Positions 1 through 48,085 of a DNA stretch of 48,085 bases are shown here, piece by piece. Under the pieces are notes generated by a model, which was given only the letters and a program-made list of their open reading frames with translations, ran no database searches and was not told where the DNA came from. How positions within the stretch are numbered: the first letter of the stretch is position 1; every line of letters begins with the position of its first letter. The stretch is from NCBI GenBank assembly GCA_903878085.1, contig CAIRGJ010000019.1:1-48085 (forward strand), read 5' to 3'. The position numbers and the translations under genes are program-made. The DNA is from an uncultured Hyphomicrobiales bacterium. Lineage in GTDB: Bacteria > Pseudomonadota > Alphaproteobacteria > Rhizobiales > Xanthobacteraceae.

Positions 1-396
1 CACCGCCTCGGCACTGCCGAAGTCGAAAGCGCGCTGGTGGCGCATCCGAAAGTCTCGGAAGCCGCCGTGGTCGGCTATCCGCACGACATCAAGGGCCAGG
101 GCATCTACGCCTATGTCACGCTGATGACCGGCGAGCAGCCGACCGAAGAGCTGCGCAAGGAATTGGTCAACTGGGTGCGCAAGGAGATCGGTCCGATTGC
201 CTCGCCCGATCTGATCCAGTTCTCGCCCGGCCTGCCGAAGACCCGCTCCGGCAAGATCATGCGCCGAATCTTACGCAAGATCGCCGAGGACGAATACGGC
301 AGCCTCGGCGACACCTCGACGCTGGCCGACCCGGCCGTGGTCGACGATCTGGTGAACAATAGGCAGAACAAGAAGGTGACGAAGGCGGGGGCGTGA
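1..396 (+). CDS. acsA: Acetyl-CoA synthetase, C-terminal part (5' end outside window)
   Basis: Only the last 131 codons are present; the reading frame is open from base 1. The enzyme makes acetyl-CoA from acetate, ATP and CoA through acetyl-AMP, in the cytoplasm. The visible part is the mobile C-terminal domain of the ANL adenylating superfamily: it opens with [12 protein letters not shown] (the GHRxxTAEVE hinge region) and ends with [15 protein letters not shown], which carries the catalytic lysine that is also the usual acetylation site of Acs. This motif pair is characteristic of Acs rather than other acyl-CoA ligases. The gene is followed by a palindromic repeat and then by a convergent radical SAM gene. 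Confidence 0.93.
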
Positions 397-402
397 TGTA
401 AT

Positions 403-494
403 CCGCTCATTGCCGCGCAAGCGGGAATCCAGAGCCACGGATTAAAGCACCGGAGATTGCCGCCCTGGGTCCCCGCTTTCGCGGGGACGAGCGG
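403..494. repeat. Composite palindromic intergenic repeat (REP/BIME-like)
   Basis: The acs and radical SAM genes converge on this 104-bp gap. It contains a perfect hairpin, CCCCGC-TTTC-GCGGGG (471-486), and outer arms CCGCTC (403-408) and GAGCGG (489-494) that pair with each other. The same 16-mer occurs in inverse orientation at 15896-15911 and 23367-23382. It could also end transcription from both sides, although no T-run follows. Confidence 0.7.
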
Positions 495-500
495 AAGTCG

Positions 501-2297
501 TTAGACTTCCGCCAGCGACTTGCCGGGATGGCCGGTCAGTTCGGCGATCTTCTTCGACCGCACCACTTCGTTGCGCGCGCCTTCGTTGTGCGTGAACAAT
601 TCCATCGTCTCGGTTTCGTCGTCCATCACCGGCGCCAGCGCCGCATCGGTATAGCTCATCCGCTGCGGATCCTTGCGGATGGCGCGGCGGATGCGGTCGA
701 TCTGATAGTAATGCCACAGCGCACGGGCATGCTTGACGACGATCTCCGCCACGAGCTTGGGATAGAACTGCCAGACCGGTTCGAGCGGCATGCCGGAGCG
801 GCGGTCGGTGCGATATTTGCGGCGGAACAGTCCGCTTTGCAGCGGATGCACTTTCTCCAGTTCGCTCGCCTTGGAGAAAATCCACAACAGGCCGGTGAGA
901 TGCGAGATGCCGAGATCGAACACGGCGGCGCGGCGCAAAATCGTCTCGATGTGCTCCGGCGTATAATAAATCTTCCACGCCTCGGCGTAGATGCCTTCCC
1001 ATTCCTGCTTCGACATCCTGGCGTGGCCGGTCACGACATGCTCGAGATCGTATTTGTTCATGTCGGGGTCCATCGCGATGCCCTTTTGCGTGAGCACCTT
1101 GTGGTCTTCCGAACCGGGCAGCGGCGTCAGGCAGAAGAATTCCAGAATATCGAGCGGCAACTCCTTCTTGATGATCTCGATGTCTTCGCGGATCGACGCC
1201 GCGGTGTCCGCCGGGAAGCCGAGAATGTAGCCAGCATACGTGATCACCTTCGCCTGCTTCCAGGCCAGGATCATCCTGCGGTATTCGGTGATCTTGTTCT
1301 GCCGCTTCTTGGCCGCCAGCAGATTGGCCGGATTGATGTTCTCCAGGCCGAGGAACACCTTGCGCACGCCGGCGCGCGCCGCCTTGTCGATGAAGTTCGG
1401 AATCTTGTGGCACAACGTATCGACCTGGATCACCATCTTGACGGCAATGCCGTCGCGCTCGCGTAGCAGGATGATGCGGTCGAAAATTTCTTCCCAGTCT
1501 TTGTTGCGCGCGAAGTTGTCGTCGGTGACGAAGAACCAGCGGAAGCCCTGCTTGTAGTGCTCCTTGATCAGATGCTCGATGTCGTCCGGCGACCGGCGGC
1601 GTGACTTGCGGCCCTGCACGTTGATGATGGTGCAGAACGAGCATTGGTAGGGACAGCCGCGTCCGGCGTCGAACGAGGCGTAGTGGTCGAGCGTGCGGCG
1701 GAGCACTTCCGGCGGCAAATAAGGCGTCGGCGTCGATTCCAGCGCCGGCAGCTCGTTCATGTAATTGTAGACCGGCGCCAGCGTGCCGTGCGCGGCATCC
1801 TGCAGCACCTTGTCGAGGCGGCCTTCTTCGGCCTCGCCGGCGAAGAGCGAGCAGCCCATGTCGAGGGCGGCCTGAAGATCGGCCTGCATGCCCGGCAACA
1901 TCGCGAGACAGCCGGAGACGTGAAAGCCGCCGATCACCACCGGCAGCCCGGCTTGCCGCAGCAGCCGCGCGATATCGAGCGTGCGCGGAAACTGGTTCGA
2001 CTGCGCGCCGACCAAGCCCACCATGCCGAAGCCGTCGTGCTCTTTGAACGTTGCAATGATGTCGTCGATGCGGATGCGGACATTGGTTTCATCCATCGCC
2101 GTGATGTCGATGGTGACGTCCGGTCCGAGCACCTGGCGTTGCGCGGCGTCCCGCGCCAGCGCGTAGACCGCGGCCAGTGAGTTCGAGGGAATGCCGGAGC
2201 GAGCCCATTGGATGACGTAACCGTCGTCGTCGTAATGCGACGGCTTGATCAGCACGAGCTGAAATTTGCGTGAACGCGAAGAGGCCGGTGCCAGCAT
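501..2297 (-). CDS. B12-binding-type radical SAM protein
   Basis: 598-residue cytoplasmic iron-sulfur enzyme. Residues about 1-165 form a Rossmann-like cobalamin-binding-type domain (VVIGGFHVSG near 120-129) without the classic DxHxxG motif. The radical SAM domain follows, with C215, C219 and C222 in GCPYQCSFC, the CxxxCxxC site that binds the 4Fe-4S cluster and SAM. The C-terminal 150 residues are family-specific and basic. The layout matches the class B / BchE-HpnJ-like group, which performs methylations, cyclisations and rearrangements. The substrate cannot be read from the sequence, and no hopanoid, bacteriochlorophyll or natural-product genes lie nearby. The start is an ATG; the Shine-Dalgarno is weak. 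It is convergent with acs and divergent from the DUF3053 gene across 174 bp in which I see no clear site. Confidence 0.85.
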   Translation of the reverse strand: MLAPASSRSRKFQLVLIKPSHYDDDGYVIQWARSGIPSNSLAAVYALARDAAQRQVLGPDVTIDITAMDETNVRIRIDDIIATFKEHDGFGMVGLVGAQSNQFPRTLDIARLLRQAGLPVVIGGFHVSGCLAMLPGMQADLQAALDMGCSLFAGEAEEGRLDKVLQDAAHGTLAPVYNYMNELPALESTPTPYLPPEVLRRTLDHYASFDAGRGCPYQCSFCTIINVQGRKSRRRSPDDIEHLIKEHYKQGFRWFFVTDDNFARNKDWEEIFDRIILLRERDGIAVKMVIQVDTLCHKIPNFIDKAARAGVRKVFLGLENINPANLLAAKKRQNKITEYRRMILAWKQAKVITYAGYILGFPADTAASIREDIEIIKKELPLDILEFFCLTPLPGSEDHKVLTQKGIAMDPDMNKYDLEHVVTGHARMSKQEWEGIYAEAWKIYYTPEHIETILRRAAVFDLGISHLTGLLWIFSKASELEKVHPLQSGLFRRKYRTDRRSGMPLEPVWQFYPKLVAEIVVKHARALWHYYQIDRIRRAIRKDPQRMSYTDAALAPVMDDETETMELFTHNEGARNEVVRSKKIAELTGHPGKSLAEV

Positions 2298-2471
2298 CGA
2301 ACTCGGTACCTTTTGCTCTCAATCGTTATATTTATAGGGCATTTGCGTGCCGACGGACAGGTATTTTTAGCCGATGCAACCCGCGGCTCCGCCTCTGCCG
2401 CAGGCCTCAGGGTTGTTTAAGGCCGGCGGGAAAGCTTAAAATTCCCGGACGGCCGGTACCGTGGGGGCTTT

Positions 2472-3182
2472 ATGACAGCGATCAATCGCCGTGTTGCTAT
2501 AGTTGCCGCACTGGTTTTGCTTGCCACCGTGGAGCTTGGCGCTTGCGGCGACAACGAGCCCGAGCAGCGCAAAGCCTTCGTCGGATTCCTGCAAACCCGC
2601 ATTCTCGACAAACGCGGCGTGCACGTGCCGTCGCTGACCGATGACGAGAAGTCTTCGATCGGGGCCTACTATGACCACTACATGGTCATCGGAAACTTCA
2701 ATCTCGAAATGAACAAGGTGCTCACCGGCCCGTACAAGATCGCTCAGACGAACGCGCCGCGTAACATGCAGGAGCTGGCCGCGCGCCGCTCGGACGTGAA
2801 AGCGATGTCCGACGCGATGGCTCATGCCGGCGACGATGCACGCAAGCTGCTCGCCGACACCGAAGCCAAGCGTGCGGCGCTCAAGCAACCGGACGATCTC
2901 AAGCCGGTCTACGACGCGGCCTACAAACGCGACGTCACCGCGCCGGTGGAAGCATTCCTGGCAACCATCCCGGTCGCGATCGAGGGCATGAAAAAGTCGC
3001 TGGAACTTGCCGACTATCTCAATGCCCACAGCGCCACGGTCAAGATCAATGGCGCCAGCGTCCAGACCGCCGACAAAAAGACCAATGCTGAGATCAATCA
3101 GCTTCTGACGGCCGTCAATATGCAGAACCAGAAGCTGACCGAAGCACGGCGGGCCTTGCAGATCGCTACCGAAGGCCCGTGA
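2472..3182 (+). CDS. DUF3053 family lipoprotein (YiaF-like)
   Basis: 236-residue predicted lipoprotein. A hydrophobic signal (residues 8-20) leads to the lipobox LGAC with C25 as the lipidated cysteine, followed by GDNEPEQRKAFVGFLQTRI, which strongly resembles the start of Escherichia coli YiaF and other DUF3053 proteins. The rest is mostly alpha-helical and charged. Aspartate follows the +1 cysteine by two positions (C-G-D), so retention at the inner membrane is not obvious. Function is unknown for the family. It is the first of several envelope genes in this direction and is followed 104 bp later by two L,D-transpeptidases. Confidence 0.75.
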   Translation: MTAINRRVAIVAALVLLATVELGACGDNEPEQRKAFVGFLQTRILDKRGVHVPSLTDDEKSSIGAYYDHYMVIGNFNLEMNKVLTGPYKIAQTNAPRNMQELAARRSDVKAMSDAMAHAGDDARKLLADTEAKRAALKQPDDLKPVYDAAYKRDVTAPVEAFLATIPVAIEGMKKSLELADYLNAHSATVKINGASVQTADKKTNAEINQLLTAVNMQNQKLTEARRALQIATEGP

Positions 3183-3286
3183 GAAGGCTAGCGAACCTGG
3201 TTAATATTTACGGTATTTCGAGCTTTCAGCCGAGGACCGGGCATCCCGCTCTATGATCGTCCCGCTAACGTGTACGGGCGGGTGTA

Positions 3287-3817
3287 ATGGCGATAGTGCT
3301 GCTGCGACGATTTGCGATCTTTATCGCATTTGTGCTGGTTTGGGCCTTGGTGGCTGCGGCGATGGCGCACGCCGCGACGCCCGAGCGCGCCGTCGTCGCG
3401 TTTTCCGGTTTCGCACCCGGCACCGTCGTGGTGAAGACCAGCGAACGCAGTCTGTATTTCGTCATCGACGAGGAGCGGGCACTGCGCTTTCCGGTGGGCG
3501 TCGGCAAAACCGGCAAGACCTGGACCGGCACCGCGCGCGTCGAAGGCAAATATGTGAAACCGGCGTGGCAGGCGCCGGACGAAATCCGCCGCGACAATCC
3601 CAAGCTGCCCGAGGTCATCAAAGGCGGCGCGGCGAACAATCCGATGGGCGCGGCCGCGCTCACCTTGCGCGGCGGCGAATACGCCATTCACGGCACCAAC
3701 CGTCCGGAGTCGATTGGGCGCTTCGTTTCCTACGGCTGCATCCGCATGTACAACCGCGACATCGTCGAACTTTATCGCCTGGTCCAGGTCGGCGCACCGG
3801 TGATCGTCGAGCGATGA
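3287..3817 (+). CDS. L,D-transpeptidase (YkuD domain), first of a tandem pair
   Basis: 176-residue exported protein: hydrophobic signal segment (residues 8-30, ending AHAA) and then one YkuD domain. L,D-transpeptidases form 3-3 peptidoglycan crosslinks or attach proteins to peptidoglycan, using a catalytic cysteine. The motif is HGTNRPESIGRFVSYGCIRM near residue 140-160, so the usual SHGC is SYGC here. The catalytic cysteine and the first histidine are kept. The start ATG overlaps nothing upstream; the preceding 104 bp is AT-richer (TTAATATTTACGG near 3201) and is the likely promoter region. The stop overlaps the start of the next gene as ATGA, so the two are translationally coupled. Confidence 0.88.
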   Translation: MAIVLLRRFAIFIAFVLVWALVAAAMAHAATPERAVVAFSGFAPGTVVVKTSERSLYFVIDEERALRFPVGVGKTGKTWTGTARVEGKYVKPAWQAPDEIRRDNPKLPEVIKGGAANNPMGAAALTLRGGEYAIHGTNRPESIGRFVSYGCIRMYNRDIVELYRLVQVGAPVIVER

Positions 3818-4311
3818 TCCTTCGCCGCCATCTGTTGAGGCTTGTCGCAACCGCGCTGGCTTTGGTCGCGACGCGCGGGGCGCAGGCGCGCGATATCGTG
3901 CCGCTCGCCGGCTACAATTATGCGGCCGGCAGCATCGTGATTTCGACTCGTTCCCGCGAACTTTATTACGTGCTCGGGCGAGGCCATGCGATCCGCTATC
4001 CGGTCGGCGTCGGCAAAGCCGGCATGGCGTGGCATGGCCGCGCGTTCGTCGCGCTCAAGAAATTACGCCCGGCCTGGAGCATGCCGCCCGAGTTCGGCGG
4101 CGGTCCGCTCATCCCGGGTGGCTCGCCGCAAAATCCGATGGGCGCCGCGGTGCTCGGTCTGGACCACGGCAATTACGCCATCCATGGCACTAACGACCCG
4201 TCCTCGATCGGCGGCTACGTTTCGCATGGCTGCATCCGCATGCACAACGAAGACATCCTGGATCTGTACCGCCGCGTGCCGATGGGCGCCGACGTGTACG
4301 TAATTCAATAA
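3814..4311 (+). CDS. L,D-transpeptidase (YkuD domain), second of a tandem pair
   Basis: 165-residue paralogue of the preceding protein with a signal peptide (residues 1-25, ending AQA) and one YkuD domain. The motif HGTNDPSSIG...SHGCIRM is canonical, with both histidines and the catalytic cysteine. I chose the ATG at 3814 because it forms an ATGA overlap with the previous stop and gives a proper signal peptide; the frame is open further upstream only because it runs under the previous gene. The two proteins share their layout (GVGKxG, NPMGAA, YAIHGTN), which indicates an old tandem duplication. The stop lies one base from the convergent thermonuclease stop. Confidence 0.88.
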   Translation: MILRRHLLRLVATALALVATRGAQARDIVPLAGYNYAAGSIVISTRSRELYYVLGRGHAIRYPVGVGKAGMAWHGRAFVALKKLRPAWSMPPEFGGGPLIPGGSPQNPMGAAVLGLDHGNYAIHGTNDPSSIGGYVSHGCIRMHNEDILDLYRRVPMGADVYVIQ

Positions 4312-4312
4312 T

Positions 4313-4849
4313 TCACCCGCACCAGCTCTCGCGGCGGCCGCCCGAATAGCGGCGCGCCAGCCCGCGCTCCAGCATCACCGCCGACACGTCGGGCGTTCTG
4401 GCGGTCGACACGTCGGCATCGACGCGCCCGCCATATTTGTCCTGGCCAATGCGCGAAATGCCGACGGTGCCTTCGGCCAATATTTTGCTCAGCGCGTCGC
4501 GTGCGGCAATCGCCTTCAAACGCTCGTCGTCGCAGCGGGCTTGCATCTCCGGGGCATCGATACCGCGCAGCCGGACGCGGGTCGTCACCTCCATGCCGGG
4601 CCAGATGCGCACCCGCGCCTCGAAGGTGTCGCCGTCCAGCACCCGCACCACGTCGGCGGCGTGCCCGCTGCGCAACATTGCCGGCGCCACATCGCGCCGG
4701 ATCGGCTGCGGCGGCGCCTCAAGCCCGCGGCCGGCGCCGACCGGCAGGATCAACGCCCCGGCGGTCAGCCCGGCGGCGAAACAGGCCGCCGCCAGCATCA
4801 GCACCCCGCCGCGCTGCGGCCGTGCGAAATGTCTCAGCGTTAGGAACAT
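4313..4849 (-). CDS. Membrane-anchored thermonuclease (SNase-like)
   Basis: 178-residue protein with an N-terminal hydrophobic helix (about residues 18-37) and a staphylococcal-nuclease domain: VVRVLDGDTFEARV (residues 68-81), then VRLRGIDAPEMQARC, which holds the conserved Arg and Asp of the calcium/active-site region. It lies near the usual core length of SNase domains, with no extra C-terminal domain. It probably acts in the periplasm on DNA or RNA. The start is uncertain: a GTG at 4888 would add 13 hydrophobic residues; the ATG at 4849 has GGGGA immediately before it, too close to be ideal. The gene is divergent from rsmB and convergent with the L,D-transpeptidase pair. Confidence 0.82.
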   Translation of the reverse strand: MFLTLRHFARPQRGGVLMLAAACFAAGLTAGALILPVGAGRGLEAPPQPIRRDVAPAMLRSGHAADVVRVLDGDTFEARVRIWPGMEVTTRVRLRGIDAPEMQARCDDERLKAIAARDALSKILAEGTVGISRIGQDKYGGRVDADVSTARTPDVSAVMLERGLARRYSGGRRESWCG

Positions 4850-5016
4850 GTCCCCAAATATCGGCACAACCGCGAGTCCGGCAAGCACAATCTGCGGTCG
4901 CAGGAAAATGCAACCACGGCGCGAAACGAGCGCCCCACCGGGCTGAAGCGGTGCGCCGCCGATGTTTTTTCATTCGGGCTCGCGACGCCGACACAATTTG
5001 TGGCAATGATTGCCGC

Positions 5017-6369
5017 ATGGCGCGACCGCGAACCTCTCCCCAGCCGGAAGTCCCCGGCCTCGCTGCCCGTAGAATTGCCGTCGATATTCTCGACGGCGTG
5101 CTGCGGCGCCGGATCGCGCTCGATGAGCAGCTTTCCGGCCGCGCCGCCCACCCCGGCCTCGCCACCCTCGCCGACCGCGACCGCGCCCTGATGCGCCGGC
5201 TGGTGGCCACGGTGCTGCGCCGGCTTGGCACCCTGCGGCATCTGCTCGGCGGACTTCTCGAGAAGGGATTTCCCGCCGAGGCGCCGCGCACCGAATCCAT
5301 CCTGCTGGTCGGCGCCGCGCAAATCCTTTGGCTCGACGTTCCCGACCATGCCGCGGTCGACCTGTCGGTGCGTCTGGCGCAAGCCGACCGGCGCGCGGGG
5401 CGCTACGCCGGACTCGTCAATGCCGTGCTGCGCCGCGTGACGCAGAATCGCGCGGCCATCCTGGCCGACCCGGTTTCGCGCGATACGCCGGATTGGCTGC
5501 TCAAACGCTGGACCAAGACCTACGGCACAGTTACCGCCCGCGCGATCGCCGACGCCAATGGCCACGAGCCGGCGCTCGACGTTTCCGTCAAACAAGACCC
5601 GGAAATATGGGCCGAGCATCTGCATGGCCGCGTCACCGCGACCGGTACGGTACGCACCCTGGCGCATGGCGCGATCTCGCTGCTACCGGGATTCACCGAA
5701 GGCGCCTGGTGGGTGCAGGACGCCGCCGCGTCGATCCCGGCGCATTTGCTCGGCGATGTGCGCGGCCTCAACGTGCTCGATCTCTGCGCGGCGCCGGGCG
5801 GCAAGACCGCGCAACTCGCCAATGCCGGCGCACGCGTCACGGCCGTCGATCGCTCGCCGGCGCGGCTCGCGCGCCTCACCGAAAATCTCACCCGGCTGTC
5901 GCTGCAAGCCGACACCATCGCCGCCGATGCGCTGGAGTGGCAACCTGAATCGTCTAATGGCGGGCCGTTCGACGCCATTCTGCTCGATGCGCCCTGCTCA
6001 TCGACCGGCACGATCCGCCGTCATCCCGACGTGCCCTGGCTCAAGGCCGAAGCCGATCTGGTGCAGCTCACGTCGTTGCAGCAGCGGCTGCTCGACCATG
6101 CGGTGACCTTGCTCAAGCCCGGCGCCACGCTGGTCTATTGCGTCTGCTCGCTGGAGCCGGAGGAAGGCGTCGACCAGATCAATGCCCTGCTGGCGCGCAA
6201 CGCAAGCGTTGCCCGCAAGCCGGTGACGGCGCCGGAGGTCTTCAATCGGGCCGAATTCGTCACCGCGGACGGCGATTTACGCACGCTGCCGCAATACCTG
6301 CCCGATCCCGAACCGCAATGGGGCGGCCTTGACGGCTTCTTTGCCGCCAGGCTCACGCGAATTGCCTAG
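5017..6369 (+). CDS. rsmB: 16S rRNA (cytosine-5) methyltransferase, RsmB/NOP family
   Basis: 450-residue cytoplasmic enzyme predicted to methylate C967 (E. coli numbering) of 16S rRNA using SAM. The N-terminal NusB-like helical domain spans roughly residues 1-150. The catalytic half has the SAM-binding motif CAAPGGKTAQL, DAPCSSTGTIRRHPD with the first catalytic cysteine, and VYCVCSLEPEEG with the second, as in m5C RNA methyltransferases. The chosen ATG gives a normal family length; an upstream extension of the frame would run through the divergent thermonuclease. It is followed by the heparinase-like gene and purH in the same direction. Confidence 0.92.
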   Translation: MARPRTSPQPEVPGLAARRIAVDILDGVLRRRIALDEQLSGRAAHPGLATLADRDRALMRRLVATVLRRLGTLRHLLGGLLEKGFPAEAPRTESILLVGAAQILWLDVPDHAAVDLSVRLAQADRRAGRYAGLVNAVLRRVTQNRAAILADPVSRDTPDWLLKRWTKTYGTVTARAIADANGHEPALDVSVKQDPEIWAEHLHGRVTATGTVRTLAHGAISLLPGFTEGAWWVQDAAASIPAHLLGDVRGLNVLDLCAAPGGKTAQLANAGARVTAVDRSPARLARLTENLTRLSLQADTIAADALEWQPESSNGGPFDAILLDAPCSSTGTIRRHPDVPWLKAEADLVQLTSLQQRLLDHAVTLLKPGATLVYCVCSLEPEEGVDQINALLARNASVARKPVTAPEVFNRAEFVTADGDLRTLPQYLPDPEPQWGGLDGFFAARLTRIA

Positions 6370-6483
6370 CATTTGTGGGGTTAAATCACGGTCCGGCCAA
6401 GCATATTGGCCCTGCCCCGACCCTTCGCTATCGTGTGACACGCGCGCGAGAGTCGGGCCGCGTTGCAGGGGACGGGCAGCTTC

Positions 6484-8244
6484 ATGAGGGGTGTTTCGGT
6501 CGCGGAGCGATTAAGGCTCTCCGTGCTCATCGGGCGCCGCGCATTCCGCAGCCTCGCCGGGGGCTTCAACACCCATCCGCTGCTGCGCTGGCGCTTCGGC
6601 TCGACCAAAACCGACCGGCTGGTTATTGCCCCTCAAGATCTCCGCACCGCCGACGCCACCCGCGCCAGCGAGATCTACGCCGGCCGCTTCGCCTTCGCCG
6701 GCAAGGTCGTGATCTGCGACCGCCGCTCGCCCTTCGAGATGACGCCGCCGTCGGACGAATGGGCGGTGATTCTCTTGAGCTTCGCCTGGTTGCGCCATTT
6801 GCGCGCCGCCGACAGCGCTATCACCCGCGCCAACGCGCGCTCGCTGATCGACGAATGGATCACGCTGCAAGGCGGCTGGCACCCGCTCGGCTGGCGCCCC
6901 GATATCCTGTCGCGCCGGATCATCTGCTGGCTCAGCCAGGCGCCGTTCGTGCTGCAGGATTCCGACGCCAAATTTTATCGCCGCTTCCTCCGCAGCCTGT
7001 CGCGGCAGGTGCGCTACCTGCGCCGCACGCTCAACGAGTCGCGCGACGGCCTGCCGCGGCTGCAGGCGCTGATTGCCCTCACCTTCGCGACACTGTGCCT
7101 GCAAGGCCAGTCCGGCACCTTGCGCGCCAATGCCCGCCGTCTGATCGAGGAACTGCGCGCGCAAATCTTGCCCGATGGCGGGCATATCAGCCGCAACCCC
7201 GGCGCGTTGATCGAGCTACTGGCGGACCTTCTGCCGCTGCGCCAATTGTTCTCGGCGCGCGATCTGCAGCCGCCGGCCGCGCTCAACAACGCCATCGACC
7301 GCATGATGCCGATGCTGCGCTTCTTCCGCCATGCCGACGGCAACTTCGCGCAATTCAACGGCATGGGACCGACGGCGGTCGACCTGCTCGCCACCGTGCT
7401 GGCTTATGACGACGCGCGCGGCACGCCGGTGTCGAATGCGCCGCATTCCGGCTACCAGCGCATCGATGCCGGCAACACCGCGCTGCTGATGGACACCGGC
7501 CGGCCGCCGCCGATTGCCGTGAGCCAGGAAGCGCATGCCGGGTGTCTATCATTCGAATTGTCGTGGAAGCAGCACCGGCTGGTGATCAATTGCGGCCTGC
7601 CAGCGGTGAACCGCGAAACCTGGCGGCAGGTGGCGCGCGCGACCGCCGCGCATTCGACCGTCACCTTCAACGACACGTCGTCCTGCCACTTTCTGGAATC
7701 GAACTCGTTCCGCCGGCTGTTGTTCGGCACGCCGATCGTCGCCGGCCCGCACCAGGTTCGCGTCGAACGCGAGGACACGGCAAACGGCGCGCTGCTGCGC
7801 ACCTCGCACGATGGCTACGCCGGCGATTTCGGCATTATCCATCACCGCACGATCCAGATCACCGCCGATGGCGAGCTTCTCGACGGCGAAGACAGCTTCA
7901 CGCCGTCCGATACGCGCGGCTTCCCGCCCGGCCTCGGCGACGAATACGCCATCCGGTTTCACCTGCATCCGGCGATCAAGGCCAGCCGCCTGTCGGACAG
8001 CCGCGGCGTCATCCTGCTGCTGCCGGACCGCGAGGTGTGGACCTTCGCCACAATGGCCGAGTCGGTCGAGATCGAGGAAAGCGTGTTTCTGGCCGGTCCG
8101 GACGGACCGCGCCGGGCCGTGCAGATCGTGATTTACGGTCATGCCCGCGAACATGCCAAAGTTAAGTGGAGTTTCGGCCACACCCGGCCGGCGGCTCCGG
8201 GCACAAAGGTCGTCCGCGCCGACGAGCCGGAATTGCCGCTGTGA
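6484..8244 (+). CDS. Heparinase II/III-like protein
   Basis: 586-residue protein. The N-terminal half is an alpha-helical toroid of the polysaccharide lyase type; the C-terminal half (from about residue 330) is the beta-sandwich of the heparinase II/III family, with conserved stretches such as SFELSWKQHRLVINCG and AAHSTVTFNDTSS. No signal peptide is evident, so cytoplasmic or non-classical location is unclear. The substrate is unknown. I prefer the ATG at 6484, with AGGGGACGGG upstream, over an in-frame TTG at 6463. It sits between rsmB and purH; as I recall the same order occurs in other Hyphomicrobiales, which suggests a conserved housekeeping or envelope-polysaccharide role. Confidence 0.82.
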   Translation: MRGVSVAERLRLSVLIGRRAFRSLAGGFNTHPLLRWRFGSTKTDRLVIAPQDLRTADATRASEIYAGRFAFAGKVVICDRRSPFEMTPPSDEWAVILLSFAWLRHLRAADSAITRANARSLIDEWITLQGGWHPLGWRPDILSRRIICWLSQAPFVLQDSDAKFYRRFLRSLSRQVRYLRRTLNESRDGLPRLQALIALTFATLCLQGQSGTLRANARRLIEELRAQILPDGGHISRNPGALIELLADLLPLRQLFSARDLQPPAALNNAIDRMMPMLRFFRHADGNFAQFNGMGPTAVDLLATVLAYDDARGTPVSNAPHSGYQRIDAGNTALLMDTGRPPPIAVSQEAHAGCLSFELSWKQHRLVINCGLPAVNRETWRQVARATAAHSTVTFNDTSSCHFLESNSFRRLLFGTPIVAGPHQVRVEREDTANGALLRTSHDGYAGDFGIIHHRTIQITADGELLDGEDSFTPSDTRGFPPGLGDEYAIRFHLHPAIKASRLSDSRGVILLLPDREVWTFATMAESVEIEESVFLAGPDGPRRAVQIVIYGHAREHAKVKWSFGHTRPAAPGTKVVRADEPELPL

Positions 8245-8298
8245 CTTGCTTCACCTTCCCTCTTGCGGGGGAGGCCCGCGAGCGACATTAAGGGCGTC

Positions 8299-9891
8299 AT
8301 GACCAGCCACCCGCGCCGCATCACCCGCGCTTTGTTATCGGTATCCGACAAGACCGGCCTGGTGGATTTCGCCCGGGCGCTGGCCGATTTCGGCGTCGAA
8401 TTGGTCTCGACGGGCGGCACCGCCAAGACGCTCAAGGATGCCGGACTTAAGGTGATCGACGTCGCCGAGTTGACCGGCTTTCCCGAAATGATGGACGGCC
8501 GCGTCAAGACGCTGCACCCCAAAGTGCATGGCGGCCTGCTGGCGATCCGCGCCAATAAAGAACACGCCGCATCGATGCAGGCGCACGGCATCAAGCCGAT
8601 CGATCTCTTGGTGGTGAATCTCTACCCCTTCGAGGAAACCGTCGCCAAGGGCGCCGCCTACGACGACTGCATCGAGAACATCGACATCGGCGGACCGGCG
8701 ATGATCCGCGCCGCCGCCAAGAACCACGGCGACGTCACGGTCGTGGTCGAGCCCGACGATTATCAGAAAGTGCTCGACGAACTCGCCGAACACGCCGGCA
8801 TGACCTCGCTCGAGCTGCGCAAGAAGCTGGCGGCGAAGGCTTACGCCCGCACGGCGGCCTACGACGCGGCGATATCCAACTGGTTCGCCGAAACGCTGAA
8901 GGACGACGCGCCGGATTATCGCGCCTTCGGCGGCAAGCTGATCCAGGCGTTGCGCTATGGCGAGAACCCGCACCAGAGCGCGGCGTTCTACAAGGCGCCG
9001 GGCGATCGTTTCGGCGTCGCCTCGGCGCGCCAGCTCCAGGGCAAAGAACTGTCCTACAACAACATAAACGACACCGACGCGGCCTATGAATGCGTCGCCG
9101 AATTCGATCCGCGCCGCACGCCGGCCTGTGTCATCGTCAAACACGCCAATCCCTGCGGCGTGGCGGAAGGCGGCAATTTTCTCGAAGCCTACAAGAAGGC
9201 GCTGGCCTGCGACTCGACCTCGGCCTTCGGCGGCATTGTCGCGCTCAACGGCACGCTCGACGCCGATGCGGCGCGCGCCATCACCGAGATATTCACCGAA
9301 GTGATCATCGCGCCGGACGCAACCGACGAGGCGATCAAAATCGTCGCGGCGAAGAAGAATCTACGGCTGCTGCTGGCCGGCGGCCTACCCGATCCGCGCG
9401 CATCCGGACTGACGGTGAAGTCGGTGGCCGGCGGCCTGCTTGTGCAGTCGCGCGACAATGCCGTGGTCGACGTGATGCCGCTCAAGGTCGTCACCAAGCG
9501 CGCGCCAACTGAAACAGAACTGGCCGATCTGCGTTTCGCCTTCCGCGTCGCCAAACACGTCAAGTCGAACACCATCGTCTACGCCAAGCAGCTTGCCACG
9601 GTCGGCATCGGCGCGGGCCAAATGAGCCGGGTCGATTCCGCGCGCATCGCCGCGCGCAAAGCCGAAGATGCGGCGAAAGAGATGAAGCTCGCCGCGCCGA
9701 TGACCAAAGGCTCGGTGGTGGCTTCCGACGCCTTTTTCCCCTTCGCCGACGGGCTATTGGTCGCGATCGAAGCCGGCGCCACTGCGGTGATCCAGCCCGG
9801 CGGCTCGATGCGCGATGACGAAGTGATCAAGGCCGCCGACGAGCACGGTGTCGCCATGGTGTTCACCGGGACCAGGCATTTTAGGCATTAG
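8299..9891 (+). CDS. purH: Bifunctional AICAR transformylase / IMP cyclohydrolase
   Basis: 530 residues, matching the usual length of about 529. It catalyses the last two steps of de novo purine synthesis: formylation of AICAR and cyclisation to IMP. The N-terminal MGS-like cyclohydrolase domain includes [30 protein letters not shown] and [15 protein letters not shown]. The transformylase domain includes [38 protein letters not shown] and [13 protein letters not shown]. The ATG at 8299 gives the family N-terminus; an upstream in-frame TTG at 8263 lies in repeat-like sequence. It ends 7 bp before a large palindrome that separates it from the convergent glutamate dehydrogenase. Confidence 0.97.
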
Positions 9892-9898
9892 CTCGCTT

Positions 9899-10043
9899 TA
9901 CCCTCCCCTGGAGGGGGAGGGTCGGCGAAGCATGGCGCAAAGCGTCATGCGAGACGGGGTGGGGTGAGCTTTTCTTTTAAGACTTCACCCCACCCCGCCG
10001 CTCGCAAAAGCTCGCGGCGACCCTCCCCCTCCAGGGGAGGGTA
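9899..10043. repeat. 145-bp nested palindrome between convergent purH and glutamate dehydrogenase
   Basis: The outer arms, 9899-9924 and 10018-10043, are perfect 26-bp inverted complements built on ACCCTCCCCTGGAGGGGGAG. An inner pair, CGGGGTGGGGTGA (9955-9967) and its complement (9985-9997), flanks a T-rich loop (CTTTTCTTTTAAGAC). Transcribed from either side it would fold into a long hairpin, so it may serve as a bidirectional terminator. The arrangement looks like a non-coding palindromic mobile element (MITE/BIME type). The related string CCCTCTTGCGGGGGAGGCC at 8258-8276 may be a decayed relative of the outer arm. Confidence 0.8.
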
Positions 10044-10050
10044 AGAAACG

Positions 10051-13000
10051 TCACTCCCGCGCCAAATCCCCGAGCAAACTCGCCGCCACCGACAGCTTCG
10101 ACAGCGTCAGCCCGGAACCGGCGATTTCGTGAATCGCCGAGCGAATGCGTTCGACCTCGGCTTGGCGCGGCCTGACCCATGCCTCCACCGCGCCGGCGCC
10201 GGCCACACCGTTGCCGACCATGGCCGCCGTGAGACGCCGTTCGGCATCGCCGATCGAATCGAGCGCGCGGTCGAGCGCCAGCCGGTCGAAATAATCCGAC
10301 ACCACGATGCCCGGCACCGCACCGATGACACGGTCGAGCTGGAAGAAGGCCTCGGTCGCGAAATAAGTCGCGGTCACTTCCGCGACCGGCTTCTTGGCGC
10401 GGTCCGCCACCAGCACGATGTCGGTCGCGGCCTTGAGCGGGCCGAGGCTGGCGATGCGCAGCGCCAGTGCGTCCGGCACGCCGGCTTTGCTCAACTCCGC
10501 TACACGCGCATCGCGCGCCGCCTTGGCCGGCTTCGACAGCGCGCCGTCGAGCGCCGCCGCCACGCCGGCGATGCCGTCGCGATAATGCGCGACGACGGTC
10601 TCAAGGCCCTGCTTGAGATCGACATTGCGCAGGAACCACACCAGCCGGTCGAGCAACAGGTCCTGCACGGCGGCGTAGAGATCGAGCTGGGTCTTGCCCG
10701 ACACTTTGTTGTCGAGCCCATCGATCTCGGTGTTGAGCGCAATCATCTCGTAGCTCTGCCGCACCGCCGCGAAAGCCGCGGCAATCGCCGGCGGCAGCGC
10801 GCCGGTCTGGTCGGCGATGCGCGCAATCAGCGTGGCGCCGCCGCGGTTGATCATCGAGTTGGTGAGTTGCGTGGCGATGATCTCGCGCCGCAGCCGGTGC
10901 GCGTGCAGCGCGTCCTCGTAACGTTCGGTCATTTCCCTGGGGAAATAACGGTGCAGCTCGCGCGCGAGATAGGGATCGTCCGGCACCGTCGAGTCGAGCA
11001 GTTCGCTGTAGAGAGTCAGTTTGGCGTAAGCCAGCAGCACCGCGAGTTCGGGCCGCGTCAGCGGCAGGTTACGTTTGCGCCGGTCGGCGAGCGAGATTTC
11101 GTCCGGCAGGAACTCCACCGCACGGTCGAGCAGGCCGCGCTGTTCCAGCGTCTGCATCAAGCGCTGCTGGAAGCCGAGGTCCTCAAGGCCACGCCGCTGC
11201 GCCAGCGAGAGCGCCAGCGTCTGTTGATAGTTGTTGCGCAGCACCAGCCGGCCGACTTCCTCGGTCATCTCCGCCAACAGCGCGTTACGCGCCTCATAGG
11301 TCAGCTCGCCGGCGCGCACCGGCACACTGAGCGCGATCTTGATATTGACCTCGACGTCGGAGGTGTTGACGCCGGCGGAGTTGTCGATGGCGTCGGTATT
11401 GAGCCGGATGCCCTTGAGCGCCGCCTCGATGCGGCCGCGCTGGGTCATCCCTAAGTTAGCGCCCTCGCCGATCACCTTGGCGCGCACGTCGGCGCCGGTG
11501 ATGCGGATGGCGTCGTTGGCGCGGTCGCCGGCCGCCTCGTCGCTCTCGCTCGAGGCGCGGATGTAGGTGCCGATGCCGCCGAAGAACAGCAGATCGACCT
11601 GCGTGGTGAGGATCGCCTTCATCAGTTGCTGCGGCGTAATTGCTTCTGGCACGCCAAAGAGTTCTTGCGCTTCCGGCGAGAGCCGGATTTCCTTCGACGC
11701 GCGCGGGTAGACGCCGCCGCCCTTGGAAATCAGTTCCTTATTGTAGTCCTGCCAGCTCGAACGCGGCAGCGCGAACAGGCGCTTGCGCTCGGCAAAGGCG
11801 GCTTTGCCGTCCGGATCGGGGTCGATGAAAATGTCGCGGTGATCGAAGGCCGCCAAGAGCCTGGTGGTATCCTCGCGCAACACGCCGTTGCCGAACACGT
11901 CGCCCGACATGTCGCCAACACCGACGCAGGTGAACGGCGTCGCATGGATATTGATATCCATCTCGCGGAAATGGCGCTTGACCGATTCCCAGGCGCCGCG
12001 CGCGGTGATGCCCATGACCTTGTGGTCGTAACCGGCCGAACCGCCGGAGGCGAAGGCGTCGCCGAGCCAGTAATCGTGCTCGATCGAAATTGCGTTCGCG
12101 ATGTCCGAGAACGTCGCGGTGCCCTTGTCGGCCGCCACCACCAGATAGGGATCGTCGCCCTCGTGCCGGATCACATCGGCCGGCGGAATGATCTTGCCGT
12201 CGGCGGAGTAATTGTCGGTGATGTCGAGCAGCGTCGACATGAACAGTTTGTAGGTCACAATGCCTTCGGCCTGGATGACCTCGCGCGTCGCGCCCTTCGG
12301 CATCAGTTTCGGTACGAAGCCGCCTTTGGCGCCGACCGGCACGATCACCGCGTTCTTGACCTGTTGCGCCTTCACCAGGCCTAGAATTTCGGTGCGGAAA
12401 TCCTGCGGCCGGTCGGACCAGCGGATGCCGCCGCGCGCCACTTTGCCGAAGCGCATGTGCACGCCTTCGACCCGCGGCGAATAGACAAAGATTTCGTACA
12501 GCGGCCGCGGCAACGGCATGTCCATGAGCTTGCCGCTCTCGAACTTGATCGCGATCAGCGCTTTGACGTGGCCGTCTTTGTCGGTCTGATAGAAATTGGT
12601 GCGGATCGCCGCCTGCACGGCGTTGACGAAACGCCGCAGGATGCGGTCCTCATCCAGGCTCTCGACGGCCTGCAACGCATCTTCGATACGCGCGGCGATG
12701 TCCTTCTGCTTGGCATCGCGTTCTTGCGCAGCGTCGGGACGCGGATCGAACCGGGCGTGAAACAAGTCGACGATGTTGCCGGCAACGCCCGCATGCTTGA
12801 CCAGCGTCGCCCACATATAATCCTGCGAATAGGGCACGCGGATCTGGCGGAGGAACCGCGACAGCGTGCGGATCAGCGCAACGTCGCGCCAGGCCAGGCC
12901 GCCGGCAAGCGTCAGCGCGTTGTAGCCGTCATTCTCGGCGCCGCCGCGCATCACCATCAGGAACGCAGCTTCGAGCCGCGCTTTGGCGCCGCTGAGATCG

Positions 13001-14868
13001 ATTTCGCCGCCGTTGTTGCGCTCCAGCAGCATGTCGTGGAACCAGACGTCGTGGCCGCCTTCGCCGTCAGGCTGAATTTGATAAGTGCGCTCGTCGACCA
13101 CCCGAAAACCCATGTTTTCCAGCACCGGAACGCGTTCGGAGAGCGGCAAGGGGCGGGCAAAGCTCCAGACCTTCAGCCCGACCGCGCGCTGCTCTTCCTC
13201 GAGCCGATGGTGGAAATCGACGTTGAGCGGACGGCCTTCGCTGAGGCCTTCGATGACGCGGATGTCGCCGGCCGCGACCGTCGGTACATAGGCCTCGTGG
13301 AAGCCTTCGGAAAACGCGCCACGATAGCGGCCGAACAATTCCTGGGCCTTGGCCGGCGCATTGACCAGCAATAGCGCGGCGAGCAAGCCATCGGCCCAAC
13401 TGCGCACGATGGTGGCGACTTCGGTCTCCAGCGTGGCGCGATCGATCTCCGGCGTCGCGCCGCCGGATCGCCCGATGATGAAGTGCACGCGCACCAGCGG
13501 GCCTTCTTGGAAAAACGGATAGTACGCCGAGACCCGGCCGATAAAGGCACCGCTCAGATATTCGCCGATCTTGCCGCGGATATCGCTGTCGTAGCGTTCG
13601 CGCGGCACGAACACCATCACCGACACGAAGCGGTCGAAGCGGTCGTGACGCGCCAGCACGCGCACGCGCGGGCGTTCGTCGAGCTGAAGGATGGTGACCG
13701 CGAATCGGGCCAGCGTCTCTTCACCGAGCTGGAACAGTTCGTCGCGCGGATATTGCTCCAGCACGTTGGCGAGCGCTTTGCCGGAGTGACTGTTCGGGTC
13801 GAAGCCGGAACCCGCTTCGACGTTGGCTATCTTGCGGCGCAGATAGGGGATGCTGTGCGCGGTGCGGGTGTAAGCCGTCGACGTGAAAAGTCCGACGATG
13901 CGGAATTCGCCGACCAGGTTGCCGGCGGCATCGAAGCGCTTGACGCCGACATAGTCGAGATAGACGCGACGATGCACGCGCGCATGGATATTGGCCTTGG
14001 CGACGATGAGCAGCCGCGGCTCCTGCAGAAACGCCATGATTTCCGGCGTAATTTCGAGCGGATCGCTGCCGCGCTTGAGCACGCGCAGCTCGCGCGATTG
14101 CATGATCCCGAGCGACGAATCGAAATCCGGCTCCAGCGACTGGCCATCGATTTTGTAGTCGCGCAGACCGAGGAAGGTGAAATTATTGGCCAGCAGCCAT
14201 TGCAGGAATTGGATCGCCTCGGCGATCTCGTCGACCGGCAGCGGCGGCGGATTGCCCTTGAGCTCGGCGACCACCGCATTGACGCGGTCCAGCATCGGCC
14301 GCCAGTCCTGCACCGCAAGCCGCACTTCGCCGAGCACGTTGTCGATGGCGCGAACCAATTCGACGCGCGCCGCTTCGTCCTCGATCGGTTCGAGATGAAC
14401 GGTGATGAAGCTTTCGCGCGCGCCCCCGACCGCTTCGGGCGTGCCGACCGCCGTCAGTCTGGCACCCGTGCGCTGCACGCCCAACACCGGATGCGACACC
14501 AGCCGCACGTCGAGGCGGCGCTCGCTGATTTCGCCCATCACCGAGTCGACCAGGAACGGCATATCGTCGTTGACGATCTCGATTACCGTCACCGCTTTGC
14601 GTTCACCGGAGCCGCTCAACGGCACCGTCTCGCAGCGCACTTTAGGTGCGCCCGGCTCGCGGTCGCTCAGGAGATCGTAGGCCCGCTCGGCCAGCATCGC
14701 GAGATCGTCGGCGCCGTAGCGCACAACATCCTCGGGCACGGCGCGGCCGAAAATCTGCCCGGCAAAATCTTTCGGTATGTCGCTGCGCCGGGCGGCAAGC
14801 GCGACGCCGGCATTTTCCATGACGGCGTGGGCGGCTGAATCGTCGTCACGGGCGGTACGCTCGAGCAT
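10051..14868 (-). CDS. Large NAD-specific glutamate dehydrogenase (GDH-180 type)
   Basis: 1605 residues, the expected size for the 180-kDa class of NAD-glutamate dehydrogenases found in Caulobacter, Pseudomonas and Streptomyces. It oxidises glutamate to 2-oxoglutarate and ammonium and works mainly in catabolism. The N-terminal 700 residues are regulatory (ACT-like segments). The catalytic core has KVARGGIRWSDRPQDFRTE and the lysine-rich VPVGAKGGFVPK near residues 800-850, and the nucleotide-binding region CVGVGDMSGDVFGNG near 970-990. The C-terminal 400 residues are helical. The start ATG has GAGG upstream. In Caulobacter the orthologue is regulated by the cell-cycle protein KidO; no such site is visible here. 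Together with the glnK-amtB genes it makes this window rich in nitrogen metabolism. Confidence 0.95.
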   Translation of the reverse strand: MLERTARDDDSAAHAVMENAGVALAARRSDIPKDFAGQIFGRAVPEDVVRYGADDLAMLAERAYDLLSDREPGAPKVRCETVPLSGSGERKAVTVIEIVNDDMPFLVDSVMGEISERRLDVRLVSHPVLGVQRTGARLTAVGTPEAVGGARESFITVHLEPIEDEAARVELVRAIDNVLGEVRLAVQDWRPMLDRVNAVVAELKGNPPPLPVDEIAEAIQFLQWLLANNFTFLGLRDYKIDGQSLEPDFDSSLGIMQSRELRVLKRGSDPLEITPEIMAFLQEPRLLIVAKANIHARVHRRVYLDYVGVKRFDAAGNLVGEFRIVGLFTSTAYTRTAHSIPYLRRKIANVEAGSGFDPNSHSGKALANVLEQYPRDELFQLGEETLARFAVTILQLDERPRVRVLARHDRFDRFVSVMVFVPRERYDSDIRGKIGEYLSGAFIGRVSAYYPFFQEGPLVRVHFIIGRSGGATPEIDRATLETEVATIVRSWADGLLAALLLVNAPAKAQELFGRYRGAFSEGFHEAYVPTVAAGDIRVIEGLSEGRPLNVDFHHRLEEEQRAVGLKVWSFARPLPLSERVPVLENMGFRVVDERTYQIQPDGEGGHDVWFHDMLLERNNGGEIDLSGAKARLEAAFLMVMRGGAENDGYNALTLAGGLAWRDVALIRTLSRFLRQIRVPYSQDYMWATLVKHAGVAGNIVDLFHARFDPRPDAAQERDAKQKDIAARIEDALQAVESLDEDRILRRFVNAVQAAIRTNFYQTDKDGHVKALIAIKFESGKLMDMPLPRPLYEIFVYSPRVEGVHMRFGKVARGGIRWSDRPQDFRTEILGLVKAQQVKNAVIVPVGAKGGFVPKLMPKGATREVIQAEGIVTYKLFMSTLLDITDNYSADGKIIPPADVIRHEGDDPYLVVAADKGTATFSDIANAISIEHDYWLGDAFASGGSAGYDHKVMGITARGAWESVKRHFREMDINIHATPFTCVGVGDMSGDVFGNGVLREDTTRLLAAFDHRDIFIDPDPDGKAAFAERKRLFALPRSSWQDYNKELISKGGGVYPRASKEIRLSPEAQELFGVPEAITPQQLMKAILTTQVDLLFFGGIGTYIRASSESDEAAGDRANDAIRITGADVRAKVIGEGANLGMTQRGRIEAALKGIRLNTDAIDNSAGVNTSDVEVNIKIALSVPVRAGELTYEARNALLAEMTEEVGRLVLRNNYQQTLALSLAQRRGLEDLGFQQRLMQTLEQRGLLDRAVEFLPDEISLADRRKRNLPLTRPELAVLLAYAKLTLYSELLDSTVPDDPYLARELHRYFPREMTERYEDALHAHRLRREIIATQLTNSMINRGGATLIARIADQTGALPPAIAAAFAAVRQSYEMIALNTEIDGLDNKVSGKTQLDLYAAVQDLLLDRLVWFLRNVDLKQGLETVVAHYRDGIAGVAAALDGALSKPAKAARDARVAELSKAGVPDALALRIASLGPLKAATDIVLVADRAKKPVAEVTATYFATEAFFQLDRVIGAVPGIVVSDYFDRLALDRALDSIGDAERRLTAAMVGNGVAGAGAVEAWVRPRQAEVERIRSAIHEIAGSGLTLSKLSVAASLLGDLARE

Positions 14869-15172
14869 GGAACCTCGCGCATCAAGTTTGGCGCATGATC
14901 TTGCCCGATAGCCGGTGCGTCGTTTTCGGGATCACGCGCGGGAGGGAATCAGTCGAGGCGGATGGAAGTGTTCACAATCCGACCGCACCCGTCGAGAGCA
15001 ACACACCATTTGGTGACGCCGCGGTGACGCCGGCGGCAAAGTTTGGCGGCCCCGCCCACTAAGATACTGACATTAAAGGCCAAAGTCTGGCGGTGCCGTT
15101 CTATCGCGTCACGCCGCAACCATGTAGTCTTTGGCCGGGGTTAAGACATCACGGGGCCAAGGGGCACAAGAA
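14869..15172. other. 304-bp intergenic region, divergent promoters
   Basis: No gene is seen. It lies between the start of the glutamate dehydrogenase gene and the start of the peroxidase gene, so it must hold both promoters. It contains the 49-bp palindrome at 14891-14939, a tandem duplication of GGTGACGCCG (15012-15021 and 15023-15032), and two imperfect copies of CAAAGTYTGGCGG (15037 and 15081) 44 bp apart. None could be assigned to a known regulator. Confidence 0.6.
14891..14939. repeat. 49-bp palindromic intergenic element, copy 1
   Basis: Terminal inverted repeat GCGCATGATC ... GATCACGCGC. It aligns over its whole 49 bp with the reverse complement of the element at 20955-21003; they share CCGGT and TTTTCGGGATC. 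This is the widespread alphaproteobacterial element of the type GCGCATGATC...TTTTCGG...GATCATGCGC (RIME-like). This copy is the more diverged of the two. It lies 22 bp upstream of the glutamate dehydrogenase start, within its likely 5' region. Confidence 0.75.
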
Positions 15173-15886
15173 ATGGCGAAAGCCGATAAATCGGTCAAAA
15201 CCGCACCGGCAAAGCCATCGCTAGCCAGAGCCGCGATGATGAAGGCCGCCAGTGCCAAAACTACGTCGGCCAAGGCTGCGTCAGCCAAAACTGTGGCGCT
15301 CAAGCCCGGCCCGGCGGTTGCCGATGACGTCCCGGTGATCGCGCTCAACCTGGCGCCGGGCAAGCTGTCGCCGGCCATGACCGCCTATTTCAAGAAATGC
15401 CAGGACAAGCTCGGCTTCGTGCCGAACGTGCTGCTGGCCTACGCCTTCGACAACACCAAGCTGGAAACCTTCGCCGCGCTCTACAACGACCTGATGCTGG
15501 GCGAGAGCGGGCTCTCCAAGCTCGAGCGCGAAATGATCGCGGTTGCGGTGTCGTCGCAGAACCGCTGCTACTACTGTTTGACGGCGCACGGCGCCGCGGT
15601 GCGGCAATATTCCGGCAATCCGATGCTGGGCGAGCATCTGGTGATGAACTATCGCGTCGCGCGGCTGAACAAGCGCCAGCGCGCCATGCTCGACTTCGCG
15701 GTCAAGCTCACCGCGTCGCCGTGGAGCGTGGAAGAGGGCGATCGCGAAAGACTCCGCCGCGCCGCTTTCAGCGACCGCGACATCTGGGACATTTCCGCGA
15801 TCGTCGGCTTCTTCAACATGTCGAACCGCGTCGCCAGCGCCACCGACATGCGGCCGAACCCGGTCTATCACAAGCAGGCGAGATAA
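15173..15886 (+). CDS. AhpD-like peroxidase-related protein with Lys/Ala-rich N-terminus
   Basis: 237 residues. The core (from about residue 55) is a carboxymuconolactone decarboxylase / AhpD-type helical domain with the redox pair in NRCYYCLTAHG (C132, C135, then H139), as in the uncharacterised peroxidase-related family. It probably reduces peroxides with a thiol partner. The first 45 residues are unusual: Lys, Ala and Ser only in most positions, with the imperfect repeat SAKTTSAKAASAK, resembling histone-H1-like tails. An in-frame TTG at 15131 is possible, but the ATG at 15173 follows a GGGGCACAAGAA stretch and gives the simpler start. It ends next to a palindromic repeat and is followed by ggt. 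Confidence 0.82.
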   Translation: MAKADKSVKTAPAKPSLARAAMMKAASAKTTSAKAASAKTVALKPGPAVADDVPVIALNLAPGKLSPAMTAYFKKCQDKLGFVPNVLLAYAFDNTKLETFAALYNDLMLGESGLSKLEREMIAVAVSSQNRCYYCLTAHGAAVRQYSGNPMLGEHLVMNYRVARLNKRQRAMLDFAVKLTASPWSVEEGDRERLRRAAFSDRDIWDISAIVGFFNMSNRVASATDMRPNPVYHKQAR

Positions 15887-15989
15887 CGCTGTCGTCCCCG
15901 CGAAAGCGGGGACCCATACACCGCGGCCTATCGATAGTATTGTGGCTATGGGTCCCGGCTCTCGCTAAAGCTCGGCCGGGACGACAGCG
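15887..15989. repeat. 103-bp composite palindromic repeat (REP/BIME-like)
   Basis: The left end CGCTGTCGTCCC (15887-15898) and the right end GGGACGACAGCG (15978-15989) are inverted complements. Inside are the perfect hairpin CCCCGCGAAAGCGGGG (15896-15911) and a second, degenerate hairpin around 15951-15980. A second matching pair is GGGACCCATA (15908-15917) with TATGGGTCCC (15947-15956). It fills nearly the whole gap between the peroxidase gene and ggt. Confidence 0.78.
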
Positions 15990-16007
15990 GAGAGTTCTTC
16001 GTTCGTG

Positions 16008-17747
16008 ATGAATCGCTTCACGCCGATCTTGTCCTTCACCCTCGCCCTGTTCGTCGGCACGCTCGCGTTTGCGCAAACCGCGCCGCAACTCGAGTCGGTG
16101 CGGTCCGCGATCCCGCCGGCGCGCGGCATCCTCGCCCAGCATGGCATGGTGGTCGCGCAAGAGAGCCGCGCCGCGCGCATTGGCGTGGAGATGCTCGATC
16201 GCGGCGGCAACGCGGTCGATGCCGCGGTCGCCGTCGGCTTCGCCCTCGCCGTGACGTATCCGCGCGCCGGCAATATCGGCGGCGGCGGCTTCATGGTGAT
16301 CCATCTCGCCAAAAATCAGAATTTGGATAACCGCGACATCGCCATCGACTATCGCGAGACCGCGCCGGCGGCCGCGACGCCGGTCATGTTTCTCGACGCC
16401 AAAGGCGAACCCGACCCGGCAAAGTCGCGCGATTCAGCCCTCGCTATCGGCGTGCCCGGCACTGTTGCGGGCTTAGCTCTAGCGCATCGCAAATACGGCT
16501 CCGGCAAGCTGTCGCTGGCCGATTTGATCGCGCCGGCCATCGACCTCGCCAGCAAAGGATTCGCCGTCGACGACGACGTCGCCGACTCGCTGCCGCGCGC
16601 GCGCGACCGGCTGGCGCGCTGGCGCTCGTCGTCCGGCATTCTGCTGAAAGATGGCGGCCGGCCGTTGCAGGAAGGCGACCGGCTGATCCAGTTCGATCTC
16701 GCCGATACGCTGCGCGCCATCGCCCAAAACGGCCCCCGCGGATTTTACGAAGGTGCCACCGCCTCCCGCATTGCCGATGCCGTCGTCAAGGCCGGCGGCA
16801 TCATGACCAAAGACGACCTGAAGAATTATCAAGCGCTGGAGCGTCCGGTCGTGCGCGGCAGCTACCGTGGCTATGACATTGTCTCGATGCCGCCGCCCTC
16901 CTCCGGCGGCGTGCATTTAATCGAGATGCTCAACATTCTCGAAGGCTTCGGCAAACTCGAACGCGGCTCAACGTCATCGCACCTGATGATCGAGGCGATG
17001 AAGCGTGCTTACGCCGACCGCGCCACTTACATGGGTGATCCCGATGCAGTGAAGATGCCGATTGCGGAACTGACTTCGAAAACATATGCCGCGTCGTTGC
17101 GCGCGGCCATCGGCGACAAGGCGACGCCGGCATCGGAGATTCGGCCCGGCAAGCCCGCCGACGGCGAAGGCAAGAACACGACGCACTTCTCCGTCATCGA
17201 TCGCGACGGCAACGCGGTGTCGAACACCACGACGCTGAATTTTTCCTACGGCCTCGGCCTGATCGCCGACGGCACCGGCGTGCTGCTCAACAACGAACTC
17301 GACGACTTTACCGCCAAGCCGGGCGCCTCGAATGCGTTCGGGCTGGTCGGCTACACCGCCAATTTGCCGGGACCGAACAAGCGTCCGCTGTCGTCGATGG
17401 CGCCGACCATCGTGCTGAAAGACGGCAAGCCGTTTTTGATCACCGGCTCGCCCGGCGGCAGCCGCATCATCACCGCGGTGCTGCAGGTCGTCACCAATGT
17501 CATCGACTTCCACATGCCGATTGCCGACGCGGTCAGCGCGCCGCGCCTGCACCATCAATGGCAGCCGGATCAGGTGTCGATTGAGCCCGGCTTCGACCCC
17601 GACTGGCTCGATGCGTTGGCCGCCCGCGGCCACAAGATCGTGCCGGCGCGCCCGGCTACTTCGGCCAATTCCATCGCGGTCACGCCAAATGGCTACGTTG
17701 GCGCCGCCGACACCCGCACGCGCGGGGCGTTGGCGGCGGGGTATTGA
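16008..17747 (+). CDS. ggt: Gamma-glutamyltranspeptidase
   Basis: 579-residue periplasmic enzyme that cleaves gamma-glutamyl bonds, mainly in glutathione. A signal peptide covers residues 1-24, ending in AFA before QTAPQ. The N-terminal-nucleophile hydrolase fold includes GGNAVDAAVAVGFALAVTYP and NIGGGGFM. The precursor is expected to cleave itself before T391 in NTTHFSVIDRDGNAVS, giving a small subunit with Thr as nucleophile; LSSMAPTIVLKDGKPFL and GSPGGSRI complete the active site. A GTG codon directly precedes the ATG chosen here, so translation could start one codon earlier. Downstream lies a lower-GC accessory islet. Confidence 0.95.
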   Translation: MNRFTPILSFTLALFVGTLAFAQTAPQLESVRSAIPPARGILAQHGMVVAQESRAARIGVEMLDRGGNAVDAAVAVGFALAVTYPRAGNIGGGGFMVIHLAKNQNLDNRDIAIDYRETAPAAATPVMFLDAKGEPDPAKSRDSALAIGVPGTVAGLALAHRKYGSGKLSLADLIAPAIDLASKGFAVDDDVADSLPRARDRLARWRSSSGILLKDGGRPLQEGDRLIQFDLADTLRAIAQNGPRGFYEGATASRIADAVVKAGGIMTKDDLKNYQALERPVVRGSYRGYDIVSMPPPSSGGVHLIEMLNILEGFGKLERGSTSSHLMIEAMKRAYADRATYMGDPDAVKMPIAELTSKTYAASLRAAIGDKATPASEIRPGKPADGEGKNTTHFSVIDRDGNAVSNTTTLNFSYGLGLIADGTGVLLNNELDDFTAKPGASNAFGLVGYTANLPGPNKRPLSSMAPTIVLKDGKPFLITGSPGGSRIITAVLQVVTNVIDFHMPIADAVSAPRLHHQWQPDQVSIEPGFDPDWLDALAARGHKIVPARPATSANSIAVTPNGYVGAADTRTRGALAAGY

Positions 17748-17842
17748 TCTGATTTTGAGAAAACTAACGGCTTACCGCATCGTCATTCCGCTCTAGCTGC
17801 GCGCCAAAAATGCATCGACCATTCACGCCGATCAATCGACTC

Positions 17843-18391
17843 TTATGGCGGAAAATCGGCTTTTCGTTCCTGCAGTGCGACCCAGACGAAGTCCGGGATT
17901 ACGTAAGTCATCTGCATCGGTGTTGAAATTTGCGTCGGTATTTCAAACAAGCCTTTTGATGCAAGCTGCACCAGTGAGGCGTTGAGGTGATTTCCCATAA
18001 CACTGCGACGGTTATCCGCTAAACATCTGGCTAAGAGTTTCCTCTCTTCGTTCGACAAGGTTGCCAGATGAGCCAACACATCTGCCTCCCTCATTCCCTG
18101 CGCACGTCTAGCATTGCGCACGATCAACGCGGATACGACCCATGTGTGAAACGTGCGAGCCATCTTCGCTATCATCAGCACAGCAAACGCAATGGTGCCT
18201 GCGCCAATCCACGCGCCCCACACTTTTCGTAGCGGACCTAGATCAACGCCGAAGATCGGTGATGGCAAAAAAATAATTACGCCGCCGGCCACTGCCAACG
18301 CGGCATATGTGTATCCGCTAATGGCATCAATCGTGGCGAGCGTTTTTGAGACCCACTCGGGTGGAGAGATCGGATTGCCTTCTTCCGCCAT
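17843..18391 (-). CDS. SieB-like superinfection exclusion membrane protein
   Basis: 182 residues. Two transmembrane helices (about residues 24-43 and 58-78) flank the short FLPSPIFGVDLGPLRKVW segment, and a cytoplasmic domain follows (LSNEERKLLARCLADNRRS, then VQLASKGLFEIP, then YVIPDFVWVAL). This layout resembles the SieB family (phage lambda / P22 superinfection exclusion B), known from prophages that abort infection by other phages. The match is by pattern only. A TTG at 18436 would add 15 residues; the ATG at 18391 is preferred. Base composition is visibly richer in A+T than the flanking genes, as for acquired DNA. It is divergent from a small membrane-protein gene. Confidence 0.55.
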   Translation of the reverse strand: MAEEGNPISPPEWVSKTLATIDAISGYTYAALAVAGGVIIFLPSPIFGVDLGPLRKVWGAWIGAGTIAFAVLMIAKMARTFHTWVVSALIVRNARRAQGMREADVLAHLATLSNEERKLLARCLADNRRSVMGNHLNASLVQLASKGLFEIPTQISTPMQMTYVIPDFVWVALQERKADFPP

Positions 18392-18500
18392 TTGAAATCC
18401 GCAGATGGAGCCGCTGTATTGGTTGTTAATTTGCAAAATACAATCTATTTTACTTTTCTTGGGAATCCAAGGCGAGGGCCACCGAGGGAGGGAAGTTACG

Positions 18501-18794
18501 TTGGAAACAATGATGGAAGAGGTGAAGAAGTTTACTGAAATTGCATCGAAGATCGGGTCGTTCGGAATCGCGATAGGTTTCGGTACGTGGTTTCTTTACA
18601 CTGGCGCGCTCGCTCCCAATTCTCCGAACGTAGGACTTTGTGCAATTGGGGCCGCGCTTGTCATCAGCGCAATGTTTTTCGATTTCCTCGTTTGGAATAG
18701 ACGGATTGGCGTCTCGTATGCACGTGAGAAAACTGCACAACAAGAGACGCAGGGACTTCTCGATAATCCGCCAGGAAGGCCCCCAACCAGCTAG
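18501..18794 (+). CDS. Small two-helix membrane protein, unknown function
   Basis: 97 residues if translation starts at the TTG at 18501, which has GGGAGG about 8 bases upstream; ATG codons at 18510 and 18513 are 9-12 bases further and have poorer spacing. Two hydrophobic helices, IGSFGIAIGFGTWFLYTGAL and VGLCAIGAALVISAMFFDF, are followed by a basic, polar tail. I recognise no family. It is divergent from the SieB-like gene across 109 AT-rich bases that probably carry both promoters, and it shares the low-GC character, so the two may have been acquired together. Confidence 0.5.
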   Translation: METMMEEVKKFTEIASKIGSFGIAIGFGTWFLYTGALAPNSPNVGLCAIGAALVISAMFFDFLVWNRRIGVSYAREKTAQQETQGLLDNPPGRPPTS

Positions 18795-18922
18795 TTGTAA
18801 GGCGCGCCAACGCCTTTTGCCTTCATGACTCCTCAGGGCCGCTCGTGGCGGCCCGGCAGGGTTGCTGACACCTTAGCGACTCCCCAAGCCCAAAACTTGT
18901 TTTGAAAAATTAGGCTAAGTAT
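18795..18922. other. Non-coding stretch between islet and tRNA-Gly
   Basis: No gene is visible. It lies immediately downstream of the 3' end of tRNA-Gly, where integrating elements commonly sit. AATTTTTC read on the minus strand (around 18904-18911) could end tRNA transcription. I looked for a second copy of the tRNA 3' end bordering the islet near 17750 and found none. Confidence 0.5.
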
Positions 18923-18997
<75 letters not shown>

Positions 18998-19044
18998 ATC
19001 CGTTAGATATTTGACCGATCAGCGATATCGGCCGCCAAGCCGTT

Positions 19045-19074
19045 CCTATAGCCAATACCGTGGGGCAATTGCAA
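19045..19074 (-). promoter_or_regulatory. Candidate sigma-70 promoter for tRNA-Gly
   Basis: Read on the minus strand: TTGCAA (19069-19074), an 18-bp spacer, then TATAGG (19045-19050). Transcription would start about 40 bp upstream of the tRNA 5' end. It is a plausible but imperfect match to TTGACA/TATAAT. No other feature is seen in 18998-19149. Confidence 0.3.
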
Positions 19075-19149
19075 CTACCGCCGTCAAGTCCCGTTGCTCA
19101 TGACGTTAACTCCGGTGCGCATGGCGCTTGGCGTGGCGCCGAACCGGCT

Positions 19150-19386
19150 TCACGGGGCATTCCAGCCCTCCCAGCGCGGGTTTTGATTGCAAAAGCTCCG
19201 GTTTCCGGAAATCACGGTCGGCCAGCATTCGTCGAATGTCTTGAAATGGCAGTCCCTGATTTGGCCGCCGTGGCCGAGCGAGGCCTGGGCGCACCAGGGC
19301 CCTTCGAGCTCATTGGCCGCGGCCGGGCGCGAAGCAGCCCCGATGGCGGCTATGAAAAGGCCCATAACCAGCAAAAACCGCAGCAT
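19150..19386 (-). CDS. DUF3551-type small exported protein
   Basis: 78 residues. A signal peptide (MLRFLLVMGLFIAAIGA, cleavage probably after AAA near residue 24) is followed by a short mature part with four cysteines: GPWCAQASLGHGGQIRDC, then DECWP and SFCNQNP. The spacing resembles DUF3551 proteins, which are numerous in Bradyrhizobium and relatives and have no known function. The cysteines suggest two disulfides in the periplasm. Two upstream ATGs exist (19398, 19410), but the one at 19386 has GAGG five bases before it. Confidence 0.6.
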   Translation of the reverse strand: MLRFLLVMGLFIAAIGAASRPAAANELEGPWCAQASLGHGGQIRDCHFKTFDECWPTVISGNRSFCNQNPRWEGWNAP

Positions 19387-19473
19387 TTTTGACCTCATGT
19401 CCCGGCGCATGACCGAGAAAGTCAGACGCGGCTAAGCTATTGATATTAACACCGGCCCGGACCCGAATGTTGC

Positions 19474-19989
19474 ATGCCCACCACGCTCGATCAGCTATTC
19501 GCCGCACTCGATGCCCTCGGCATCGCGCACGCCACCGTCAAACACCCGCCGGTGTTCACGGTCGAGCAGGCCGCCAGCCTGCGCGGTGAAGTTCCGGGCG
19601 CCCATACCAAGAACCTGTTCCTGCGCGACAAGAAAAACGCGCTTTATCTGGTGGTGGCGCTGGAAGATGCCGAAATCGACCTGAAAGGCCTGCACCGCGT
19701 GCTCGGTGCCAGCGGCCGTTTTTCCTTCGGCTCGGCCGATTTGCTGCTCGAGGTGTGGGGTGTGACGCCCGGATCGGTGACGCCATTTGGCGCCATCAAC
19801 GACACGCAAGGCCGCGTGACGGTTGTCCTTGATGCGGAGATGATGGAGCACGAAACGCTCAATTACCACCCGCTGATCAACACCATGACCACCTCGATCG
19901 GGCGCGACGATCTGGTCAAATTCCTCGAATCCACCGGCCATCAGCCGCGGATCGAGTGGGTTTCCGGGCTATCTCCGGAACCCGGCTAA
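19474..19989 (+). CDS. ProX/YbaK-type aminoacyl-tRNA deacylase (PrdX-like)
   Basis: 171 residues, a single YbaK/ProRS-editing domain. Such free-standing proteins hydrolyse mischarged Ala-tRNA(Pro) (or related errors), protecting translation. HTKNLFLRDKK holds the conserved lysine of the active site, and GVTPGSVTPFG is the GxxxP loop. The length and C-terminal NYHPLINTMTTSIGRDDL match the PrdX/ProXp-ala group better than YbaK itself. The cognate synthetase is not in the window. It precedes cnoX by 62 bp. Confidence 0.85.
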   Translation: MPTTLDQLFAALDALGIAHATVKHPPVFTVEQAASLRGEVPGAHTKNLFLRDKKNALYLVVALEDAEIDLKGLHRVLGASGRFSFGSADLLLEVWGVTPGSVTPFGAINDTQGRVTVVLDAEMMEHETLNYHPLINTMTTSIGRDDLVKFLESTGHQPRIEWVSGLSPEPG

Positions 19990-20051
19990 AGTTGCATTCG
20001 CCGGTGGGATGACCCATCTAATCGGACATCAGGAACCGGGAATACATAGCA

Positions 20052-20954
20052 ATGCTGGGAATCGGCGGGGGAATGGCGGCAGCCGATAGTGCGGTCAAGG
20101 ACACGACCACGCAGGGTTTCGTCAAAGATGTAATCGAGGAATCCAAGCACCAGCCGGTGCTGGTGGACTTCTGGGCGCCGTGGTGCGGACCCTGCAAGCA
20201 GCTGACGCCGATCCTGGAAAAGGTGGTGAAGGCGGCCAAAGGCAAGGTCAAACTCGTCAAGATGGACATCGACAAGCATCCGGAGATTCCCGGACAGATG
20301 GGCATCCAGTCGATCCCGGCCGTGATCGCCTTTTCCAACGGGCAGCCGGTCGACGGTTTCATGGGCGCACTGCCGGAATCGCAAGTGGTCGAATTCCTGG
20401 CACGGCTGACTAAAGGCAAAGTCGCGCCCGAAGAACGGGATCTGCTGAAAGAGGCCGACGAAGCGCTCGCCGCCGGCGACGCGGTTGCCGCCGCTAATCT
20501 TTACGGCGAGCTGGTCACGCAAGACGGCGGCAACGTCGCGGCGCTGGCAGGCCTCGCGCGCTGTTATGTCGAGACGGACGCGCTCGACCAGGCCAGACAG
20601 ACGCTCGACCTGGTGCCGGAAGCCAAGCGCAACGAAGCGCCGGTCGCCGCTGCGCGCGCCGCGCTCGAAGTCGCCGAACAGGCCAAGAAGGTCGGGCCCG
20701 TCGACGAACTTGAGCGTAAAGTCGCCGCCGATCCGCTGGATCATCAGGCGCGTTTCGATCTCGCCACCGGGCTCAATGCCCACGGCAAGCGCGCCGAGGC
20801 GGCCGATCATCTGCTCGCGATCATCAAGCGCGACCGCAAATGGAACGATGACGGCGCCCGCAAGCAGCTGGTGCAGTTTTTCGAGGCCTGGGGTCCGACC
20901 GACGAAGCCACCTTGGACGGCCGCAAGCGGCTGTCGTCGATTTTGTTTTCGTAA
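20052..20954 (+). CDS. cnoX: Thioredoxin-TPR co-chaperone CnoX (YbbN) with CGPC active site
   Basis: 300 residues: a thioredoxin domain (residues about 20-125) with VDFWAPWCGPCKQL, cysteines C45 and C48, then TPR-like helices (about 130-300). CnoX binds unfolded proteins under oxidative stress and passes them to GroEL or DnaK. The E. coli protein lacks the full CxxC pair, whereas this one keeps WCGPC, like the Caulobacter protein, so it should also act as a thiol-disulfide reductase. It is probably cytoplasmic, as no signal peptide is visible. It is followed by a 49-bp palindrome and the LON-domain gene. Confidence 0.88.
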   Translation: MLGIGGGMAAADSAVKDTTTQGFVKDVIEESKHQPVLVDFWAPWCGPCKQLTPILEKVVKAAKGKVKLVKMDIDKHPEIPGQMGIQSIPAVIAFSNGQPVDGFMGALPESQVVEFLARLTKGKVAPEERDLLKEADEALAAGDAVAAANLYGELVTQDGGNVAALAGLARCYVETDALDQARQTLDLVPEAKRNEAPVAAARAALEVAEQAKKVGPVDELERKVAADPLDHQARFDLATGLNAHGKRAEAADHLLAIIKRDRKWNDDGARKQLVQFFEAWGPTDEATLDGRKRLSSILFS

Positions 20955-21003
20955 GCGCACGATCCCGAAAAGTGGGAACCGGTTTTCGGATAAGATCGTG
21001 CGC
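20955..21003. repeat. 49-bp palindromic intergenic element, copy 2
   Basis: GCGCACGATC ... GATCGTGCGC inverted ends around CCGAAAAGTGGGAACCGG. It starts at the base after the cnoX stop codon and lies in the opposite orientation to the copy at 14891-14939. In mRNA it would form a hairpin between cnoX and the LON-domain gene and could tune downstream expression. Confidence 0.8.
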
Positions 21004-21054
21004 AGCTAAAATACATTCGCGCCGGCTGCGGCACTGGCGCGCGGAGTAACCGCA

Positions 21055-21729
21055 ATGCCGATGAACGCCGACTATCGCGGACCGATCGAACTGCCGGGCA
21101 CGATCCCGCTGTTCCCGCTGCCGGGCGCCCTGCTGCTGCCGCGCGGGCAAATGCCGCTCAATATTTTCGAGCCGCGCTACCTCGCCATGATCGACGACGC
21201 GTTCCGTGACGGCCACCGCCTGATCGGCATGATCCAGCCCGATCCTTCGCGCACCGGGCCGTTGGACCATCCCCCGCTCTACACCATCGGCTGCGTCGGC
21301 CGTATTACCCAGCTCGCCGAGAGCGGCGACGGCCGTTATCTGCTCGAACTCACCGGCGTCGCCCGTTTCCGCGTCGAGGAGGAATTGACGGCCAACACCG
21401 AGTATCGGCAGGCCAAGGTCACCTATGCGCCGTTTGCCGACGACTTCATCGCGCGCAAGGGCGAGGACCGGGTGGACCGCAAAGCATTGCTGCGCGCGCT
21501 CAACGATTTCATGACGGCGAACGATTTGAAGGCCGACTGGGACGACATCGACAAGGCGCCGAACGAGGCATTGGTCAATGCGCTGTCGATGATGGCGCCC
21601 TACGGACCGCCGGAAAAGCAGGCGCTGCTGGAAGCGCCGGACCTGAAAACCCGCGCCGAACTTCTGGTTGCGATTACCGAAATCGAACTCGCCAAGAAAA
21701 ACATCGAAGGCGAGCCGCAGCTACAATAA
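21055..21729 (+). CDS. LON substrate-binding-domain protein
   Basis: 224 residues consisting of the N-terminal (substrate-recognition) domain of Lon protease without ATPase or protease parts: IPLFPLPGALLLPRGQMPLNIFEPRY is the conserved entry strand pair, followed by GCVGRITQLAESGDGRYLL. Such stand-alone proteins are common in Alphaproteobacteria; their role is unknown but is assumed to involve protein quality control. The ATG has GGAG eight bases upstream. It probably forms an operon with cnoX and the Trm112-like gene (49 bp further on). Confidence 0.85.
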   Translation: MPMNADYRGPIELPGTIPLFPLPGALLLPRGQMPLNIFEPRYLAMIDDAFRDGHRLIGMIQPDPSRTGPLDHPPLYTIGCVGRITQLAESGDGRYLLELTGVARFRVEEELTANTEYRQAKVTYAPFADDFIARKGEDRVDRKALLRALNDFMTANDLKADWDDIDKAPNEALVNALSMMAPYGPPEKQALLEAPDLKTRAELLVAITEIELAKKNIEGEPQLQ

Positions 21730-21777
21730 CTCCCGTGCCGTGCTATAAGCTTCCCGAACTCGCCGGGGAGCTGATCC

Positions 21778-21981
21778 ATGTCCACTGTGCCGCCAACCGA
21801 ACGCCCCGAAGGCAGCGTCGATCCGAAGCTGCTGGAGATTCTGGTGTGCCCGCTGACCAAGGGGCCGCTGGAATACGATGCCGCCAAGCAGGAACTGATC
21901 TCGCGCAAGGCGAAGCTCGCTTTCCCGATCCGTGACGGCATTCCGATCATGCTTGAGGAAGAGGCGCGGCGGCTCGACTGA
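21778..21981 (+). CDS. Trm112-like small protein (UPF0434, YcaR-like)
   Basis: 67 residues: [17 protein letters not shown], then [26 protein letters not shown], the signature of the bacterial Trm112/UPF0434 family. Only one cysteine is kept where zinc-binding relatives have CP..C pairs. In other organisms Trm112 activates methyltransferases, but the partner of the bacterial form is not established. GGGGAG lies eight bases before the ATG. Confidence 0.85.
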
Positions 21982-22029
21982 CAACTCGGCTTCGGCAATC
22001 AACATCATAACAAAATCAGGAAACGACTC

Positions 22030-22659
22030 ATGATCAAAATCTGGGGCCGCAACACCTCGTCCAATGTGCAGAAGGCGATGTGGGCGGTGGGCGAGCTGGG
22101 GCTGGAGCACACCCGCATCGACGTCGGCGGCGCCTTCGGCAAGAACAAGGAAGCGCCCTACCTCGCGATGAACCCGAACGGCCTGGTGCCGACGCTGGAG
22201 GAAGAAGACGGCTTCCTGTTGTGGGAATCCAACTCGATCGTGCGCTACCTCGCCAGCAAGCATGACACCAGCGGCGTGATCCAGCCCAAAGACCTGAAAG
22301 CACGCGGCCTCGCCAGCCAGTGGATGGACTGGCAATTGTCGGTGGTCGGTCCGGCGATTTTTGCCTGCTTCTGGGGCCTGATCCGCACGCCCGAGGACAA
22401 GCGCGATCACGCCGCGATCAAGACCTCGCAGGAGAAAACCACCGCCTGCATGCAGATCATGGATGCGCAATTGGCGAAGACCCAGTATCTCGCCGGCGAT
22501 TCATTTTCTTACGGCGACATCCCGGTCGGCGTGATGGCCTACCGCTACATGCAACTGGTGCCCAACCGCCCGGCGACGCCGCATCTCGACCGCTGGTTCG
22601 GCCTGATCTCGAAGCGCAAGGCGTTCCACGATCACATCGGCAGCATTCCGCTGAGCTGA
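22030..22659 (+). CDS. Glutathione S-transferase family protein
   Basis: 209 residues, cytoplasmic. The N-terminal thioredoxin-like domain has WGRNTSSNVQKAMWAVGEL, the cis-proline segment NGLVPTLEEEDG and the glutathione-contacting WESNSIVRYLA. The helical domain follows from about residue 90 and contains the conserved AGDSFSYGDIPVGVMAYR. The Ser in TSSNVQK is a candidate catalytic residue, as in Theta/Beta-like bacterial GSTs. The substrate is unknown. AGGAAACG precedes the ATG. The next gene starts 7 bp after the stop. Confidence 0.88.
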   Translation: MIKIWGRNTSSNVQKAMWAVGELGLEHTRIDVGGAFGKNKEAPYLAMNPNGLVPTLEEEDGFLLWESNSIVRYLASKHDTSGVIQPKDLKARGLASQWMDWQLSVVGPAIFACFWGLIRTPEDKRDHAAIKTSQEKTTACMQIMDAQLAKTQYLAGDSFSYGDIPVGVMAYRYMQLVPNRPATPHLDRWFGLISKRKAFHDHIGSIPLS

Positions 22660-22666
22660 CACGATC

Positions 22667-23350
22667 ATGAGCAAAGAAGGACGATGCCTCGGTCTGATCG
22701 GCGGCCTCGGGCCGCTCGCGACGATGCATTACTATCGCGAGCTGGTCGCGGCCCATGAGAAGCAAGGCCGCGTGCTGCGTCTGCTGATCGCCCAGGCCGA
22801 CATCGCCCGGGTCTATGCTTTCGTGAACGCCAAGGACTTCGACGGTCTGGCGCGCTACCTCGCCGGACTGGCCGCCAACATGGCGGCGGGCGGCGCGGAA
22901 CTGACCGCCATTGTCGCGGCCACGCCGCACATCTGCGCGCCGCAGCTTGTCGCGCTATCGTCGCTGCCGCTGATCGACATGCTGGTCGAGGTCGCCAAGG
23001 CGATCCGCGCGCACGGTCTCAAGCGCGTCGCGCTGCTCGGCACGCGCACCACCATCGAGACGCGGATGTTTGGCGGCTTGGGCGATGTCGAAGTCGTCAT
23101 GCCCGCGGCCGGCGAGATCGACCGCGTCCACGCCATTTATATGGACATCGTGGCGGGCCGCGGCACCGCGGCGCAGACCGACGAACTGCGCGATCTGGCG
23201 CAGACATTCGTCAAGCGCGATGGCGCAGAAGTCGTACTGCTCGCCGGCACCGATCTCACGACGGTCATGACGGAGAGCACCGCGGGTTTTCCGGCGCTGG
23301 ACTGCGCCCGCGTGCATATCGACGCGATCGTGCGGCGCTTGCTCGACTAG
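22667..23350 (+). CDS. Aspartate/glutamate racemase-like protein lacking both catalytic cysteines
   Basis: 227 residues with the racemase fold start GLIGGLGPLATMHYY. In active aspartate and glutamate racemases two cysteines lie in (A/P)CNT.H and GCTE. Here those places read AATPH (residues 84-88) and AGTDL (193-197), so both cysteines are gone. C90 and C213 are nearby but out of register. It is therefore likely that the protein is not a two-base racemase: it may be a hydrolase, isomerase or binding protein, or use other acids or bases. It sits 7 bp downstream of the GST gene, probably in one operon. Confidence 0.75.
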   Translation: MSKEGRCLGLIGGLGPLATMHYYRELVAAHEKQGRVLRLLIAQADIARVYAFVNAKDFDGLARYLAGLAANMAAGGAELTAIVAATPHICAPQLVALSSLPLIDMLVEVAKAIRAHGLKRVALLGTRTTIETRMFGGLGDVEVVMPAAGEIDRVHAIYMDIVAGRGTAAQTDELRDLAQTFVKRDGAEVVLLAGTDLTTVMTESTAGFPALDCARVHIDAIVRRLLD

Positions 23351-23366
23351 GCTTTCTTCCGTTTAT

Positions 23367-23382
23367 CCCCGCGAAAGCGGGG
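23367..23382. repeat. 16-bp palindrome CCCCGCGAAAGCGGGG
   Basis: Perfect hairpin between the convergent racemase-like and UbiH-like genes; the core is identical to those at 471-486 and 15896-15911. Here only the core remains. It may act as a bidirectional transcription barrier. Confidence 0.75.
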
Positions 23383-23392
23383 GCTCTGACCG

Positions 23393-24670
23393 TTAAAGCC
23401 CCTCGCCGCGCAGCAGCTTCGGCACATCGCCGGTGAATCCCGCTGCCTCGCGAATGAACACTTTCTTCAACGCCGGCACGCGCTCGACCAGTCCGAGGCC
23501 GACGTCGCGCGCCAGCCGCAGCACATCGTTGCTGTTCGAGAACAGCCGGTTCAACACGTCGGTGGCGACGCCCATGGTCATGGTGTCGAAGCGCCGCCAG
23601 CGCTGGTAACGCTCCAGCACATTCGATGCGCCGATATCGAGCCCGAGCCGCGCGGCGTCCGAGATCGCCTCGGCCAGTGCCGCGATGTCGCGCAGGCCCA
23701 TGTTCAGGCCCTGCCCGGCAATCGGGTGGATGACGTGCGCGGCGTCGCCGACCAGCGCCAGACGTTCGCCAACAAACTCGCGCGCCGTGAACAGCCCGAG
23801 CGGAAAGGCGCGGCGAGGACCGATCACCTCGAGATCGCCGAGATGCAGGCCGAAGCGTTTCTCCAGCTCGGCGTGAAACTCGGCGTCTGGCAGCGCCACG
23901 ATGCGCTCGGCCTCGCGCGCGGTTTCGGTCCACACGATCGACACGCGCTTGCCGGTGAGCGGCAAAATCGCGAACGGACCGCTGGGCAGGAAGTGCTCCT
24001 CGGCGCGGCCATGGTGCTCGCGTTCATGACCGACGGTCGTGACAATGGCCGACTGATCGTAGCTCCAGCCGCGGTTGGGTATGCCGGCGGTCTCGCGGAT
24101 CACCGAGCGGGCGCCGTCGGCGCCGACCAGAAGACGCGCGGAAATCTTCTCGCCGTCATTCAGCGTGACATCGATGGCGTTCGCAGCGTGTTCGAACCCG
24201 CTGACCGTGCCGGCGCGCAAGTCGATGCCGAGTTCTTTCGCCTTCGCCACCAGAGCATCGATCAGATGCCGGTTCTCGACCATATGCGCGAACGGCTCGG
24301 ATTCAATGATGTCGACGCCGCCGTCATGAGCACGGCGGCTATGTTCCACCTCGCCGCCGAACGTCAGGAACGTCGGCCGCACCACGTCGTCGAGCTTTGA
24401 GTCGCTCACCACCATGTCGAGGATCGGCTGCGCCTTGTCAGCGACGGCGTCCCAGACGCCGATCGCCTCAAATAGCCGGCGCGCCGCGGCCGCGATCGCC
24501 GATGCGCGCGGGTCCTTGGATTGCGGGGTTGCCAGCGCCGGATCGACCACCATCACCGAAAATGCCTCGCCCAGGCCCTGGCGCAGCGCGATGGCCAGCG
24601 CCAGCCCGGCAAAGCCGGCCCCGCCGATGAGCAAATCGAATTTCTGGTGCTGCTTCAGCCGCTTCGCCAT
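23393..24670 (-). CDS. UbiH/UbiF/COQ6-family FAD monooxygenase
   Basis: 425 residues. The FAD-binding GGAGFAGLALAIAL dinucleotide fold is at residues about 16-29, the DG-type motif GADGARSVIRE near 180-195, and the flavin motif LVGDAAHVIHPIAGQGLNMGLRD near 305-327. The protein probably hydroxylates the ring of a ubiquinone precursor. Alphaproteobacteria often have one or two such enzymes with broadened positions (UbiL, UbiM), so I give no single symbol. GAGGAA precedes the ATG. It is divergent from tesB. Confidence 0.87.
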   Translation of the reverse strand: MAKRLKQHQKFDLLIGGAGFAGLALAIALRQGLGEAFSVMVVDPALATPQSKDPRASAIAAAARRLFEAIGVWDAVADKAQPILDMVVSDSKLDDVVRPTFLTFGGEVEHSRRAHDGGVDIIESEPFAHMVENRHLIDALVAKAKELGIDLRAGTVSGFEHAANAIDVTLNDGEKISARLLVGADGARSVIRETAGIPNRGWSYDQSAIVTTVGHEREHHGRAEEHFLPSGPFAILPLTGKRVSIVWTETAREAERIVALPDAEFHAELEKRFGLHLGDLEVIGPRRAFPLGLFTAREFVGERLALVGDAAHVIHPIAGQGLNMGLRDIAALAEAISDAARLGLDIGASNVLERYQRWRRFDTMTMGVATDVLNRLFSNSNDVLRLARDVGLGLVERVPALKKVFIREAAGFTGDVPKLLRGEGL

Positions 24671-24764
24671 TCAGATTCCTCGTCGCTACCTTGCGACTTC
24701 CTTGTAAATCCCGCTCCAGCATAGCAGGTTGAGGGCAAGATTTGACCCTCAGCGGGCGCGACCC

Positions 24765-25631
24765 ATGTCTACTGCCGTCGAAGACCTCCTCACAATCCTC
24801 GATCTCGAAGAACTGGACCTCAATTTGTTCCGCGGCGGCTCGCCGCAGAGCGGCTGGCAACGCGTGTTCGGCGGCCAGGTGATCGGGCAGGCGCTGGTCG
24901 CCGCGGTGCGCACGGTCGAGGCGACCCGGCCGCCGCATTCGATGCATGCCTACTTCCTGCTGCCGGGCGATCCCAAGGTGCCCATCATCTACGACGTCGA
25001 TCGCATGCGCGACGGCAAGAGCTTCACCACGCGGCGTGTCACCGCGCGCCAGCACGGCCACCCGATTTTCTCCATGCTGGTGTCGTTCCACACCGACGAG
25101 GAAGGTCTGCATCATCAGGCGCCGATGCCGGACGTGCCCGGTCCGGAGGAACTGCCGAGCGAAGCCGAGATACGCGAGAAAGTGCTGCCGACGATGCCCG
25201 ATCCGGTGCGGCGCTATTACGAGCGCGAGCGGCCGATCGAGCTGCGGCCGGTCGAGTTCGGCCGCTATCTCGGCAAGAAAATCCCCGATGGCAAATTCCA
25301 CGTCTGGATGAAGACCACCGGAAAATTGCCCGACGATCCCGCCATTCATCGCTGCGTCTTGGCCTATACCTCCGACATGGGCTTGCTCGACACCGCGCTG
25401 GTGCCGCATGGCCGCACGCTGTTCGAGAAGGATTTCATGGCGGCGAGCCTCGATCACGCGCTCTGGCTGCACCGGCCGTTCCGCGCCGACGAGTGGCTGC
25501 TCTACGCGCAGGACTCGCCCAATCTGCAAGGCTCGCGCGGCTTTGCCCGCGGGCTTATCTATACGCGCGACGGCACGCTGGTCGCATCGGTGGCGCAGGA
25601 AGGTCTCGTGCGGTTGCGCCGCACGCCATAA
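24765..25631 (+). CDS. tesB: Acyl-CoA thioesterase II
   Basis: 288 residues, matching E. coli TesB (286). It is a double hot-dog protein that hydrolyses acyl-CoA to free acid and CoA. The N-terminal half has FGGQVIGQALVAAVRTV and HSMHAYFLLPGDP; the C-terminal half has YTSDMGLLDTAL (catalytic Asp), SLDHALWLHRPF and SVAQEGLVR (catalytic Gln). I chose the ATG at 24765, which fits the family N-terminus, over an in-frame TTG at 24729. The next gene starts 2 bp after the stop, so they are probably coupled. Confidence 0.93.
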   Translation: MSTAVEDLLTILDLEELDLNLFRGGSPQSGWQRVFGGQVIGQALVAAVRTVEATRPPHSMHAYFLLPGDPKVPIIYDVDRMRDGKSFTTRRVTARQHGHPIFSMLVSFHTDEEGLHHQAPMPDVPGPEELPSEAEIREKVLPTMPDPVRRYYERERPIELRPVEFGRYLGKKIPDGKFHVWMKTTGKLPDDPAIHRCVLAYTSDMGLLDTALVPHGRTLFEKDFMAASLDHALWLHRPFRADEWLLYAQDSPNLQGSRGFARGLIYTRDGTLVASVAQEGLVRLRRTP

Positions 25632-25633
25632 CG

Positions 25634-26425
25634 ATGGCCATGACACGATCCATCATCGCAGCCTTCATCTATACCGCGTTGATGACAGCGGCATTTGCCG
25701 CGTCGGACAAGCAGCAGCCACCGCCCGGCGCCTTTGCCGGCGCTCCGCCGCAATACACCCGCTTCTCCGCCGCCGAGTTGCAACGCGGCTTCATGGCGCT
25801 GGCGTTCGGCTCCGACCTGCGCATTGGCGCTAAGCCCCGCGGCATCCGCCGCTTCGATCACCCCATTGTCGCGCGCGTGGTGGCCAGCGGCAGCGTCGAT
25901 CGCAGCGCGGCGATGGCCGGCATCGTCGAGGACTATGCCGGCAAGGTGCCCGGCTTGCATCTCAGTCTCGCCACCGGCGCGACACCAGCCGACATTGAAA
26001 TCCAGCTGATCGACGAAAGGAATTTCAAGGCGGCGTTGCGCGCGGCGTTCGGCGACCAGGTCACCAAGACGTTTGTCGCCCGCACCAATCCGCAATGCAT
26101 GACCAGTGTGAAGTCGAGCGCCGAAGGCGAGATCCTGCGTTCGGTCTCGTTCATCATCGTCGACAAGGGCGACGGCGTCTTCTTCGACTGCGCCTATCAC
26201 GAGATGCTGCATGCCCTCGGCCTGTCCAACCACGATCAGCGCAATCAGTGGACCACGCTCAACCAGAGCCGCATGGTCGGCTATCTGTCGGTCTACGACC
26301 GCGCTTTGCTCACCGCGCTATACGATCCCCGCCTCGCGCCCGGAATGACCGCGACCGACGCGCGCGCCATTCTGCCGCGCGTCGTCAAGGACCTCGGCCT
26401 TGCCTCGACCGGCGCAAGACCCTGA
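25634..26425 (+). CDS. DUF2927 exported protein with HExxH motif
   Basis: 263 residues: a signal peptide (residues 1-25, ending AFA) and a DUF2927-type domain. YHEMLHALGLSNHD near residue 195 contains HEMLH, the HExxH zinc-protease motif; the last residues resemble the usual GLxND of this family. It probably acts in the periplasm as a metallopeptidase, but no substrate is known. It is linked to tesB by a 2-bp gap. Two nearby ATGs (25634, 25640) are both possible starts. Confidence 0.72.
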   Translation: MAMTRSIIAAFIYTALMTAAFAASDKQQPPPGAFAGAPPQYTRFSAAELQRGFMALAFGSDLRIGAKPRGIRRFDHPIVARVVASGSVDRSAAMAGIVEDYAGKVPGLHLSLATGATPADIEIQLIDERNFKAALRAAFGDQVTKTFVARTNPQCMTSVKSSAEGEILRSVSFIIVDKGDGVFFDCAYHEMLHALGLSNHDQRNQWTTLNQSRMVGYLSVYDRALLTALYDPRLAPGMTATDARAILPRVVKDLGLASTGARP

Positions 26426-26596
26426 TAAATCATGGGAAAACTATCTGCCGCATTGCCGACCGCGCCGGCGCTGCGATAAATCAGCTTAATCTTCGGCCAA
26501 TCTGCCGATACGCTAGGTCGTGGCGCTCGTACCTTCCTTGCCGGGAAGTCTCCAATAGCAGGCGCCCACGAGACATACTGCCAGGAAGGAACCGCC

Positions 26597-26935
26597 ATGA
26601 AGTTGGTAATCGCCGTTATCAAACCGTTCAAACTTGAAGAAGTTCGCGACGCCCTGACCGGCGTCGGGGTTCACGGCATGACCGTGACCGAAGTCAAAGG
26701 CTTCGGGCGTCAGAAGGGCCACATGGAGATTTATCGCGGCGCTGAATACGCGGTGAATTTCCTGCCGAAGCTGCGCATCGAAGTCGCCGTCGCCAGCGAG
26801 CAGATCGATCAGGTGGTAGACGCGATTTTGACCTCGGCCAAGACCGGCCAGATCGGCGACGGCAAGATTCTTGTCACGCCGATCGAACGCGCCGTGCGCA
26901 TCCGCACCGGCGAAACCGACGTCGACGCGCTTTAA
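26597..26935 (+). CDS. glnK: PII signalling protein GlnK (first copy)
   Basis: 112 residues, the standard PII size. It senses nitrogen and energy state by binding 2-oxoglutarate and ATP/ADP, and blocks AmtB when nitrogen is plentiful. The T-loop EIYRGAEY carries Y51, the uridylylation site of GlnD. The B-loop is [10 protein letters not shown]. Linkage to amtB marks it as a GlnK rather than GlnB. GGAAGGA precedes the ATG. I looked for a sigma-54 promoter in the 171-bp upstream gap and found no convincing match. amtB starts 22 bp after the stop. Confidence 0.95.
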   Translation: MKLVIAVIKPFKLEEVRDALTGVGVHGMTVTEVKGFGRQKGHMEIYRGAEYAVNFLPKLRIEVAVASEQIDQVVDAILTSAKTGQIGDGKILVTPIERAVRIRTGETDVDAL

Positions 26936-26957
26936 AAAAATTACCGGGGGAATTGAA

Positions 26958-28295
26958 ATGACACGGGCACTCCGCCTTGCCGTGGCTGCATGCGCAGCTA
27001 TGCCGTTGCTTGCAACGTCTGCTTTTGCACAAGCTCAAACCGTTGCGCCGGCTATTGCCGCCAAGATCGACGCCGCCGACACCGCCTGGATGCTGGGCGC
27101 CACCGGCCTGGTGCTGATGATGACCATTCCCGGCCTGGCTTTGTTTTATGCCGGCATGGTGCGCAAGAAGAACGTGCTCGCCACCATGGCGCAATGCATG
27201 GCCGCGACATTCCTGGTTTCCATCCTATGGGCGGCGATCGGCTACAGCCTCGCCTTCACCGGCGATGGCCTCTATCTTGGCGGGCTCGACCGGATTTTCC
27301 TCAACGGCATCACGCTCGACGCGATTTCGCCGCTGGCCAAAACCATCCCCGAAAGCCTGTTCATGATCTACCAGATGACCTTCGCGGTCATCACCGTGGC
27401 GCTGGTCGCGGGCTCGGTGGCGGATCGCATGCGCTTTTCCGCCTTCCTGCTGTTCTGCGTGTTCTGGCTGCTGCTGGTCTATGTGCCGATCGCGCACTGG
27501 GTGTGGGGCGGCGGCTTCCTCGGCACGTCCGGCGTGATCGATTTCGCCGGCGGCCTGGTGGTGCATGTCAACGCCGGTGTCGCCGGTCTGGTGGCGGCGA
27601 CCGTGGTCGGCAAACGGCGCGGCTACGGCAGCGAGAATCTGTCGCCGCACGATCTGACGTTGGCGGTGATCGGCACCGGCCTGTTGTGGGTCGGCTGGTT
27701 CGGCTTCAACGGCGGCTCCGCGCTCGGCGCCAATTCACGCGCCGCCATGGCAATCGTCTCCACCCATCTCGCCGCCAGCGCCGGTGCCTTCACCTGGATG
27801 GCGCTGGAGTGGTGGATGCGCGGCAAACCGTCGGTGCTGGGCATGATCTCCGGCGCGGTCGCTGGGCTCGGCACCATCACGCCGGCCTCTGGCTTCGTCA
27901 TGCCGATGCAAGGCGTGCTGATCGGCATCATCGCCGGCAGCATTTGCTTCTGGGCCTGCACCTGGCTCAAGACCAAATTGGGCTACGACGACTCGCTCGA
28001 CGTCTTCGGCGTCCATGGCGTCGGCGGCCTGACCGGAACATTCCTCGCCGGAGTCCTGGCGGTCGGCGCATTGTCGGCGACCCCGGAACTGCCGGGCGGT
28101 ATCTCCGGCCTGCTCGAAGGGAATCCCGGGCTGGTGTTAACCCAGCTTTACGGTATCGCCGTCGTCCTGTTGTGGTCGGCGGTGGGAACGTACGTCATCC
28201 TCAAGGTGATCGGCGCCATGGTTCCGCTGCGGGTGCGCCACGAGGACGAGATCATGGGTCTCGACGTCAGCCAGCACGGCGAAGCGCTGCAATAG
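26958..28295 (+). CDS. amtB: Ammonium transporter (first copy)
   Basis: 445 residues with a signal peptide (residues 1-24, ending AFA) and 11 transmembrane helices; AmtB proteins form trimers that move ammonium across the inner membrane. The twin histidines are present in DFAGGLVVHVNAGVAGLV and DVFGVHGVGGLTG, and the phenylalanine gate region is recognisable. The periplasmic N-terminus is short. GlnK upstream would plug the pore. GGGGGA lies seven bases before the ATG. A hairpin 33 bp after the stop separates this unit from the second. Confidence 0.95.
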   Translation: MTRALRLAVAACAAMPLLATSAFAQAQTVAPAIAAKIDAADTAWMLGATGLVLMMTIPGLALFYAGMVRKKNVLATMAQCMAATFLVSILWAAIGYSLAFTGDGLYLGGLDRIFLNGITLDAISPLAKTIPESLFMIYQMTFAVITVALVAGSVADRMRFSAFLLFCVFWLLLVYVPIAHWVWGGGFLGTSGVIDFAGGLVVHVNAGVAGLVAATVVGKRRGYGSENLSPHDLTLAVIGTGLLWVGWFGFNGGSALGANSRAAMAIVSTHLAASAGAFTWMALEWWMRGKPSVLGMISGAVAGLGTITPASGFVMPMQGVLIGIIAGSICFWACTWLKTKLGYDDSLDVFGVHGVGGLTGTFLAGVLAVGALSATPELPGGISGLLEGNPGLVLTQLYGIAVVLLWSAVGTYVILKVIGAMVPLRVRHEDEIMGLDVSQHGEALQ

Positions 28296-28327
28296 CCCCG
28301 GATTGGGTGAAAACCTTAACGGAACCT

Positions 28328-28356
28328 TTCCGCGCCGGCGGCTCGCTGGCGCGGAA
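28328..28356 (+). terminator. Hairpin after the first glnK-amtB unit
   Basis: TTCCGCGCC (28328-28336) and GGCGCGGAA (28348-28356) form a perfect 9-bp stem with an 11-base loop, followed by TGAATCATTTT. The T-run is short, so termination may be partial. Confidence 0.5.
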
Positions 28357-28507
28357 TGAATCATTTTCGCGCATCTGATTAAATTTTATGCAGGCCGCTT
28401 AAGTCCTGCCGCGACTTTGGGCTTATGCCATTGGCGGTATTTGGGTCGGGACCCCGCCCGCCAGATTCCATCTATCGAATCAAACGGATAGCCCTGCTGC
28501 GGCCAAC

Positions 28508-28523
28508 TGGCACGGCGTTTGAT
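28508..28523 (+). promoter_or_regulatory. Sigma-54 (RpoN) promoter for the second glnK-amtB unit
   Basis: TGGCACGGCGTTTGAT matches the consensus TGGCAC-N5-TTGCW with the exact spacing and one mismatch (A for C in the -12 element). It lies about 106 bp before the glnK start, so the 5' leader would be about 90 nt; that leader includes the small hairpin CGAAGC-AA-GCTTCG. Sigma-54 control by NtrC is the expected arrangement for glnK-amtB. I found no clear NtrC site. The rest of 28296-28628 holds no gene. Confidence 0.65.
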
Positions 28524-28595
28524 TCTATCTCCGCGGTCATGCCTGCGAAGCAAGCTTCGGGGGCCCGGCTCAGTGAAACCGCCCGCACTGCGTAA

Positions 28596-28967
<372 letters not shown>

Positions 28968-29004
28968 TAACCCGCACAAAAACAATACGGATAGGAGTTA
29001 GACC

Positions 29005-30486
29005 ATGACGTTAAAGAAATCTCCCCGTGCGGGACTCTTGGCACTCGCCTTGGGAATTCTGCTCGGTCTCTTTCTGAGCGTGGCGTCGTTCGACGCTTCG
29101 TACGCTCAGGCCCCGGCCGCTCCGACTGCCGCTGCTCCCGCAGCTGCTGCCCCGGCGCCCGCGGCTGCTGCCACACCGGCCCCGCCGGCTCCGACGCCGG
29201 CTTGCGCCGCCGACCCGGATCCCAAAAAGGCAGTCCTGGAAAAGTGTTCGCCGAATTCCGGTGACACCGCCTGGATGCTCACCTCGATGGCCCTCGTTCT
29301 CATGATGACCGTTCCAGGCCTCGGCCTGTTCTACGGCGGCATGGTTCGCAAGAAGAACGTCGGCGACACCGTGATGACCAGCTTCGCGATCACCGCTTTG
29401 GTCACGATCCTGTTCTCGGTCTGCACGTACAGCATGGCCTTCACTGCCGGCTCGCCCTATATCGGCGGGTTCAGCAGGGCCTTCCTACAAGGCATTCTCA
29501 GCGATATCGGCACCGGGGCGGGAACGCCAAACGGGCTCGCGCCGACGATCCCTGAGACCGTCTACATGTGCTTCCAGATGACCTTCGCGATCATCACCCC
29601 GGCCCTGATTGCCGGTGCCTTTGCGGAGCGCATGAAGTTCTCGGCGATGCTGTGGTTCATTGGCATCTGGGCGATCGCGGTCTACGCACCGGTCGCGCAC
29701 TGGGTGTGGGGACCGGACGGCTTCCTGTCCAACGGCAACTCCGATGCCTTGATCAAGGTTCTCGACTTCGCCGGCGGCACCGTCGTGCATATCAACGCCG
29801 GCATCGCCGGTCTGGTCTGCGCGTACTGCCTCGGCAAGCGTAAGGACACCGGCCCCGGCCACAACATGGTTCTCACCATGATCGGCGCCTCGCTCCTGTG
29901 GGTTGGCTGGTTCGGCTTCAACGCCGGCTCGGCTGTCACCGCCGGTCTGCAAGCCGGTATGGCGATGACCGTCACTCAGATCGCGACCGCGGTTGCGGCC
30001 TTCGTCTGGATGCTCGTTGAATGGATGGCCCGCGGCAAGCCGACCGTCATCGGCATCTGCTCGGGCGCCGTCGCCGGTCTCGTTGCCATCACGCCGGCTT
30101 CGGGCTTTGTCGGCCCGGTCGGTTCAATGTGCATCGGCGCCGCTGCCGGCATCGTCTGCTACTGGGGCACCACTGGCCTCAAGCGCATGCTCGGTGCTGA
30201 CGACGCTCTCGATTGCTTCGGCGTGCATGGTGTCGGCGGTATCGTCGGCGCGCTGCTCACCGGCGTGTTCGCCATCAGCGAATACGGCGGCACCGCCGGC
30301 CTGATCGAAGGCAACGCGGCACAGATGATCAACCAAGTCGAAGGCATCGTGATCATCATCGTGTACGACGCCATCGTCTCGCTGATCATCCTCAAGATCA
30401 TCGACGCCATCATCGGCCTGCGCGTTTCCGACGAAGTGGAACGCGAAGGTCTGGACTTCTCGCTGCACGGTGAAACCGTTCAGTAA
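29005..30486 (+). CDS. amtB: Ammonium transporter with Ala/Pro-rich extension (second copy)
   Basis: 493 residues. The signal peptide (about residues 1-34) is followed by a low-complexity stretch of Ala, Pro and Thr (about 35-66) and a small segment with two cysteines (CAADPDPKKAVLEKC) before the first Amt helix. The core has the twin histidines (DFAGGTVVHINAGIAGLV and DCFGVHGVGGIVG) and the usual 11 helices. The extension would sit in the periplasm; its cysteines could form a disulfide. The first copy has no such extension. GGAG precedes the ATG by seven bases. A strong hairpin follows 50 bp downstream. Confidence 0.95.
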   Translation: MTLKKSPRAGLLALALGILLGLFLSVASFDASYAQAPAAPTAAAPAAAAPAPAAAATPAPPAPTPACAADPDPKKAVLEKCSPNSGDTAWMLTSMALVLMMTVPGLGLFYGGMVRKKNVGDTVMTSFAITALVTILFSVCTYSMAFTAGSPYIGGFSRAFLQGILSDIGTGAGTPNGLAPTIPETVYMCFQMTFAIITPALIAGAFAERMKFSAMLWFIGIWAIAVYAPVAHWVWGPDGFLSNGNSDALIKVLDFAGGTVVHINAGIAGLVCAYCLGKRKDTGPGHNMVLTMIGASLLWVGWFGFNAGSAVTAGLQAGMAMTVTQIATAVAAFVWMLVEWMARGKPTVIGICSGAVAGLVAITPASGFVGPVGSMCIGAAAGIVCYWGTTGLKRMLGADDALDCFGVHGVGGIVGALLTGVFAISEYGGTAGLIEGNAAQMINQVEGIVIIIVYDAIVSLIILKIIDAIIGLRVSDEVEREGLDFSLHGETVQ

Positions 30487-30536
30487 GAAGGCAAGCTAGC
30501 GGTAGGGGCGGAAACCCGGCACTGTCCCTTCCGTTC

Positions 30537-30577
30537 GAGGCCCTCGGTTCGCAAGAGCCGGGGGCCTCACTTATTTT
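30537..30577 (+). terminator. Rho-independent terminator after the second amtB
   Basis: GAGGCCCTCGGTT (30537-30549) pairs with AGCCGGGGGCCTC (30556-30568), with two mismatched pairs and a 6-base loop, followed by ACTTATTTT. The position after the stop and the T-rich tail support termination of the nitrogen operon. Confidence 0.7.
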
Positions 30578-30653
30578 GGGGCCTCCTTTTCTGGCCCCCG
30601 GCATGGCGCAACCGCCGCTCAAGAGGGGATAAAGCGCCCCCAGGCGTCGATGG

Positions 30654-30668
30654 TTAATCGGGTCTTAA
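30654..30668 (+). promoter_or_regulatory. CtrA-type box upstream of dapC-ftsK
   Basis: TTAATCGGGTCTTAA is an exact TTAA-N7-TTAA, with C following to give the full TTAA-N7-TTAAC consensus. It is also a perfect inverted repeat when extended: GGTTAA-N7-TTAACC. It ends 74 bp before the dapC start. CtrA boxes usually overlap the -35 region; no clear -10 can be named. CtrA is the alphaproteobacterial cell-cycle regulator, and ftsK is a plausible target. Confidence 0.5.
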
Positions 30669-30742
30669 CCTCGACATCCCTATTGTGGCGGACCCTTGTA
30701 TTGCGGGCGCTCTCGCCTGCCCGGCGCATATTTAGTATCCGC

Positions 30743-31972
30743 ATGCCCATGATGACCGCCCAGCGCGAAGCTTCCTCGTCTCCTCCGCCGGCGGTCGATA
30801 GCCGGTCGCCGTTCGTGCGGCTGACCGAGCTCATCGCCGGCATCGAGCCGGGCAAGCCCGCCATCAATCTGTCGGTCGGCGAGCCGCAGCATCCGATTCC
30901 GCCTTTCGTCGGCCCGACCATCGCCGCGCATCTGAATGAATTCGGCCGCTACCCAGCCAACAAGGGCATCGAGCCGTTCCGCCAGGCCGTCGCCCAATGG
31001 CTCGGCCGCCGCTACAGACTGCCGCGGCCGGTCGATCCCGAGCATGAAGTGCTGGTGCTCAATGGCACGCGCGAGGGCCTGTTTCTCGCCGCCATCGCCG
31101 CGACCCGCTGGGTCGAGCCGCGCGCCGGCAAGGACGGGACTTTGCCCGCGGTGCTGATCCCCAATCCGTTCTATGCCGCTTACAGCGCCGGCGCGCTCGC
31201 CGCCGGCTGCGAGCCGGTCTACATGCCGGCGACGCGCGAGAGCGCCTTTTTGCCCGACCTCGACGCGCTCGACGACGCGCTGCTCAAGCGCACCGTCGCG
31301 TTCTACATCGCGTCGCCCTCGAACCCGCAAGGCGCGGTCGCCGACCACGCCTATCTCGAGAGGCTCGCGGGCCTCGCGCGCCGCTACGGATTCCTGGTGT
31401 TCGCCGATGAATGCTATTGCGAGATCTACAGCGAGCATCCGCCGGCCGGCATGCTGGAAACTTCCGGACCCGACTTCGCCAACGTCGTCGTGTTCCACTC
31501 GCTGTCGAAGCGCTCGAACCTGCCGGGCCTGCGCGTCGGCTTCGTGGCCGGCGACAGGCGTTTCCTCGGGCCGTTCCTCGAATTGCGCAACGTCGCGGCG
31601 CCGCAAGTGCCGGGACCGGCGCAGCAGGTCGGCGTCGCGGCCTATAATGATGAAACGCATGTCGAGGAAAACCGCAGGCTCTATTCCGCCAAGTTCGATC
31701 TCGCCGACCAGATCGTCGGCGACCGTTATGGCTACAAGCGTCCGGCCGGCGGATTTTTTCTCTGGCTCGACGTCGCGCAATATGGCGGCAGCGAAATCGT
31801 GACCAAACGGCTATGGCAAGAGGCCGGCGTGCGCGTCGTGCCGGGACGCTATCTCGCGCGCGAGCAAGCCGATGGCAGCAATCCCGGCGCGGACTACATC
31901 CGCGTCGCTATGGTTCAGGATAGTGCGACAACGGCGGAGGCGCTGCATCGCCTCGTCGCCGTGCTCAAATGA
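30743..31972 (+). CDS. dapC: Class I/II aminotransferase, probable succinyldiaminopimelate transaminase
   Basis: 409 residues, PLP-dependent, fold type I. Early segment [15 protein letters not shown], substrate region [16 protein letters not shown], and [15 protein letters not shown] with the PLP lysine K256. The sequence and position fit the DapC group, which makes N-succinyl-LL-diaminopimelate for lysine and peptidoglycan; other aminotransferase roles are not excluded. The ATG at 30743 is a choice among three close ATGs (30743, 30749, 30752) with no strong Shine-Dalgarno. ftsK begins 10 bp after the stop, so they are probably cotranscribed from the CtrA-box region. Confidence 0.78.
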
Positions 31973-31982
31973 TGGTGCGTTA

Positions 31983-34412
31983 ATGCCGGCTTCGGATCGC
32001 AGTCTCGATGTCGTCGCCTTTGTCTCGGAGCATTTCCGCGACATCATGCGCAGACGCTTGAGCGAAATCGCGGGCCTGGCGCTGATCACCCTGGCGCTGC
32101 TCGGCGCCATCGCGCTTTCGACCTGGTCCGTGCAGGACCCGTCGCTTAGCCACGCCACACAAACCCCGATCCACAATCTGCTCGGTTTCCCCGGCGCGAT
32201 CTTTTCGGATCTGGCAATGCAACTGCTCGGCCTCGCCGCCATGTTGTTGCTGCTGCCGGAAGCGATGCTTGGCTGGCGGCTGCTGTCGCACAAACCGTTC
32301 GGCGCGAAATGGCGCGGGCTGGTATGGATCGCCGCGACGATTCTTGCCGCCGGCTTTGCCTCGACGCTGCCGCGGTTCGGTTCCTGGCCGCTGCCGACCG
32401 GACTTGGCGGCGTGTTCGGCGATGTACTGGTGAACTTGCCGACGATTTTCGGCGTGCCCTTGAACGGTTTCACGTTTCTCATTCTGGCCGTCATTTTCGG
32501 CGTCGCCACCGTCGTCACGCTTGCCATCGCCGCCGGCTGGCACTGGCGCCGGTCTGAACAGGCGGCCGCGCACGACGACGATGAAGACGAAGCCGTCGAG
32601 GACAATGAGCGCGACCATGCGTCCGCCTGGCTCGGCATGATCGAGCACGCGCTGCTGAGCTGGAAGTCGCGGATCGGCCGGCTGTTCCGCCGCGCGCCGG
32701 CCCGCACGGCCACACGCCCGGCAAGACCGGCTGCCGGCGCCCGCAACGAACCGCGTTTTGACGGCCACGCACGCGTCGCAGCACCGCCGACCGCTCCCGA
32801 CGACGTCGAAGAAGACGACGAGGAAGAGGCGCAGCCCGCGCCCCGCCGCCGCGCGGCCGCCAAGGCGCCGGCACGACGCGGCGGTGGCGGCTTCATGCTG
32901 CCGTCGCTCAATCTGTTGACCGCGCAGAAGGTTTCCGAGCGCACCACGATGTCGAAAGACGTCCTCGACGCCAACGCCGTGGCACTGGAAAGCGTGCTGA
33001 GCGATTTCGGCGTCCGCGGCGAGATCATCAAAGCCCACCCGGGCCCGGTGGTGACGCTGTACGAGCTCGAGCCCGCACCCGGCATCAAGTCGTCGCGCGT
33101 CATCGGTCTATCGGACGATATCGCCCGGTCGATGAGCGCGATATCGGCCCGCGTCGCGGTAGTGTCAGGCCGCAATGCCATCGGCATCGAGCTGCCCAAT
33201 CCCACGCGCGAGAAGGTCTACTTCCGCGAATTGCTGTCGACCAAGGATTACAACGAAAACGCCGCCAAGCTGCCGCTCTGCCTCGGCAAGACCATCGGCG
33301 GCGAGCCGGTGATCGTCGATCTTGCGCGCATGCCGCATCTGTTGATCGCCGGCACCACCGGCTCGGGCAAATCGGTCGCCATCAACACCATGATCCTGTC
33401 GCTGATCTATCGGCTGACGCCCGATCAGTGCCGGCTGATCATGGTCGATCCGAAGATGCTCGAACTTTCCGTCTATGACGGCATCCCGCATCTGCTCACG
33501 CCGGTCGTCACCGATCCGAAGAAGGCGGTGGTCGCGCTCAAATGGGCGGTGCGTGAGATGGAAGGCCGCTACAAGAAAATGTCCAAGCTCGGCGTGCGCA
33601 ACATCGACGGCTACAACGCCCGCGTCGCCGAAGCGAAAGCCAAGGGCGAGCAACTCACCCGCACGGTGCACACCGGCTACGATAAGGAATCCGGCCAGGC
33701 GATCTACGAGAAGGAAGAGCTTGAGCTCGAAGCCTTGCCCTTCATCGTCGTGATCGTCGACGAAATGGCCGACCTGATGATGGTCGCCGGCAAGGACATC
33801 GAAGGCGCCATCCAGCGTCTGGCGCAGATGGCGCGTGCCGCCGGCATCCACGTCATCCTGGCGACCCAGCGTCCGTCGGTCGACGTCATCACCGGCACCA
33901 TCAAGGCGAACTTCCCGACCCGCATCTCGTTCCAGGTCACCTCCAAGATCGACAGCCGCACGATTCTGGGCGAGCAAGGCGCCGAGCAACTGCTCGGCCA
34001 GGGCGACATGCTCTATATGGCCGGCGGCGGCCGCATCAGCCGCGTGCACGGTCCCTTCGTCTCGGACGACGAAGTCGAGAAGATCGTCCGGCATCTCAAG
34101 TCGCAGGGCGCGCCGGATTATCTCGAGGAAGTCACCGCCGGCGATTTGGACGAGGGCGAGGACGGCGCGGTGTTCGACGCCACCGGCATGGGGGCCGCCG
34201 AGGGCGGCGACCTCTACAGCCAGGCTGTCGCCGTGGTGAAGCGCGACCGCAAGGCCTCCACCTCCTACATCCAGCGCCGGCTGCAGATCGGCTACAATCG
34301 CGCCGCATCGCTGATGGAGCGCATGGAACAGGAGGGCATCATTGGCCAGCCCAACCATGCGGGTAAGCGGGAAATCCTGATCCCTGAAAATCCGGCGGAT
34401 GATCGCTACTAA
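31983..34412 (+). CDS. ftsK: DNA translocase FtsK
   Basis: 809 residues. N-terminal membrane part with about four helices (residues 25-180), then an acidic and Pro/Arg-rich linker (about 180-310), then the motor: Walker A GTTGSGKS at 457-464, Walker [13 protein letters not shown], and [14 protein letters not shown]. The C-terminal gamma winged-helix (from about 740; [21 protein letters not shown]) reads KOPS sequences. FtsK pumps DNA at the division septum to resolve chromosome dimers at dif with XerCD. The chosen ATG follows dapC by 10 bp. lolA follows 113 bp downstream. Confidence 0.95.
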
Positions 34413-34525
34413 TCGCTATTGAGAATCGCAGCTTTCGCAACTAAGCCGGATTCAGCTCCGGGGTCGAAAAATAGCCACAGCCGGCCCTTATGAACGGGCA
34501 GCAGAGCGCTCAGTCGGAGAATGGT

Positions 34526-35320
34526 ATGGCGGCACATCACATGCGAACCGGCAGCCTGGCGCTTGCGGCCTTGTTCGCCAGCCTGACCGCCGCTCCGGCG
34601 CTGGCCCAGAGCGTGCCTTTGCCGGCGCCGCGCCCTTCGGCCAACACCACCGGTTCGATCGTGCCGCGCCCCGGCGCGGCGGCTGCTCCTCGTCAGGCGC
34701 TCGAGGCGCAGGCACAGGCGCCGAATCCGGCCTCCAATCCGTTCTCGGCATTGCTCGGCAAGTCCGCGTCCAGCGGACTCAATCCCGAGCAGCGCGCCAT
34801 CATCGACCGGGTCAATAATTACCTGTCCGGCATGCAGGTGCTGTCCGGCAAGTTCGTGCAGGTCGGTCCGGACGGACGCAAGACCCAAGGCCAATTCTAC
34901 ATTTCCAAGCCCGGCAAAGTGCGTTTCGAATATGACGACCCGAGCCCGATCGAGCTCGTCGCCGACGGCCAGTCGGTCGTGGTGCGCGACCGCAGGCTGG
35001 CGACGCAGGATGTCTATCCACTGTCGCAGACGCCGTTGCGCTTCCTGCTCGCCGACAAGGTCGATCTGATGAAGGATTCGTCGCTGACCGCGGTCTATGC
35101 CGACGACGTTTTCACCACGGTCGTGGTCGAGGAAAGGAACGGCATCGTCGGCACCAGCCGCTTGATGATCATGTTCGGCGCCAAGGATATGCAGCTCAAG
35201 CAGTGGACGGTCACCGATCCGCAGGGCTACGACACCACCGTCGCGGTTTATAATCTGGACAACACCCGGCGGCCCGACCCCAATATGTTCAAGATCGATT
35301 ACACCCAATACCGCAATTAA
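34526..35320 (+). CDS. lolA: Outer-membrane lipoprotein carrier protein LolA
   Basis: 264 residues. A signal peptide (residues 1-28, ending ALA) is followed by an Ala/Pro-rich segment (about 30-70) that is not in E. coli LolA. The LolA beta-barrel follows: VNNYLSGMQVLSGKFVQV, GQFYISKPGKVRFEYDDPSP and PLRFLLADKVDL. LolA carries lipoproteins across the periplasm from LolCDE to the outer membrane. The ATG at 34526 has GGAGA five bases upstream; the ATG at 34490 does not. The next gene encodes a giant lipoprotein, which would be a natural LolA cargo. Confidence 0.88.
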   Translation: MAAHHMRTGSLALAALFASLTAAPALAQSVPLPAPRPSANTTGSIVPRPGAAAAPRQALEAQAQAPNPASNPFSALLGKSASSGLNPEQRAIIDRVNNYLSGMQVLSGKFVQVGPDGRKTQGQFYISKPGKVRFEYDDPSPIELVADGQSVVVRDRRLATQDVYPLSQTPLRFLLADKVDLMKDSSLTAVYADDVFTTVVVEERNGIVGTSRLMIMFGAKDMQLKQWTVTDPQGYDTTVAVYNLDNTRRPDPNMFKIDYTQYRN

Positions 35321-35524
35321 AGCGCCCCGGTCCCCGGTCAGCACGGGCCGATTGAGCCTAGAAGGCCCCATCGGCTGAGTTTACGGGACCACCTCTCCAT
35401 TATTCTTTGAACCGTTCGGCTGGCCGGCGCGACTAAAGGTTTGCGCAGCGCCGGGCTCCTCATGGGGCCCGGCCGCTGCAGGCTGTGATTTTCAGATATG
35501 ATCAACCCAACGGAGAATTTTATC

Positions 35525-38371
35525 ATGGGCGGCGATAAACGATCTGGTTCGATACGGCGCGGCAATTCGCGCCGCCTCATCCTTGCATTCACCTGCATTG
35601 CGATGCTCGCGGGCGGCTGCAATGAATCATCGGCGCCAGCCGCCGATAACGGCGCCTTCGACGCCAGCCGTCTACCGCGCGTTTCAGGGGCGAAGGAAGT
35701 GTTCGCCAGCCCCGCGACGACCATCTTCACATCGCCCGATTCGGTGGCGCAAACCGCCGACGCCCTCGACAAATCGCTCGCCGCCGGCGGCTGGCAGAAA
35801 TATATCGCACCGAACACCGCCTACAGCGCGGATCCGCAAACGCGGATCATGTCGCTGAAGAAGGGCACGCAAGCGCTGAATGTGTTCATCAGCATCGCGC
35901 CGGCGCAGAACAACGCCACCAGCGTGCAGTATTCGGCGCTGCCGCTCAAAACCGATCTGCCTTTCGCCAAGGACGCCAGCAATATCGAATACTCGCCGGA
36001 GCGGGCGCTGCTGACACTTGTCACCGCGGAGCCGATCGACAAGACGCTGGATTTCTATCGCAAGGAAATGGACGCGCGCGGCTGGTCGATGTGGTCGGAA
36101 AAGACCAACGGCAAGCAGCCGGCCGGCGGCCCCTCCGGTACCGTGCACGAGCGCGGCGCCTATGCGCACTACATCACGGACAAGGAGCCCTCGGTCGCCT
36201 TGGTGCTGACCGTGCTGAAGACGGATGACGGTAAGAACAAGGTCGAGATTAAGTCATGGCCGATTGGCATTTTGGCCGACCTGCACACGGTCTATGTCAA
36301 CGGCGACAATCACGGCGTTCTTCTCGCCGACGTCGGCAAATTGCCGCGCCTCGAAGGCGCCAAGGAAGACGCTAGCCGCTCGTCAAAAGACAAGGCGGTT
36401 TATGCCGTGCCCGGCACGCTCGCCGACACCACCGGCGCGCTCGTCAAATTGTTGGGCGCCAACGGCTGGAAGCCCTACGTCGAACCGATGGAGGAACGGC
36501 ACTCGACTCTCATGTATTTCAAGAAAGGCGCGCAGGCGCTCTCGGTATCATTCACAATTCAGCCCGGGAAAAACGAACGGACCAGCGAAGTCACGACCGT
36601 CTATTATTCGCCGGCGCGGCTGCAATTTGCACTGGCCGCTCCCGACGACGCGGCCGATCTCGTGTTCGATGCGAACCGGCCTTATCTCAACTTGACCACC
36701 GCGGCGGACGTCGCAGCCACGCGCGATTTCTACAGCAAGCAACTGGCTGCGGCGGGCTGGTCGCCTTTGTCGGCTGCCGATGCCACCGCGAAATGGCCGA
36801 ACGCGAAACTCGACGCCAACGCTGCCTATTACGATCGCGGCAACAAGCGGCCGATCATGCTGACCATGTTGCGCGCCGGCGACAAAACAAATGTCGAAAT
36901 CAAGGTCGCGCCTTTCGCACTGCCGCAAGATCTGCAAGCCGACACGGAAGTGTTCGGGCTGCCACGGCCGAAACCGGCCAAGACCTCGGGCGGCACCGAC
37001 GGCCGGCCACGTGAGATGCATGCTCATGTGATTGCCGATGTTGGCGCTGTGCTGGCGTTCTATCGCCGCGAGCTGAGTGCGCGAAATTGGAAAGAAGAAA
37101 CGCAGGGTGCGGTCATCACGCCCGACGAGGTCGTACTCAATTTCTCCCCGCCGGAAGGGTCGGCCGTGCTGAAACTCAGCCGTAAATACGACCTGACCAT
37201 CGCCACCATCGTGCAGCAGATTCCGAAGGCCGTGCCCAAGCCTGAACCGGTCGTCTCATCAGCACCGGCCGCCAAAGACGACTCCATAGACGCCATGATG
37301 AGACAGGCGCAGCAGATGGTGCGCGATGCCACCGCCGACGCGATGGCCGGCAGCAAATCGCAGAAAATGGCGCAGGCCGCCAACGAGCCCGCGGAAACAC
37401 TGCGTCCGCTCGCCGGCAATGACGCGCCGGTTCCGGTGCCGGACAACGCCGAAGATGTCGAATTCAGCGGTGACGACGGCAAGCTCGAGTTCAGCAGTTC
37501 GTCCAGCGTCAAGGCCGTCGCTGACTTTTATCGTGCGACCATGAAACAGCAGGGTTGGGGGACGCAGTCCTCCGTCATCAACAATGCCAACATGGTCGTG
37601 CTCAACTTCACCAAGGACCGCAAGCCGGTTTCATTCACCATCATGAAGATGGGCCCTAAGACAAACGTCAGCGCCGATGGCGCCGCGCTCAAAGTCGCGG
37701 GCGCGAAGCCGGCAAAATCGGACGCGGCGGACAAGACCGCTGCCGCCGACACGCCCTCGCAACCGGCGACGGAAGACGACCTCATCGCCGAGGAGAGCGG
37801 CGGCCTGCCGGTACCCAAGCGCCACACTCTGGCGGTCGGCGACAAGTCGCCCTTCCGCCGCGCGCTCACGGCGAACGTACCGCTCGACCTCAAGATCGTG
37901 CTGGAGTTCTATCGCCGCGAGCTCGGCAAGCTGAACTGGAAGGAAGAATCCAAAGGCACCGTGGTCGCTGCGGATAACGCCACAATCGCGTTTTCCTCCG
38001 CCGAAGGTCCGGCGACGCTCAAGCTCAGCCGCAAGAACAACGAGACCATCGTGAACCTCGACACCAAGGACGCGGCTGCCGCGGCCAAAGGCGGCGTGCT
38101 GCCGAAACCGGGGCAGGCCAAACTGCTGGTCACCAATCCGAACGACGCGGATGCGGTGCTTACGATCAACAAGCAGACCGTCAAGGCCGCCGCCGGCTCC
38201 GGCACCAAGGGCCCCGACGGGGCGATGCTCGATCTGCCGCCCGGCAAACATAAGTTTTCGATCAAGATGCCGGGCAAGCCGACGTTCAACGACGAGTTGG
38301 AAGTCGGCCCGGACCAGACTTGGGGCTTGTTGATCGGGCCCGGCGGCGCGCTGCCGTTGCAGGTGTACTGA
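35525..38371 (+). CDS. Giant lipoprotein with seven FYxxxLxxxxW modules and PEGA-like end
   Basis: 948 residues, function unknown. Signal peptide with lipobox LAGG-C32. The body is built of repeats with the pattern F-Y-x3-L-x4-(G)W..., then beta strands ending in Lys- and Thr-rich turns. Two A-B pairs come first (A1 about 50-141, B1 142-246, A2 273-365, B2 367-468), then three C units (about 491-572, 638-726, 761-848). A1 and A2 both start LPR(V/L)xGAKE and carry GWxxYxxP. C1 and C3 share FYRREL...NWKEE and TLKLSRK-like strands. Acidic and Ala/Pro linkers separate the C units. The last 90 residues resemble a PEGA domain (LDLPPGKHKFSIKMPGKP). GGAG lies nine bases before the ATG; an upstream ATG (35498) has no Shine-Dalgarno. 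It lies between lolA and xthA. A hairpin at 35450-35473 precedes it. Confidence 0.85.
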   Translation: MGGDKRSGSIRRGNSRRLILAFTCIAMLAGGCNESSAPAADNGAFDASRLPRVSGAKEVFASPATTIFTSPDSVAQTADALDKSLAAGGWQKYIAPNTAYSADPQTRIMSLKKGTQALNVFISIAPAQNNATSVQYSALPLKTDLPFAKDASNIEYSPERALLTLVTAEPIDKTLDFYRKEMDARGWSMWSEKTNGKQPAGGPSGTVHERGAYAHYITDKEPSVALVLTVLKTDDGKNKVEIKSWPIGILADLHTVYVNGDNHGVLLADVGKLPRLEGAKEDASRSSKDKAVYAVPGTLADTTGALVKLLGANGWKPYVEPMEERHSTLMYFKKGAQALSVSFTIQPGKNERTSEVTTVYYSPARLQFALAAPDDAADLVFDANRPYLNLTTAADVAATRDFYSKQLAAAGWSPLSAADATAKWPNAKLDANAAYYDRGNKRPIMLTMLRAGDKTNVEIKVAPFALPQDLQADTEVFGLPRPKPAKTSGGTDGRPREMHAHVIADVGAVLAFYRRELSARNWKEETQGAVITPDEVVLNFSPPEGSAVLKLSRKYDLTIATIVQQIPKAVPKPEPVVSSAPAAKDDSIDAMMRQAQQMVRDATADAMAGSKSQKMAQAANEPAETLRPLAGNDAPVPVPDNAEDVEFSGDDGKLEFSSSSSVKAVADFYRATMKQQGWGTQSSVINNANMVVLNFTKDRKPVSFTIMKMGPKTNVSADGAALKVAGAKPAKSDAADKTAAADTPSQPATEDDLIAEESGGLPVPKRHTLAVGDKSPFRRALTANVPLDLKIVLEFYRRELGKLNWKEESKGTVVAADNATIAFSSAEGPATLKLSRKNNETIVNLDTKDAAAAAKGGVLPKPGQAKLLVTNPNDADAVLTINKQTVKAAAGSGTKGPDGAMLDLPPGKHKFSIKMPGKPTFNDELEVGPDQTWGLLIGPGGALPLQVY

Positions 38372-38457
38372 CGCGATAATATTTCGAGCCGCGCATCGGC
38401 CTTAAGTTCTCCCCAGGCGCGCTGCGCGGCCCGAAATGACGTGCTAGATAATTTTTC

Positions 38458-39276
38458 ATGCCCCTCAAAATCACCACCTGGAATATCAATTCCGTCCGGT
38501 TGCGCATCGATCTGGTCGCCAAGTTCCTGAAGAGCGCGCGTCCCGACGTGCTCTGCCTGCAGGAAACCAAATGCCCCGACGACGCTTTCCCGCTCAAGCG
38601 CTTCACGCGGCTCGGCTACGAGTATTCGGCGCTCAATGGGCAGAAGGGCTATCACGGCGTCGCCATACTCTCGCGCGTGCCGTTCGAACGCTTCGACGTG
38701 CACTCATTCTGCGGCAAGACCGACTGCCGCCACATCTCGGTGGTGCTGGGTGAGCGCGCGGGCCAGCGCGATCCGTTGACGCTGCATAATTTCTACGTAC
38801 CGGCCGGCGGCGACGAGCCGGACCCCGAGGTCAACGTCAAATTCCGTCACAAGCTGGATTTCCTCGACGAGATGCGCGAGCACGCAAGCGTGCGGCCGCA
38901 AAAATCGCAACGCGCGATCCTGGTCGGCGACCTCAACGTCGCGCCGCTCGAACACGATGTCTGGAGCCACAAGCAGATGCTCAAGGTGGTGTCGCATACG
39001 CCGATCGAATGCGAAAAGCTCAACGCCGTCCGAACCGTCGGCAATTGGATCGACACCATGCGCGTGCTCACGCCGGAGCCGGAAAAGCTCTACACATGGT
39101 GGAGCTATCGCGCGATGGACAACTGGAAAATCGCCGACCGCGGCCGGCGGCTCGATCACGTCTGGGCGTCGGATGCGCTGGCGGACCGCGTGTCGAAGAT
39201 CAAGATCGCCAAAGACTACCGCGGCGCCGAACGGCCATCCGATCACGTGCCGGTGACGGCGACGATCGAAATCTAG
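38458..39276 (+). CDS. xthA: Exodeoxyribonuclease III
   Basis: 272 residues, single exonuclease-endonuclease-phosphatase domain. Base-excision repair enzyme with AP endonuclease and 3' exonuclease activity. Motifs: TTWNINSVRLR, CLQETKCPDDAF, HNFYVPAGGDEPD, LVGDLNVAPLEHDVW and the C-terminal LDHVWASD and SDHVPV with catalytic Asp and His. Its last four bases overlap the stop of the convergent cNMP-binding-like gene, so the two stops share bases. Confidence 0.95.
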   Translation: MPLKITTWNINSVRLRIDLVAKFLKSARPDVLCLQETKCPDDAFPLKRFTRLGYEYSALNGQKGYHGVAILSRVPFERFDVHSFCGKTDCRHISVVLGERAGQRDPLTLHNFYVPAGGDEPDPEVNVKFRHKLDFLDEMREHASVRPQKSQRAILVGDLNVAPLEHDVWSHKQMLKVVSHTPIECEKLNAVRTVGNWIDTMRVLTPEPEKLYTWWSYRAMDNWKIADRGRRLDHVWASDALADRVSKIKIAKDYRGAERPSDHVPVTATIEI

Positions 39277-39731
39277 CTCTTCTTATCCATGACACGCTTC
39301 ACGGCTGCGAGCTCTTGCGTCCAGTCCTCGACGCGCTCGGCCATGATGTCGCGCAATTTCACCGCGGCGTCGGGATATCCTTCCAGCATCTTCTTGAACA
39401 GATTGCGGGTGATGCGGATCACCACCGTATGCTCTTTGGCGATCGCGGCGGCCGGGCACACCATGTCGGTGAGCAGCGCCAGTTCGCCGACCAGCGTGCC
39501 GGGCCCGACCGTCACCTCTTTGCCTTCCTGCAAGGTGCCGGGCTCAAGCAGCAGCGAGCCCTCCTGCACGATGTAACCGCCATCGGCGAGTTCGCCGGCG
39601 TAGAACAGCACCGCGCCGCTCGGCAGATTGCGGGTTTCGGCGCCGATCGCCAAAATGCGCAGCGCGTGCTTGCCGAGCACCGCCAGCGTCGGCACCCGTT
39701 CGAAGAACGCGATGTCGTCTTCGAGGGTCAT
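39273..39731 (-). CDS. Stand-alone cyclic-nucleotide-binding-like protein
   Basis: 152 residues, one Crp-type beta-roll and a C-terminal helix, without a DNA-binding domain. GYIVQEGSLLL, GPGTLVGELALL. In cAMP-binding members GE.AL is followed by an Arg that holds the phosphate (ERSA in Crp); here that place reads CPAA, with no Arg, so ligand binding may be lost or changed. It sits 28 bp downstream of cenR, in the same direction, and is probably cotranscribed with it. As I recall, the same pair occurs near xthA in Brucella. It may modulate CenR or an associated kinase. Confidence 0.8.
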   Translation of the reverse strand: MTLEDDIAFFERVPTLAVLGKHALRILAIGAETRNLPSGAVLFYAGELADGGYIVQEGSLLLEPGTLQEGKEVTVGPGTLVGELALLTDMVCPAAAIAKEHTVVIRITRNLFKKMLEGYPDAAVKLRDIMAERVEDWTQELAAVKRVMDKKS

Positions 39732-39759
39732 GACAAACCGTGGTTACGGGCTGCGGTGC

Positions 39760-40446
39760 TCACGGCACCAGCTTATAGCCGCCGGCTTCCGTCACCAGGA
39801 TTGACGGCACCGCCGCATCCTTCTCGACTTTTTGCCGCAGCCGATAGATATGCGTTTCAAGCGTGTGCGTGGTAACGCCCGAATTGTAACCCCACACTTC
39901 CTGGAGAAGCGTCTCGCGCGACACCGGCTTTTGCCCGGCGCGGTAGAGATAGCGCAGGATCGCGGTTTCCTTTTCGGTCAGCCGCACCTTGCTGCCTTTG
40001 GGGTTGAGCAGGAGCTTTGAGCTCGGCCGGAACGAATAAGGCCCGATGGTGAACACCGCGTCCTCGCTCGCCTCGTGCTGGCGAAGCTGCGCGCGGATGC
40101 GCGCCAGCAGCACGGCGAAGCGGAACGGTTTGGTAACGTAATCGTTGGCGCCGGATTCGAGCCCGAGGATCGTGTCGCTGTCGGTGTCGTGACCGGTCAG
40201 CATGATGATCGGCGACTTGAAACCGTTCTTGCGCAGGATGCGGACCGCCTCGCGGCCATCGACGTCGGGCAGGCCGACATCCATGATGACGAGATCGATC
40301 TGGCCGCTTTTGGCCGCTTGCACTGCCTTGGTGCCGCTATCCACTGCGGTCGCTTCAAATTCATCATGCAAGGCAAGCTGTTCGACCAGCGCCTCGCGCA
40401 GTTCGTTATCGTCATCCACAATCAGGATGGTCCGGGTGTTGGGCAT
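39760..40446 (-). CDS. cenR: CenR/OtpR-type response regulator
   Basis: 228 residues: receiver domain (about 5-120) with the acidic pocket DDD at 11-13 and phospho-acceptor D56 in IMDVGLPD, then an OmpR/PhoB winged helix (about 135-228) ending RLRQKVEKDAAVPSILVTE. The stretch ALVEQLALHDEFEATA and the sequence as a whole match the CenR/OtpR group, which controls envelope integrity and cell division in Alphaproteobacteria. GGGGG lies about ten bases before the ATG. The cognate kinase (CenK type) is not nearby. An AGGCGC-GCAAAT-GCGCCT hairpin (40465-40482) lies in the 5' leader. Confidence 0.82.
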   Translation of the reverse strand: MPNTRTILIVDDDNELREALVEQLALHDEFEATAVDSGTKAVQAAKSGQIDLVIMDVGLPDVDGREAVRILRKNGFKSPIIMLTGHDTDSDTILGLESGANDYVTKPFRFAVLLARIRAQLRQHEASEDAVFTIGPYSFRPSSKLLLNPKGSKVRLTEKETAILRYLYRAGQKPVSRETLLQEVWGYNSGVTTHTLETHIYRLRQKVEKDAAVPSILVTEAGGYKLVP

Positions 40447-40647
40447 CGTTCAAAAGCCCCCTGAAGGCGCGCAAATGCGCCTAAGCGCCAATATGTGCTC
40501 GAAGTAGAGCATTCGGGGCCAAAAGCGCAAGCGGAAAAGCTAACCATTGCATCCGCTTAGCCCCGATTGGCGCCACAATTGGCCGTTTGATGGTATCTGC
40601 ATTAGCGTGCGAAACTTAAGGCGTCCGATTGTGAAAGTAGCCGCGTA

Positions 40648-41760
40648 ATGAACCCTTCCGTTCTCGCCAAGTCGGCGAAAAACGCCCTCTCCAGAGTCGA
40701 GATCGACATCAACCGCATGCTCGGGCGTGAGCTCGTGCCGGTGGAGACGACGATTCTCAATATCGAGACCTCCAGCCTGTGCAATCTGGAATGCGTCTTC
40801 TGCGCTTACGTCAAGAAGCAGAGCCCCAAGGTGTCGATGACAGACGCGTTTTTTCAGAACTGCGTCGAGCAGGCCTTCGGCATGGGCTTCACCCAATTCG
40901 AACTCACGCCGTGCACCGGCGACGTGTTCATGGACCGGCACATCTTCAACAAATTTCAGTTGCTCGAAGATCATGCCGGCGTCGAGGCCTACCGCTTCTT
41001 CACCAATTTCACCATCCCGAACCGCAGCAAGGTCGAGCGTCTGCTGTCGCTCAAGAAGCTGAAGAACCTGACCGTCAGCATTTACGGTCACGATCTGGCG
41101 AGCTTCATTGCCATCACCAAGGCGACGGAGACCGTCTATAATCGGCTGGTCGCTAATTTGAAGACGCTGCTCGAATTGCTGGATCGCAAGCAATTCAATC
41201 TCGACATCGGCATTCGCACCACCAACGATGCGCCGCGCAAGCCCGTGAGCGAGGTGATGGAATTGCTGGAGCGTTTTCGCGAACGCGGCGTTCGCCCGCG
41301 CCGCGCCCATGTCTACAACAACTGGGGTGGCTACGTGACGCAAGCCGACGTCGCCGGCCTCGATATTGCGGTGACCAGCGCCGACGCCATGTACAAGCGC
41401 GGCGCATGCGCGCATTTGTTCACGACCTACCAGATCATGGCGACCGGCATCGTCAACGGCTGCGCCTGCCGCGATGTCGACGCCAGCCTGCGGATTGGCG
41501 ATCTCCACGACGCGCCACTGCACAAAATTCTGTCGCCCGACAATCCGGCTTACATGGCCTTGATCGAGGAGCAGCAGCGCGGCGAATTCCGCGCCGTGTG
41601 CAAAAGCTGCGACTACTACAAAAGCATCTACCATATGCGCATGAGCCGCCGGAAAGACGGCAGCCAGTTCCAGAACATCGAGGGGTTCAAGGATCGTTTG
41701 CGCGAAGCCGGCACCCAAGCCGAAGCCGGCTTTGCCGTTGCGGAAAAAGTCGTCCCGTAA
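40648..41760 (+). CDS. Radical SAM protein with C-terminal cysteine cluster (SPASM/Twitch-like)
   Basis: 370 residues. The radical SAM site is LCNLECVFC (C45, C49, C52). A GD/E-type strand (FELTPCTGDVFMD) follows. The C-terminus has cysteines C254, C272, C274, C318 and C321 (GAC...GCAC...CKSC), which may bind an auxiliary iron-sulfur cluster. Such proteins modify peptides, proteins or small molecules; no precursor peptide is visible next to it, so a RiPP role is not supported. It is followed 23 bp later by a YkuD-like gene, probably cotranscribed. It is divergent from cenR across about 200 bp. Confidence 0.82.
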   Translation: MNPSVLAKSAKNALSRVEIDINRMLGRELVPVETTILNIETSSLCNLECVFCAYVKKQSPKVSMTDAFFQNCVEQAFGMGFTQFELTPCTGDVFMDRHIFNKFQLLEDHAGVEAYRFFTNFTIPNRSKVERLLSLKKLKNLTVSIYGHDLASFIAITKATETVYNRLVANLKTLLELLDRKQFNLDIGIRTTNDAPRKPVSEVMELLERFRERGVRPRRAHVYNNWGGYVTQADVAGLDIAVTSADAMYKRGACAHLFTTYQIMATGIVNGCACRDVDASLRIGDLHDAPLHKILSPDNPAYMALIEEQQRGEFRAVCKSCDYYKSIYHMRMSRRKDGSQFQNIEGFKDRLREAGTQAEAGFAVAEKVVP

Positions 41761-41783
41761 CGCGCACTCTGTTATCGTCAGGC

Positions 41784-42305
41784 ATGGCACTTCGAGTCAT
41801 TCATGTTCGGGCAAAGCCGGCGCAACGCTCGCGCGGCGTGCTGCGCGCCGGCCCGCTGGCGCTGCCGGTGGCGCTCGGCCGCGGCGGCATCAAGGCCAAC
41901 AAACGCGAAGGTGACGGCGCGACGCCGCGCGGCACCTTCCGGCTCAAGCGGCTGTGGTGGCGTGACGGGCGGCACCCGCGCCCGGCGACGCTGCTGCCGG
42001 TCATGCGCATCAGGCCGGATGACGGCTGGTGCGAAGACCCTTCAGACCGGCATTACAACCGGCGCATCAAAGTGCCGCCCGCGTCCAACGCCGACCGTCT
42101 CGCGCGCAGCGACAATCTGTACGACTTCATCGTCGAGCTCGACCACAACACCCGGCCGCGTATCGCGGGGCGCGGCAGTGCGGTCTTTATTCATGTAGCG
42201 CGGCCCGGCTTTGCGCCGACCGCCGGCTGTGTTGCGCTCGACATCGCGGCGTTGCGCCTCTTGCTGGCGCGCCTCGGCCCGCGCACCCGAATCGTGGTTG
42301 ATTGA
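41784..42305 (+). CDS. L,D-transpeptidase family protein (third in window)
   Basis: 173 residues, YkuD domain. The N-terminal ALRVIHVRAKP strand, REGDGATPRGTFRLKR and the catalytic region FIHVARPGFAPTAGCVALD are present; TAGC replaces the usual SHGC but keeps the cysteine. No clear signal peptide, so it may be cytoplasmic or exported by another route, unlike the first two. Such short YkuD proteins occur widely in Alphaproteobacteria. I chose the ATG at 41784; a longer frame only overlaps the radical SAM gene. Confidence 0.8.
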   Translation: MALRVIHVRAKPAQRSRGVLRAGPLALPVALGRGGIKANKREGDGATPRGTFRLKRLWWRDGRHPRPATLLPVMRIRPDDGWCEDPSDRHYNRRIKVPPASNADRLARSDNLYDFIVELDHNTRPRIAGRGSAVFIHVARPGFAPTAGCVALDIAALRLLLARLGPRTRIVVD

Positions 42306-42477
42306 TCGTTACCGGCTGGCCGATGACGCGCAATTGTCCGGATTTTGTACCGATTTTTAAGCATAGACGCGCCGAAACGACAGAATAACTGGCGCATTAA
42401 CAATGCCAGCATTGCCGCGTGGTATTTTCACCCGCTGCGAGCAGTCCGCTCAAGACGCTGTTGCCCCGGGGGCGATC

Positions 42478-44370
42478 ATGGATACGACAATTTCGCGCGA
42501 CCCGCGCGCTACATTAGCCAGACCGGAGTCGATCGGCCGCGTTACAGCCGTTAACGGTTCGCAGTCGACCGTTGAGCTCACGCCCCGCCCCGCAGGCGGC
42601 GAAACGCCGACGGTTGGAAAATTCATGGGCCTGACGAGCGGCAAAGCCGTCATCATCGGGCTGGTCACCGAAATCGGCGAGCAGTACTTCGCTGTCGCAG
42701 CCGGCAACCCGACATTCCGCAAGATTGCGCGACTCGATTTGATCGGCGAGCTTCGCGGCAACGCCGCCGGGACATCGACTTTCCAGCGCGGTGTCACGGA
42801 ATATCCGAACATCGGCGACGCCGCCTTCATACTCACCGAAGCCGAGTTGCGGCTGGTGTACGGCAGCGCCGACGCCGACCGTGCGCACATCGGCAATCTT
42901 CAGCAGAATCCGAATATCCACGTCCACATCGACATCGATAATCTGGTCAGCCGCCATTTCGCCATTCTCGGCGCCACGGGCGTCGGCAAGTCGAGCGGCG
43001 TCGCCATCATCCTGAACAAAATTCTCGAAACGCGGCCGAATTTGCGCGTCTTCCTGGTCGATCCGCATAACGAATACAGCCGCTGCTTTGGCGATAAGGC
43101 CAACGTGCTCAATCCGCGCAATCTGCGGCTGCCGTTCTGGCTGTTCAATTTCGAAGAGACCGTCGACGCCTTCTTCGGCGGCCGTCCCGGTGTCGACGAG
43201 GAAGTCGAGATTCTGTCCGAAGTCATTCCACTGGCGAAAGCCGCCTACCTGCAATACCGCAATGGCGCCGATCGTAGCGCGCTCGCCAAGAAGCGCGATC
43301 CGCGCGATGCCGGCTTCACCGCCGACACGCCGGTGCCTTATCGCATCGAAGACCTGATCAACCTGCTCGACGATCGCATGGGCAAGTTGGAAAACCGCTC
43401 GCGCGCGACCATCTATCACAAGCTGATCGGGCGTATTCAGACCTTCCGCAATCACCCGCGCTACGCCTTCATGTTCGAGAACGCCAATATCGGCGGCGAC
43501 ACCATGGCGGAGATTCTGGGCTCGCTGTTCCGGCTGCCGCCGGACGGCAAGCCGATGACCATCATGCAGCTCGCCGGTTTCCCGGCCGAGGTGGTGGACT
43601 CGGTGGTGTCGGTGCTGTGCCGCATGGCGTTCGACTTCGGGCTGTGGAGCGACGGCGTCGCGCCGCTGCTGTTCGTCTGCGAAGAGGCGCATCGCTATGC
43701 GCCGGCCGACAAGACCATCGGCTTCGGACCAACCAAGCGCGCGCTGTCGCGCATCGCCAAGGAAGGCCGTAAATACGGCGTGTTCCTCGGCCTGGTGACG
43801 CAGCGCCCCGCCGAGATCGACCCCACCATCATTTCACAATGTTCGACTTTGTTTGTGATGCGGTTGTCGAACGATCGCGATCAGACGCTGATCCGCTCCG
43901 CGGTATCGGACGCGGCGGCCAATCTGCTGTCCTTCATTCCTTCGCTCGGTGTCCGCGAGGTATTCACATTCGGCTCCGGCGTCGCCTTGCCGACGCGCAT
44001 GCGCTTCGAGGAACTGAGCGAGGCGAAGCGGCCGAGCAGCGAGGCGTCCGGCAACACCCGCTCGGATGCCGGCACCAATATGAACCGCGATCTGCTGTCC
44101 ACGGTGATCGAACGCTGGCGCAGCGCCACCATGGGTCACCGCTCCGGCGACGACGATTTTAACGACTTCGCCGACGCCCCGGCGCTGCAGCCGGCGCCAA
44201 CGGCGCATGCCTACGCACCGCCCCAGGCCCCGTCGATTCCGGCAACGCCCCCGCCGTCGCCGCGCGGTGAAGCGCTGCGCTCGAGCCTGCTGAAAAAGCC
44301 GCTCGATGCCTCGTCGTTCGGCAACACGCCGCCGGCGAGCCCGCCCGGCTTTCCGTCGAGATTCCGATAG
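42478..44370 (+). CDS. HerA-like ATPase (DUF87) with Pro-rich tail
   Basis: 630 residues. An N-terminal HAS-barrel-like region (about 10-150, starting SIGRVTAVNGSQSTVEL) precedes the ATPase core with Walker A GATGVGKSS (165-173) and Walker B LLFVCEEAHR (about 398-407). The RecA/FtsK-like core is followed by a Ser/Pro-rich tail from about residue 540. HerA hexamers with NurA nuclease process DNA ends in archaea; in bacteria free HerA-like ATPases have various roles, including defence with Sir2 or DUF4297 partners. No NurA, Sir2 or nuclease gene is next to it. GGGGGCG precedes the ATG. It is immediately convergent (0 bp) with the methyltransferase gene. Confidence 0.85.
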   Translation: MDTTISRDPRATLARPESIGRVTAVNGSQSTVELTPRPAGGETPTVGKFMGLTSGKAVIIGLVTEIGEQYFAVAAGNPTFRKIARLDLIGELRGNAAGTSTFQRGVTEYPNIGDAAFILTEAELRLVYGSADADRAHIGNLQQNPNIHVHIDIDNLVSRHFAILGATGVGKSSGVAIILNKILETRPNLRVFLVDPHNEYSRCFGDKANVLNPRNLRLPFWLFNFEETVDAFFGGRPGVDEEVEILSEVIPLAKAAYLQYRNGADRSALAKKRDPRDAGFTADTPVPYRIEDLINLLDDRMGKLENRSRATIYHKLIGRIQTFRNHPRYAFMFENANIGGDTMAEILGSLFRLPPDGKPMTIMQLAGFPAEVVDSVVSVLCRMAFDFGLWSDGVAPLLFVCEEAHRYAPADKTIGFGPTKRALSRIAKEGRKYGVFLGLVTQRPAEIDPTIISQCSTLFVMRLSNDRDQTLIRSAVSDAAANLLSFIPSLGVREVFTFGSGVALPTRMRFEELSEAKRPSSEASGNTRSDAGTNMNRDLLSTVIERWRSATMGHRSGDDDFNDFADAPALQPAPTAHAYAPPQAPSIPATPPPSPRGEALRSSLLKKPLDASSFGNTPPASPPGFPSRFR

Positions 44371-44982
44371 TCACTTCGTCGCCACCAGATCGATCAGCGC
44401 CGATAGGCCGCCGTGGCCGGCGCCTTCCTGGATGACACTGTCATGCTCGGCGATATCGAGCGCGGCAAAATCGCCAAATGCCTTTTCCAGCAGCGGACGC
44501 GTGTAGAGATTTTCCAGGCGCGACGGCCCGCCGGTTTTGTAGTCGAGCTGCTTTGGCGCATAGCCCTGCATCAACAGCAAGCCGCCCGGCTTCAAAGCGC
44601 GTTTGATACCGGCGAAAATCGTGTCGCGATCCTTTGGCGCAGCGAACTGGATGAAAATCGCCGCCACCACGTCGTACGCCGCCTCCGGCCAATGCCAGTT
44701 GACGATGTCGGCCTGTTCGATGCGCAGCGTGACACCGCGCTCATTCGCGAGCTTCCGCACTTTTTCTTGCGCCAGCGGCGAAAAATCCACCGACAACACG
44801 TCAAGTCCCTGCTCGGCCAGGAACACGCCATTGCGGCCTTCACCGTCGGCAATCGCGAGCGCGGTCTGACCCTTGCGCAAGAGAGGCGCCTTCGATTTGA
44901 GAAATGTATTCGGCGCGGTGCCGAACAAATAGCCCGGCGCGGCGAAACGCTGCTGCCAGCGGTCGAATTCGGTTTCGGTCAA
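44371..44982 (-). CDS. Class I SAM-dependent methyltransferase (TehB-like)
   Basis: 203 residues, cytoplasmic. The SAM-binding motif I is ALAIADGEGRNGVFLAEQG, where typical family members have a Gly-rich DxGxGxG; motif II is VDFSPLA. GLLLMQGYAPKQLDYKTGGPS is the later conserved region. It resembles TehB and thiopurine-like methyltransferases; the substrate is unknown. The start is TTG at 44982: GGAGG lies six bases upstream and TTGA overlaps the yggS stop, so translation is coupled to that gene. Confidence 0.82.
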   Translation of the reverse strand: MTETEFDRWQQRFAAPGYLFGTAPNTFLKSKAPLLRKGQTALAIADGEGRNGVFLAEQGLDVLSVDFSPLAQEKVRKLANERGVTLRIEQADIVNWHWPEAAYDVVAAIFIQFAAPKDRDTIFAGIKRALKPGGLLLMQGYAPKQLDYKTGGPSRLENLYTRPLLEKAFGDFAALDIAEHDSVIQEGAGHGGLSALIDLVATK

Positions 44983-45662
44983 TGCCGTCCTCCGAAGATC
45001 GCGCTGCCGACGCGGATATGCGTCGCGCCCAATGAAATGGCGACGGCAAAATCCGCGCTCATGCCCATCGACAACAGCTTCAGCCCGTTGCGCTTGGCGA
45101 TCTTGGCGGTGAGCGCAAAATGTGGTCCAGGCGCCTCATCCGCCGGCGGAATGCACATCAGCCCCGCCACGTTGAGCCCATAGGTCGCGCGGCACGCGGT
45201 CAGAAAGCCATCGGCGTCCTGCGGCAGCACGCCGGCTTTTTGCGGTTCGGCGCCGGTATTGATTTCGACAAACAACGTTGGCGCGCGGCCTTGCTTGGCG
45301 ATTTCCTTTGCCAAGGCCTCGCACAGGCTCGGCCGGTCGACCGCATGGATGGCGTCGAACAGCGCCACGGCTTCCTTGGCCTTGTTGGATTGCAACGGCC
45401 CGATCAGATGCAGCGTGAGGCCCGGATGCTTCGCCAGCAGCGGCGGCCATTTGCTTTTGGCCTCCTGGACGCGGTTTTCACCGAACACGCGCTGGCCGGC
45501 GGCGATCACCAGCTCGATGGCTTCGACCGGAAACGTCTTCGACACCGCCACCAGTTCGACTTCCGATGGATCGCGGCCGGCATCGCGGCAGGCGCGTGCG
45601 ATTTCGATGCGGACGGCGTCGAGACCGGATGTCGTGGATTTCGGCGAAAGCAACGTTGTCAT
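44979..45662 (-). CDS. yggS: PLP homeostasis protein, YggS/PROSC family
   Basis: 227 residues, single PLP-binding TIM barrel. PLP lysine K42 in VAVSKTF; FGENRVQEAKSKWP; HLIGPLQSNKAKEAV; GLMCIPP and LSMGMSADFAVAISLGATHIRVGSAIFG complete the family signatures. It binds and delivers pyridoxal phosphate and keeps B6 and amino-acid pools balanced. The stop codon overlaps the downstream methyltransferase start by 4 bp. It is divergent from the GGDEF gene. Confidence 0.95.
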   Translation of the reverse strand: MTTLLSPKSTTSGLDAVRIEIARACRDAGRDPSEVELVAVSKTFPVEAIELVIAAGQRVFGENRVQEAKSKWPPLLAKHPGLTLHLIGPLQSNKAKEAVALFDAIHAVDRPSLCEALAKEIAKQGRAPTLFVEINTGAEPQKAGVLPQDADGFLTACRATYGLNVAGLMCIPPADEAPGPHFALTAKIAKRNGLKLLSMGMSADFAVAISLGATHIRVGSAIFGGRH

Positions 45663-45767
45663 GGTTAACGCAATCCTGCTGCGGCCGGGTCGCTAACGTT
45701 TAACGGTATCTCGCAACGCATCTTAAACCTGCGCGTGTGTAAAAGGGTACGGGGGGATTAAGCTAAC

Positions 45768-47507
45768 ATGTCGGACGCTCGCTTGCAGCGGTCGGTTTCG
45801 GAAATCGTTCAGCCGCGACGCATGCTCAGCGTCCGCGTGCGTCTGATGATATTAGCGGTTATTGCCGTTTTGCCGCTGCTGCTGGAGCGCATTCACAACG
45901 AGGAATTCGACCGTAGCGAACGAATCCAAGCCGCTTACAAGCAGGCGCTCGACGTGGCGCGACAGGGCGCGGCCGAGCAAAATAAAGTCATCGCGTCGGC
46001 CCACGCCATTCTTCAGGTCATCGCCACCGCACGCTCGACTTTCGACGCCTCCAATGACGAATGCAATCGGTTCCTGACAACGATTGCCAAGCCGGTGCCA
46101 TGGATCATGACGCTTTCGGTTGCCAACCTGCAGGGACGAATCATCTGCTCGAGTACGCTGGGTTCTATCGGTCTGGACATTTCCGACCGTCCGCATTTTT
46201 TCAAATCGATCGACAACGACGATTCCGTGCTCAGCGATTATTACGTCGGCACGCGCGCCAAGGGCCCGCGCATCACGCTGGCCCTCGCCCAGCGCGGGCC
46301 GAATAACGCCACCGCCGCGGTCGTGCTGGGCGTGCTCGACCTCAGCTGGTTCGAGCATGTCGCGAAGACTTTTGTTCCGTCATCCGGTCGCATGCTGATG
46401 ATCGATGGTAATGGAACCCTGCTGGCGCAATATCCAAACCGCCAGGAACTTGCCGGCCGGCGATTCGACGACCATCCTTTGATACGTGGCATGCTGTCGC
46501 AATCCGAGGGCTTGGTCACCGAGGCCGGACTTGACAGGGTTCGCCGGATTTTCGGCTACGTCCAGTTGCCCGGCACGCAGGCCCGCATCGCGGTCGGCTT
46601 CGACGAGAAGGAAGTGTTGGCCCGCGTCGATCGCGAGATGTGGAAAGCCTTCATCGAACTCGCGGCTGTCGCCGCCGTCGTGCTGCTGGGGATCTGGTTC
46701 GGCGGCGAGCATTTTCTTGTGCGCCCGATCCGCACTTTGGCGCAAACCGCCAGCCGTATCGGCCGCGGCGATGCCGAGACTCCTACCGCGGAGCGGCCCT
46801 GGGCGACGGAGTTCATTCCGCTCGCGCTGGCGCTCGACGACATGGCCGGACAACTGCGTGCGCGCGAGCAAGACCTGCGCGACAGCAACAGTCAACTGCG
46901 CGAACTCGCTCAAATTGATGGCCTTACCGGACTCGCGAATCGCCGCGCGTTCAACGAGCGGTTGGCCGCCGAGTGGAAGCTCGCTGTTAAACTGCAACAG
47001 CCGATCGCGGTCTTGATGATCGACGTCGATCATTTCAAACCGTTCAACGACCTCTACGGCCACGTGCAAGGCGATGCTTGCCTGCGCAAGGTGAGTGGCG
47101 TTCTGATGTCAACTACCCGATCGACGGACGAGCCTGCCATGCCGGCGCTCGCGATGGAGCTGCCGCCCTCGTTCCGGCGTCTGGCCGCGCGTGCCCGCCG
47201 GTCGGATTTCGCCGCCCGTTATGGCGGCGAGGAATTCGCGGTGCTGCTGCCGGGAGCGACCCTCGATAACGCGATGGAAGTCGCCGAGCGGCTGTGTCGC
47301 GGCGTCGAAAGCCTGTTGATGGCTCACGCCGGCGCACCGTGGGGGTTTGTGTCGATCAGCGTCGGCGTGACCTCCGCGCTGGCGACCGAACTGGACGGCC
47401 CGCAAGAGCTCACCGAATGCGCCGACGGCGCGCTTTACCAAGCCAAGCGGCAAGGCCGCAACCGCGTGATCGGCGCGGCGCCGGTGAAGCTGTCCCGGGT
47501 CGGCTGA
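45768..47507 (+). CDS. Membrane diguanylate cyclase (dCache-like sensor, HAMP-like, GGDEF)
   Basis: 579 residues. TM1 about 23-40, a periplasmic sensor of the Cache type (about 41-290), TM2 about 295-313, a HAMP-like linker (RPIRTLAQTASRIGRGD), then GGDEF. The active site is GGEEF (486-490) and the inhibitory site RxxD (RRSD, 477-480) lies five residues before it, so activity should be feedback-inhibited by cyclic di-GMP. An extra segment of about 30 residues (TDEPAMPALAMELPPSF) lies before the I-site. DGLTGLANRRAF is the first GGDEF motif. The signal sensed is unknown. GGGGGA lies about ten bases before the ATG. Confidence 0.9.
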   Translation: MSDARLQRSVSEIVQPRRMLSVRVRLMILAVIAVLPLLLERIHNEEFDRSERIQAAYKQALDVARQGAAEQNKVIASAHAILQVIATARSTFDASNDECNRFLTTIAKPVPWIMTLSVANLQGRIICSSTLGSIGLDISDRPHFFKSIDNDDSVLSDYYVGTRAKGPRITLALAQRGPNNATAAVVLGVLDLSWFEHVAKTFVPSSGRMLMIDGNGTLLAQYPNRQELAGRRFDDHPLIRGMLSQSEGLVTEAGLDRVRRIFGYVQLPGTQARIAVGFDEKEVLARVDREMWKAFIELAAVAAVVLLGIWFGGEHFLVRPIRTLAQTASRIGRGDAETPTAERPWATEFIPLALALDDMAGQLRAREQDLRDSNSQLRELAQIDGLTGLANRRAFNERLAAEWKLAVKLQQPIAVLMIDVDHFKPFNDLYGHVQGDACLRKVSGVLMSTTRSTDEPAMPALAMELPPSFRRLAARARRSDFAARYGGEEFAVLLPGATLDNAMEVAERLCRGVESLLMAHAGAPWGFVSISVGVTSALATELDGPQELTECADGALYQAKRQGRNRVIGAAPVKLSRVG

Positions 47508-47642
47508 GCCCGCCGATCCTCCCATAAACGGCCGTGGCCGATGCCGGGCGACGTCGTCGCCGGCGATCTCCCTGAGCGCCTCGCCCCGTTGACCCCCTCA
47601 CCCCTTTCATGTCACCTCCGGCCACCCTAAAAAGAGCCGAAA

Positions 47643-48085
47643 ATGCCCCCCGATTCGAGCAAAAACGAGCGCTATAACGCCCGCGAGGCCGAGGCCCGCT
47701 GGCAGAAGCTGTGGGACGACCGCGGCATCTACGCCACCAAGAACGACGACCCGCGGCCGAAATACTACGTGCTGGAGATGTTCCCCTACCCGTCGGGGCG
47801 CATCCATATGGGCCATGTGCGCAACTACACCATGGGCGACGTGGTGGCGCGCTTCAAACGCGCGATGGGCAACGCGGTGCTGCACCCGATGGGCTGGGAC
47901 GCCTTCGGCATGCCGGCGGAAAACGCGGCCATCGACCGCAAGGTGCATCCCAAGACCTGGACCTACGAAAACATCGCGTCGATGAAGAAGCAGCTGCAGT
48001 CGATGGGCCTGTCGCTCGACTGGGCGCGAGAAATCGCAACCTGCGACCCGAGCTACTACAAGCACCAGCAGAGAATGTTTCTCGA
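47643..48085 (+). CDS. leuS: Leucyl-tRNA synthetase, N-terminal part (3' end outside window)
   Basis: 147 complete codons are visible; the frame runs off the window end. [16 protein letters not shown] is the family N-terminus; [18 protein letters not shown] contains the class I HIGH motif as [24 protein letters not shown] and [18 protein letters not shown] follow, all typical of LeuRS. It charges tRNA-Leu. The start ATG is preceded by AAAAGAGCCGAAA. The 135-bp gap after the GGDEF gene has a GC-rich hairpin near 47541-47563 but no gene. Confidence 0.95.

Follow-up and report, generated by a model that had tools for sequence, protein, structure and literature searches.

A probable envelope protein built of seven related modules in an uncultured Hyphomicrobiales bacterium, and the growth of its repeat family

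The gene and its parts

The window analysed here is a 48,085-nucleotide stretch of DNA from an uncultured Hyphomicrobiales bacterium (assembly GCA_903878085.1, contig CAIRGJ010000019.1), in which the gene under study lies 204 bases after lolA and 86 bases before xthA. The reading frame is open at 35525-38371 on the forward strand and encodes 948 residues followed by a stop codon; the listing of open reading frames places the start of the frame at an ATG at 35498. Promoter-like sites at the gene numbered 0, compared with 0.6 in shuffled sequences, a difference that settles nothing. The parts of the gene, with the evidence for each in brackets, are as follows (relatives are cited below by our own handles, L or G with a number).

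35525..38371, + strand: whole gene, 948 amino acids and stop (ORF listing, translation, dN/dS)
35525..35620, + strand: probable export/lipoprotein signal, residues 1-32, LAGG, Cys32, then Asn (lipobox pattern, relatives)
35672..35977, + strand: module A1, residues 50-151 (shuffle alignment, profile scan, model)
35981..36265, + strand: module B1, residues 153-247 (shuffle alignment, profile scan, model)
36332..36643, + strand: module A2, residues 270-373 (shuffle alignment, profile scan, model)
36650..36925, + strand: module B2, residues 376-467 (shuffle alignment, profile scan, model)
36953..37216, + strand: module C1, residues 477-564 (shuffle alignment, profile scan, model)
37217..37429, + strand: variable linker, residues 565-635, with a predicted helix at 589-603 (full-length model, orthologue identity)
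37430..37726, + strand: module C2, residues 636-734, core to about 721 (shuffle alignment, profile scan, model)
37796..38065, + strand: module C3, residues 758-847 (shuffle alignment, profile scan, C3+T model)
38087..38368, + strand: T domain, residues 855-948, predicted beta-sandwich with a conserved Tyr at its end (profile scan, C3+T model)

The modules are about 90 residues long and the T domain about 94. The coding sequence is under purifying selection, with dN/dS (Nei-Gojobori) of 0.15-0.25 in all six pairs among the window, L031, L032 and L033. The signal and two long linkers are the regions that vary most among orthologues; residues 565-633 of the linker, for instance, are 49-77% identical to three orthologues, as against 66-94% for the neighbouring C1 and C2.

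Seven repeats of one family

The sequence-only reading had arranged seven FYxxxLxxxxW modules in the order A1-B1-A2-B2-C1-C2-C3. Local alignment of the module pairs, each measured against 300 shuffles, bears out this order, as pairs of the same letter stand far above shuffles: A1 and A2 share 39 identities in 108 columns (z 22), B1 and B2 32 in 102 (z 18.8), and C1 and C3 41 in 87 (z 33.6), with none of the 300 shuffles as good in any of the three cases. Similarity also crosses the letters, again with no shuffle as good, for B2/C2 (z 11.3), C1/C2 (z 8.2), B1 with each of C1, C2 and C3 (z 5.8-6.9), B2/C1 and C2/C3 (z 6.0 for both) and A1/B2 (z 4.9), and the score of B2/C3 was equalled by a single shuffle of 300. 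Similarity is weak or absent by pairwise alignment in A1/B1, A2/C1 and A2/C2 (9, 7 and 9 of 300 shuffles as good), in A1/C2 and A2/B2 (21 and 25 of 300), and in A1/C1, A1/C3, A2/B1 and A2/C3 (255, 101, 107 and 220 of 300). The T domain resembles none of the modules, at least 44 of 300 shuffles being as good in every comparison.

Profile-profile comparison gives probabilities of 96.2-96.9% for B with the C classes, and of 94.5% for A with C2, 65.8% for A with B and only 6.8% for A with C1/C3, so that A joins the module family through C2 and B. The best reading of these comparisons is that all seven modules belong to one family, of which A is the most diverged. Although the seven repeats are real, the motif by which they had been described is looser than claimed: by eye in the translation, FYxxxLxxxxW is literal in only three of the seven (B2, C1 and C3), two others (B1 and C2) have FYxxxMxxxxW, and the A modules lack FY and keep the helix and Trp only.

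Predicted fold of the modules and of the T domain

The better of two structure models covers C3 and T (28 alignment rows, pTM 0.69; its pLDDT of 87.8 is the highest of five models, the lowest having 64.6). In it C3 consists of two strands, a helix and four strands, and T forms its own separate set of strands, a predicted beta-sandwich. The full-length model, built from four alignment rows, is of low confidence (pLDDT 47.5); in it every one of the seven segments shows a helix where the motif lies and then three or four strands. A strand precedes the helix in six segments, and for C3 the C3+T model supplies it. The module fold is therefore predicted as a strand, a helix, and three or four strands, and rather than the unrelated folds that would have spoken against the repeats, all seven segments are predicted with a common helix-then-strands order. 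The full-length model is too poor for the arrangement of the modules relative to one another to be read from it, and its top Foldseek matches were set aside because of this poor quality.

Foldseek with the C3+T model, in output that does not indicate whether C3 or T is the aligned part, places the PepT1/PepT2 ectodomains first (E 8.5e-5, but TM 0.35) and chain Y of PDB entry 6hif, Kustc1130, next (E 1.4e-3, TM 0.65 on the target, 2.8 A over 80 columns). The other matches include DcrB, Flpp3, PsbP and LpqN, and those to DcrB, PsbP and LpqN are weak (E 0.009-0.1, TM 0.25-0.41 on the target).

All 22 aligned T rows have the C-terminal Tyr, which is the last residue in 21 of them, within an ending of the form WGL..GP.G....Y, and T also carries a PGKY-type (PG) motif. 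The C-terminal domain had been called PEGA-like; the predicted beta-sandwich and the PG motif agree with that description, but there is no match to the Pfam PEGA model, which is absent among the 11 Pfam families matched by the 22 T rows at E up to 1. The scores of these families are low, the most shared being DUF4397 (3 of 22 rows, E 0.027), and CarboxypepD_reg is matched by a single row (E 0.058). Kustc1130 is the top PDB sequence match of the T profile (E 0.005 over the whole chain), but taken singly the best-matching stretch, mainly the PG motif, has an i-Evalue of 0.059; filamin matches the same PG-motif stretch with E 0.056.

Searches of family libraries with the whole protein returned no Pfam family at E up to 10, no match in PHROGs or in a plasmid search, no match in PADLOC (4 proteins scanned) and, in NCBIfam, only GspL (TIGR01709), whose 15.3 bits lie below the 65-bit cut-off. 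When 78 modules were scanned singly the scores were low throughout: DUF2059 in 4 of 78 (E 0.0017), GspL in 2 (best E 0.00026) and CBM26 in 1 (E 0.064). The statement that no named family can be recognised therefore stands, as no library family matches at its cut-off. Sequence searches of the PDB gave no clear relative of the module; the best match, a designed protein (E 0.0005), and 8zvx_A (E 0.0036) were taken as chance matches. The class-level match in G590, a 471-residue frame that by eye has the look of an FAD-linked enzyme, was likewise taken as chance, and other class-level module matches near E 0.001 may be so too. In literature searches we recognised no paper that treats this protein family, which is no proof, since an unnamed family is hard to search for.

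Signal, lipidation and location

By pattern and by eye, residues 1-32 comprise a basic start, a hydrophobic stretch, and then LAGG-Cys. Because Ala occupies position -3, the lipobox in the window matches the loose pattern and not the strict one. The Cys is kept in L031-L033 and in seven of eight N-termini of genus relatives, the exception being L173, and the residue that follows it in the window, L031-L033 and the genus relatives is Asn or Ser, not Asp. The protein is probably exported, lipidated at Cys32 and held on a membrane, as this pattern suggests. The +2 rule of E. coli concerns an Asp after the Cys, and since Asp is absent here the membrane is predicted to be, perhaps, the outer one.

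Among 28 proteins inspected by eye, a strict lipobox near the end of the signal occurs only in L033 and in the 232-residue gene product of L037, a third strict match (L046) falling too early in the signal. The loose pattern coincides with the conserved Cys in the window, L031 and L032, and in L009, L010, L011 and L040 the loose-pattern site could equally be an ordinary signal; the other loose matches are early in the signal, and the remaining proteins have no match or a start that is uncertain or cut. Judged by these patterns, a lipoprotein signal is not general in the protein family, and because most relatives outside the genus lack a strict lipobox, anchoring would not be essential to it. 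The description of the window's protein as a lipoprotein is supported by the conserved Cys after a hydrophobic stretch and weakened in that the site is neither strictly canonical in the window nor general among relatives.

Distribution and architectures of relatives

In counts that include the window's own genome, homologues of the protein occur in 18 of 119 genomes of the taxonomic family and in 9 of 40 sampled genomes of the genus, so that species can do without the gene. The T profile is found in 18 of 119 genomes of the taxonomic family and in 2 of 318 of the class, both of them in the window's order. The module profile reaches further. At E 0.001 it matches 18 genomes among 297 from the order; in the class, taken here as Alphaproteobacteria, 67 of 385 match, 64 of which belong to other orders, and in the phylum 12 of 249 do, with 3 from other classes. 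Single-module homologues, for which a search had been suggested, were found across the class without T: 12 relatives outside the order, scanned with both profiles, have one module each, and T in none. A lipobox-like Cys was seen by eye in 8 of 9 members of lone-module cluster 0, 4 of 4 of cluster 5 and 0 of 3 of cluster 13.

The relatives have 1, 2, 3, 4, 5 or 7 modules before T. One module and T make up two genes of L037 and one each of L038, L039, L041, L046, L057, L063, L064, L007 and L022; two modules and T are found in L058, L059 and L065, and three in L061. Four modules precede T in L042, L043, L044, L055, L173 and, with a cut start, L015; five in L035-L038, L040, L007, L009, L010 and L011; and seven in the window, L031-L034 and L166-L170, where L166, L168 and L169 repeat L031, L032 and L033. 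T ends every scanned protein with at least two modules except L047, which has two and lacks it. T is missing as well from the single-module L062, L045 has one module and only the last part of T, and L060, L171, L172 and L174 are cut or split; in L172 a frameshift or an assembly error has broken the reading frame in two near query residue 200.

Family genes also occur side by side. In L037, three lie in a row at 8565-12493 (one module and T, five and T, one and T) between the recF-type gene and gyrB, and in both L038 and L007 a one-module gene adjoins the five-module gene. By eye, a remote relative in L137 (8816-9490) lies amid pilin-, TadE- and CpaB-like starts, and another in L138 (about 8770-8958) amid pilin- and TadE-like starts.

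Gene surroundings

The sequence-only reading had drawn on the position of the gene between lolA, whose product would deliver a lipoprotein to the outer membrane, and xthA. This order is found in the window, L031/L166, L032/L168, L167 and G1013, that is, in five of nine genus carriers; in G1013 the gene is split over two contigs, L171 with lolA and L174 with xthA. In L033/L169 the gene is instead flanked by genes for an aspartyl/asparaginyl hydroxylase and a P-type ATPase, and it is absent from the flanks of the hydroxylase locus in five genomes of the genus, the window's own among them (five loci, at most 1.5 kb per side). Neither lolA nor xthA is present in the flank examined in L170, L172 and L173, or near the gene at 14 loci of other genomes of the taxonomic family. 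In L035, L037, L038 and L040 the gene follows dnaA, dnaN and a RecF/SMC-type gene (recF by position) and precedes gyrB, with a FUSC-type gene between it and gyrB in L040; annotation here is by Pfam for L037 and the FUSC gene, and by BLAST clusters for the other three loci. In 21 chosen relatives (the genome of L033, four genus genomes without the gene and 16 further members of the taxonomic family) no module gene lies within 1.5 kb on either side of lolA, and xthA follows lolA within 1.5 kb in 18, the distance being about 0.55 kb or less in 17 of these and some 1.2 kb in L113. We rejected a functional link of the gene with lolA or xthA on the absence of a module gene at lolA in all 21; the proposed link to lolA fails at the 14 other loci as well, and the position between lolA and xthA is not generally conserved. 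Because surroundings differ between relatives, gene position says little about function.

Several observations on these loci stand apart. The record of L033/L111 is titled Rhizobium sp., and its ftsK, lolA and xthA are 91.6, 62.7 and 82.7% identical to those of the window, as close as in four genomes of the window's genus; the label looks wrong. In the window xthA and a cyclic-nucleotide-binding gene touch, and in L032 an open reading frame with a low third-position GC of 0.62 lies between them (9046-10083). In L097 and L101 the lone-module gene adjoins mipZ, a DnaJ-domain gene and a UDP-glucose/GDP-mannose dehydrogenase gene (by Pfam for L101, and by the same BLAST clusters in L097).

Growth of the protein and specialisation of its modules

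A tree of 137 modules over 87 columns, rooted at the midpoint, has low inner supports, and within it A forms one group (1.00), as does B (0.93). A1 of the seven-module proteins groups with four-module proteins (1.00), as does B1 (0.83); B2 groups with the second module of five-module proteins (0.99) and C1 with five-module proteins (0.84). The link of A2 to five-module proteins has next to no support (0.27), and the lone modules are not one group. On these groupings the seven-module protein looks like A1-B1 of the four-module kind, joined to A2-B2-C1 of the five-module kind and to C2-C3-T. An old duplication with later losses and a fusion of two relatives both fit. The tree and the series of architectures together support the earlier proposal that an A-B pair and a C unit were duplicated as the protein grew.

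For comparison by position, modules were labelled by their order in seven-, five- and four-module proteins, leaving out L015 with its cut start; module types come from the profile comparison and the tree, and the scan's own profile labels mix types. The second module of L044 is nearer B2 by best BLAST match and falls with B1 in the tree (0.83). With C2 of 13 other proteins the window's C2 has an identity of 46-57%, and with the remaining modules of the same chain one of 22-34%; mean identity within a type is 43-61% for all seven. Types stand less clearly apart for A2, where identity is 38-51% within the type and 38% to A1, and for C1/C3, which are 47% identical to one another and from 44% within a type. 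By these values the modules keep their type by position, are on the whole not homogenised, and probably differ in role.

Of 107 modules found in 28 proteins, 81 were writable as references and 78 entered an alignment for column conservation, which leaves out two B modules overlapping A (L037 and L038) and one module of L045. It has no invariant column and no conserved polar residue, and one Trp alone reaches 90%. With one Trp alone nearly invariant, catalysis is unlikely; the Trp would belong to the folding core rather than to an active site, and the enzyme reading is held unlikely.

A multi-site scaffold and its alternatives

The reading we favour, tentatively and at somewhat less than even chances, is that of an envelope-held multi-site binding scaffold rather than an enzyme, because the modules look non-catalytic and specialised by position. 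The protein would be exported and would sit, through a lipid at Cys32, on a membrane that may be the outer one; its seven small modules, in each of which strands pack against a helix, would be followed by a beta-sandwich. FYxxxLxxxGW would form the hydrophobic core of the module and not a ligand site, each module or A-B pair would present a separate surface to some partner, whether a protein or an envelope component, and T might act as a C-terminal cap or docking domain. Repeat homology, fold order, architectures, conservation by position, purifying selection and the lack of a conserved polar residue, all computed, enter this reading beside a signal read by pattern and eye, and from these we infer the lipidation, the membrane, the scaffold role and the partners. 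The separate folds of module and T in the C3+T model argue for a scaffold; the lack of a partner gene, surroundings that vary between relatives, patchy presence, the not strictly canonical lipobox, and the less clear specialisation of A2 and C1/C3 argue against it.

Tandem related domains on an exported protein would also suit avid binding, through seven sites, of a repetitive polymer such as peptidoglycan or a polysaccharide. Beta-sandwich folds like that predicted for T are frequent in extracellular and carbohydrate-linked proteins, and the sugar-nucleotide dehydrogenase gene beside the lone-module genes of L101 and L097 points the same way. We nevertheless hold polymer binding unlikely, as the modules differ in type, the core Trp is the sole polar or aromatic residue conserved across them, and no carbohydrate- or peptidoglycan-binding family stands out, the single CBM26 match being an example. 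The earlier suggestion of seven similar modules on a polymer is weakened by the retention of type by position, and keeps some footing in the fair likeness of A1 to A2 and of C1 to C3. A role in assembling or chaperoning exported protein complexes, with T acting like Kustc1130, is suggested by the sequence and fold matches to that protein; it seems less probable still, given that the sequence match is mainly a PG-motif stretch shared with filamin and that Foldseek puts the PepT1/PepT2 ectodomains higher, with the aligned part not indicated.

An accessory part of a pilus or secretion machine is improbable. Two remote relatives (228-241 residues, from other classes of the phylum) lie, by eye, amid Tad-pilus-like genes, and GspL is matched by two modules and, far below cut-off, by the whole protein, but those relatives are weak matches (E 5.7e-5 and 6.9e-5), and at the loci that are annotated the longer relatives have no such neighbours. 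A surface protein diversifying under selection by phages or predators would fit the patchy presence and the differing numbers of modules, a reading that the low dN/dS and the lack of a defence family match make very doubtful.

Behind the scaffold reading stands a wider one, to which we give nearly even chances: an undescribed envelope domain would have grown from one to seven copies within one order, beside its own C-terminal domain, each copy with a fixed and separate role, yielding a modular scaffold whose growth can be read in living species with 1, 2, 3, 4, 5 and 7 modules. The surviving steps make a good case for studying how repeat proteins gain and fix modules. Moreover, the module family is unnamed in the searched libraries, yet present in 67 of 385 sampled genomes of the class, and once a function is found for a member with a single module, many small envelope proteins would be easier to annotate.

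Comparison with known systems

T resembles the PEGA, carboxypeptidase-regulatory and transthyretin-like beta-sandwiches in its PGKY-type motif and predicted beta-sandwich, and differs from them in its own WGL..GP.G....Y ending. Kustc1130, the hydrazine dehydrogenase assembly factor, may resemble T, being the top PDB sequence match of its profile and a fold match of the C3+T model; it is a chain of 114 residues without modules, and its sequence match is mostly the PG-motif stretch. Among the Foldseek matches, which concern fold only, are DcrB, PsbP, LpqN and Flpp3, small alpha/beta exported or lipoprotein domains; unlike the window's protein these have a single domain, and the scores are weak (TM 0.25-0.54 on the target). 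A passage of one source describes DcrB as a membrane-anchored periplasmic protein of the Mog1p/PsbP family (PMC7716261). The lone-module proteins of the window's class, unnamed and of about 145-240 residues, share one module of the same profile (best E 3.7e-11) and differ in having a single module, no T in the 12 scanned, and other gene surroundings. What is new here is the multi-module form of these existing small envelope proteins, and not a new category.
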